From the NCBI GenBank assembly GCA_019456225.1, contig VRUI01000046.1:1-39528 (forward strand): 39,528 bases of DNA. Direction: 5' to 3'. Below are positions 1-39,528 of the stretch, in pieces (position 1 is the stretch's first letter; each line of letters begins with the position of its first letter). A program made the translations under genes and the position numbers. The stretch is from Planctomycetota bacterium (GTDB lineage: Bacteria; Planctomycetota; Phycisphaerae; Sedimentisphaerales; Anaerohalosphaeraceae). The notes under the pieces are model-generated. The model was given only the letters and a program-made list of their open reading frames with translations, ran no database searches and was not told where the DNA came from.

Positions 1-44
1 GCGGGCTGATTATCAGATTAAACAAACAGTATCGACTTAATTTA

Positions 45-503
45 TCAGAGAACAACCAGCTCGGCTAATCCCTGCTCGGCTGCGGTACCCGGACCCATGC
101 CGCTTGGCTTGGACAGGATGGCTATAATCGCCAGGTTGCTCGCTGTAGCCGAGCCGTCGCCTGCGTGAGGCTGGTTAGGCTGCATGTAGCGTTTGTGCGT
201 GCCGTTTTGCAGGTTGATGTCGATAGCGAATACCTGATCGTCTTCATCGTCGGCAATCGCATCTGCCAGGGCTGCGCCTGTCTTGTCGGTGTAAGAACCA
301 CCGGAGGTGTCGCACTCTTCTATTTTGAGAGCTGCGGTCTCGGCTGTTGAGCCGATGGCAGCTGCCAAAGAACCGGCTAAAAACTCAAACCTTAAGTGAC
401 CCCATCCGGCTGTGTCGACCGGAGTGGGAGCGGCAAAGTCGCCGTTGTCCTTGGCTTCCGGAGGAAGGACCAGGACGGTTTTTGTGTTTTGTATCGGATT
501 CAT
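45..503 (-). CDS. Phage capsid-associated structural protein (hypothetical family)
   Basis: A 152-residue acidic protein encoded directly after the major capsid gene in the leftward head operon. Its composition (a conserved VDTAGWG-like start, a GGSY turn in the middle, and a KRYMQP motif followed by GDG) resembles a common but poorly named family of phage proteins found downstream of HK97-type capsid genes. These are often assumed to be head decoration, capsid-fibre or virion proteins. There is no membrane segment or signal peptide. The start is supported by an AAAGGGAT ribosome binding site 7 nt upstream. The virion role is inferred from position and family resemblance; the exact function is unknown. 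Confidence 0.7.
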   Translation of the reverse strand: MNPIQNTKTVLVLPPEAKDNGDFAAPTPVDTAGWGHLRFEFLAGSLAAAIGSTAETAALKIEECDTSGGSYTDKTGAALADAIADDEDDQVFAIDINLQNGTHKRYMQPNQPHAGDGSATASNLAIIAILSKPSGMGPGTAAEQGLAELVVL

Positions 504-567
504 TTTGAAATCCCTTTCATATTAAAATAAACAACAATCAATTACGTTAAGTTTTCTCATCCCTTTT

Positions 568-595
568 AGCAGGCCCAGGCAACCCCGGGCCTGCT
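568..595. other. Strong hairpin between capsid gene and next gene
   Basis: Perfect 9-bp inverted repeat (AGCAGGCCC / GGGCCTGCT) around a 10-nt loop, 14 nt after the capsid stop codon. No U-run follows it on the transcribed (minus) strand, so it is not a classic intrinsic terminator. It could stabilise the 3' end of the highly expressed capsid mRNA or cause partial termination. Confidence 0.55.
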
Positions 596-609
596 GCTAA
601 AGGTTGCTA

Positions 610-1887
610 CTATGAAGCCTTGGTCTTGAGAGCACAGATCGGACCGGCGACGGTGGTAGTACCTTCGCCGAATACGGTTATCGCGATCCTCTCGGTTCCC
701 ATGATGGCGATCTGTCGCTGGGTGAACAGCGCTTCAGTCGAAGACTCGATCGTCATTTTTCGGCGATCACCAAGCCATACACCAAGCTTGAGGTTACCGA
801 AGACACAACATATCTGGCTAACAGCAGTAACCTTAGGCATGACATGTATAAATACGACCTCGTAACCCCGGAAATATTTCGTCCTGGAGTTGCTGTTCGT
901 CAGGATTTCAGCTGCGGCAGTACCGCCTGCGGCGAGAGCTAATTTTTCCATTATCTCGAAGTAGAAGGCACGCGTGCAGTACCACTTCAGATTGATGCCG
1001 TCATCAGCGTATTCGGGAACTCTGCCCAGAAGCTTGCTGAAATCGCCCATTGTCAGAGAAGCCCACGTCGAGCCTGTACCTTCTACTACGCCTGCAAGAC
1101 TGGCTGTAGCATTCAGTTTGCCGATGATGCCGACATAGTTGAAGTAGGTACTCGTTCCATCGCCGTTGAAACCGATCGTATCTTCTTTGAGGGCAAAGGC
1201 CATCGCGATCAATTCACCGACGAGATTACCGATAGAGATCGCCGCATCCTCATCGAGGTTCTTATCGATAGCGCAATACGTAACCCATTCCTTGGCACCC
1301 AGACCGACGGGCTTGAAGCCTGCATCGGACTTAGTCGCGGCAACACCTGCCGACGGACAGTAAACCTCGAGGAGGTCGGTAAGCATCGGCGCAGAAGCAC
1401 TGTCGCTGCTCATCGGATAGACGTTAACGTTTTGTCTGAATTTGCCATAACTATCGATGAGCATGATCAGAGTATCGATGAACTGGGTCGGAGCGAAGAT
1501 GCCGCCTTCGGTGTTGTCCTGCTCGTTGAAATCGCGTTCGAGCTTGTAGCCTTTTGCGACCAGCATCTCGGTGGCTTTTTCACTTCCGGCTACTGCCGAC
1601 AATACGTAAAGACCGAAGTCCCTGGCCAGGGATGCCGAGCCCCACACACCGTTGTAGAGCTTTTCGGGTATCTGCGAAGGTTCGGAGTTCAGGAAGCCAA
1701 AGTTCTTGATCTCTTTTGTGAGAGTCTCGATATTGCTCTTGAGCGTCTCGATATCTTTGAACTGATCGGTGAGCTGACCCTTGACGATATCGCTTAAGCT
1801 CTTGATAAAGTCTTCATTGCCCAGAATGCCTTTCTGGTAATCGCCGAACATCTTTTCGAGTAACGCTTTTAATTCTTTTTCATCCAT
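610..1887 (-). CDS. Phage major capsid protein, HK97 fold
   Basis: A 425-residue protein with the layout of HK97-type capsid proteins. Residues 1 to about 65 are charged and predicted coiled coil (a scaffolding delta-domain), ending near the expected prohead protease cleavage zone. The shell domain follows, opening with an EGGIFAPTQF segment and the typical run on to a proline/serine-rich strand and helix (FRQNVNVYPMSS). Late residues show the glycine-rich LGVWLGDRR strand and the C-terminal IAITVFG segment. It lies directly downstream of the prohead protease, the standard order. It assembles the icosahedral head. Mu itself uses a different capsid operon, so this is an HK97-type head in a Mu-like phage. 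The family call is confident; the cleavage point is not determined. Confidence 0.9.
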   Translation of the reverse strand: MDEKELKALLEKMFGDYQKGILGNEDFIKSLSDIVKGQLTDQFKDIETLKSNIETLTKEIKNFGFLNSEPSQIPEKLYNGVWGSASLARDFGLYVLSAVAGSEKATEMLVAKGYKLERDFNEQDNTEGGIFAPTQFIDTLIMLIDSYGKFRQNVNVYPMSSDSASAPMLTDLLEVYCPSAGVAATKSDAGFKPVGLGAKEWVTYCAIDKNLDEDAAISIGNLVGELIAMAFALKEDTIGFNGDGTSTYFNYVGIIGKLNATASLAGVVEGTGSTWASLTMGDFSKLLGRVPEYADDGINLKWYCTRAFYFEIMEKLALAAGGTAAAEILTNSNSRTKYFRGYEVVFIHVMPKVTAVSQICCVFGNLKLGVWLGDRRKMTIESSTEALFTQRQIAIMGTERIAITVFGEGTTTVAGPICALKTKAS

Positions 1888-1900
1888 GATAAAAAATCCT

Positions 1901-2668
1901 TTATAATTGAATATTTAAAACTGATTTAAGTGCTTCTACAATTTGCTCGGGCTTTAGTTTGTCACCAGCGGAGCGATCTGAGTCATGAGAGCCGCCGAGC
2001 TTATCCTCATGCAAATCGTCCGAATCGGGGACCAGTAAATCCTTGATCTCTTCGAGGCCGTCGAGAACGTCATCGAAGTGTGATTTTATGCTTTCGGTGA
2101 TCACTTCCTTTATCTGATCATTGTTCGCCTTAATCGCTTCAGCTATGGCGTCTTTGGAATCTTCGTCATCGAAGTAACCTTTTGCGCGGGCGAGGGCATG
2201 GGGGTTCGAAGGGACAGGGACGGCTGAGACTTCGAGCAGCTCTACCTCGGTGTAAGTTCTAAGGGCACATCTACCCTTGTCGTCGCGAGTATCTTCCCAT
2301 TTAACAGGAATGAAACCGACACTGAAGGCCCGCATGTGACCGTCGCGGTAGAGGATCCAGTATTCTTCGCCGAGGGCTGTCTTGGCAAACTTCATTGTAA
2401 ATACAAGTCCTTCGCTTGTGATCTTAACCGTTTCGGGTATGGCCGAACCGATGACAGGCGACGAACCTGTTTGCAGACGATGCTGATGACAGGCAAGGAT
2501 CACAGAGTTCGCGAGAAACGATTTGATGTTCTTTTTGAACGCGCTTGGCTTAATGATATCGCCGTCTCGATCCTTGTCGGCTGTCGAAGCCAAAACATCG
2601 ATCGTACGCTGCTCGGTATTGATTGATTTTACGGTTGCGAAAATAAACTGAGCTTTTTCTTTAGCCAT
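1901..2668 (-). CDS. HK97-family prohead protease (S78)
   Basis: A 255-residue serine protease that trims the capsid scaffold domain during head maturation. The N-terminal two thirds match the caudoviral prohead protease fold, with an early strand set (TIDVLASTADKDRDGD), a histidine cluster LACHQH around residues 58-63, and the catalytic-serine motif AFSVGF at S116. A downstream ELLEVSAVPVPSNP segment is also typical of the family. The C-terminal 80 residues are acidic and charged, perhaps a scaffold-like tail. I chose ATG at 2668 over the in-frame GTG at 2677 because AAAGGTGA lies 5 nt before it. It overlaps the end of the portal gene by 8 nt, indicating translational coupling. Confidence 0.87.
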   Translation of the reverse strand: MAKEKAQFIFATVKSINTEQRTIDVLASTADKDRDGDIIKPSAFKKNIKSFLANSVILACHQHRLQTGSSPVIGSAIPETVKITSEGLVFTMKFAKTALGEEYWILYRDGHMRAFSVGFIPVKWEDTRDDKGRCALRTYTEVELLEVSAVPVPSNPHALARAKGYFDDEDSKDAIAEAIKANNDQIKEVITESIKSHFDDVLDGLEEIKDLLVPDSDDLHEDKLGGSHDSDRSAGDKLKPEQIVEALKSVLNIQL

Positions 2669-5078
2669 CGGATTCACCTTTTGCGTTTAAGTGAGCTTGT
2701 ATCATGTCATCGTATGAATAGAATTTGATATTTGCGTAGTATGCCAGGCCGAGCGACTTGCCGGCTGCCGCCATCATGATATGAAGGCATCTACAGTTCA
2801 TTATATTTTTAGCCGAGGCCGAAGGATCGCCGGGATACATGAGCATCTCTCCGCCGACGTCAAAGTGTTCGGTGATCGGGATGCCTTTGTCGTATTTAGC
2901 TTCAGCGGACTTGTGGGCATCTCTGACGTGATCGTCGCGGGAGGTTATCCAGGACTTAAGCTCGCCGCCGACTGCTTTCATACCTTCCTGGCGACCGGCA
3001 GATACAGCGCCTGAGGTGTGAGTCCTGGCGATCTTTAAATGCCTGGCCCGGTTGCTGCCGAGCTGGGTTTTGATGCGATCTGTCAACTGATTTAGATCTT
3101 CGCCGTTTTCCAGTCCTTCGGTGAGCTGGTCGGCGATCATTTTTCGGGTCGTCTTGTTGGTCTTTGTGATCTTCTGGCTGGATATCCTTAAGGCCCGCCT
3201 GACTGCCGGTCTGAGCTTGACCTGTTCGACAACGGCGTCAAGCTGATCGCCGGTGACTCCGCCTTCGGTAAGGGTCTGCCGGATGCCGAGTTCGCTGGCT
3301 TTGCCGAAGAATACCTGGTTGATGACCTTAAGCTTTTTGTTTTCGGCATGAAGGTCGAATACGACACGGGCGATGATCTCGTCTTTATCCTTGGTCACCG
3401 ACTTGGCTTCTTTTAAAGCCTTCTTGAGGGCTGCAATCAGGAGCCGCTGCTGACGCTGGAAGTATGACCACAAAGCGCCTTTGTACTCTCTTTCGATACC
3501 GGCCCAGGAGATCACCCAGTTTTTCCAGAACCGCAGCTTTGCACGTTCGTCGTCTTTGGTCTGAGGCTGAGTCAGCAGCTTAACAATCTTTTTAATGTCC
3601 GACTTACCATCTTCATCTTTGGATTCTGGAGGTGCGAATAGCTTGCGAAGTTTCGATGCATATTTGTCAGCGATCGACTTGCTGTCTTCGTCGCCGCCTT
3701 CGTCATCGTCGGGATCGTCATCTTCGCCTTCAGGAGCGTCCGGGCCGGTGATGCCTTCCGGACCGGCTTCAAGGATATAGCTTGCAGGTACAAGTCCCAT
3801 CGACACCCAGTGCTCCTTGCCCCAGGGCTGATCGTCATCAAATGGAAGATCGTAAACCTCGATCAGATTGTTGAGCGTGACACCGGCCTCCTTGTAGTTT
3901 AGAACCTTCTCGGTCTTTTCGTTTTGCATCTCCTGGATGACCGGGTGGGCATCGGTATTGAACCAGAAGAATAACCTGCTTTGACGCTGGACGGCCTTTA
4001 GGTGAGCGGCCCGATACGACTGACGCCTGACAAGCGGGTAGTTGCGCAAGAGAACCGTCTTGCAATCTTTAAGCTCGACGGCGCGTGTGCCCGTCTGGAA
4101 CATCCCGGATATCATATTCGTAAGATGACCGGCAATGACACGCGCCAGAGGAGTGACCGAGTTGCAAACAAAGTCTCGCTGGGCAGGGCCGCCGGAGTAC
4201 TGGGCCTCGGTTTCGAGACCGACGACGGCGGGCGGGACATTGAAGGTTGTGCAGATACGTTTATCGTTCATGTCCTTAAGCTTGGTCATCTCGATATCGG
4301 CAAGCTTTGAAGCGGTCTGTTTTATGTCCATGCCGCCGGCAATTAAAGCAGTACGTTTGGCCTTACCGGCCCCGGCATGGCGGGTATCGAACTGGTCGAG
4401 GAGAAATCGTGCCTGGTCGGGGTCGACCTTGCCGGGGGCGGTAAGAACGGTGCCGAGACTTGCGCCGTTTGCCAGGGCCGATTCGTTAAGCAGCGAGGCC
4501 TGGTAGCTTTGACTTATAGCAAGCCGTGCAGCCGTAACCGGACCGAGACCGTGGAACCTGCTGTAAGGATTGAAATTCTTGATCTGGTAAACTTCACATT
4601 CTTTGAAAGTTGCACGCTCGCCGTTTACGCCCCTGAATTCCCAGCCGACAAGTGTGCCGTCGGCGCGGCGGTTGTGAGTGATCGCGTGCATCTGCATGCC
4701 GGATACGACCATCATCTCTGTCGGCTGGAGGCCGTTCATCTCGGTAAAGACTATAAAGACGTCTCGGGTAAGCGCGTAATGACCGACAACCTGGTTGATC
4801 AGATCTTCGTACTTCATCTTCGGGTTATTGAACAGGAAGTCATACGCCGGGCCGGATTCGACGATCTTGTTGTCTATCGTCGACAGGATCAGCGGGAGGC
4901 CGCTTATCGCATCGACAAGCTTATTGACGCAGGCATAGACAAGTTCGCTTTGAGCGTACGGCCTGGTCGGACGTGAAGAGCTGCTGCCGGTGCCTTGCGC
5001 ACCAGAGAAGTAACGCCGCAGCTCGGTAAAGCTTTTGATCGTCTGGTAAAAAGATTTTGCTTTGCTTATTAAATTCAT
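2661..5078 (-). CDS. Portal protein fused to MuF-type head morphogenesis domain
   Basis: At 805 residues this is nearly twice the usual portal length. Residues 1 to about 430 are an HK97-type portal: early YACVNKLVDAISGLPL, then YQIKNFNPYSRFHGLGP, the clip/stem region, and FNVPPAVVGL. A very acidic linker follows (PDDDEGGDEDS, about 455-470). The C-terminal third carries a head-morphogenesis domain of the Mu gpF/SPP1 gp7 kind, with a helical ARTHTSGAVSAGRQEG segment, the W..R.D..VRDAH core, a FDVGGEMLMYPGDP motif, and NCRC followed by hydrophobics. Portals form the dodecameric DNA gate at one head vertex; MuF proteins sit nearby and are often ejected. Fusing them fixes a 1:1 ratio. The domain calls are solid; the function of the fusion is inference. 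Confidence 0.88.
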   Translation of the reverse strand: MNLISKAKSFYQTIKSFTELRRYFSGAQGTGSSSSRPTRPYAQSELVYACVNKLVDAISGLPLILSTIDNKIVESGPAYDFLFNNPKMKYEDLINQVVGHYALTRDVFIVFTEMNGLQPTEMMVVSGMQMHAITHNRRADGTLVGWEFRGVNGERATFKECEVYQIKNFNPYSRFHGLGPVTAARLAISQSYQASLLNESALANGASLGTVLTAPGKVDPDQARFLLDQFDTRHAGAGKAKRTALIAGGMDIKQTASKLADIEMTKLKDMNDKRICTTFNVPPAVVGLETEAQYSGGPAQRDFVCNSVTPLARVIAGHLTNMISGMFQTGTRAVELKDCKTVLLRNYPLVRRQSYRAAHLKAVQRQSRLFFWFNTDAHPVIQEMQNEKTEKVLNYKEAGVTLNNLIEVYDLPFDDDQPWGKEHWVSMGLVPASYILEAGPEGITGPDAPEGEDDDPDDDEGGDEDSKSIADKYASKLRKLFAPPESKDEDGKSDIKKIVKLLTQPQTKDDERAKLRFWKNWVISWAGIEREYKGALWSYFQRQQRLLIAALKKALKEAKSVTKDKDEIIARVVFDLHAENKKLKVINQVFFGKASELGIRQTLTEGGVTGDQLDAVVEQVKLRPAVRRALRISSQKITKTNKTTRKMIADQLTEGLENGEDLNQLTDRIKTQLGSNRARHLKIARTHTSGAVSAGRQEGMKAVGGELKSWITSRDDHVRDAHKSAEAKYDKGIPITEHFDVGGEMLMYPGDPSASAKNIMNCRCLHIMMAAAGKSLGLAYYANIKFYSYDDMIQAHLNAKGESDG

Positions 5079-5087
5079 GTTCGTCCT

Positions 5088-6365
5088 TTATCCTACAAAC
5101 ACCTGGGGGATAGCGCCTTCTTCGGTTGCCATATACGAAAGTGCCATTGACCAGAACCTGTCGGCATGGCCTAACTCTGTACGAGCCGCATCAAACCGAA
5201 TGTTACCGGCTGCGGTCGTGGTTTTCTTAACAGCATGGAGGTCATTTCTTAATTTGCGACATCTCTGTATCCTGGCCCTGCGGTCCTGGAATACCCTGAG
5301 CGTCCGGGTTGCCAGGTCATTCTTTGAGGGATTTGTGAAAGCGACGCCTTCGACACGGGTTGGATCGAACTCGTCGATCGTGTCTTCTGCCAGTTGCATA
5401 CCGATACCGGATTCATCAATACAAGTACGGGAAATATTAAACTTTCTTATCAAGCTGGAAAGCAGCTGCTGCTGGTGACGGAATTTGACCTTGTTAAGAG
5501 TGATCATGCCGCGATTCCAGTAGATATCGCCGACCTGCTCGATAAGGTTAATGACTGTGAGGTCTCTTTTTCTGCCGACATCGACACCGCAATAGATCGG
5601 GCCCTTACGCTCGAAATCGAAATTGTTGATATCGAAATCTGCGTACTTGATCTCCGGCGGGACCGTATCGTCCTGGCAGGATTCGATAAGTTCGTAGTTA
5701 AGCAGCACTGAAGCGATATCGATAAACAGACAAAGGAATTCCTGGTCCCATGCTTCGGGATCGTCGAGGCCTTCCTTGAGCTCTTCGATGTTGTGTTCGA
5801 CTCCGTCGGCGACCGCCTGGTAGATGTCGACAAAATGTTTACTGTAACTGTTGTCGCCTGTAAAGAGCGAGTGGAACCGGTTACCCAGGCCCTGGGGTGT
5901 CGAGACGATCCTGAGCTTGAAGCCTCTGGATATCGTCGGGAACAGGGCCTTCCAGATCGCTCTTGAGTCTTTGTGGAAAGCGAACTCGTCGAGAATAATA
6001 TTTGCCGAAAAGCCGCGAGCGGTATCGGGGTTTGCAGGCAGGCCCATGATCCTGGCACCGTTTGGCAGGGTTATCGTCAGGAGTGTGTATTGAGTATCGC
6101 TAAAGAAATCTTCCTCGATACTCGATGCGGCGATCGCCATCGCCTCACAGTGCATCTTGACCTTGCTCATCAATTCCTTGCTCTGCCTGGCACCGGCGCT
6201 AAGCAATACCCAGTCCTGACCCGTTTCGGCTGCATCCAGAACGGCTTCCAGCGAAACGCCAAAGCTCTTGCCGATCTGCCTGCACATAAGCCCGATCTTG
6301 AACCTTGAGTGGTCGTTGAGCCATCGCTGCTGATAACCGTATAGTGGTACTGCCGGTGCTACCAT
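5088..6365 (-). CDS. Large terminase subunit, Mu gp28-like
   Basis: A 425-residue DNA-packaging motor protein. The ATPase half shows the terminase adenine/Walker A segment CRQIGKS near residues 28-34 and a Walker B ANIILDEFAF near residue 125, followed by a coupling-motif-like IVSTPQG. The C-terminal half carries the RNase H-like nuclease, opening at GVDVGRKRDLTVI with the first catalytic aspartate. It pumps DNA into the portal encoded just downstream and cuts it when the head is full. Its start overlaps the gp27-like stop as TAATG, so the two terminase genes are translationally coupled. It is closest in style to Mu-like phage gp28 proteins. Confidence 0.88.
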   Translation of the reverse strand: MVAPAVPLYGYQQRWLNDHSRFKIGLMCRQIGKSFGVSLEAVLDAAETGQDWVLLSAGARQSKELMSKVKMHCEAMAIAASSIEEDFFSDTQYTLLTITLPNGARIMGLPANPDTARGFSANIILDEFAFHKDSRAIWKALFPTISRGFKLRIVSTPQGLGNRFHSLFTGDNSYSKHFVDIYQAVADGVEHNIEELKEGLDDPEAWDQEFLCLFIDIASVLLNYELIESCQDDTVPPEIKYADFDINNFDFERKGPIYCGVDVGRKRDLTVINLIEQVGDIYWNRGMITLNKVKFRHQQQLLSSLIRKFNISRTCIDESGIGMQLAEDTIDEFDPTRVEGVAFTNPSKNDLATRTLRVFQDRRARIQRCRKLRNDLHAVKKTTTAAGNIRFDAARTELGHADRFWSMALSYMATEEGAIPQVFVG

Positions 6366-6925
6366 TATAAAATCCCGTAAATCTGCTCCCTGATAGCCTT
6401 GAGGGTTTCAGGGTCAATTTGTTTTTTGCCGGCGATCTCAGTGATCTTCTTGACGGCGGCCTTTGCTTTCTTTTCGATCTGGCTTTTTACGTATTGTTCG
6501 CTCTTGATGGCGATCGCGGTGCAGTCCTTGACGGTGCAGGCGAGTTCCCTTAGCTGCTTTGGAGTGAGACTATCGTCGTTGGCTGCCGTCTCTATGACGA
6601 TGGCGGTGAGCATCTCGGCGACGGCCTTCTGGGTCTGGGAGGCGTTTTCATCGCTGAGGCCGGACATGACCTCGCGGGCAAGGACCCCGGCTTCCTTCAT
6701 CCGGGCCAGGACCCGAATACTTCGACCGTACCGCCCTACCGCCGACCTGGAAACCTTGTGGCCGGCCTGGCGGCAGTAGTCGACGAGGTCCTCGTATTTG
6801 GGCTTGCCTTCCTGCTCACCGGAAAAATCAAAGGGATACTCGTTGTCGATGATCATGCGGCGGAGAGTTTCCTGGAGATCCTTCGGCAGGCGGTCTATAC
6901 TGGAATGTGCGCGGCGTTTGCTCAT
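6365..6925 (-). CDS. Small terminase, Mu gp27-like (DUF3486)
   Basis: A 186-residue protein directly upstream of and coupled to the large terminase. The N-terminal 70 residues contain the DUF3486 signature: SSIDRLPKDLQETLRRMI, a YEDLVDYCRQAG helix, and the SRSAVGRYGRSI recognition helix. This is a helix-turn-helix typical of small terminases that bind the packaging start site. The rest is helical and alanine/lysine-rich, suiting oligomerisation and contact with the large subunit. In Mu-like phages gp27 and gp28 are always paired in this order, which supports both calls. Confidence 0.85.
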   Translation of the reverse strand: MSKRRAHSSIDRLPKDLQETLRRMIIDNEYPFDFSGEQEGKPKYEDLVDYCRQAGHKVSRSAVGRYGRSIRVLARMKEAGVLAREVMSGLSDENASQTQKAVAEMLTAIVIETAANDDSLTPKQLRELACTVKDCTAIAIKSEQYVKSQIEKKAKAAVKKITEIAGKKQIDPETLKAIREQIYGIL

Positions 6926-7233
6926 TATATCTCCAAAGCCGGATCGTCTATAGTGTCCTGGGCGATCTCGAGACCTTCGGCGGTGAGCTTGACAACCTTT
7001 TGCTCAATATCGCTCATGCCGCCGATGGCATCGTCGACGAACTGGATATATCGCTTGGCCGCGAGGTAGGCGATGTCTTTTTTAAATAAACTAAAATCGT
7101 ACATCGCATCGACCGTGTAAACGGTCAGGAAAAGAGACTTCATGCGGAGGCCTGACGGGTAAACGATCTCCAGGCTTCTCATTATTCGCTGCCGGGCCTC
7201 TATGATAATTAACGCTTTTGCTGATTTAGCCAT
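6925..7233 (-). CDS. Winged-helix phage protein, VpaChn25_0724-like
   Basis: A 102-residue protein with a winged-helix pattern: helix (RQRIMRSLEIVYP), helix (VDAMYDFSLFKKDIAYLAAKRYIQFV), then a two-strand wing and a C-terminal LTAEGLEIAQDTIDDPALEI. The ending (L T x x G x x I/V A x ... D P) is the hallmark of a small protein beside gp27 in many Mu-like phages, often mislabelled as ArsR regulators. Its stop overlaps the gp27-like start (TAATG). It may help in packaging or late regulation; its exact role is not established. Confidence 0.7.
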   Translation of the reverse strand: MAKSAKALIIIEARQRIMRSLEIVYPSGLRMKSLFLTVYTVDAMYDFSLFKKDIAYLAAKRYIQFVDDAIGGMSDIEQKVVKLTAEGLEIAQDTIDDPALEI

Positions 7234-7564
7234 TACTCTTGATCTCCTTTTTCATTTCCTTGACGATTTGGCTGGCGATATTGCCGCATATCTGGGGCAT
7301 CTTATCAAAGACCGCCATCGAGCCTTTGATCTCGCTGAGAGCTTCGAGCATCTTGATCTGCCGCTTTTCGGTAGTCGTGTAACTGCGGATGTAATCGACC
7401 TTGTCGACGAAGTCCTGGCGACATCTGTCTTTGCGCTTTGCCGCTTCCTTGAGATCACTTTCGACAGCGGCTATCCTTTTATCCATTGCTCTGAGATTAA
7501 AAAGAATCATTCCGCTGATCAGAGTCGCTGCCGCTCCTAATGCAATTGAGAGGATCTGGATCAT
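7226..7564 (-). CDS. Single-span membrane coiled-coil protein, DUF2730/Mu gp25-like
   Basis: A 112-residue protein with one hydrophobic N-terminal helix (residues 3-22, LSIALGAAATLISGMIL) followed by a long charged helix predicted to form a coiled coil. This is the architecture of the small Mu gp25/DUF2730 proteins encoded just upstream of the terminase genes in Mu-like phages. It overlaps both neighbours by a few bases. A part in lysis or membrane-linked assembly is plausible, but assignment is by layout rather than by a sequence signature. Confidence 0.6.
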   Translation of the reverse strand: MIQILSIALGAAATLISGMILFNLRAMDKRIAAVESDLKEAAKRKDRCRQDFVDKVDYIRSYTTTEKRQIKMLEALSEIKGSMAVFDKMPQICGNIASQIVKEMKKEIKSNG

Positions 7565-8199
7565 ACTCGCATCTCCTTGAAGGGTACTTTTGGCGCCCTG
7601 GGAATGGCGCTTTTGACTTCGGTGACCAGCATTATTGTCGAAGGCGACTGGAGGTCGTCATTTGCATCCTTGAGGGACTGGAGGATCTCGGCTGCCCTGC
7701 CGGTGTCGTCGGAGTCGGCTTTGAGCTTAAGCTCGTCGCGGAAATTCTGCTGAGCTTTGACGATCTCGCGGAGGGCCTTTGATTTCTTTTGAGCGACGGC
7801 GATGGCTCTTGCGACCTTAAGGCCGCCTGCTCCGCCGAAAACACCGGCGGCGGCGAGGCCGAGACTTAGAGCCAGGTCGAGGGTATTCCAGGGATCCGGG
7901 CGCTCGGCTGCATCGACCTGGGCCTGGGGGATCACCCGGGCGGGATCGGCGAGCGGCTGAGTGGGCAGGCCGAAATATGTCTGGGTGGCTTTTGCCGATT
8001 CGTGGGCGATGGTTGCGACCGGCGATTGTGGAGTTGTGCCGGTTAGCCAGATATCGGCGGTTGCTTCGATTCCCATCCGGGCGGTTTGCTTCTGGGCCTC
8101 GGTGGGCGGTTTGCGGAGCGCTTCGCATCCGTTAAAGGACATGAAAACTACGGTTAATGCTACAATAAACGTCGTGTAAACAAGGGTACTTCGCTTCAT
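7561..8199 (-). CDS. Predicted phage lipoprotein
   Basis: A 212-residue protein with an N-terminal signal: KRS, a hydrophobic stretch (VYTTFIVALTVVFMS), then FNGC as a lipobox-like cleavage site at C25. The mature part holds a proline-rich segment, a hydrophobic glycine/alanine segment (LALSLGLAAAGVFGGAGG) that may be a second membrane contact, and a long charged C-terminal helix. I chose ATG at 8199 because GGAGG lies 8 nt upstream; the in-frame ATG at 8262 would start inside the terminator. It is the first gene of the leftward late operon. In Mu-like phages this slot often holds lysis (spanin-like) genes, so a lysis role is possible but unproven. Confidence 0.6.
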   Translation of the reverse strand: MKRSTLVYTTFIVALTVVFMSFNGCEALRKPPTEAQKQTARMGIEATADIWLTGTTPQSPVATIAHESAKATQTYFGLPTQPLADPARVIPQAQVDAAERPDPWNTLDLALSLGLAAAGVFGGAGGLKVARAIAVAQKKSKALREIVKAQQNFRDELKLKADSDDTGRAAEILQSLKDANDDLQSPSTIMLVTEVKSAIPRAPKVPFKEMRV

Positions 8200-8228
8200 T
8201 TTTTTGCCTCCATGCAAAAAGGTTAATC

Positions 8229-8245
8229 CCGATCCATCGGGAAAT
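8229..8245. other. Short palindrome before the late operon
   Basis: TCCCGAT/ATCGGGA arms around a central CC (read GG on the transcribed strand), 30 bp upstream of the lipoprotein start. It could be an operator or an extra leader hairpin. A similar palindrome (CCCGATGTACATCGGGA) occurs in host DNA near 33.97 kb, so it may instead be a dispersed repeat. Confidence 0.35.
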
Positions 8246-8261
8246 CGTTTTGACGCAGGCA

Positions 8262-8368
8262 TAAAAAAAGCCCGCCGCTAAATCACTAAACGATTCAGCC
8301 TGCGGGCTGTAAAAGCTCACAAGTACACGGAGCTGCAACTCCGTTCGATGACACTGCAATGTCATCTT
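8262..8368 (-). ncRNA. Candidate small structured RNA or attenuator leader
   Basis: A leftward promoter predicts a transcript starting near 8368. It would begin at once with hairpin 1 (GATGACA-TTGCAG-TGTCATC, 8366-8347), then after 2 nt hairpin 2 (ACGGAG-TTGCAG-CTCCGT, 8344-8327), an 18-nt single-stranded linker, and a strong intrinsic terminator (8308-8269) with a run of seven T. The two hairpins have different stems but the same hexaloop, which can pair with itself through UGCA (a possible kissing interaction). The result is a compact RNA of about 106 nt upstream of the late genes. It could be a stand-alone small RNA or a put-like antitermination/attenuator leader for the head operon. The elements are directly visible; the function is inference. 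Confidence 0.5.
8263..8308 (-). terminator. Intrinsic terminator upstream of late operon
   Basis: On the minus strand AGCCCGC pairs with GCGGGCT, and inside that GCTGAATC pairs with GATTTAGC (one G-U), closing a 7-nt loop. The stem runs straight into seven T. The plus strand has no T-run after the stem, so it acts leftward. It lies between the leftward promoter and the first late gene, so late transcription must read through it or start elsewhere. Confidence 0.8.
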
Positions 8369-8374
8369 TTGTTA

Positions 8375-8403
8375 TAAATACTACTTCGGCGATGGGTTGT
8401 CAA
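8375..8403 (-). promoter_or_regulatory. Sigma-70-type leftward promoter
   Basis: TTGACA (8403-8398) and TATTTA (8380-8375) separated by 17 nt, read leftward. The predicted start near 8368 falls at the foot of the first leader hairpin. It is the best promoter in the gap between the cargo genes and the head operon. Confidence 0.6.
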
Positions 8404-8408
8404 GAAGT

Positions 8409-8446
8409 TTAATTTTTTTTTTTTGACAGGATTACAGGATTTTTTA
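8409..8446. repeat. Dispersed repeat of the acaggattacaggatt kind
   Basis: A poly-T run followed by TTTGACAGGATTACAGGATT and another T-run. Tandem ACAGGATT units of this kind recur between genes in many environmental bacterial genomes. Function unknown. Confidence 0.4.
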
Positions 8447-8466
8447 AAGTAATTGTTTTTATCATG

Positions 8467-8952
8467 TTATCCAGTCGAAGTTTTTTTAACCACGGATTTC
8501 ACGGATTTTCGCGGATTATTTTTTTTCAGTTGGTAATTGATCTCTTTTAGTTCTTTGCAAATAACACTTAACAGGCAGACGATAAATAGTCCAAACGCTA
8601 TACAAATTGCTCCTACTACCGTAATCGTCGAGTTAACCGATTCGATTGCGGTTAGTTGTTTTTCGAGCATAGTGTCGAAGTAGATGTGAAAGATTCCAGA
8701 GTGATCAGCAAGAAAGATAGCAAAGATCACGGCCAGAATTATACCAACGACTACTGTCGGCCAGGTCACAAAATCGACAGGCTCATCCGTTTTTTTTGAG
8801 GGGGCCGGTTCCGGGGGGCGAGGGGCGGGGTGAACGTACACCATCTTTTCAGCCGTAAACGGTTCGTGGCAGGCGGCACATTTGACGACTTTACCGGCGT
8901 ATTCGTCCGGTACTTTGTGTTCTTTCTGGCAATGCGGGCATTTGATTTTCAT
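8467..8952 (-). CDS. Zinc-ribbon, two-helix membrane protein
   Basis: A 161-residue protein starting with an MJ0042-like zinc ribbon: CPHC at 4-7 and CAAC at 25-28, with the VPDEYAGKVVKC spacing usual in that family. A proline-rich linker (PAPRPPEPAPS) follows, then two hydrophobic helices (about 67-86 and 107-130) and a basic C-terminus. The last residues (KSVKSVVKK) are encoded by a dispersed DNA repeat rather than by conserved coding sequence. AGGAGA lies just upstream of the ATG. It is the last gene of the four-gene cargo cluster and may act at the membrane with the channel and TIR proteins. No specific function is recognised. Confidence 0.7.
   Translation of the reverse strand: MKIKCPHCQKEHKVPDEYAGKVVKCAACHEPFTAEKMVYVHPAPRPPEPAPSKKTDEPVDFVTWPTVVVGIILAVIFAIFLADHSGIFHIYFDTMLEKQLTAIESVNSTITVVGAICIAFGLFIVCLLSVICKELKEINYQLKKNNPRKSVKSVVKKTSTG
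8487..8517. repeat. Dispersed repeat (ccacggatttcacggatt), copy 1
   Basis: TTAACCACGGATTT-CACGGATTTTC-GCGGATT, built from 9-11-nt CGGATTT units. It lies inside the 3' end of the zinc-ribbon gene and encodes its C-terminal NPRKSVKSVVK. Related copies occur at 10096-10126, partly at 13268-13283, and inverted at 34751-34779. Confidence 0.7.
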
Positions 8953-8979
8953 TGATCTTCTCCTCGGTTATTTGTTTTT

Positions 8980-9165
8980 TTAGTCATAAAAAGGATCCTC
9001 CGGTTCGGAGTATTGCGGCTTAATGAACGGGATGACCTCGCCAAGAATCCATATTCCGGCGCAGATCATGGCTATGGACAGGGTGACCTTCCAGAATATC
9101 ACGGCCAGGATCGCCAGCAGCAGCCAGAAAATTCTTAACAGTGTTTTATTGTGTTTTGTTTGCAT
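8980..9165 (-). CDS. Small membrane protein of the TIR cluster
   Basis: A 61-residue protein with two closely spaced hydrophobic segments (about 9-26 and 28-46: IFWLLLAILAVIFW and LSIAMICAGIWILGEVI), a basic N-terminus and an acidic C-terminus (SEPEDPFYD). It begins 5 nt after the TIR gene stops and is followed by the zinc-ribbon gene, so co-transcription is likely. It has no recognised family. Small hydrophobic proteins next to TIR genes may be membrane effectors or partners, but this is only inference. Confidence 0.6.
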   Translation of the reverse strand: MQTKHNKTLLRIFWLLLAILAVIFWKVTLSIAMICAGIWILGEVIPFIKPQYSEPEDPFYD

Positions 9166-9170
9166 TGTGG

Positions 9171-10064
9171 TTATGAGATTGTTTCTTCTGTTTCATCATC
9201 CAAGTTATGCGTAGGGCTTTCTTTAAAGGTAACGGAATAGTTAATAAGTTCGATATAATTGATAATTTGCCTTCTAAGCTTTGGCGGTAGTTCTTTGTCT
9301 GTATATAGAGTTACTGAACGGTTGTAGCCCGCCACGTCATACCCAGTAATCGATATACCGTTCTTCAGTATCTTTGGTCTGAAATATTCCACTATCTTTT
9401 CCAAAATAAAAGCCGCCTCGCGTTCATCAACCTCCTGTGGGCCAAAGATATTGCCCTCCATTATGTCGATGATCCTTCTTCTATTCGGGTTTCCATCCAG
9501 TCTGCGAAGGATCGTTAGCATCTCTTCTATCATTTCCCGTTGGTCGCGTACGGGTTTTCTTGGTCCTTTTGCTTTGTCTGCTTTTTTTATTATTTCTTTG
9601 ACTTTTTTGTCGAACTTTAGCCAGAAGGATTCAAATAGTGTGTTAATCGTTGCTTCTTTGAGGGGGCTGTCTTCGATCTTGTTGTTTATATCAGTAAGAA
9701 GTCCTCTCATGTATTTCTGAGTGAATTCGTGTCCCTGGAGCATGCCTAGAGGAAATTCCAGGTCCGTTGGTTTGAGGCCTCCGAAAGTGATCGGGATGAC
9801 GTTGGACTTGTCGATGCTCTTTGCCAAGGCTCCTGCTTCGTAGTGGATCCAGGTTGATGTGATGTTGTCAGAAGTCATGCAAAGGATGCCGAAATTTGTG
9901 TCGTCTAATTTTGAGGTTATTTGTCCCTGCCAGTACTTGCCCTTTTCAATATCGTCACTACTGAAAAAAGGATCCACTGCCTGGATGATGGTTGGCAGCC
10001 AGTCTCTTAATGCTGCTGCGATCTGCTTGCTTGTTTCGCCTGACCAGCTTATGAAAATCTTCAT
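9171..10064 (-). CDS. TIR-domain protein, putative NADase effector
   Basis: A 297-residue protein. Residues 1 to about 130 form a TIR domain: first strand KIFISWSG, the helix SKQIAAALRDWL, a DDIEKGKYW box, the strand FGILCMTSDN, and W72 with YEAGAL placing a glutamate at position 76. That is where bacterial TIR NADases carry their catalytic glutamate. Residues about 145-210 are helical and basic, and 215-297 form an alpha/beta tail I do not recognise. TIR proteins in defence systems usually cleave NAD+ or make cyclic ADP-ribose signals after sensing phage. CAGGAG precedes the ATG. It lies between a channel gene and a small membrane protein gene in one leftward operon. The TIR domain call is firm; NADase activity and defence are inferred. 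Confidence 0.85.
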   Translation of the reverse strand: MKIFISWSGETSKQIAAALRDWLPTIIQAVDPFFSSDDIEKGKYWQGQITSKLDDTNFGILCMTSDNITSTWIHYEAGALAKSIDKSNVIPITFGGLKPTDLEFPLGMLQGHEFTQKYMRGLLTDINNKIEDSPLKEATINTLFESFWLKFDKKVKEIIKKADKAKGPRKPVRDQREMIEEMLTILRRLDGNPNRRRIIDIMEGNIFGPQEVDEREAAFILEKIVEYFRPKILKNGISITGYDVAGYNRSVTLYTDKELPPKLRRQIINYIELINYSVTFKESPTHNLDDETEETIS

Positions 10065-10090
10065 TTTTGACTCCTGATAAAGTTATTTGG

Positions 10091-11224
10091 TTATTTAACC
10101 ACGGATTTTGCTGATTTCGCGGATTTTTTCTTTTTGATCTCTTTTAATTTTGCCTTTGTCTCATCATCCATTTCAGTAAATTTGCCCATCGGCCCGGTGC
10201 TATTGAACAATACGCCAAGGCGAGTTACAAGCAGGCCTAATATTACGTATCCTAAGAGCACCTGAACAGTCAGCATAAAATGACCGGCAATACTACGAAA
10301 AGCAGCGTAAGAGCCGTCTGCCCTATTAGATACATTGGCAAACATGTCGCCAAAACCGAGCGTTGTCATCGTTACAATTGAAAAGTAAACCGAACGAGCA
10401 GGCAATATAAAACCTTGAACCGCATTCGGCTCACCATCAAGAAAAAAAAGATTTTTAATTATGCCTGGATCCTCCCGGATGTCCAAAGCATACAAATCAA
10501 AGGCGCCCCACGCATAATAAATGAAGGCAAATATGAACGCTAAAATCAAGAAAATCTTTATGATCTGCTTAGTCGACGAACCATAATTATTAGCCCACCA
10601 GAATCCCTTAACGAGCCATCTTATCCATGGCGGCTGCCTATCAGACCAATCGTTCCAGTTCTTCCGCCTGATGTTATACTCAAGCAGTTGCCTGGTCCCG
10701 CTGTCGATCCGCATATCGCCAAGACCAACTATCGAAAAGTTTGTATCCTTATCAATCTCGCACTCAACGAGCAAAGTACTACCATCAACAATTGCCTCTT
10801 GGAAATTTGCACCCTGTAGATTTGTATAAGACAAATTTGCTTTTCTAAGATCCACCCCGAAGAGATCCACTCCGCTGAGATTCGCCTTGAAGATATCCGC
10901 CCTGCTAAGATCTACCCCGCTGAGACACGCTCCGAGGAGATTCGCGAAGATGAGACTCGCATCTATGAGATCCGCCGTGCTGAGATCCGCCCCGCTGAGA
11001 TCCGCCCCGCTGAGATTCGCCTTGCCGAAGTTCGCCCCGCTGAGATCCGAATTGCTGAGATTCACCCCGCTGAGATTCACCCCGCTGAGATTCACCTTTC
11101 TGAGATCCGCCCCTATGAGCTTCGCCCTGCTGAGATCCGGGGTAATATCCGGGTTTTCCTTTCGCCATTTATTCCAGGCTTTAACGCCCTGCCTTAATTT
11201 TTCCACGTGTTTGGGGTTTGCCAT
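10091..11224 (-). CDS. Pentapeptide-repeat protein fused to potassium-channel pore
   Basis: A 377-residue fusion. Residues about 30-145 are roughly 23 pentapeptide repeats (A/N-D/N-L-S-G type), which fold as a right-handed square beta-helix. A short linker follows, then a two-helix ion-channel module: first membrane helix about 220-240, a pore helix, the selectivity filter TTLGFGD at 287-293, and a second helix about 315-337. The C-terminal tail is lysine-rich; its last residues (KSAKSAKSVVK) come from a dispersed DNA repeat. The ATG at 11224 was chosen over 11293 because AGGACA precedes it and the upstream residues look non-coding. The filter predicts K+ selectivity. In the TIR operon it may be a membrane-depolarising effector; that is inference. 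Confidence 0.85.
   Translation of the reverse strand: MANPKHVEKLRQGVKAWNKWRKENPDITPDLSRAKLIGADLRKVNLSGVNLSGVNLSNSDLSGANFGKANLSGADLSGADLSTADLIDASLIFANLLGACLSGVDLSRADIFKANLSGVDLFGVDLRKANLSYTNLQGANFQEAIVDGSTLLVECEIDKDTNFSIVGLGDMRIDSGTRQLLEYNIRRKNWNDWSDRQPPWIRWLVKGFWWANNYGSSTKQIIKIFLILAFIFAFIYYAWGAFDLYALDIREDPGIIKNLFFLDGEPNAVQGFILPARSVYFSIVTMTTLGFGDMFANVSNRADGSYAAFRSIAGHFMLTVQVLLGYVILGLLVTRLGVLFNSTGPMGKFTEMDDETKAKLKEIKKKKSAKSAKSVVK
10096..10126. repeat. Dispersed repeat (ccacggattt), copy 2
   Basis: TTAACCACGGATTTTGCTGATTTCGCGGATTTT, closely related to the copy at 8487-8517 and in the same orientation. It encodes the C-terminus of the channel protein. Confidence 0.65.
10840..11135. repeat. Tandem 15-bp repeats coding for pentapeptides
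   Basis: Imperfect 15-bp units of the form GCTGAGATCCGCCCC, repeated about 18 times on the plus strand; this is the antisense of the pentapeptide codons. The DNA-level similarity is high, so the array can expand or shrink by slippage. Confidence 0.8.
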
Positions 11225-11318
11225 GGTTCTGTCCTGCCTCAAAACGCTGTTTTTGGTGTTCCAGTGCCATACGGATGGCATCGGCTGCGGCAATTTACTT
11301 GTCGAATTTACACCAAAT

Positions 11319-11324
11319 ATTATA
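11319..11324 (-). promoter_or_regulatory. Possible -10 box for the cargo operon
   Basis: A perfect TATAAT on the minus strand about 95 bp upstream of the channel start, in an AT-rich stretch. No convincing -35 box is found 16-18 nt upstream. An imperfect hairpin (11366-11382) containing the TTGCAG loop motif lies just upstream. Confidence 0.3.
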
Positions 11325-11389
11325 ATTTTTACAAAATAATAATTTTATTTGTTGCGTAAACTTCAAACACTGCAATAATGTTAAGTAAT

Positions 11390-11428
11390 TGGAAGCCCCG
11401 AAACAAACGAATCACCGTAGAGGAAACC
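11390..11428. other. Region between cargo and control genes (11294-11680)
   Basis: No well-supported gene occupies this stretch. It contains a GCCCCG/CGGGGC inverted repeat with a 27-nt loop (about 11395-11433), a run of eight T near 11450, and a rightward promoter-like pair TTGCTA (11521-11526) and TATAAT (11543-11548), 16 nt apart. From that promoter a GGAGG-preceded ATG at 11599 opens a 61-codon frame, but its second half runs antisense to the leftward gene ending at 11681. Confidence 0.35.
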
Positions 11429-11680
11429 GGGGCAATCCAATCCCTCAATTTTTTTTCAAACATAAGCATAATGCCCTAAAGAAGATACGGCAAAAGCCTA
11501 TTTTCCCTGGGATTTTATGCTTGCTATTTGTCATCCAGCTAGTATAATTAAAAGCGTGGGTGACGGGCATAACCTTATTTTGCATGGAGGCATTCACAAT
11601 GAAGGTCGAAAAAAAAGGATCGACAACCCAGCCCGCAACCCTCACGGCTCCCGGTCATGAAAATACAAGCAAAAGAGGCG

Positions 11681-12007
11681 CTATTTTTTCTTGCCAAGAA
11701 CTTTTTGCTCTGAGCGTTTTGCTTCCTCAAGAAGTCGAGCACGCTGTTCTGGCGTTAGAACCTCAAGTGCCTGACGGTAAATGACGTCCTTAAGAGTCTT
11801 CTGGATCAATTCAGCTGCACTTTTGGCCGTCAAACTGGGATCCATTAACGCAAACGCCAAACCTTCGTCAATTTGGTGCAAACCCATCAATGCCATTATA
11901 CCACCACTACACTTTTCGCCTTTACCGCCAGCGGTTTTCGCATGCCATTTCTCAAATTCTTCTGCAACTTTTTCAAAGATAAGTAGGTTGTAAGTAGTTT
12001 TCTGCAA
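11681..12007 (-). CDS. Small leftward phage protein at the control switch
   Basis: A 108-residue, mostly helical protein with a charged C-terminus (PEQRARLLEEAKRSEQKVLGKKK). It uses TTG as start codon: AAGGAAATT precedes TTG at 12007, and the next ATG is much too far inside. It is divergently oriented to the ribbon-helix-helix-like gene across an AT-rich control region, the usual place for a phage immunity regulator. I do not recognise a family. No clear helix-turn-helix is seen, so it may be a regulator, an anti-repressor or an unrelated small protein. Confidence 0.55.
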   Translation of the reverse strand: MQKTTYNLLIFEKVAEEFEKWHAKTAGGKGEKCSGGIMALMGLHQIDEGLAFALMDPSLTAKSAAELIQKTLKDVIYRQALEVLTPEQRARLLEEAKRSEQKVLGKKK

Positions 12008-12019
12008 AATTTCCTTCCA

Positions 12020-12169
12020 TTAAATAAGAATTATAAAGCCTTTTCTTACAAATACTTACAACTATGTCAATCTTAAACTCTCTTTTATTTCTAAGAAAAA
12101 ATAAGAATCCTGCTTGACTACTTTGATTCCTGTGTTAAGATTTACTAAGAATTACTAAGAATAACGAGA
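12020..12169. promoter_or_regulatory. Divergent control region with tandem operator-like repeats
   Basis: A rightward promoter, TTGACT (12114-12119) and TAAGAT (12136-12141) 16 nt apart, is followed by two perfect 10-bp tandem repeats TTACTAAGAA (12142-12161) and a weaker third unit. Two related units end in TAAGAA near 12088-12107, and inverted TTCTTA copies lie near 12043. A leftward TTGACA sits at 12070-12065 for the opposite gene. Direct repeats in phase with one helical turn are the kind of operator that ribbon-helix-helix repressors bind. Placed over the start site, they suggest autorepression and a lysis/lysogeny switch. Confidence 0.6.
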
Positions 12170-12179
12170 AGAGTAAATC

Positions 12180-12401
12180 ATGGAAAAGGCAAACAAAGTT
12201 AAATCAATGAACTTCGACGGTAACTCCCTAAAGGATTCCACACTCATTGAACTGATAAACGAATGGGTTAAATTAACTGGTAGTACCATCACCCCAACCG
12301 CCCTGATTCGTGACCTTCTCACGAGAACTCTTAAGTCTGAAATACAAGCTCTCCTTAATCTTAATGATGACGAAACGATTCGGCCTGCGATAGCAGGCTG
12401 A
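12180..12401 (+). CDS. Ribbon-helix-helix-like small regulator
   Basis: A 73-residue protein. Its pattern (a short strand VKSMNFDG, helix LIELINEWVKLTG, turn STITPTA, helix LIRDLLTRTLKSEI) fits the ribbon-helix-helix fold of Arc/CopG-type repressors. It is the first rightward gene after a promoter with 10-bp tandem repeats, which are probably its own operators. It may repress the early lytic operon or the divergent gene. The fold call is from pattern and context only. The end of the coding region itself folds as a GCCTGC/GCAGGC hairpin. Confidence 0.55.
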   Translation: MEKANKVKSMNFDGNSLKDSTLIELINEWVKLTGSTITPTALIRDLLTRTLKSEIQALLNLNDDETIRPAIAG

Positions 12402-12460
12402 TTTTTCCCCTGGCGGCTGCAACCGCCAGGGCTTGAATATAGCCCGGCAAGTTTTGCCGG
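12383..12460. repeat. Three consecutive perfect hairpins
   Basis: GCCTGC-GATA-GCAGGC (12383-12398), CCCTGGCGG-CTGCAA-CCGCCAGGG (12408-12431) and CCGGCAA-GTT-TTGCCGG (12444-12460) follow one another at the 3' end of the small regulator gene. There is no T-run after them. The middle one has the same CTGCAA (TTGCAG on the other strand) loop as the two leader hairpins near 8.35 kb. Confidence 0.6.
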
Positions 12461-12495
12461 ATCGAAATAGAATTTTAAAGAACGAAAGTAAGATT

Positions 12496-12606
12496 ATGAC
12501 AAAGCCCGGAAACGCACAAGATAATTCGAGATCGTTTTTTCTGCGCTCGATTATAAGGGCGTTCAGCAGACAGCGTGAAAAACAGATTTTTTCTTATTTC
12601 TCTTAG
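12496..12606 (+). CDS. Possible small protein (36 residues)
   Basis: An ATG-started frame of 37 codons, starting MTKPGNAQDNSRSFFLRSII, arginine- and serine-rich, with a poor AAGTAAG ribosome site. It lies between two hairpin clusters. The evidence is weak; it may be non-coding. Confidence 0.3.
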   Translation: MTKPGNAQDNSRSFFLRSIIRAFSRQREKQIFSYFS

Positions 12607-12617
12607 TGGCAGCCAGG

Positions 12618-12646
12618 CCTGCGGTGGTTTAGCTTTCCACCGCAGG
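12618..12646. other. Perfect 10-bp hairpin
   Basis: CCTGCGGTGG pairs with CCACCGCAGG around a 9-nt loop. No T-run follows on either strand. It may be a transcript stabiliser, a protein-binding palindrome or a REP-like repeat. Confidence 0.5.
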
Positions 12647-12749
12647 TAGGCGATTTGGAATGATTATTGTTTTGGCAGCAAGAAGCAAATAGCAAACAGC
12701 GGACAGCGAATAGAATATTGACACGGATTTTTTAAAAAAGGACAAAGCT

Positions 12750-13037
12750 ATGATCGAGACGGCAATTGAATATCTTAATGAGTTGCTGAATTTGGATCCA
12801 GACGGGATCAATGAATTATTTAGTCCGGTACCAGTCAACGACGCAATCGCCGATCACCCGCACGCTGTAGTAGGTACCGATGGCATGATGACTCCATTGG
12901 GGATGCTCAACGGTCTTGCGAGTATGAATGGGCTCGGTCTGATAGAAGCTGTTGTTAACAGCAACGGTGTTATTATGGAATTTAGGAAGCATGTAGTCGG
13001 CTGTAGCTCAGTGGCGGAGCCACCTGTGCAGAGCTAG
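12750..13037 (+). CDS. Conserved small phage protein (ADHP motif)
   Basis: A 95-residue protein with the pattern NELLNLDPDGINELF...PVNDAIADHPHAVV...TPLGMLNGLA...G.IEAVV...GVIMEF. I know this pattern from a widespread unnamed phage protein family encoded near regulators. AAGGACAAAGCT precedes the ATG. The recognisable family ends around residue 78. The last residues (VVGCSSVAEPPVQS) are translated from the 5' half of the tRNA-like element that overlaps the gene, so the original stop may have been lost or replaced. Function unknown. Confidence 0.65.
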   Translation: MIETAIEYLNELLNLDPDGINELFSPVPVNDAIADHPHAVVGTDGMMTPLGMLNGLASMNGLGLIEAVVNSNGVIMEFRKHVVGCSSVAEPPVQS

Positions 13038-13076
13038 TAAGTCACGGAAGGTCGCCGGTTCGATTCCGGCCAGCCA
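12999..13076 (+). tRNA. tRNA-like cloverleaf, probably degenerate tRNA
   Basis: Acceptor GGCTG pairs with CAGCC (only 5 bp), followed by the conserved T8-A9. The D-arm is GCTC/GAGC with GG in its loop. The T-arm is perfect, GCCGG-TTCGATT-CCGGC. The middle arm is abnormal: ACCT-GTG pairs with CAC-(GGA)-AGGT and closes a 14-nt loop, not a 7-nt anticodon loop. No CCA is encoded. So the elbow of a tRNA is preserved while the anticodon arm and acceptor are not canonical. It could be a decayed phage tRNA or a tRNA mimic. I cannot assign an anticodon. Confidence 0.4.
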
Positions 13077-13115
13077 TTTTGATTTATGATTTATTATTTA
13101 TTATTGAAAGGAGCA

Positions 13116-13160
13116 ATGCATGAGAGGCAAATAAAACTGAATATCAAGAAAAAGCTTTAA
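13116..13160 (+). CDS. 14-residue mini-ORF with strong ribosome site
   Basis: AAAGGAGCA precedes ATG and a 15-codon frame (MHERQIKLNIKKKL). Its stop codon lies within the start of a long hairpin. Mini-ORFs with strong ribosome sites ahead of a hairpin can act as attenuator leader peptides for the operon downstream, here the early genes. This is too short to support as a gene from composition. Confidence 0.35.
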   Translation: MHERQIKLNIKKKL

Positions 13161-13221
13161 TCCTTAGCTCTCGGTTCTGCCTTACAGGGCTTTCGGAGGG
13201 AGCTAAGGTTTAAAGGTTTTT
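13155..13221 (+). terminator. Long hairpin with T-run ahead of the early operon
   Basis: CTTTAA-T-CCTTAGCTC pairs with GAGCTAAGG-T-TTAAAG (15 bp, one mismatch) around a 29-nt inner region with weak further pairing. It is followed by GTTTTT, and an A-run precedes it, so it could end transcription both ways. It separates the small upstream genes and tRNA-like element from the CP76/transposase operon. Confidence 0.6.
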
Positions 13222-13225
13222 AAAA

Positions 13226-13262
13226 AAGCTGATCGCTGGTTGCTGATCGCTTATTGCTGTTT
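13226..13262. repeat. Dispersed short-unit repeat (gctgatcgctggttgct)
   Basis: Imperfect units of GCTGATCGC / TGGTTGCTGATCGCTTATTGCTG. It resembles the host intergenic repeat at 31627-31660, showing that prophage and host share the repeat type. Confidence 0.45.
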
Positions 13263-13308
13263 TGCTGCAACGGATTTCGCGGCTTTTAATTTTCAGGGAT
13301 GATCTTTT

Positions 13309-13800
13309 ATGGATTTTAGTATCGAGGACATAAACGTGAGTGACGATCATATATTGCTCAGCGATATAGTGCTGGAAAACGATATAACGCCCAAACAGCT
13401 GGCCGGGGCAACGGGGCTGGCGGTGTCGACCATCTATAAATACCTGGCCGGGGGCTGCACGATCCCTTCTATCGTCTGGCGGGTTGTTTATAAGATGACC
13501 GCCGACGCGAGGATCGTCCAGCTTGTTACCGGAGATGTCCCCCAGGTGATCGTGCCGCTGACGAACGGAACCGGAATCAAAGCCAACGGCGATAAACTTG
13601 CCGGGCTGATCGCGATGAGACAAGAGCAGATCGAATTTGAAAGCGAGCTGCTGAAAGTGATCGCCTCGGATAACAGTAAGGCCGAAAAACTTCAGGCGAT
13701 CGAAACACTCAAGCAAAAGTTCCCAAAGCTGGTAACAAGTCAAACGCAGCTGCTGCAGGCGATCACGGGAAAGTATGATTTTGAAAGCGTAGCTAACTAA
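13309..13800 (+). CDS. CII/CP76-type phage regulator
   Basis: A 163-residue protein with an N-terminal helix-turn-helix: LLSDIVLENDITPKQLAGA, then TGLAVSTIYKYLAGG and the IPS-based helix after it, and a RIVQLVTGD segment. This matches the phage regulatory protein family named after CP76/CII-like proteins. The C-terminal half is helical and may oligomerise. It is the first gene of the rightward transposition operon, so it probably regulates early gene expression or lysogeny. AGGGATGA lies before the ATG. The fold is clear; whether it activates or represses is not known. Confidence 0.75.
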   Translation: MDFSIEDINVSDDHILLSDIVLENDITPKQLAGATGLAVSTIYKYLAGGCTIPSIVWRVVYKMTADARIVQLVTGDVPQVIVPLTNGTGIKANGDKLAGLIAMRQEQIEFESELLKVIASDNSKAEKLQAIETLKQKFPKLVTSQTQLLQAITGKYDFESVAN

Positions 13801-13820
13801 GAAAGCAAAGGAGTTTTAAT

Positions 13821-14297
13821 ATGGTAGCTTTGAATGAGGTAAAAGACACAGACGGGAAAGTTGCCGGAGCGATCTGCCCCGGGTGCGATGAGCATTATAT
13901 GTACCCGGCGGTAGTGGAAAAAGAGCCGGACAGGTACGGCAGGCAGCTTCGGGAGGTTTACGGCTGGTGCCTTAAATGCAATGTCGGGTATGAAGCGGTG
14001 CAGTTTAAGAACGAGGGGAAATGGCTTACCTGCAGATGCCGCAAATACACCTACACCGAAACCGAAACAGAAGGATCAAAGCCGGTACCCGTCGGGGGGT
14101 GGGTACAGGGATATTCTTTGCCGGATCCGGCGCCGGTGGTCGTCGGGCCCGGGGGCGACTTTGTAAAGCAGATCGACATCGATGCGGAGGTCGGCAAAAC
14201 TCTGAGGGCTGCGGTAACTATCCTTAATAAGGCTGTAAAGAACCTTGTTGAGTTAATGAACATCGCAAAAAAAAGGGACGGGGCCAAACATGATTAA
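13821..14297 (+). CDS. Phage zinc-binding protein
   Basis: A 158-residue protein. The first 80 residues carry cysteine pairs CPGC (19-22), CLKC (50-53) and CRC (71-73), suggesting one or two zinc sites. The C-terminal part is a helical segment (AAVTILNKAVKNLVELMNIAKK). AAAGGAG precedes its ATG. It lies between the CP76-like regulator and the transposase. No named family is recognised; a nucleic-acid-binding role is likely but unproven. Confidence 0.65.
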   Translation: MVALNEVKDTDGKVAGAICPGCDEHYMYPAVVEKEPDRYGRQLREVYGWCLKCNVGYEAVQFKNEGKWLTCRCRKYTYTETETEGSKPVPVGGWVQGYSLPDPAPVVVGPGGDFVKQIDIDAEVGKTLRAAVTILNKAVKNLVELMNIAKKRDGAKHD

Positions 14298-14481
14298 CGA
14301 GAAACGAGCAAAGTGGCATCTTCGGCTGCCGGTGTGCAGGACCAAGCGGGGTTTGAAACTCCACCTGGCCAACGCAATCCTCGACGATATACGGCTGCTT
14401 ATGATGTACCTCCATTGCTCGCTTGAAGATCTTACAGAAAAGGCCTGGCGTTATATTAAACCCGTAAAGGAAAGTGCATGA
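14290..14481 (+). CDS. Small basic phage protein
   Basis: A 63-residue basic, helical protein overlapping the preceding gene by 8 nt and the transposase start by ATGA. Such tight coupling supports a real gene. No family is recognised. Confidence 0.6.
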   Translation: MINEKRAKWHLRLPVCRTKRGLKLHLANAILDDIRLLMMYLHCSLEDLTEKAWRYIKPVKESA

Positions 14482-16427
14482 GCGAGTATATCGATGCAAA
14501 CGCTGCTGCCAAATTCAAGGGCGTCTCTGAGCGTCATATACGGCGTCTGTGCCGCGAAGGCAGGCTGGCCGGGGCGGTTAACCGCAACGGCCAGTGGAGC
14601 ATCCCTGCAGCTGCTGACGCGAAATTTAGCGGCGTTAAGATGCCCGAGGATCTGCTTAGCATAGAAGGCCTGCATGATATCCCGGTTAAAAAACGAGACG
14701 AAGCTCTCAAGAGACTTGGGTTTATCCAGGAGTTTGAAAAGTTCAGCGCAAAGTTCGTACGCGCCGACGGCAACAGAACCGACGCATGCAGGATATTCGC
14801 AAAACAAAATAACATAGCCTTCAGCTCTTTTAAGAGGTGGCAGCTACGATACAAGTGTCAAGGGCTGTTCGGGCTTGTCGATACCAGGGGCGGGGCCAAG
14901 CTGATAAGCGACATGATCAGCCCGGAGGCATTCGAGTATTTTAAATCCATGTTTCTTACAGAGCAGCGGCTTAGCGTAAGACTTTGCCTGGGGAACATCA
15001 ACTATATCAACAAAACAGAAGATCGCGGCTGGAAGGTGCCGAGTTCTTATGCGATGTACCGTTATGTCAAGGATCATATTCCGCTGGCGGTCCAGGTACT
15101 CCACCGCGAGGGGCAAGCCGCTTATGAAGCCAAGTGCGCCCCTTATGTCCAGCGGGATCCTGAAAGCGTACGGCCCGGCCAGGTGTGGGTGGGCGATCAC
15201 CACCAGTGCAACTGCTGGATCCGGCATCGCAACAAATGGGTACGGCCCTGGATCACCGCCTGGAACGATATGGCCAGCCGGGCAGTCGTAGGGGTTGACG
15301 TAAACGCGGCACCGAACCAGACGACGATCATGCTGGCGATGAAGAGAGGCATCGAGGCGTACGGCCCGCCGGATATGGTCAAGATCGATAACGGCAAGGA
15401 CTACGACAGCGAGATGTTTACCGGAACGACGAAGGTCAAACGCAGGGAATATAGAAAAGCTTTGAAAACCGGCTACATCGATGAGCCGACGGTGGCGGGT
15501 ATATACGCGATGATGGATGTCGGCGTATCTTTTTCGATACCGTATCATCCGCAAAGCAAACCGATCGAGCGATGGTTCGACACTCTCGATCGACAACTCT
15601 GCAAGACGATGGATACCTACTGCGGAAAAGACTCAAAACGGAAACCGGAAAAGCTCAACGATCTTCTTGCCAGGCAGTCGACGATCGACAATGCGATGAA
15701 TCTGGATGATTTTACCGAGCTTGTAAAAGAGTACATTACCAAGGTATATAACCACACCGCCCACAGAGGCGCCGGGATGGACGGCAGGTCGCCCGCCGAG
15801 GTCATGGCGGCAAGGCCGTCAAAGCGTGTACTGGCCGCCGGCGTGATCGATATGCTCATGCGGGTATGGAGCGGCGAGCTGAAGGTCGGCAAGAACGGGG
15901 TGAATTTCAAGAAGCTTTATTACGGCCAGTTCAATATGGACCTTATGAACTACCAGGGCAAGAAGGTCCGGGTCGCTTACGATCCCGACGACCTGCGTAT
16001 GATCTATGTCTACGAGGCAAATACGCTTAAGCTGATAACGATGGCAGATCAAAACGAGCTTATGTATTACGCCGATCCTGTCAGCGAGGAGGCGCTTAGA
16101 GAAGCAATGAAACAAAAGGGAAGTATCGCCAAACAGCTTAAGGCACACCGCAATATCCAGCTTACCGCTAATATGGATCTGCCGAGCTTGACCATCAAGG
16201 CGATGGCGGCGGCGACAAGACCGGCGCCCGATACATCGAAAGTTCGGCAGGCGCTAAGGCCGGTATCGACAGCGTTTGATAACCAGGTCGCAGAGCATAA
16301 TCGCCGGCTTCGACAGAAGATAATCAAAAAGGCCGTCGGCGCCGAAAACGACAATATTATCGATATCGACCTGTCGATACTGTCAGGTCAGGACAAGAAA
16401 CCAAATATAAGTTTATTTGATAAATAA
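14478..16427 (+). CDS. MuA-like DDE transposase
   Basis: A 649-residue transposase that inserts the phage genome and drives replicative transposition. The N-terminus (5-55) has an excisionase-like winged helix (DANAAAKFKGVSERHIRRL), the Mu-type internal enhancer/end-binding region follows, and the catalytic core runs from about 215 to 420. The DDE residues are visible: D240 in WVGDHH, D304 in KIDNGKDY and E364 in PIERWF. The domain order and length are those of Mu A transposases. It starts at ATGA overlapping the previous gene, with AAAGGAAAG before it, and ends overlapping the MuB-like gene. No tyrosine or serine integrase is present, so this is the integration enzyme. Confidence 0.92.
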   Translation: MSEYIDANAAAKFKGVSERHIRRLCREGRLAGAVNRNGQWSIPAAADAKFSGVKMPEDLLSIEGLHDIPVKKRDEALKRLGFIQEFEKFSAKFVRADGNRTDACRIFAKQNNIAFSSFKRWQLRYKCQGLFGLVDTRGGAKLISDMISPEAFEYFKSMFLTEQRLSVRLCLGNINYINKTEDRGWKVPSSYAMYRYVKDHIPLAVQVLHREGQAAYEAKCAPYVQRDPESVRPGQVWVGDHHQCNCWIRHRNKWVRPWITAWNDMASRAVVGVDVNAAPNQTTIMLAMKRGIEAYGPPDMVKIDNGKDYDSEMFTGTTKVKRREYRKALKTGYIDEPTVAGIYAMMDVGVSFSIPYHPQSKPIERWFDTLDRQLCKTMDTYCGKDSKRKPEKLNDLLARQSTIDNAMNLDDFTELVKEYITKVYNHTAHRGAGMDGRSPAEVMAARPSKRVLAAGVIDMLMRVWSGELKVGKNGVNFKKLYYGQFNMDLMNYQGKKVRVAYDPDDLRMIYVYEANTLKLITMADQNELMYYADPVSEEALREAMKQKGSIAKQLKAHRNIQLTANMDLPSLTIKAMAAATRPAPDTSKVRQALRPVSTAFDNQVAEHNRRLRQKIIKKAVGAENDNIIDIDLSILSGQDKKPNISLFDK

Positions 16428-17551
16428 TGAACGAAAATAACATCCAAACCGGTCTTGAGCAGGAAGCTCGGGTGGTTACGGAAAGGATTCCGATGAAGGT
16501 CACAAAAGCAAAGCAGGTGACGGTAGCAAACTCTCTGAAGGAATTTATGAAAGACCATAAATTCAGCCAGAGACTGATCGCCGACAAGATCGGGGTAAGT
16601 CCTGCGCAGATCAGCCAGTTTTTGAGCGGCAAATACAAGGGTGATATCGAGACGCTTGTCAATAAAATAGTTCAGCTGATCAACACTATAACCCGCAAAG
16701 ACAAACGCATCCGCAATATTCCGTACATCGAGACGATGGTGGCCAGGCGGATAGCGACTCTTATCACGAACACTGAATCATTCACCGACGACGAGGGCAA
16801 GATCGGCGTGATCATCGGTGACGGCGGACACGGCAAGAGTCACTGCATGAGATATTATAACGAGGCTAACAAAAATACCGCCCTGGTCGAACTGGACTCG
16901 GCGATGACGTCGACACTTATGTTTGCCGAGATCGCAAAAGCTATAAAAATAGACTCGTCCGGACTCATGGCAGCGGTTACCAGGCGGATCATCGATGGAC
17001 TGAGAGAACGCAATATGATCATAATGCTCGACGAGGCTTCTTCGCTTAGAGTAAAGCAGCTTGACCAGCTAAGGCAGATCATCGCCGTCAAGAGCAGGTG
17101 TCCGCTAATCCTTGCCGGCAACAACGATCTGCTTAGAACGATAATGCAGCCGACCAACAGGATGGGGTATCAGTCGCTGGATCAGTTCAAGTCACGACTT
17201 ATGGGAATTGTCAACCTCGATGAACTGGCGGCAACCAAGGGCAAAGACGGCGGACTTTACTGCGCAGATGAAATTCGCAAGCTATATCAGTACGGCGGCA
17301 TCAAGCTGACGGTCGACGGTGTCGATATGCTTAAGCGGATATGTAAAACCGCCCAGAGCGGCAGGCTCAGGACCTGCAGCCATATAATAACGGCCCTGCA
17401 TACTTCAAGCGATATCGAAAAGGCAGGTGTAATCAACTCTAAAAGCATCCAGGCTGCTATAGATATTCTCAGGCTGCCGGTTCAACTGCCGGTTTATTCT
17501 CCCGGTGAAATGGAAGATGATCAGGAACAGATAGCAGCAGCTGCAGGGTAA
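16427..17551 (+). CDS. MuB-like AAA ATPase, target selector
   Basis: A 374-residue protein. The N-terminal 75 residues include a Cro-type helix-turn-helix (QRLIADKIGVSPAQISQFL), as in Mu B. The AAA ATPase follows with Walker A GDGGHGKS (131-138) and Walker B IIMLDEAS (D202, E203), then an NND sensor-like segment. MuB binds target DNA, delivers it to the transposase and stops self-insertion. Its position immediately after the DDE transposase, start overlapping the stop, confirms the pair. The length is slightly above Mu B (312). Confidence 0.9.
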   Translation: MNENNIQTGLEQEARVVTERIPMKVTKAKQVTVANSLKEFMKDHKFSQRLIADKIGVSPAQISQFLSGKYKGDIETLVNKIVQLINTITRKDKRIRNIPYIETMVARRIATLITNTESFTDDEGKIGVIIGDGGHGKSHCMRYYNEANKNTALVELDSAMTSTLMFAEIAKAIKIDSSGLMAAVTRRIIDGLRERNMIIMLDEASSLRVKQLDQLRQIIAVKSRCPLILAGNNDLLRTIMQPTNRMGYQSLDQFKSRLMGIVNLDELAATKGKDGGLYCADEIRKLYQYGGIKLTVDGVDMLKRICKTAQSGRLRTCSHIITALHTSSDIEKAGVINSKSIQAAIDILRLPVQLPVYSPGEMEDDQEQIAAAAG

Positions 17552-17559
17552 GGATTGTT

Positions 17560-18096
17560 ATGAGTAATTTTAAAACAAAATTTGTTACTGAAGAACGCAC
17601 CGCCAAGGCGCGAAAGATGATCGATGAGCTTAACGGCGTCGAGGTGACCCTGAGCGTGTCACAGATCAACTTTATAGATTCAGTCTATTACTGGAGGGGT
17701 AACTTTACCGAACGCCAGGCAGAGGGGATCGAGGGCATATACGAGAAGGTTGCGTCCATAAGCGGAATATCCGTAAAGCAGCCCCGCAGCGTGTTTGAGA
17801 AAGCCCATCGTCTTTACGACAGTCAGGTTGATCGCGCGGGCGGGACATCCGTAATGGAAGTTAAGAGTTGCAATGAACTGCTGGAGATGGCTAAGGATCT
17901 TCACGACCGCCAGGTTGAGTGCATATTTACAGGCGCACCGAATATACTTTCAGATGATCAGTGGGATTTTATCAGTGATCTGATCCTGGACGGGGACCAG
18001 GCCTGCTGCACCCCGTATGAGGAAAGAAAAATCAGAGGCCTCTGTGAGCAGGTCGACGAAGATGCTGAATATATGGAGATCTATCAGAATGTATAA
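17560..18096 (+). CDS. Phage hypothetical protein
   Basis: A 178-residue acidic protein, mostly helical, with two similar halves: SVSQINFIDSVYYWRGNFTE and LSDDQWDFISDLILDG may be repeated helix pairs. It begins 8 nt after the MuB-like gene. No family recognised. It may be a replication or host-modifying protein of the early region. Confidence 0.65.
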   Translation: MSNFKTKFVTEERTAKARKMIDELNGVEVTLSVSQINFIDSVYYWRGNFTERQAEGIEGIYEKVASISGISVKQPRSVFEKAHRLYDSQVDRAGGTSVMEVKSCNELLEMAKDLHDRQVECIFTGAPNILSDDQWDFISDLILDGDQACCTPYEERKIRGLCEQVDEDAEYMEIYQNV

Positions 18097-18107
18097 GGCT
18101 ATTTTAA

Positions 18108-18632
18108 ATGCTTAATAATCGGCAAATAATGATGCTTCAAACGGCTCTCAGAAAGGCCGGGCTTCGCGGCAAAGGCGGCGACGGCAGGTACCGCATGCTG
18201 CTTGGTCAGTATAAGCAATCAAACGGCCAGCCGGTTACAAGCTGCAAGCAGCTTAACCACTATCAGTTTGAAGATATCCTGGCGATCTGCGAATCGTACG
18301 GCTGGCAGTGCCCTGGAAAAGAAGCGGATCACTTTCGCAAGCTCGCAGCGGCCAGGGGAAATGTCGCCAGCTTCGGCCAGCAAAAAGCGATCGAACACCT
18401 GGCAGGTGATCTGGGCTGGGAAGAATTTCAGCTTGCCGGCATGATCAAACGCATGACCAATGGCAAAGCGACATCGGTCGCAGTGCTTACGCCCCGGCAG
18501 GCGTACCATACGATCGAGGCTTTAAAGAATATGGTCTCGACAAAGACGGGCAATAAATATAACAGTTTAAATGAGATCAGGGATGATTTCGGGAAGGAGG
18601 CCACGGATGGCCAAGTCAAACAAACGAGTTAA
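18108..18632 (+). CDS. GemA/gp16-like early protein (DUF1018)
   Basis: A 174-residue protein fitting the Mu gp16 (GemA) family: an N-terminal LNNRQIMMLQTALRKAGL helix, GGDGRYRMLLGQY, and a second GQQKAIEHLAGDLGW segment. A C-terminal TPRQAYHTIEALKNM segment is also typical. In Mu, this family is linked with early regulation and host gyrase/replication effects, but the biochemical role is not settled. Its end overlaps the Gam-like gene by 26 nt. Confidence 0.75.
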   Translation: MLNNRQIMMLQTALRKAGLRGKGGDGRYRMLLGQYKQSNGQPVTSCKQLNHYQFEDILAICESYGWQCPGKEADHFRKLAAARGNVASFGQQKAIEHLAGDLGWEEFQLAGMIKRMTNGKATSVAVLTPRQAYHTIEALKNMVSTKTGNKYNSLNEIRDDFGKEATDGQVKQTS

Positions 18633-19131
18633 GTCAAAAAAACCAGCAATCATACCAATCGCCGACTGGTCGGAGGCAGATAAGCTGCTGCGTGCGATGG
18701 GTGAGTTTCATATCTCAAACGGCAAAGACGAGGATTCGGCAAAGCTGAGGATCGACAAGATCAAGGCATCGCTGGCCCAAACCGTCAACTCCCGCAAAGT
18801 CGAGATCGATCAGATCCAGCGGTCACTGGAGGCTTTCGCCGCTAATCACCAGGCCGAGTTCAAGGGCCAGCGGTCCCGCAAACTGGCTTTCGGTCTGATC
18901 GGCTGGAGGAAGAGCTCTTCTGTAACGATCACCAAAGATACTCTTGACCTGATCAAGCAGATATTCTCGAAGGTAAAGGCCAAAACCTTGATCAATATCA
19001 AAGAAACGGTCAGCAAAGATGCCCTGGCAAAGCTCACGGATGAGCAGCTTGCCAGTGTTGGGGCCCGGCGAAAAAACAAGGATGCCTTTTTCGCCGAGCC
19101 GTCTAATGAGCAGGCAGCCGATTATCAGTAG
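18607..19131 (+). CDS. Host-nuclease inhibitor Gam-like
   Basis: A 174-residue protein with the layout of Mu Gam: a basic start, a long helical pair (KLRIDKIKASLAQTVNSRKVEIDQIQRSLEAF), the core (RSRKLAFGLIGWRKSS), and the C-terminal LTDEQLASVGARRK segment. Gam is a Ku-like dimer that binds free DNA ends and shields them from RecBCD-type nucleases. GGAAGGAGG precedes ATG at 18607; the longer frame from 18571 overlaps GemA without a ribosome site. Genuine Mu-like early-gene order supports the call. Confidence 0.87.
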   Translation: MAKSNKRVKSKKPAIIPIADWSEADKLLRAMGEFHISNGKDEDSAKLRIDKIKASLAQTVNSRKVEIDQIQRSLEAFAANHQAEFKGQRSRKLAFGLIGWRKSSSVTITKDTLDLIKQIFSKVKAKTLINIKETVSKDALAKLTDEQLASVGARRKNKDAFFAEPSNEQAADYQ

Positions 19132-19139
19132 GACCTGGT

Positions 19140-19514
19140 ATGTACGAAACTTTAACAACTCAAGAGGCCGCCTGCTGCCTGAGGATCCTCCAGGAACAAA
19201 GCGAGCCGATCGTCGCTGTCAAGCTGGCCGAAAGGCTTGGCCTGGCCGGCAGCCATGAAACAAAGCGGCGCCGGATCCGGGCGATCATAAAACTGCTCCG
19301 GGATAAGGGCTCTATGATCGTGGCGGTCGGGATGAGCGGATACTTCCTGACCGAGGACACCGGCGTCTGGAAGGATTACCAGGAGCAAAGGCAGATCACG
19401 GCTAAGCGGATCCTCGGCGAAACACACAGACGCAAAAAGATGATCGCTGACAGCAAAGGCCAGGGAATGCTGTTTAAGGCACCAAGAGTTAGCTACGGGG
19501 ATCGGTTAAGATGA
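19140..19514 (+). CDS. Winged-helix phage protein
   Basis: A 124-residue basic protein with a winged-helix pattern: AACCLRILQEQ, VAVKLAERLGL, KRRRIRAIIKLLRDKGSMIVAVGMSGYFLTED. The helix and wing residues fit DNA binding. Its stop overlaps the next start by ATGA. A regulatory or replication role is likely. Confidence 0.65.
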   Translation: MYETLTTQEAACCLRILQEQSEPIVAVKLAERLGLAGSHETKRRRIRAIIKLLRDKGSMIVAVGMSGYFLTEDTGVWKDYQEQRQITAKRILGETHRRKKMIADSKGQGMLFKAPRVSYGDRLR

Positions 19515-19780
19515 GTGTATATGTTGACAGTATGAAACCCTGCGTGCCTACTAATTATTGGCGTTACAACAAGTCTTGTCACCTGGTTGCCGATTCTGTT
19601 CCAGAACTGCATCGATTTGCCGATCAGCTGGGATTGAAAAAAAGCTGGTTCCAGGAAAAGTCGTCGCCGCATTATGACCTGACAGAAGGTATGCGGGCAA
19701 AGGCAGTAGAGCTTGGAGCGATCGAGCTTAGTATTATTGAGTTTGTTAAAGTAATTCAACGAAACAGATCAAGGGGATAA
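19511..19780 (+). CDS. DUF4031-family phage protein
   Basis: An 89-residue protein with the DUF4031 pattern: VYVDSMKP, CHLVADSVPELHRFADQLGL, WFQEK, HYDLTEGMRAKAVELGAIEL. The histidine and aspartate residues are conserved in the family and suggest a metal site. Common in phages, with no proven function. It is translationally coupled to the previous gene. Confidence 0.75.
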   Translation: MSVYVDSMKPCVPTNYWRYNKSCHLVADSVPELHRFADQLGLKKSWFQEKSSPHYDLTEGMRAKAVELGAIELSIIEFVKVIQRNRSRG

Positions 19781-19782
19781 TT

Positions 19783-20310
19783 ATGAATAAAGGTATTAAA
19801 ATTGTAAAGATCGAGCTTGAGCGATATGTAAAGCTTCAGCTAAAAAGTGATATCGATCAGCGAATGGAAGAGTGTGGAGTCTCCGCAGACAATTTTGCTG
19901 CCTTAGATCTAGGCATTGATTTCCCCGAAGGATGGCCAGCCGATAAAGACTGCGAGCCTACAATGGCTGAGCTTGTTGTCCTGGCTGGAAAGCTGGGAAT
20001 GCAAGTTATTGTCCCAATCGTAAAAATGCGGCCCTACCGAGACGCTGTGTGCATCCCATTCGCTAAAATGGCGAAAGATGTAATCGACCAGAAACCTGTA
20101 TATTGTTTAGATTGCACATTCATGCAAAAGGCATCCGGGCCGTTTGGTGTTGCCGGCGACCCGATCAGATCAGAGTGTCACGCTACAAGTTTGGATGGTT
20201 CTTCGAAGTGTTATATCATCAATGCGAAAAGTAATTGTAAATTCTTTGAGCCGACTTTATGGAAGCGTTTAAGAGATTTTATTTCGACAAAATTTAAAAG
20301 GAAGGTTTAA
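19783..20310 (+). CDS. Phage protein with cysteine motif
   Basis: A 175-residue protein. The C-terminal third has CLDCTFMQ, CH, CYI and CKFFEP, a set of cysteines suited to a zinc or iron-sulfur site. Similar cysteine-rich endings occur in phage proteins of unknown role. A good AAGGGG ribosome site. The base composition is more AT-rich than the transposase genes, so it may have a different origin. Confidence 0.6.
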   Translation: MNKGIKIVKIELERYVKLQLKSDIDQRMEECGVSADNFAALDLGIDFPEGWPADKDCEPTMAELVVLAGKLGMQVIVPIVKMRPYRDAVCIPFAKMAKDVIDQKPVYCLDCTFMQKASGPFGVAGDPIRSECHATSLDGSSKCYIINAKSNCKFFEPTLWKRLRDFISTKFKRKV

Positions 20311-20312
20311 TC

Positions 20313-21104
20313 ATGGATGGCGGATATCCTGCTGAAGCTGATATTTTAACATTTTTAAGCGGTCTTGGTATCGAAGAGATCACCGAGAATAACCCGAATT
20401 TTATCCTGGAGTCCAGGCAGCAGATATGGGCGATGCTTAATGCCGCCAGGTGGGCGATGGCCCTGGGCGTTTATTGTCCGTCGACGACGACGTTCAATGT
20501 TCGCAGCGGCGATTACAGATTCAACGGCCAGCTTAAGTCGTTTGCGGCGGGCTCGGCGATCGATCCGACCGACAACGATACTACTTATATATGGATGGAC
20601 AGCGACAATACGATCGACTCTGCCATCGATGGAACCGGCTGGCCGGCTACCGATCATATCAAGCTTGCCGAGATCGATGTCGCTTCGGACGGAGTGATCA
20701 CGGACGTGAGGGATCTGCGAGGCCAGGGATTTATGCAGCACATGGCAGGCAGCTATAACCTGGCCGCCTTCAGCGCTGCAGGCGGCGCGGTGCCGTTTAT
20801 CCTGAAGGCTTCGATAGCAGACGGGGCGACGGTGGCGATCCATAACGCCGATGCCCCTTTTAAATACCAGGTCATCGATGCCTGGTCGATCGCGACATCG
20901 GCTGACGGCGGGACCTGGAAAATAACCGACGGAACCAACGATATCACAGACACGGTAACGGTGGCAGCCAGCGACAACGATATTGATCGCGCAAGCCAGA
21001 TCGATAACGCATACCACGAGATAGCAGCTTCCGGATCGCTGTCGGTCGTAGGCGACGGATCTACGCTCGACGGTGAAGTTTATATTAAATGTATCAGGGT
21101 TTGA
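20313..21104 (+). CDS. Phage virion/tail-fibre-like protein
   Basis: A 263-residue protein with a segment FNVRSGDYRFNGQLKSF, a DNDTTYIWMDSDNTIDS strand set and an IKLAEIDVASDGVITDVRDLRG motif. These are typical of phage tail-fibre or baseplate-attached proteins. The C-terminal half is beta-rich (GTWKITDGTNDITDTVTVAASDND). AAGGAAGG precedes the ATG. It opens the host-range part of the prophage. The exact function is not known. Confidence 0.7.
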   Translation: MDGGYPAEADILTFLSGLGIEEITENNPNFILESRQQIWAMLNAARWAMALGVYCPSTTTFNVRSGDYRFNGQLKSFAAGSAIDPTDNDTTYIWMDSDNTIDSAIDGTGWPATDHIKLAEIDVASDGVITDVRDLRGQGFMQHMAGSYNLAAFSAAGGAVPFILKASIADGATVAIHNADAPFKYQVIDAWSIATSADGGTWKITDGTNDITDTVTVAASDNDIDRASQIDNAYHEIAASGSLSVVGDGSTLDGEVYIKCIRV

Positions 21105-21106
21105 TT

Positions 21107-21505
21107 ATGACTAAACAAGAAGCTCTACAATTATTTGTCAGTCATGTTGATATACCTGCGCTAAAGGCTGATTTCCCTGACATCGAATATGTTGCTACGG
21201 AACTTGATGACGGTCAGCAGGAAATTATCATTCGCCTGCAGGGTGAAGATGCTGATTTTAGACCTGCCGCTGATTTGGCTGTAATTGATGCTATGACAAG
21301 GGGAGATTTGCCCGATGGTCTGGTTAAGAATAATATTGTTTTGCGAAGGCATAAACGCAAATTAAGTGACGCCCGGAACCAGCTTAGAGATTTAGCATTG
21401 CTCAAACGCATTAAAACTTTGATTGAGCCAGCGGGTGTTTCGCTTAGAAAAATAGCTGATGTTATAAAAGAAAATATTCCTGTTACTCAGGAGGAAAGCC
21501 CATGA
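21107..21505 (+). CDS. Small tail-module protein, helical
   Basis: A 132-residue protein of unknown family, with an alpha-helical C-terminus (DARNQLRDLALLKRIKTLIEPAG). I chose ATG at 21107; the in-frame ATG at 21089 overlaps the previous gene without a ribosome site. It overlaps the next start by ATGA. It may be a chaperone or connector of the tail fibre, judged from location only. Confidence 0.6.
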   Translation: MTKQEALQLFVSHVDIPALKADFPDIEYVATELDDGQQEIIIRLQGEDADFRPAADLAVIDAMTRGDLPDGLVKNNIVLRRHKRKLSDARNQLRDLALLKRIKTLIEPAGVSLRKIADVIKENIPVTQEESP

Positions 21506-23067
21506 GTTTAGCAACTGATACGGATAAGTGTATGTTTTTTGTAGGCGGTAATAAAGCCAAGAGTGGAGCCCCGACTGGGCAGAATTTGTCAGGCGGTTGT
21601 ACTAAAGCGTGGTGGGATGCCGCTGTTGCTGCCGATGATGCTGAAACGGCAATGGGCAAACTTATGGGAGAGAATGGTGAACATATCGCCTCAGCAGCAG
21701 TGACTCATACTGAAGTAACTTCTGGGGAGTTTTCCGGTAAAACTCAGTTAAATGCGATTGGTTACTTTAACGGCTCCGAGGCAGGGATGTTGCTTTACCA
21801 TCCAAATACGCAGTATCCCTTTTCGGATGGTGAAGGTATATATAAAATTCTCTTTGCAGATGATGACTATGTCATAATCGATTTAAATTGGCAAGGGGCG
21901 TATACATCCAATGACGGTGATGCTGTTGTAGTGGGCGGTGCGTGGAATGATATTGAGACATTGCTGCAATCTTATATCGATGCTGATGCGTATACTCAAG
22001 AAGTATGGGTTAATAGGGATTTCACAAAAACCTCTGCTGTGAGTACGGTAAGTTGGGGCAATGGCGATAAATTAAAAAATACGTGGATGAAGATTCGAGG
22101 TTTCGAGCGAACGCCGTGGGACATGCACCCCGGCGGTGCGTATTATCAATCGGGGTTTGGAAAACTTGTTTCTGGCTTAAATTCAACTGCCGCTGTTGAC
22201 TTTGATTTTCAGCAAAATGATTGTCACGGTCTTGTTATCGATGGCAGTTATAATCTACTGTTTGAGTGCTTCAACTGGGGAAATGTTTGGTATGATAATG
22301 TTGCCGACAAAGCAGGGGTTTACCGGCAGAACAATCCAGAGAATATTATTTTCAATCATTGCTCTGCTACTGGCGGCAGGAACGGTTTTTATGGTAATGG
22401 CAAAGGTGTTTTCTTTACGGATTGTTATGCTGATCTAACCGGATACACTCCAACAACGACGGCTTATGGTTTTAAAACACTCAGTGGAACGGATGTGTTT
22501 ACGGTTTATGATACGTGCATCGCGAAGTTAGATCAAGATGAGGGTTTCTATTGCAATACAACTAATGACGTTCTGATAAACTGCCTAACAGTAAACGGCA
22601 ATCGCGGCATGTCCGCTCCCTGGGGCGGTAAACAATATGTAAAAAATTGCACGTTTTATAATCAGTCAATTTGTGCTATCCGTGGTGGTTCAATAACTAC
22701 AAATGGATTAGTCGTAGTCCGGGATAGTATTAACCTGCTCGCCGAGCAGAGTGACTGGGCTTACGAATTACATTCAAGTGGCGGCTCGATTCGAGAAGAC
22801 TACAATGACAACTATTCTCTGTTGGGTGCCTTAACGGCACTTGGCAACAATCCATACTCCGGCGGACAGATTACAGAGGAAGGGCAAAACAGCTTGCAAG
22901 TCGATCCTTTGCTGGACAGCGGGTATCGATCCCGAAATAAAAATGTTCTGCTTGGCGGTACTGAAGTTGGCGGACAAAAGACGACTATGGGTGCGATATC
23001 ACAGGAGCATCAATTTGTCGGTCGCAGCGGAAATTCAAATCCAGGCAGACTTGGAATAATCAGATAG
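21502..23067 (+). CDS. Right-handed beta-helix tail spike or adhesin
   Basis: A 521-residue protein without signal peptide. From about 215 to 440 it shows repeated short strand-turn units with N and G ladders (NNPENIIFNHCSATGGRNGFYGNGKGVFFTDCYADLTG is one such region; VLINCLTVNGNRGM is another), the pattern of a pectate-lyase-like parallel beta-helix. The N-terminus (1-190) is a globular aspartate-rich attachment region. The C-terminus (MGAISQEHQFV...NPGRLGIIR) is short. Tail spikes of this fold bind or degrade surface polysaccharides. No catalytic residues can be assigned. AT-richer than its downstream neighbours. Confidence 0.72.
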   Translation: MSLATDTDKCMFFVGGNKAKSGAPTGQNLSGGCTKAWWDAAVAADDAETAMGKLMGENGEHIASAAVTHTEVTSGEFSGKTQLNAIGYFNGSEAGMLLYHPNTQYPFSDGEGIYKILFADDDYVIIDLNWQGAYTSNDGDAVVVGGAWNDIETLLQSYIDADAYTQEVWVNRDFTKTSAVSTVSWGNGDKLKNTWMKIRGFERTPWDMHPGGAYYQSGFGKLVSGLNSTAAVDFDFQQNDCHGLVIDGSYNLLFECFNWGNVWYDNVADKAGVYRQNNPENIIFNHCSATGGRNGFYGNGKGVFFTDCYADLTGYTPTTTAYGFKTLSGTDVFTVYDTCIAKLDQDEGFYCNTTNDVLINCLTVNGNRGMSAPWGGKQYVKNCTFYNQSICAIRGGSITTNGLVVVRDSINLLAEQSDWAYELHSSGGSIREDYNDNYSLLGALTALGNNPYSGGQITEEGQNSLQVDPLLDSGYRSRNKNVLLGGTEVGGQKTTMGAISQEHQFVGRSGNSNPGRLGIIR

Positions 23068-23077
23068 GAGATAAGAG

Positions 23078-23515
23078 ATGGCAAACAGTAATATTGAGAT
23101 CCCGATATATGTGGCAAGCGGCGGGGCCGGCCTGGCGGGAGCTGCGGCAGAGATGAACTTTGAGTTTTTGAAAACGCTGGGCGGGACCGACAAGTCAGCA
23201 TCGGCTCCATCGATCAGCGAGATCGGCGGCGGGTGGTATAAATTCCCGGTAGCCTACGGAACCGCCCCGTTCGACGCCGGTGACCTGGTCGGGGTGATCG
23301 ATGCCGACAAGGACGGGACAAACGGCCTGAGCGATGCTGAGCGTTATATACCCGTTGAGATTCGGCTTGACTTCTATGCTTTAAGCCGCCTGGTTAACGA
23401 AATGAGCCAGGTCAAGAGCAGCGGTAACATGCTGATCAAAGACGGATCCGGTAATACGATCATAACGCTGGGCATCACAGACGGCGAGCAAACACTTGAC
23501 AGGGATCCTGCGTAA
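23078..23515 (+). CDS. Tail-module structural protein
   Basis: A 145-residue protein rich in glycine and beta strands: EIPIYVASGGAGLAGAAAEM, EIGGGWYKFPV, then GNMLIKDGSGNTIITLGITDG. This last motif resembles a domain found in phage structural proteins near tail fibres. It is coupled to the next gene (TAATG). Probably a virion protein; a specific role is not known. Confidence 0.65.
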   Translation: MANSNIEIPIYVASGGAGLAGAAAEMNFEFLKTLGGTDKSASAPSISEIGGGWYKFPVAYGTAPFDAGDLVGVIDADKDGTNGLSDAERYIPVEIRLDFYALSRLVNEMSQVKSSGNMLIKDGSGNTIITLGITDGEQTLDRDPA

Positions 23516-24207
23516 TGGAAAGCAAGTTCTTTAGCGGTATATTCGAAGGCGACAGCCCTGCAGGCGTAATGCTTGGAATGGGACTTACCGGAGGTGAGTT
23601 CTGGCCCAGGCCTTCAGGCTGCATGACGGTCTATCGCGGCCAGGACGGCGATGTCGACTTCGATTCGATCCAGGCGGTAATGGAGATCGACGACGATCAG
23701 GTCGCCATAGGCAATCAGCTGCTGCCTGCCAATTCTATATGGCACTACGTTCGCTGCCAGGTTGGCGGCTGCGGCCTGGAAAGCGAAGCGTCGCCGGCGT
23801 GCATTGTAAGGATCGATGAAAACGGTGACATGTTCGGCAACATGCCGAATATACCGATCCCGCTGGAGGCGCAACAGGTTGCCGGCGGCAAGATACGGCT
23901 GCGATGGCGCTACTCGCCTATCGATCAGGAGATCGCTCCGACAAGCTTCAATATCTATATGGATTCGGGAAGCGGGTTTGATTATGACAATCCCATCGAC
24001 AATGTAGATTACGACCTGGGCAAAGCCGGTGAGTTTATCTGGCTGTCAGGAGCACTGACACACGGCCAGCTCTATCGCTTTATCGTTCGAAGTGATCACG
24101 CCACCGAAGCCGAGACCAGGAACACAACCTTTGTGGCGGCAGTAGCGGACTCGTCAGGCCCGCCGGCGATCACGTCGATCACGGCGTCCTGGCAGGAGGA
24201 TGTATAA
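23515..24207 (+). CDS. Tail protein with fibronectin-III-like domain
   Basis: A 230-residue protein. Residues about 115-215 have the pattern of a fibronectin type III domain: IPLEAQQVAGGKIRLRWRYSP, SFNIYMDSGSG and LTHGQLYRFIVRSDH. Such domains are common in phage tail and fibre proteins, where they bind surface sugars. It is coupled to both neighbours by TAATG overlaps. Confidence 0.65.
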   Translation: MESKFFSGIFEGDSPAGVMLGMGLTGGEFWPRPSGCMTVYRGQDGDVDFDSIQAVMEIDDDQVAIGNQLLPANSIWHYVRCQVGGCGLESEASPACIVRIDENGDMFGNMPNIPIPLEAQQVAGGKIRLRWRYSPIDQEIAPTSFNIYMDSGSGFDYDNPIDNVDYDLGKAGEFIWLSGALTHGQLYRFIVRSDHATEAETRNTTFVAAVADSSGPPAITSITASWQEDV

Positions 24208-24623
24208 TGGGAAGAGATGTAAATCAGGCAGTGGCCAGGGCAGATGCAGCAGCAACAAATGAAAAGTTGAAGTCACCGGCGGCTATTCAAAAAACCAAGG
24301 CTGTGAGACACGCATCTCAACTGGGCCAGGCAAGAAGAGCCAAAGTCACCGAGGATGCCGGAATCGGATCGACAATAACAGCGAATCTATACCACGCTAC
24401 CACGGGCGTTGAACAAACAACAGGTGACGAAGCGGGGATTACCGTTTATTGTAATATATCCGGAGGGACGGCACTTAATGAAGCAAGTCGACTTCTTGGA
24501 AATGGTGACGGGATCGAAGTTAAGCTATTTCCGTACGACAACGCAGGCACAGTCGAATATAGATGGTATTGCCCTGAAGGCTTCGACGTAGTAACCGAAG
24601 AATGCGAGTGTGTACCGATATGA
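24207..24623 (+). CDS. Tail-module hypothetical protein
   Basis: A 138-residue protein: a basic, alanine-rich helical N-terminus (residues 1-50) and a beta-rich C-terminus with a short ECECVPI cysteine ending. Coupled to the previous gene (TAATG) and to the next (ATGA). Function unknown. Confidence 0.6.
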   Translation: MGRDVNQAVARADAAATNEKLKSPAAIQKTKAVRHASQLGQARRAKVTEDAGIGSTITANLYHATTGVEQTTGDEAGITVYCNISGGTALNEASRLLGNGDGIEVKLFPYDNAGTVEYRWYCPEGFDVVTEECECVPI

Positions 24624-25204
24624 CCAGAAAACTCCGTAGAGACCCAGATACAGGCAAACTAATGAGAGACCCAGTGACAGGTAAGTTGCAGATCCGGACA
24701 GGTCATTGTGAGGCTTATTGTGGTGATCCGTCAAGCATACAATTAACCGTTTCTAATCTGAGTCTTTGTTGCGTTTTAGATACCGGACTTTATTGGCGAG
24801 TTGATACCATAGATGATGATTTATTAGACACTTTAAATGGCACATTTATACTGGTACCGACTGCGGTAAATTGCGAGTATTATAAAGGATTCAATGCGCC
24901 AAAGCAGGTTCAACTAGAAGGACATAGCGCTAGCGATTGTACCGGTTCTTTCACGACAGGTTATGTAGTATACGGATTTACATGGACGGTAAAATTTGCG
25001 TCTTCGGGCGTTTCCATTGTCCTTCGCTTACGTTATTATAAACCCTTTGTCGGTTTTTTGACTATTATAATTGGTTCGTGGATAGGAGATGTGCCAACCG
25101 CTACAACATGCGGTGATAATTTTATTGCAAATTATTCATGCGGATCGAAAGGCAGTAGTCGCTGGATACTTGTTGAAGATGGAACTTTTGGAGTCGCTGA
25201 ATAA
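24620..25204 (+). CDS. Tail-module protein with TGKL repeats
   Basis: A 194-residue protein starting with two copies of RDPDTGKLM / RDPVTGKLQ, then cysteine-containing beta strands (CEAYCGDP, SLCCVLDTG, SASDCTGSF, TTCGDNF, YSCGSKG). The start at 24620 is favoured over 24602 because it gives an ATGA overlap with the previous stop. Duplicated DP.TGKL units are found in phage tail proteins. AT-rich compared with its upstream neighbours. Function unknown, perhaps receptor binding. Confidence 0.62.
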   Translation: MTRKLRRDPDTGKLMRDPVTGKLQIRTGHCEAYCGDPSSIQLTVSNLSLCCVLDTGLYWRVDTIDDDLLDTLNGTFILVPTAVNCEYYKGFNAPKQVQLEGHSASDCTGSFTTGYVVYGFTWTVKFASSGVSIVLRLRYYKPFVGFLTIIIGSWIGDVPTATTCGDNFIANYSCGSKGSSRWILVEDGTFGVAE

Positions 25205-25206
25205 TC

Positions 25207-25551
25207 ATGACCTGCTGCGGAAAAGCAAACAAAATAGCCGGTAAAGCCGTTGTGATAGTAAAAGGGCGTATAGCAATGGCTATGGGCAAAAAATATGAGT
25301 TTGCCGAAGGACGACGACGCATCTGCCGCAAGTGCGAGCATAATACCTGGTTGACTAAATTTGAGTACGGCGGCTGGTTGTTTAAGCACGGCATAGAGGT
25401 TTTAACAAATCTTGACGATCTAACGAAGTTGCCGATGCTGCCGAAGAAAACAGAGGGCAACAAAATATACTGCCGGCTCTGCAAATGTCCCATCGTCGAA
25501 AAAACCAATGATGCTGACGAGAGATGTCCCCTGGACAAATGGGAGCGATGA
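25207..25551 (+). CDS. Cysteine-rich tail-associated phage protein
   Basis: A 114-residue protein with TCCGK at the start, CRKC (39-42) and CRLCKCPI (90-97), and CPLDKW at the end; it probably binds zinc. The order (basic N-terminus, KYEFAEGRRRICRKCEHNTW, WLFKHGIEVL, LPMLPKK) matches a family I know from phage tail regions. It is the last rightward gene before the prophage right end. Confidence 0.65.
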   Translation: MTCCGKANKIAGKAVVIVKGRIAMAMGKKYEFAEGRRRICRKCEHNTWLTKFEYGGWLFKHGIEVLTNLDDLTKLPMLPKKTEGNKIYCRLCKCPIVEKTNDADERCPLDKWER

Positions 25552-26097
25552 TCAGATGTTTAACGAGTGTTTAAACATTCATAAAATGGTTAGTAATATG
25601 AGTGAAATCGAGAAGATTCGCTCTTATGTATAAAATGAGATTTTTCAAGAAAATCTGAAAATTCTTAAATAATTTTGCATTTGAAACCGCAAACGAGGAT
25701 TTAGGCCTCGTGCGGTATTTGTACGCGCAGACACTTAGGCTCATATTTGCAAACAAAAGCTCATTTTGCGCGCGAAACTACAACATTTGCATTTCTTAAG
25801 CTTAGTTGCACCCAGACACCACCGAGACTGCCAAGTGTTTCAAAAAAACAACGTAAGACGCAACTCAATACAAATATTAGAGTTAAAACAGATTTCAGAC
25901 TGACATATTGAACTAGATGTTCACAAAAAACAACGCGACCGCACAGCCTGCATGGCACTTATAACCCGATAATAACAGCAATAATCCGCTTTACAGTCCA
26001 AAATCCTTGGCCAAAAGCCAAAAATCACACCTGAAAACATGATTTTCAACACTGGTACGGCGTTTGCATTTAATGTGTCTACAAACTCTCTGATTTT
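25552..26097. other. AT-rich gene-free stretch, probable prophage right end
   Basis: No protein-coding frame is credible here. The stretch holds repeated motifs: TTTTGC followed by GAAAC (near 25674 and 25764), TTTGCATTT at three places (near 25675, 25787 and 26062), and two similar 25-28-bp blocks at 25836-25860 and 25918-25945 that both begin TGTT and contain CAAAAAAAC or ACAAAAAAC followed by AACG. Clustered short repeats at a genome end are what a Mu-type transposase needs. The exact junction with host DNA cannot be fixed from one end. Confidence 0.4.
25836..25945. repeat. Two similar blocks, candidate transposase binding sites
   Basis: TGTTTCAAAAAAACAACGTAAGACG (25836-25860) and TGTTCACAAAAAACAACGCGACCGC (25918-25942) share TGTT, the A-run, CAACG and a trailing GACG/GACC. 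They are 82 bp apart, in the same orientation, where a Mu-like right end would lie. The TGTTTCA core resembles the GTTTCA part of Mu end sites. Confidence 0.4.
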
Positions 26098-26121
26098 TTG
26101 TTGAAGAAAGGAAATGTAACA

Positions 26122-26382
26122 ATGGACGATGCTATCTTTGAAAGCAAACTTAACGAACTGGTAAAGGAAATAGGCTCTATCCCGGCGCAAGAGCAGAAAA
26201 AACTGATTATGCTCGCCAGGAAAACCCATGATTCGCATAAAAAACTCAAAAAAAGTGTCTCCAATCTCCAGGAATCACTCGATTATCTCAGAGTAAGCAT
26301 CAAATATCTTCTTTTTGACCTTGAAGCCACTCGCCGCGAAAACACGTACCTCAAGAAGTTGCTCGACGACAAAAAGAAATAG
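26122..26382 (+). CDS. Small coiled-coil protein upstream of clpC
   Basis: An 86-residue charged, fully helical protein (KLNELVKEIGSIPAQEQKKL, then heptad-rich KKLKKSVSNLQESLDYL). I chose ATG at 26122 because GAAAGGAAA lies just before it; the upstream TTG at 26098 lies in front of that site. It is followed by a clear intrinsic terminator, so it is a single-gene transcript. It resembles small conserved coiled-coil proteins of Phycisphaerae with no known role. It is taken as the first host gene right of the prophage. Confidence 0.7.
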   Translation: MDDAIFESKLNELVKEIGSIPAQEQKKLIMLARKTHDSHKKLKKSVSNLQESLDYLRVSIKYLLFDLEATRRENTYLKKLLDDKKK

Positions 26383-26450
26383 CAATCACAATAAGCAAAT
26401 TTAGCACCCCTAAGCAGGTGGTGAAACCATCAACTGCTGTTAATAGAATG

Positions 26451-26479
26451 GCGTCTACAAATATAGTAGACGCTTTTTT
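26451..26479 (+). terminator. Intrinsic terminator
   Basis: GCGTCTAC pairs with GTAGACGC around a 7-nt loop, followed by six T. It ends transcription of the small coiled-coil gene. Confidence 0.85.
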
Positions 26480-26784
26480 ATACGCAAACCAGTAATTCCA
26501 TATCGCTAATCCCCCCCTTATGGGTCTTAATCCCCTCCGCCGGAACTGCTGTTTGCCGTCCATCTGCCTGAAAATAAAGATTTTACTTAAAGCACACGTT
26601 TTTTGCCTTCTAAATCAAAAGTGAAGGGCACTTTTAGACGATAGAATAGCTATGCAATTATTCTCAGTTGTATCTTGTTATTATATCAGCATCAGCGAAC
26701 AAAAGTCGATTTAAAGCTTATTATAATTTGTCGGCAGTATCTATAAAGCCGGTTTTGCACATAAAAGACACTAATAGTTTGTCG
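26480..26784. other. Intergenic region upstream of the clpC promoter
   Basis: AT-rich, with no credible coding frame. AGTGAAGGGCACTTTTAG (near 26621) contains an imperfect inverted repeat, and TATTATATC and TTATAAT hexamers are possible extra -10 boxes. No CtsR-type heptad operator is evident. Confidence 0.3.
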
Positions 26785-26813
26785 TTGACATGCTAGCAAT
26801 ACATCGATAGACT
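26785..26813 (+). promoter_or_regulatory. clpC promoter
   Basis: TTGACA (26785-26790) and TAGACT (26808-26813) separated by 17 nt, 28 nt before clpC. Followed by a GAGGT ribosome site. A vegetative sigma-70-type promoter. Confidence 0.6.
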
Positions 26814-26841
26814 TGAATTTTTAACCTGAAATGAGGTAACA

Positions 26842-29349
26842 ATGTTTGAACGTTTCACAGACCGTGCAAGAAAAGTCATGGCCCTTGCCAACCAGGAAGC
26901 ACAGCGGTTTAACCATGAGTACATCGGAACCGAGCACATCCTTCTTGGCCTTGTAAAAGAAGGCAGCGGTGTCGGGGCAAATGTACTTAAAAATCTTGAC
27001 GTTGATATAAAGAAGCTGCGCCTTGAGATCGAAAAGCTCGTAAAGAGCGGACCGGACATGGTAACAATGGGCAAGCTCCCACAGACACCCAGGGCCAAGA
27101 AGGTCATAGAGTTCGCCATCGAAGAAGCGCGGGCACTAAACCATAACTATGTCGGTACCGAGCACATTCTGCTTGGCCTGCTCCGCGAGACCGAAGGTAT
27201 CGCCGCACAGGTCCTGCTCAATCTCGGCCTGAAACTCGAAAACGTTCGCCAGGAAGTCCTCAATCTTCTAGGTGCAGGCGTAGATACGACCTACCAGAGC
27301 ATGGGAATGAAAATGCCCCAGGGCTCACAAGCCGCCCAAAAGCAAAAAAGCAAAACCCCAGCTCTCGACAGCTTCGGAAGGGACCTTACCGAGTATGCCA
27401 CCAAAGGTGAGCTTGACCCGGTTATCGGAAGACAGCGTGAGATCGAGCGACTCGTTCAGATCCTTTGCAGACGAACCAAGAACAACCCGGTTCTGCTCGG
27501 CGAAGCAGGCGTCGGAAAAACCGCCATCGTCGAAGGAATGGCCCAGATGATCGTGGCCAATGAAGTGCCCGAGATACTAAAGGATAGACGCCTCGTCGTA
27601 CTTGACCTTGCTATGATGGTCGCTGGAACAAAATATCGCGGCCAGTTCGAGGAACGCATCAAAGCAGTCATCAACGAGGTTAAACGAGCCGGCAATGTCA
27701 TACTATTTATTGACGAGCTTCACACTCTCGTCGGCGCAGGCGGTGCAGAAGGCGCCATCGACGCATCCAACGTCCTTAAACCCGCCCTTTCAAGAGGCGA
27801 GGTTCAGTGCATCGGAGCAACCACATTCGACGAGTACAGAAAATACATCGAAAAGGACGCCGCACTTGAAAGACGCTTCCAGACAATTATGGTCGAGCCC
27901 CCTTCACGCGAAGAAACATTCGATATCCTCAAGGGTCTTCGCGACCGTTACGAAGAACATCACAAGGTCAAATTCACCGACGAGGCACTTCGCCAGTCAG
28001 TCGATCTTGCCATCAGGTATATCACCGGAAGGTGCCTGCCCGATAAGGCTATCGACGTCATCGACGAAGCCGGTGCCAGGGTAAGACTGAAAAATATGAC
28101 CCCGCCGCCGGACATGGCCGAGATCGACAAAAAGATCGAAGAGCTCCAGACTAAAAAAGACGATGCCGTCCGCGGTGCCGATTACGAGCAAGCTGCCTCA
28201 CTTCGTGACGAGGTACAAAAGGCTCTGGAAGAGAAAACAGAGATTCAAAAGAAGTGGGACGAAGCGAACATGGAAACTTCCGGCCAGGTCGACGAAGAAG
28301 TCATCGCCGAAGTCGTAAGCTCAATGACCGGAATTCCACTTACACGTCTGGAAAAGAAAGAAGCCCAGAGACTGCTCGAACTTGAAGACGAACTGCATAA
28401 GACAGTTGTCTCACAGGATGACGCCATCACAGCGATCGCCAAGGCCGTTCGCCGCGCAAGAAGCGGCCTGAAAGACCCCAACCGTCCGATGGGAAGCTTC
28501 CTGTTCATCGGACCAAGCGGTGTTGGTAAAACGCTTCTTGCCAGGGCACTCGCTGAGTTCATGTTCGGCGACGCTGACGCTCTCATCCAGATGGACATGA
28601 GTGAGTACATGGAAAAGCACAACGTCTCAAGGCTTGTCGGGGCACCTCCCGGATACGTCGGTTACGAAGAAGGCGGCCAGCTCACAGAGCGTATCAGAAG
28701 ACGTCCATACTCAGTACTGCTCCTCGACGAGATAGAAAAGGCTCATGGCGATGTTTCAAACATTCTCCTGCAGATCATGGAAGAAGGACGGCTAACCGAC
28801 AGTTACGGCAGAAAGGTCGACTTTAGGAACGTCATCGTAATCATGACAAGTAATATCGGTGCCGACCTCATCAAAAATCAGTCGGGATTCGGGTTCGGAA
28901 AACGTACCGAAGAGTCAAGCTACGAAAAAATGAAAGAGATGCTCTCAAAGGAAGTCGAAAGACACTTCCGACCAGAGTTCCTAAACCGTCTCGATTCGCA
29001 GATAGTGTTCCGTTCGCTTACACGTGATGATCTTACGATTATCGTAGAGTACGAACTAAACAAGGTATTCAAACGCCTCGTCGAGCACGGACTCCACCTC
29101 GAGCTTACAGACGCATCCAAAGAGTTCCTCATCGACAAGGGTTACAACCCGGAATACGGTGCAAGACCTCTACGCAGAGCGATCGAACACCACCTCGAGG
29201 ACCCGCTGTCAGAAAGCCTCCTGAGAGGCGACTTCAAGGGCAAAGACGTCATCAAGATCGACGTACTCGACGAAGACAACCTCAAGTTCGAAGGTGTCAG
29301 CGACCCCGAAAAAGCAAAAACAAACCAGGTAGTGGTACATTCAGATTAG
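26842..29349 (+). CDS. clpC: ClpC-type AAA+ unfoldase
   Basis: An 835-residue HSP100 protein of the usual ClpC length. The N-terminus has two Clp repeats ([11 protein letters not shown] and [11 protein letters not shown]). The first ATPase has Walker A GEAGVGKT (about 219-226) and [12 protein letters not shown]; then a middle domain with a UVR-like coiled segment ([12 protein letters not shown]). The second ATPase has GPSGVGKT (557-564), LLLDEIEKA and the Y-containing GYVGYEEGG pore loop. It ends with the C-terminal D2-small domain. With ClpP it degrades unfolded and tagged proteins in the cytoplasm. It has its own promoter and terminator and is not visibly preceded by ctsR/mcsAB as in Gram-positive bacteria. 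Confidence 0.96.
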
Positions 29350-29376
29350 TAACGACCATATCTGACCATAAAATCA

Positions 29377-29406
29377 AAAGCAGCGTTCTAAAAAGGACGC
29401 TGCTTT
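29377..29406. terminator. clpC terminator
   Basis: AAAGCAGCGTTC pairs with GGACGCTGCTTT (one G-U) around a short loop, 28 bp after the stop. The T-run is short (TTT). Confidence 0.65.
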
Positions 29407-29511
29407 GACGAGTACGAATATTCCAATTCAGTAAACAAGAATTTCTACGAAAGATACATGAAAGGCGAAAACATAAAGGCAAGATGGGTAGAAAAACAGA
29501 CTTTGAAATAA
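29404..29511 (+). pseudogene. Possible remnant of a gene's 3' end
   Basis: A 35-codon frame with no start codon or ribosome site reads FDEYEYSNSVNKNFYERYMK, GENIKARWVEKQTLK and stop. Its aromatic/charged composition looks like the C-terminus of a protein rather than random DNA. It lies between the clpC terminator and a dispersed repeat. Chance cannot be excluded. Confidence 0.25.
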
Positions 29512-29513
29512 TT

Positions 29514-29544
29514 CGGTAGGATGGGCTATGCCCATGCTGTACTC
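29514..29544. repeat. Dispersed palindromic repeat (gtagg-tgggc-tgccca), copy 1
   Basis: GGTAGGATGGGCTATGCCCATGCTGT. A close copy (GTAGGGTGGGCCGTGCCCACGCTGT) is at 34408-34432. The arms ATGGGC/GCCCAT are inverted. This repeat type is frequent between genes in environmental bacteria. Confidence 0.7.
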
Positions 29545-29569
29545 ATCTGCGGACATGCTGCTTTGCTTA

Positions 29570-30646
29570 TCAAAGCGGCTTAACCTTAACGATCCCGCCC
29601 ACCACTTCCAGCCTGCCTTCGCTGAATAAACGAATCGCATCAGGATACGCCTTGCATTCCTGCTTGAAAACCTTCGCCGCCACCGCGTCAGCATCGTCGC
29701 TATCGTTTATCGAGCAGCCCTTCTGCACGATAATCGGCCCAAGGTCATACTCATTCGTGCAAAAATGAACCGTACACCCGCTAACCTTACACCCCTTCTT
29801 AACGACAGCTTCGTGAACATGATGCCCCCACATGCCCTGCCCCCCAAAGCTCGGCAATAGTGCCGGGTGAATATTCATCACGCGGTTCTCGTATTTATCC
29901 GGAATCTTCCATAGGCACAGGAATCCGGCCTGAACGACGAGTTCGACATTTGTTTCGGTTAGTACTTCCTCAATGCGCCCGCTGAAACTATCGACATCGG
30001 CAAAATCCTTCTTACGAACAAGCTCAAGTTTAAAGCCCATCTTTTTAGCAAGCTCAACACCCCGAACCGTCGACAGCGAACTAATGACAACAACGATCTC
30101 AGCATTAAGCCTGCCCGCCTCGATCTCCTTCTGAATATTAACCATTGTAGTCCCACCGCCGCTAAGCAAAATGCCAAGCCGCAAAGGTTTTTTACCGCCC
30201 CTGCCCGCCACTGCCCCGCCGCCGGTCTTTAGAACCACATCACGTTTTTTATCCATAGCATCATTCGCCAATTTATCGGCATCCTTATTATTTTCCCGGT
30301 AAACATGTGTGATCTGCCACTTATCAAAACCGCAAAGCAGTTCCATGATCTTTGCGTGCAGCGTCTTGAGGTTGTTACTTTTAACGCGGTACTGCCCGGT
30401 GATCTGCTTAACCATCAGCTCGCTGTCGCTAAACAGTTTCACCTCTTTACACCCAATCGTCCTTGCCGCCTCTATCCCCTCCAGCATACCCGTATATTCG
30501 GCAACATTATTTGTGGTCTTACCGAGAAAAACACCCTTACCGGCAACTGTTTTCCCATCACCGTCAACCAGAACATAAGCCCCGGCCGCAGGACCGGGAT
30601 TTCCCCGGCTGCCCCCATCAGTAAATATCGTAATCGTATCAAGCAA
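29570..30646 (-). CDS. RNase HI fused to PurN-type formyltransferase
   Basis: A 358-residue fusion. Residues 1-136 are RNase HI, with the acidic residues visible in FTDGGSRGNPG, NNVAEYTGMLEGI, LFSDSELM and NNKDADKLA. After a glycine/lysine linker, residues about 153-358 are a GART-type transformylase: LGILLSGGGTTMVNI, then VVQAGFLCLW, NIHPALLPSF with N and H of the active site, and EYDLGPIIVQ with the catalytic aspartate. It would remove RNA from RNA:DNA hybrids and formylate GAR in purine synthesis. Both halves keep key residues. The start is TTG (no ATG fits). The CT398-type neighbour 52 nt upstream is a known partner of RNase HI genes. This domain fusion is unusual. Confidence 0.88.
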   Translation of the reverse strand: MLDTITIFTDGGSRGNPGPAAGAYVLVDGDGKTVAGKGVFLGKTTNNVAEYTGMLEGIEAARTIGCKEVKLFSDSELMVKQITGQYRVKSNNLKTLHAKIMELLCGFDKWQITHVYRENNKDADKLANDAMDKKRDVVLKTGGGAVAGRGGKKPLRLGILLSGGGTTMVNIQKEIEAGRLNAEIVVVISSLSTVRGVELAKKMGFKLELVRKKDFADVDSFSGRIEEVLTETNVELVVQAGFLCLWKIPDKYENRVMNIHPALLPSFGGQGMWGHHVHEAVVKKGCKVSGCTVHFCTNEYDLGPIIVQKGCSINDSDDADAVAAKVFKQECKAYPDAIRLFSEGRLEVVGGIVKVKPL

Positions 30647-30698
30647 AGAATTGACCCCTACCCGGATTGGCGATGTCCTGGAACTTATCAGCTATAAA

Positions 30699-31439
30699 CT
30701 ATAAAATCTCATCGTTTTGAGCAAGCACAAGAATTCGCGAACAGTTCGAACACCGAATGATATCGTCATGCGTCATCAACTGGTTTACAACCTCATCCGG
30801 GGTACGCATAAAACATCCGCCGCAACTATAAACGCCGGTCCGCTCGTCCTGCTGCTCGGCATGAGCAAGGGCCTCGCCGTCGTATGTTTCGGCAACACGC
30901 TTAAAAACTTCAAGCACATCGGGGCTAAGCCCATCTGCCGCCGCATTCCATTCCAGCTGAACCCGCGTAACATCCTGCTCGAGTTCGATTGCCTGAGCTT
31001 CGGCGTTCTTTCGTATATCGTCGAGCTTTTCCAATTGAGCATTGATCTGACCCTGAAGTTCTGCACATTCGGCACTATCAGCCTCGGTGGTCTTCATAAG
31101 TTCAAGGATCTCGGCCTCAAGTTTGGAATTGTCTGCTTTGTTGGTGTTAAGGTCGGTAAGGATCGCCGAGTACTCTTTATTGGTCTTAGCCAGATTCAAA
31201 GCCGCCCGGTACTTTGCGATATGGTCGTCGCGGCTCTTAAGTTCCACTTCCAGCCGATCCGACTGAACCCGCGTCAGCTTAATTTCCTCTTTCTTCGCCT
31301 CCAACGTACTTTGGAGAGTACGAAGCTGGTTTTCCTGGAAAATCACACTCCGCCTGCAACGCGTAAGCTTAGCGGTTGCGACTCTAAGACGATTTTCAAC
31401 ACTTTGAAGCTTGATCAAACCTTTAAGTAATGGCCCCAT
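30699..31439 (-). CDS. CT398-type coiled-coil C4 zinc-ribbon protein
   Basis: A 246-residue protein. Residues 1-190 form a long coiled coil (repeated heptads with E/K/L/A). The C-terminus carries a four-cysteine zinc ribbon, CGGCFM and CSNCSRIL. This is the architecture of the CT398/DUF164 family. In actinobacteria such a gene lies beside RNase HI and Nif3 genes, as here beside an RNase HI fusion. The function is unknown; binding to nucleic acid or secretion partners has been proposed. Likely in one operon with the RNase HI-PurN gene. Confidence 0.85.
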   Translation of the reverse strand: MGPLLKGLIKLQSVENRLRVATAKLTRCRRSVIFQENQLRTLQSTLEAKKEEIKLTRVQSDRLEVELKSRDDHIAKYRAALNLAKTNKEYSAILTDLNTNKADNSKLEAEILELMKTTEADSAECAELQGQINAQLEKLDDIRKNAEAQAIELEQDVTRVQLEWNAAADGLSPDVLEVFKRVAETYDGEALAHAEQQDERTGVYSCGGCFMRTPDEVVNQLMTHDDIIRCSNCSRILVLAQNDEIL

Positions 31440-31666
31440 TGACTTTCCCTTTTAACTTGTAAAATCCGAAAAAACAAACCTGATTTCCCGGAAACCTTAA
31501 TTATATAATTATGCAAAACTCCATTATTCCTTTAATAACAATATTTCGCAATAAAAAACTTTATTTTTTTTCACTATTACCATTCCAAACCACCAAAACA
31601 CCGCTATAATCAAATTTTTAAACTAAATCGCTAATCGCTTATTGCTAATCGCTAATTGCTGAAATT
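31440..31666. other. Divergent intergenic region with repeats
   Basis: AT-rich spacer between leftward and rightward genes. At 31627-31660 it holds a tandem short-unit repeat (TCGCTAATCGCTTATTGCTAATCGCTAATTGCT, 7-nt units), the same type as in the prophage at 13226-13262. No clear promoter boxes are assigned. Confidence 0.4.
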
Positions 31667-32782
31667 ATGATAAATCTACTAAAAAATCTCGTCAAAGCCC
31701 GCTCGACTGCCGATGTCGGCGAACTTCAAGCGGCAAAGGTACTGGCTGATTACTTTGAAAATCTCCCGGTTGATGTTAATGTTGACAACTTCGATGGAAA
31801 CAGGGCAAACTGCAATGTCCGCGTAAAATCGACCGGCGAAAAACCGGCCCTGCTTTTTGTTGCCCATATCGATGTCGTACCGCCAGGTGACCAGCAGTGG
31901 GATTTCGAGCCGTTTGCCGGCATCGAACAGGATGGAAAGGTACTCGGTCGCGGATCGGCAGACATGAAAGCCGGAGTCGCCGCAACAGCCGCCGCCATAT
32001 CAGAGATTCTCGCAGAAGGTACAGAGCTAAAAGGCGACATAATCTTCACCGCCGCGGCAGGCGAAGAAACCGATAGTTGCGGTATACTTCGCTTTGTAAA
32101 TAACGACTTTGACACCCTTCCGCCGCTAGCCGGGATAATAATCCCCGAACCGACAGGCTTCGACATAGTAACCGCCCACCGGGGGATACTCTGGCTCAAG
32201 ATCACTACAAAAGGCAAAACCGCCCACGGTTCAATGCCGCATGAGGGGATTAACGCCGTTGTCCACATGGCAACGCTGATCAATGCTCTTAAGGACTTCA
32301 AGATAGATTATCCTGCCCACCCGCAGATGGGCGACTGCACGATGAGCATCAACCAGGTGCACGGCGGAAACGCCACAAACGTCATCCCCGACAATTGCAC
32401 GATCAATATTGACATACGCCCGGTCCCCGGCCAGCCGCACCAGGATATTATCGGCCAGTTGCAAAGCGTCTGCGACAAACTCACCGCCGCCGACAAAGAC
32501 TTCCAGGCCGAGATCCACATTGACCGATCAGTAGGCGCAATGGAATCCGACAATAATTCGGAGTTCATAAAAGACTTCAGTAAAATAACCACCGGCGCGG
32601 GCCCCATCACAGTAGTCTACACAACAGACGCCTCCCACCTGACAGACCTGAACATCCCAATAACAATATTCGGACCCGGCGAAACATCAGTATGCCACAA
32701 ACCAAACGAATTCGTAGTGATAGAAGAAGTACAAAAAGCAAAAGAATACTACAAAAAAATAATAAAACACTACCTGACATAA
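31667..32782 (+). CDS. M20-family metallopeptidase (ArgE/DapE type)
   Basis: A 371-residue amidohydrolase. Zinc ligands and catalytic residues are visible: FVAHIDVVP (H67, D69), GRGSADMKAG (D99), AAGEETDSCG (catalytic E133 and E134), PEPTGFD, and a late VCHKPNEFV histidine. The lid domain starts with the TAHGSMPHEGINAV dimer segment. These enzymes deacylate N-acyl amino acids, e.g. acetylornithine or succinyl-diaminopimelate. The substrate cannot be told from the sequence. The start has no good ribosome site, but the N-terminus fits the family length. Confidence 0.85.
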   Translation: MINLLKNLVKARSTADVGELQAAKVLADYFENLPVDVNVDNFDGNRANCNVRVKSTGEKPALLFVAHIDVVPPGDQQWDFEPFAGIEQDGKVLGRGSADMKAGVAATAAAISEILAEGTELKGDIIFTAAAGEETDSCGILRFVNNDFDTLPPLAGIIIPEPTGFDIVTAHRGILWLKITTKGKTAHGSMPHEGINAVVHMATLINALKDFKIDYPAHPQMGDCTMSINQVHGGNATNVIPDNCTINIDIRPVPGQPHQDIIGQLQSVCDKLTAADKDFQAEIHIDRSVGAMESDNNSEFIKDFSKITTGAGPITVVYTTDASHLTDLNIPITIFGPGETSVCHKPNEFVVIEEVQKAKEYYKKIIKHYLT

Positions 32783-33058
32783 CACGTACCGACAGCTTCC
32801 AGCCAGCTTTAATCCGTACTGTCGGCATCTTGCCGACAGCTTCTGCGGGCAAGATGCCCGAAGAACGAAGACAAGCAACAAGCCTGCAAACTCCCCCTGA
32901 CTACCAATTTGTCATTCCCGCGCAGGCGGGAATCCACTCGCACAACTACATGCCAAACCTATTCATCCTCTAATCACTAGGCCGACATAAAGCTCTTTTA
33001 CAATTTAATATAATTGTCCGGGTAATTTGGCGTATCTGCCCGCTTTATCTTTATATCA
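32783..33058. repeat. Gene-free repeat-rich spacer
   Basis: Contains CTGTCGGCATCTTGCCGACAG (an inverted repeat near 32819-32839) and CGGGCAAGATGCCCG (near 32847). At 32914-32933 is ATTCCCGCGCAGGCGGGAAT, a dRS3/REP-like palindrome of the GTCATTCCCGC kind. No gene is seen. Confidence 0.6.
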
Positions 33059-33865
33059 TTAGGGAGTCTCTGCTTGAAATTTAGGGTGCCGGCTGAGAAC
33101 ATCGAAAGCCATTTGTTTTATAGCGTTTTTATCCATTGGTTTTTCAATAAGATAACTAAATGATGAAATCAATGAAAGAAGGCTCTCTCTTGTTTTTTCA
33201 GGTGAATCTGTGCGAACTAGGACACGCTGAGTCATTGCGGTCTTTTTTGAAAACACATCGACATACATAGTATTTGGATTGACAGTCGTTCCGAATCGAA
33301 TAATGCCTTTTAAGTTTTCATTCTCAAAAACACCTGTACCATTTTGGTTAAACGTCCACGATTTTTTGAGATAGCAACGTTCCATGTATTCAGAAAATTC
33401 CTCCTTTGACATACAAAAGATTTGGAAGGATGTTTTGGGATATGTCTCAAGCGCCTTGAGTTCAACTTCAAAAGTAATACGATTTTTATGTAGAGGAAAG
33501 AAACCGTAGGAATGTCTTACGCTATCAACACATTCAATAAATGTGAAATGTTTATTAAGTAATTTTATCTTACCGATTGAATTTGGATCTAAATAAAACT
33601 GAGCATATCCAATTGAGAAATTGGCATTTAAATCAAGATTTGGGATATCTATTGTTTCCGGTTCATGAGCGAGTGTTTTAAAAGCTGAAACTTCAGATTT
33701 TACAAAAGTCCCATCAACAGTAGTTGACATCGTGTATGTCCCTTTGGCAATCATCCTATCATAAATACGACAGCGTAAAAACCTGGGCCGTACAAAAAGC
33801 ACCAGAAAGACTAAAGTCAATATGGCGGCTATGACAATAAATAATTTTTTTGGGGGGGTATTCAT
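33059..33865 (-). CDS. Membrane-anchored hypothetical protein
   Basis: A 268-residue protein with a basic N-terminus and one hydrophobic helix (about 7-27: LFIVIAAILTLVFLVLF), then an extracytoplasmic, beta-rich domain with no recognised family. I chose ATG at 33865 because AAGGGAATT lies directly before it and inside the longer frame that starts at 33883. It is probably a signal-anchored cell-surface protein. The base composition is AT-richer than its neighbours. Confidence 0.65.
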   Translation of the reverse strand: MNTPPKKLFIVIAAILTLVFLVLFVRPRFLRCRIYDRMIAKGTYTMSTTVDGTFVKSEVSAFKTLAHEPETIDIPNLDLNANFSIGYAQFYLDPNSIGKIKLLNKHFTFIECVDSVRHSYGFFPLHKNRITFEVELKALETYPKTSFQIFCMSKEEFSEYMERCYLKKSWTFNQNGTGVFENENLKGIIRFGTTVNPNTMYVDVFSKKTAMTQRVLVRTDSPEKTRESLLSLISSFSYLIEKPMDKNAIKQMAFDVLSRHPKFQAETP

Positions 33866-33956
33866 AAATTCCCTTTTATGCAAGCATTTTACATACCCAA
33901 GTAATACTTATCAATAAGATAAGTAATCAGCGTTTCAGGCAATAATTATTAGTGTC

Positions 33957-33980
33957 CATTCGTCCCGATGTACATCGGGA
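33957..33980. repeat. Short palindrome
   Basis: CCCGATGTACATCGGGA, similar to the prophage palindrome at 8229-8245. Intergenic. Confidence 0.35.
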
Positions 33981-34005
33981 TTCGTGGTTCTAAAATCGCA
34001 AGCGA

Positions 34006-34437
34006 TCACACGCTATTAAACCGGAACCCCTTTTCGAAGTTTTGCTCGAAGTCGAACACCCCGTCGAAATCTTCCACCCTGTCGCTGTCCTGTGCGCTCA
34101 TCCAGCCGTATTCTATCATCAGGTAAACGATCTCCCCGAAATCGCGGGTTGTCGTGATCCCCCACCGCCCGAGCACCATCCGCGCAAGCCGCCCCCATCT
34201 GTCCATCGCAAAATCGCCGAGTCCGCCTGCAAGCTGGGCACCACTGATATGATGAGGCTCAAACGATCCCTCGTACTCGGCGCGAAAACGTTCAACAGTA
34301 CGGCCAAGCCCTTCATAAACAAACTGCAGCGCCCGAACATCATAACGCCCGTCCAAAGCAGCGATCTCTTCAATTGTCTTTTTAGGTTCCGTCAAAACAA
34401 ATACTCGTAGGGTGGGCCGTGCCCACGCTGTTTTCAC
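34006..34437 (-). CDS. Minf_1886-family protein
   Basis: A protein of up to 143 residues. Its core (RYDVRALQFVYEGL, HHISGAQLAGGLGDFAMDRWG, ARMVLGRWGITTTRDFGEIVYLMIEYGWM, DFDGVFDFEQNF) matches the Minf_1886 family of Planctomycetes/Verrucomicrobia, which has no proven function. The first residues of the GTG-started frame (TAWARPTLR) are translated from a dispersed palindromic repeat, so the true start is probably further in, near the TTG at 34395 (LTEPKKTIEEI), although neither has a good ribosome site. Confidence 0.75.
   Translation of the reverse strand: MKTAWARPTLRVFVLTEPKKTIEEIAALDGRYDVRALQFVYEGLGRTVERFRAEYEGSFEPHHISGAQLAGGLGDFAMDRWGRLARMVLGRWGITTTRDFGEIVYLMIEYGWMSAQDSDRVEDFDGVFDFEQNFEKGFRFNSV
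34408..34432. repeat. Dispersed palindromic repeat, copy 2
   Basis: GTAGGGTGGGCCGTGCCCACGCTGT, 21 of 25 bases equal to the copy at 29514-29544. Overlaps the 5' end of the Minf_1886-family frame. Confidence 0.7.
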
Positions 34438-34498
34438 TTGGTTATTCGATATTCCTTGTTCGCTATTGGATATTCGCTTTCCTTATCAAGCCCAACCC

Positions 34499-34765
34499 AC
34501 AAAAGTTGTAAGCAAAACCCAACAAAACAAGCATAACAGTTTTTCAATTTAAAAATAATCCATGTTAATCCGTACTACAATCTTCCAACTTCTTGTGTTT
34601 TGTGCTCGTTTTTTAAAATCTTTTCTCTTATCTCTCTCTTTTTCTCGTTTTCCTCTGTGGCAAAATAACCGCCAGGAACAAAACAGCCATAACAAAAGTT
34701 GTACGCAAACCCCAACAAAACAAGCATCACAGTTTTTTAATTAAAAAAATAATCCGCGTAATCCG
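34499..34765. repeat. Two direct repeats of about 74 bp
   Basis: Copy 1 (34499-34572) and copy 2 (34692-34765) share ACAAAAGTTGTA-GCAAA-CCCAACAAAACAAGCAT-ACAGTTTTT-AATT-AAAA-ATAATCC and more, about four bases in five. They are 193 bp apart in the gene-free spacer 34438-34793, whose rest is AT-rich and contains CGATATTCC-type short-unit repeats (near 34445-34480). Confidence 0.75.
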
Positions 34766-34779
34766 CGAAATCCGCGGAT
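34751..34779. repeat. Dispersed repeat (ccgcggattt kind), inverted copy
   Basis: AATCCGCGTAATCCGCGAAATCCGCGGAT, the reverse complement of the type found at 8487-8517 and 10096-10126 in the prophage. It lies 15 bp after the metG stop. Confidence 0.65.
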
Positions 34780-34793
34780 AAAAAAAGCGACTA

Positions 34794-36809
34794 CTAATGA
34801 ACTCTCTGTCCAGGAACAGCCCCATCATCAACACCAAGAACGAACACATCCACACCACCCGGCCCAGCTGCGCACACCATACCTTCCGAAACCCCAAACT
34901 TCATCTTTCGCGGTTTCAGATTAGCGACACAAACCACATTCCTGCCGAGCAAGTCTTCCGGCTTGTATGCCTTTGAAATACCGGCAAACACATTCTTGCG
35001 AATTCCGCAGCCAAGATCAAGCTCCAGGTGCAAAAGTTTATTGGCACCTTCTACAGCTTCTGCGACAACGACCTTGGCAACCCGCAGGTCAACCTTCATA
35101 AAATCTTCGATCGTGCACTCCGGCTCGATCGGCTCGTCAAGTTCAGCCTTAACTTCCTCTCCCGCCGCGGGCGCCTGTTCTTGTTTACTCTCTTCGATCA
35201 TAGCTTCAACCTTTTTCTTATCAATGCGTTCAACAAGACGCTGGAATTTATTTATTTCGTGATCCTCTAAAAAACTGTTAACATCGCTGTAAGTCAGCTC
35301 GCCCGCATTTAAAAACGCCTCGATCTTCCGGGCAAACCCGGGCACAACCGGCTTAAGATAAATAGTCAGAACCTTAACAGCGTTAATAGTCGCCGTAAGC
35401 ACAACCCTGGCCTTCTCCGGGTCTTCCTTGATCAGCTTCCACGGTTCGTTCTGATCGAAGTAGCGGTTGCAATCATCTGCAAGCGAAGCAACCTTCCGCA
35501 TAGCCGCCGAATAATTAAGCCCCTCGAAATCAACCGCAATTTCAGTCTTTGCATCCTGCAGCTTCTCAACAAGCGCCCGGCCCTCATCGTCGAGTGTGCC
35601 AAGCCTGCCGCCCAGCTTCTTAGTAAGCATAGGACCCGAGCGACTCGCCAGGTTAGCAAGCTTACCAACCAAATCAGAGTTCACCCGTGCCGTAAAATCT
35701 TCCATGCTAAGATCGATATCGTCGATCCCGCTGGAAAGTTTGCAAGCATAGTAATAACGCAGATACTCAGGATCCAGATGATTCAGATAAGTCTCGGCTT
35801 TTATGAAAGTGCCCTTGCTCTTACTCATCTTCTGCCCGTTAACCGTAAGGAACCCGTGTACAAAAAGTTTATTCGCCACCTTCATATGCCCGCTGATAAG
35901 CATCGCAGGCCAGAACAAAGCATGAAAATACATAATGTCCTTACCGATGAAATGGTAAAGCTCCCAGTCCTTACTGTTCCAAAGTTCCTCAAAATCGCGC
36001 CCGTTCTTATCGCAGTAATTCTTACACGAAGCCATATACCCGATCGGCGCATCGAGCCAAACATAAAAGAACTTGTTATCTTCGCCAGGGATCTTAAACC
36101 CGAAGTAAGGACCGTCACGAGAAATATCCCAGTCCTTAAGGCCCGTCTTAAACCACTCATCGAGCTTGTTTAGAACCGAAACCTGGACATACCCGTCTTC
36201 GACAAGCTCCTTAAGCCTGTCGCCGTAGTCTTCAAGTTTAAAGAAGTAATGCGTACTCTTTCTTCTTATGGGAACACTGCCGCATTCACGGCATGCCGGA
36301 TTTATCAGCTCGGTTGGCTGATGCGTACCTCCGCATGAATCACATGAATCACCGTACTGATCCTCGGCTTTGCAGCGCGGGCAAGCCCCAAGGATATACC
36401 TGTCCGGCAGCCACATATCGCACTTATCGCAATAAGCCTGCTCGATCTCTTTCTGAACGATAGAATCGTTTTTGACGGCACTGTTATAAAGCTGCTCGCT
36501 AAAGATACGGTTCTCTTCGGAATGCGTCGTGTAGTAGTTATCGAACAAAACCTCAAACCCGTCAAAATCACGCAAGTGTTCGGCGTGAACACGTTCGATA
36601 AGTTTTTCCGGCGTGACACCTTCATCGCGTGCACGGATCATCACAGGAGTACCATGGGTATCGTCGGCGCAAAAATACAAACATTCATTCCCGCAAAGCC
36701 TCTGAAACCGAACCCACATATCCGTCTGCAGATACTCGACAAGGTGCCCAATATGTATCGGCCCGTTCGCATAAGGAAGAGCCGAAGTTACAACGATCTT
36801 ACGTGCCAT
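34794..36809 (-). CDS. metG: Methionyl-tRNA synthetase
   Basis: A 671-residue class I synthetase that charges tRNA-Met. It has the HIGH motif [11 protein letters not shown], a zinc-binding connective insert with four cysteine pairs (CDKC, CPRC, CDSC, CREC), the KMSKSKGTF loop, and the anticodon-binding helical domain. The C-terminal 110 residues are an EMAP/Trbp111-like tRNA-binding OB fold ([20 protein letters not shown]... [16 protein letters not shown]), as in E. coli-type MetG dimers. ATG at 36809 is chosen because GGGAG lies before it; the frame from 36821 starts with TTG in that site. An [14 protein letters not shown] linker joins the domains. Confidence 0.96.
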
Positions 36810-36821
36810 TATTACTCCCAA

Positions 36822-36941
36822 AGTACCGCCGGCATCCTACCGGCAAAAAATTAAAATAGTTTCGGCCGCCAGGCCGAATCCAAAATTCGTAATTCGTAAT
36901 TCGTAATTCCAGACTGATCGCCAGATCAGTCTGATATGCGG
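36822..36941. repeat. Repeat-rich spacer between metG and PSP1 gene
   Basis: Contains GCCGGCATCCTACCGGC, CGGCCGCCAGGCCG, three tandem AATTCGT units (36884-36908) and a perfect 10-bp hairpin CAGACTGATC-GCCA-GATCAGTCTG (36910-36933). No gene. Confidence 0.6.
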
Positions 36942-38057
36942 TCAGTCTGTTTTCCCGCTTTCGCCGGCTGGCTTTTTCTTGCGGCGTCGTCGGCGTTTCC
37001 GTTTCTTCTTTGGAGGCCCGTCACCTTCTGCGGCCCCTTCGGCATCTGCTGCTTTCTCATAGCCCATCTCATCGACCCCGTCAACCGGCATACCTTTCGC
37101 AGCTCTTGCCTTTCGAGCCTCAGCAGGCTTTACAGCGGCAGCCAGTTCGGCAGCCTCACCGGTCAGAACCTCGATCTCGCTAACCGGAAACGCCTCACGT
37201 TTACCATCGGCAAAAACCACACTCACAAGCTGCGTAAGTATCTGACAATCGATAACCTTACCCGTTCCCGAAGGAGTATTGACCATGGCATTCTTGCCCG
37301 GCATCGTCTTTTTAAGCTCTCTGTAGGTACTGTCCTCATAACGCAAACAGCACTTGAGCCTGCCGCAATGCCCCGATATCTTGGAAGGATCGAGAGTCGC
37401 CTTCTGAGTCTTCGCCATCCGCATATTTACCGGGGCGAGAATCTTTAGGAAACGCTTGCAGCAGCACTGCTGACCGCAACTCTCATAATCGCCGATAAGT
37501 CTGGCCTCGTCACGGGCGCCAACCTGCCGAAGTTCTATACGCGTCTGATATTCCTTGGCAAGGGTCTTAACAAGATCACGAAAATCGACACGTGTCTCGC
37601 TCAGGAAATATATAACGATACGCTCACCGCCGAGAAGATGCTCGGAGTCAACCATCTTCATAGGAAGTTCCAAATCTTTGGCAAGCTTCTGGGCAAACTT
37701 CAATTCATCACGAGCAGAAACCTCGAGATGCTCGGCTTCCATAATATCTTCGGGTTTGGCATAGCGAACAAAAGTTCCGCCCTCGGCAAGCGGGTAGTCC
37801 TTGGATCGCTTTTCGTAATACTTTTCGATCTGCTTGCAGCTGTCCTTGAAACGACCGCCCTTATAACAGAACGGCCCGACAATATCGCCAAGTTCAAGCC
37901 CGCGTTTAGTCTTAATAACAACACGCGTACGGGTCTTTTCAACATGCACCCCATTATGCGTAAACCATCCGAAAAAACCCATCCGGCCGTACCGAATAAG
38001 AAGCAAATTCTTATTATCTTTAGGCCCCTTGGCCTTACCTGTATCTGTCTGTACCAT
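36942..38057 (-). CDS. PSP1-domain protein, RicT/YaaT-like
   Basis: A 371-residue cytoplasmic protein. Residues about 30-200 are a PSP1/N-terminal region (VVIKTKRGLELGDIVGPF, RDELKFAQKLAKDLELPMKMVDSEHLL). The C-terminal part shows CGQQCCCKRFL, then VNMRMAKTQKATLDPSKISGHCGRLKCCL, the conserved cysteines that hold an iron-sulfur cluster in Bacillus RicT. RicT acts with RicA and RicF in mRNA maturation. An added tail of over 60 residues ends in a highly basic run (KKKRKRRRRRKKK), which suggests RNA binding. It is followed, upstream, by holB, the same neighbours as yaaT-holB in Bacillus. Confidence 0.85.
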   Translation of the reverse strand: MVQTDTGKAKGPKDNKNLLLIRYGRMGFFGWFTHNGVHVEKTRTRVVIKTKRGLELGDIVGPFCYKGGRFKDSCKQIEKYYEKRSKDYPLAEGGTFVRYAKPEDIMEAEHLEVSARDELKFAQKLAKDLELPMKMVDSEHLLGGERIVIYFLSETRVDFRDLVKTLAKEYQTRIELRQVGARDEARLIGDYESCGQQCCCKRFLKILAPVNMRMAKTQKATLDPSKISGHCGRLKCCLRYEDSTYRELKKTMPGKNAMVNTPSGTGKVIDCQILTQLVSVVFADGKREAFPVSEIEVLTGEAAELAAAVKPAEARKARAAKGMPVDGVDEMGYEKAADAEGAAEGDGPPKKKRKRRRRRKKKPAGESGKTD

Positions 38058-38108
38058 ATATTAGCTTCGGCCAAAAGCCGATTCCTTAATTCGTAATTAG
38101 TAATTGAT

Positions 38109-39227
38109 TTAAATTGTACTGCATCCGGCGATATTTAACAACAATTCCTCAAAAATCAGTTTTTCATTCACACTGCAGTCGACCCAACGCAAATTCTCAT
38201 ACGCCTTGGTGATCTTATCAGCGGCACCATCGGCGCTGAATCTGCCCGCAAAAGTGGCGATCTCAGACCTCTGATCGCAATTTATCAATGCGGCATCGTC
38301 GCCCACCGAAAGCCGAATAGCATCGGAAAACGCCGAAACCACCATCCGGATAAGACCTTTGGCGGCCCGGCGGTTGAGATCTGTCTTGCTCAAAGACTTA
38401 TTTCTCGCTGAAAAAGCTTCCGATATTTTCTTAGATGCCGCGCTCATACGCTCGGCAAGTTCCAGGCTGTCACCAAGGTGATACACCGACAAAGCCGAAA
38501 CGATCTCTCTTTTTATCCCAAAAATACCGTTTTCGCCAACCTCAACCGAGGCCCAGTCCATCGCAGTGCCAAGACTTAACTCGCTGAACCTGGCCCAATA
38601 CCTTGCCTGCTGAGGGTCTACTGACATTTGTACAAGCTTTTCGACGATTATGTTCTCGGCAATTTCGCCGAATCTGATTACCTGGCAGCGGGATCTGGTT
38701 GTTGGCAGCATTTTTTCGATGCTGTTGCACAAAAGTATGATCACGCAATATGCGGGCGGCTCTTCCAGAACTTTTAGCAGCGCATTTTGAGAATGGGCGT
38801 TCAGGCGGTGCGATTCTTTGACGACATAGACCGAATAATCGCTCATTTTAGGCTTAGAATGCACTTTTTCGATTAGGAATTCGGTGATCACATCCTTGGG
38901 CAGATCTACTGGGGTCTTTTTGTTTTTGCCGTCTTTGGTAAACTGGATTAGCTCTTTGTATATAGGCTTGAAGTCCGGATGGCCGCCGCCGTCGAATACC
39001 ATGCACGACTGGCACTTGCCGCAGCTGTCATGAAAAACGCCCTCAGGCCCTTCAGAGACCGTTTTTTCTTGACAAAGCAGCATTTTTGCCCAGGCACTGG
39101 CCGCGCTGAACTTGCCGATTCCGTCGGCTCCGGCGAATATGTATGCGTGCCCCTGGCGGCCGGCTGTGTAGGCCCGCTGCATCGAGTTTATGGCACGATC
39201 CTGACAAAATATATCCTTCAAATTCAT
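38109..39227 (-). CDS. holB: DNA polymerase III delta-prime subunit
   Basis: A 372-residue clamp-loader protein. N-terminal AAA+ fold: IFCQDRAINSMQRAYTAGRQGHAYIFAGADGIGK, with a modified P-loop; a zinc module (CGKCQSC); NALLKVLEEPP; and the sensor-1 motif TTRSRCQ. It joins DnaX subunits to load the sliding clamp. Variation in the Walker A-like GADGIGKF is normal for delta-prime, which need not hydrolyse ATP. A spacer of 51 nt separates it from the PSP1 gene, whose pairing with holB is conserved in Firmicutes. Confidence 0.9.
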   Translation of the reverse strand: MNLKDIFCQDRAINSMQRAYTAGRQGHAYIFAGADGIGKFSAASAWAKMLLCQEKTVSEGPEGVFHDSCGKCQSCMVFDGGGHPDFKPIYKELIQFTKDGKNKKTPVDLPKDVITEFLIEKVHSKPKMSDYSVYVVKESHRLNAHSQNALLKVLEEPPAYCVIILLCNSIEKMLPTTRSRCQVIRFGEIAENIIVEKLVQMSVDPQQARYWARFSELSLGTAMDWASVEVGENGIFGIKREIVSALSVYHLGDSLELAERMSAASKKISEAFSARNKSLSKTDLNRRAAKGLIRMVVSAFSDAIRLSVGDDAALINCDQRSEIATFAGRFSADGAADKITKAYENLRWVDCSVNEKLIFEELLLNIAGCSTI

Positions 39228-39528
39228 CGAAATTCCCCGATTTCACAGTAATTAAGCAATAATACCACATTGGGCACCATTTTTAAAGCGCAACTGGTGT
39301 GAATTACTGTTTTTTTACAGGGCAGCTGATTTTGTCGTATTGTAGACATTGTCGACATTTCCCACCTGTCGTTTTGGGCGTTTTTTTTGAAATATATTGA
39401 AATTAATTGAGATAAATCGCGATATTTTGACTTTTTTTGAATTATTTTGACTAAAAGTGCGCGCTTTTGAACGTTTTTTGACACCTAATTCAGAGGTAAA
39501 CTAAATTCTTGATACCCGTAGTGTCGCT
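39228..39528. other. Gene-free AT-rich region at window end
   Basis: T-rich on the plus strand, with TTGTAGACATTGTCGACATT and long homopolymer T-runs. The open frame at 39224-39484 is lysine/isoleucine-rich and has no ribosome site. No gene or clear signal. Confidence 0.4.

Follow-up and report, generated by a model that had tools for sequence, protein, structure and literature searches.

A putative terminator/antiterminator switch at the head of the late operon in Mu-like prophages of Planctomycetota

A promoter, twin hairpins and a terminator ahead of the late genes

Why would a prophage place a strong terminator directly after the promoter of its late genes? The question is raised by a 39,528-nucleotide contig of a Planctomycetota bacterium (hereafter the window), where a leftward promoter, twin perfect hairpins and a strong terminator follow one another on the minus strand from 8403 to 8263, as the first-pass annotation of the sequence had observed. 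The contig holds a Mu-like prophage, with MuA- and MuB-like transposition genes, GemA and Gam running rightward. The leftward genes 3' of the element constitute a packaging and capsid set, so the element heads the late operon, and its proposed placement before late genes is upheld. The first gene of the operon (7561..8199, minus strand; a better start than 8262, with GGAGG at 8211-8207) encodes a 212-aa protein, lipoprotein-like by eye, which has no Pfam or PHROG match and for which a search of viral contigs found nothing. The remainder (610..7564, minus strand) is annotated as encoding 112-aa and 102-aa proteins followed by the packaging and head proteins: a Mu Gp27-type small terminase, the large terminase, a portal with a Mu F-like domain, a head protease and the capsid. 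At the DNA level the window shows no similarity to known phages at E ≤ 1; a DNA search of 59 relatives recovered the window itself and otherwise short matches, of which the top one (L006, E 3.2e-6) was judged unrelated by eye.

The gene that immediately precedes the late promoter, transcribed in the same direction, encodes a zinc-ribbon-like protein just below the Pfam cut-off (8467-8952, minus strand), which has hydrophobic stretches by eye and matches in 7/13 phages. The stretch separating the early region from the late operon also contains genes for a TIR-domain protein and for a partly hydrophobic, pentapeptide-repeat-like protein, the latter recognized by eye (9171-11293, minus strand). 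Neither matched in the fetched stretches of 13 relatives, and the pair is therefore possible defence cargo.

As read from the sequence, the late promoter is of the σ70 type, TTGACA-17-TATTTA (8375..8403, minus strand), with its -35 TTGACA at 8403-8398, its -10 TATTTA at 8380-8375 after a 17-nt spacer, and a GCCGAA within that spacer at 8390-8385. A promoter and terminator scan did not list it, TATTTA having 3 of 6 matches against a cut-off of 4, and scored the first hairpin as a weak rightward terminator-like site. That hairpin, 1a (GATGACA-TTGCAG-TGTCATC, 8366-8347, minus strand; from sequence and fold), shares its UUGCAG loop with hairpin 1b (ACGGAG-TTGCAG-CTCCGT, 8344-8327, minus strand; from sequence and model alignment). 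Hairpin 1b, whose UGCA loop is closed by U.G, is the copy that corresponds in the alignment to hairpin 1 as conserved across the family described below; hairpin 1a is an extra copy, and one relative (L071) likewise has two upstream hairpins. The strong intrinsic terminator is present as claimed, with the correction that sequence and predicted fold give a stem in two parts, an outer GC portion (AGCCCGC / GCGGGCU) and an inner one of 9 bp (8269..8308, minus strand). It is followed by a tract of seven U (8263..8269, minus strand) at the predicted end of a terminated RNA of ~105 nt, in agreement with the short transcript anatomy originally read from the sequence.

The 112-nt transcript has a predicted folding energy of -45.6 kcal/mol, compared with -28.3 ± 3.5 in 200 dinucleotide shuffles (z -4.9), none of which reached as low a value (0/200). 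Twin hairpins, defined as perfect, with stems of at least 6 pairs and identical 6-nt loops within 60 nt of each other, arose in 0/20,000 mononucleotide shuffles of the region, and a total of 1.24 Mb of fetched loci, which overlap in part, contained four that scored, all of them re-fetched copies of the window site. The window has one more perfect twin, with identical CGCCAG loops, in its right-hand part (36866/36918). Scanning the window against Rfam 15 gave no match above the gathering score, and the sole permissive match overlapping the element reached 12.2 bits against a cut-off of 49.5.

Distribution of the element and covariation of its stems

A covariance model (R1) seeded with nine relatives, the window left out, finds the window element with 39 bits and an E value of 4.4e-6. 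It is the single R1 match at E ≤ 1 in the window's own 4.45-Mb genome, where 150 of 666 first-look candidates were scored. Relatives identified through Gp27 alignment comprise metagenome-assembled genomes (MAGs) titled Planctomycetota, Phycisphaerales and Sedimentisphaerales and one titled Krumholzibacteriia, plus 33 IMG/VR contigs, nine of which hold less than 1.5 kb upstream of Gp27 and so fall outside the element count; relatives of this Mu-like prophage are found mostly in Planctomycetota MAGs. Among the 24 viral contigs with at least 1.6 kb upstream of Gp27, 22 carry an R1 match at E ≤ 0.06, eight of these containing seed sequences, and the other two gave E 0.25 (L084; 0.16 on second scoring) and a partial match at E 0.73 (L106). 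The location is conserved: the element precedes Gp27 by 1.3-4.0 kb wherever the distance was computed (25 of 26 members), and the gene directly 3' of the element varies while the element itself stays. The set of 26 members analyzed throughout includes L084 and leaves out L106, L115 (matched by a further model, R2, at E 0.003) and L099, whose element is identical to that of L098; the duplicates L065/L086 (of L071) and L092 (of L013) were kept out of the alignment.

More distant Gp27-bearing prophages (L110, L112, L114 and L117) gave no match to the element. One of them, L110, is a second Gp27-bearing Mu-like locus in the window's own genome (contig C100, 8270-8821), without an element-model match, and two relatives found through the large terminase (L002 and L003) are distant Mu-like phages that likewise lack one. 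In two further pairs, L047/L068 and L048/L067, a promoter and a terminator are seen by eye at the same place, with only L047/L068 scoring, at 11.3 bits. In 397 sampled class-level genomes, five matches at E ≤ 0.01 comprised three prophage copies (the window, G083 and G101) and two sites (L129 and L130) that look like ordinary terminators by eye, lie in sequence showing no late-operon head and were taken as chance. Model R2, applied to 392 sampled phylum-level genomes, returned the window and four terminator-like hairpins (L149-L152), also chance by eye and in surroundings that show no late-operon head. Both scans used stricter filters with 10 candidates scored per genome, at which weak members can be missed. 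Because they yielded prophage copies and terminator-like matches, the element appears to be a phage element rather than a general host RNA.

Hairpin 1 and the terminator covary. Across 27 aligned matches (26 distinct), double-sided changes occur in 17 of the 22 pairs of the two stems, with 65 double-change cells versus 19.6 in shuffled alignments (0/500 reach the observed value) and at most 31 when partner columns are slid by 1-3. The covariation score is 0.442 versus 0.227 shuffled (0/500), in an alignment that was fitted to the covariance model; an unfitted 9-row alignment gives weaker results, with 8/500 for the covariation score, 35/500 for double-change pairs and 156/500 for further pair types. 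Some of the relatedness among members persists through permutation and shuffling. Judged from these alignments, RNA-level selection on hairpin 1 and the terminator, which the first-pass annotation had proposed, is supported. It had based that proposal on covarying stems with a fixed loop, and here the stems stand and the loop does not: UUGCAG occurs in the window alone among the 26 members, the others having UUCCUG, UCUGUAG, CUUGUUG and more, and the suggested kissing of the two loops through UGCA is rejected on the same count. The first hairpin of the minimum free energy (MFE) fold is closed by U.G or C-G in 20/26 members while its loop letters vary. The search of related prophages that had been put forward as a check thus recovers the structure upstream of late genes but not a shared loop, and the loss of hairpins or loop in relatives, which was to count against the idea, applies to the loop sequence and not to the structure of hairpin 1.

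Pairing between the linker and the terminator

Side-by-side reading of the members reveals that the linker, which joins hairpin 1 to the terminator, is complementary to the terminator's 5' strand. In the predicted folds, the two form an antiterminator hairpin that is mutually exclusive with the terminator and had been overlooked in the earlier reading. The window version, CUUGUG-A-GCU [UUUAC] AGC-C-CGCAGG (8299..8323, minus strand; fold prediction), contains one A x C mismatch (A8317 x C8305) and shares the 5' strand of the terminator. The linker and the terminator strand vary together from member to member: each linker pairs with its own terminator 5' strand at -9.12 kcal/mol versus -6.81 ± 0.39 with swapped strands, a difference reached in 0/20,000 permutations and again in 0/20,000 when the comparison is confined to 22 sequences thinned to <65% identity. 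The terminator itself, as a positive control, likewise gives 0/20,000, and the negative controls give 5,414/20,000 (hairpin 1 against the terminator 5' strand) and 17,129/20,000 (linker against downstream sequence). A fourth segment 3' of the U-tract, which GCGCCCGCC runs noted by eye had suggested as a partner of the terminator 3' strand, did not pass the swap control (7,389/20,000) and was rejected.

When transcripts are cut after the terminator 5' strand, the MFE fold contains an antiterminator of at least 5 pairs in 21/26 members. At this threshold the proportions are 81% for own sequences, 63% for chimeras with swapped terminator strands and 31% for shuffled linkers; a requirement of 7 or more pairs separates them better (18/26 own, 33.5% swapped, 9.7% shuffled linkers). 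The antiterminator is absent from the MFE of four members (L113, L082, L091 and L080) and has only 4 pairs in L096. By eye, 14/26 MFEs consist of two short helices flanking one 1x1 mismatch of a non-G base with C, a recurrence which suggests a specific site for a protein or ligand. Single-column changes in the shared strand run in the same direction. Six members have U in place of C at terminator column 81. In five of these the antiterminator pairs that U, in each case with A, and in four of the five the terminator partner is still G, which makes a weaker U.G pair. At column 84, each of the six members with U has an antiterminator A, and 5/6 retain G as the terminator partner. The antiterminator partners were taken from the MFE and are thus standard pairs by construction; U-A in the antiterminator together with U.G in the terminator is what selection on the antiterminator predicts. 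Folded at increasing length, the window RNA adopts the antiterminator as its MFE between 74 and 80 nt; different folds take its place at 86-92 nt, and the terminator prevails from 104 nt onward. When forced in the full transcript, the antiterminator reaches -34.9 versus -45.6 kcal/mol for the terminator, making it 10.7 kcal/mol weaker.

Models for control of the late operon

In light of this anatomy, we propose that the element is a cis-acting transcription attenuator, a termination/antitermination switch of the prophage late operon that is off by default, and we put the probability of this reading at about 0.6. RNA polymerase would start at the constitutive-looking promoter and make hairpin 1, then the mismatched antiterminator hairpin. 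By default the antiterminator would be brief, with the longer terminator stem capturing its 3' strand, so that transcription stops, an RNA of ~105 nt is released and the late genes are silent in the lysogen. Upon induction a factor, for which a phage early protein is the likeliest candidate, would stabilize hairpin 1 and the antiterminator or otherwise block terminator folding, or would alternatively be loaded onto polymerase at the promoter; with the terminator blocked, polymerase would read through into the packaging and head genes. Transcription from the promoter, the default-off behaviour, the factor and its timing are what we infer from these features.

A factor loaded from the DNA recalls the late control of phage lambda, which runs through the PR' promoter, the 6S RNA, the tR' terminator and antitermination by Q. 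The element resembles that system in its late promoter, its short terminated RNA, its prospective read-through into late genes and its in-promoter motif. A phage DNA-binding protein might accordingly load onto polymerase at the GCCGATA-type motif within the promoter, with the terminator then ignored and the leader a 6S-RNA-like by-product; as a full account of the locus we regard this as unlikely, though it leads the alternatives. The lambda PR'/tR' order of promoter, short RNA, terminator and late operon favours it, and an intrinsic terminator does follow shortly after the late promoter in the sequence. TTGAC, counted by eye, occurs within 110 nt before the element in 19/26 members, and CCGAW, a putative site for such a factor between -35 and -10, within 90 nt before it in 20/26 versus 23.7% of control windows. 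The longer pattern TTGAC...GCCGATA, outside of which the window's own GCCGAAG falls, was rejected as a general host promoter feature, with 18 occurrences in the window's own genome versus 18 for the reversed control. According to PMC9371919, in which Q elements are also described, AlpA binds an element between -10 and -35 and overcomes an intrinsic terminator further downstream. Such loading would leave the joint variation of linker and terminator 5' strand and the covariation of hairpin 1 unexplained, and a Pfam scan of 10 early-region proteins of the window named no Q or AlpA family. Apart from this lack of a recognized Q homologue, the element differs from the lambda leader in its setting, Mu-like phages of Planctomycetota, in its covarying hairpin 1 and in an antiterminator that shares a terminator strand. 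Because CCGAW marks 20/26 promoter regions and the longer pattern is not enriched in the window's own genome, a factor loaded from the DNA in the manner of Q or AlpA is nonetheless to be taken seriously, be it as a rival of the RNA switch or as a partner to it. In another relative (L111, ~4884 bases into the reverse complement), a promoter-like sequence, TTGACTCCAGCCGATATAA, precedes an oppositely oriented open frame, which suggests that use of the GCCGATA motif may extend beyond a single phage promoter.

The early region offers candidates for such a factor. Mu carries early regulators after Gam, and in the window the gene after Gam (19140-19514, plus strand) encodes a 124-aa protein with a winged-helix structure (best Foldseek match, E 1.8e-3, a transcription regulator), which is present in 13/13 relatives checked and is a further point for DNA loading. 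Its C-terminal GQGxLF, invariant in 14/14 aligned sequences, resembles a sliding-clamp binding motif. Just upstream of MuA, a 158-aa zinc-ribbon-like protein (13821-14297, plus strand) has relatives in 12/13 phages and four cysteines invariant in 13/13 aligned sequences, with no Pfam family over cut-off, no PHROG and a best solved-fold match (E 0.75) that is not meaningful. Mor and C are the middle and late activators of Mu, a phage of the same group in which the same kind of operon is controlled; here, by contrast, a Mor-family match was found in 0/14 genomes or records, several of them fragments, in a search whose control rang in 1/14 known genomes. An ANTAR-domain search gave 0/14 genomes or records, while its control rang in 0/14 known genomes.

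The remaining explanations fare less well. The element has the full anatomy of a small-RNA gene, with a constitutive promoter and an end at the terminator, and a stand-alone trans-acting RNA of ~105 nt would presumably be made continuously in lysogens. We find this improbable, as its loops and linkers vary and no conserved unpaired seed is evident, the element keeps its place upstream of the Gp27 late genes, and the class-level matches were prophage copies and ordinary-looking terminators. More improbable still is an action like that of the HK022 put RNA, in which hairpins bind polymerase directly and render it terminator-resistant without a phage protein. According to PMC9378689, put is ~70 nt long, consists of two stem-loops, binds the zinc-binding domain of polymerase and needs no dedicated protein for its action at terminators far away. 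The tandem hairpin pair right after a phage promoter and ahead of a terminator is a real likeness, and the first-pass annotation had suggested a put-like antiterminator leading into the late genes. Read-through control survives from that suggestion as the likeliest role; the put-like mode is disfavoured, since pairing of the linker with the terminator's own 5' strand points to competition between terminator and antiterminator. Here the terminator comes immediately next, with one strand common to it and the second hairpin, and hairpin sequence and loop vary, unlike a fixed polymerase-binding RNA. Least probable, and by our estimate very much so, is a mere insulating terminator between the cargo genes directly upstream and the late operon, for which the promoter between cargo and terminator, the covarying hairpin 1 and the linker would be needless.

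For the switch itself, the closest layouts besides lambda are those of protein-held antiterminators. ANTAR dual hairpins, e.g. the targets of EutV, have a second hairpin that overlaps the 5' part of an intrinsic terminator, as treated in PMC3369931, and the element likewise has two small tandem hairpins of which the second overlaps the terminator in this way. It differs in the internal 1x1 mismatch of its second hairpin, seen in 14/26 members, and in heading a phage late operon, and it lacks their six-base loops with A1 and G4, the window's UUGCAG having U1 and C4 and the other 25 members varying in loop length and letters. RAT hairpins of the BglG/SacY type, also covered in PMC3369931, are held by a protein and partly overlap a terminator; the antiterminator here shares the overlap and may be held likewise, and is distinguished by an extra, covarying hairpin 1 and by the lack of a sugar-operon context. 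We thus liken the element in layout to lambda PR'-6S-tR' and to the ANTAR twin hairpins without claiming membership in either family, and consider it probably a new RNA family of a known device type, the terminator/antiterminator switch, in a new setting. A more far-reaching version, which we regard as doubtful, is a phage riboregulator of a new class: in a clade of transposable phages, an RNA switch would govern the late operon in place of a Mor/C-type activator, with a conserved hairpin and a deliberately mismatched antiterminator read by a phage early protein or a host signal, and the GCCGATA-type promoter motif would load the same or a partner factor, e.g. the winged-helix protein with the GQGxLF tail. 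If so, that clamp-like tail would tie late transcription to phage replication.

Judged by title and abstract, none of the open-access papers listed could be recognized as describing RNA attenuation of a Mu-like late operon, and none of those listed for planctomycete and Phycisphaerae prophages as dealing with how their genes are controlled. The element would be a new compact RNA family of ~100 nt, without a match in Rfam 15. Mu-like phages would then have, alongside activator proteins, a further means of keeping late genes silent, and the element gives a late-gene switch open to testing in phages of Planctomycetota.
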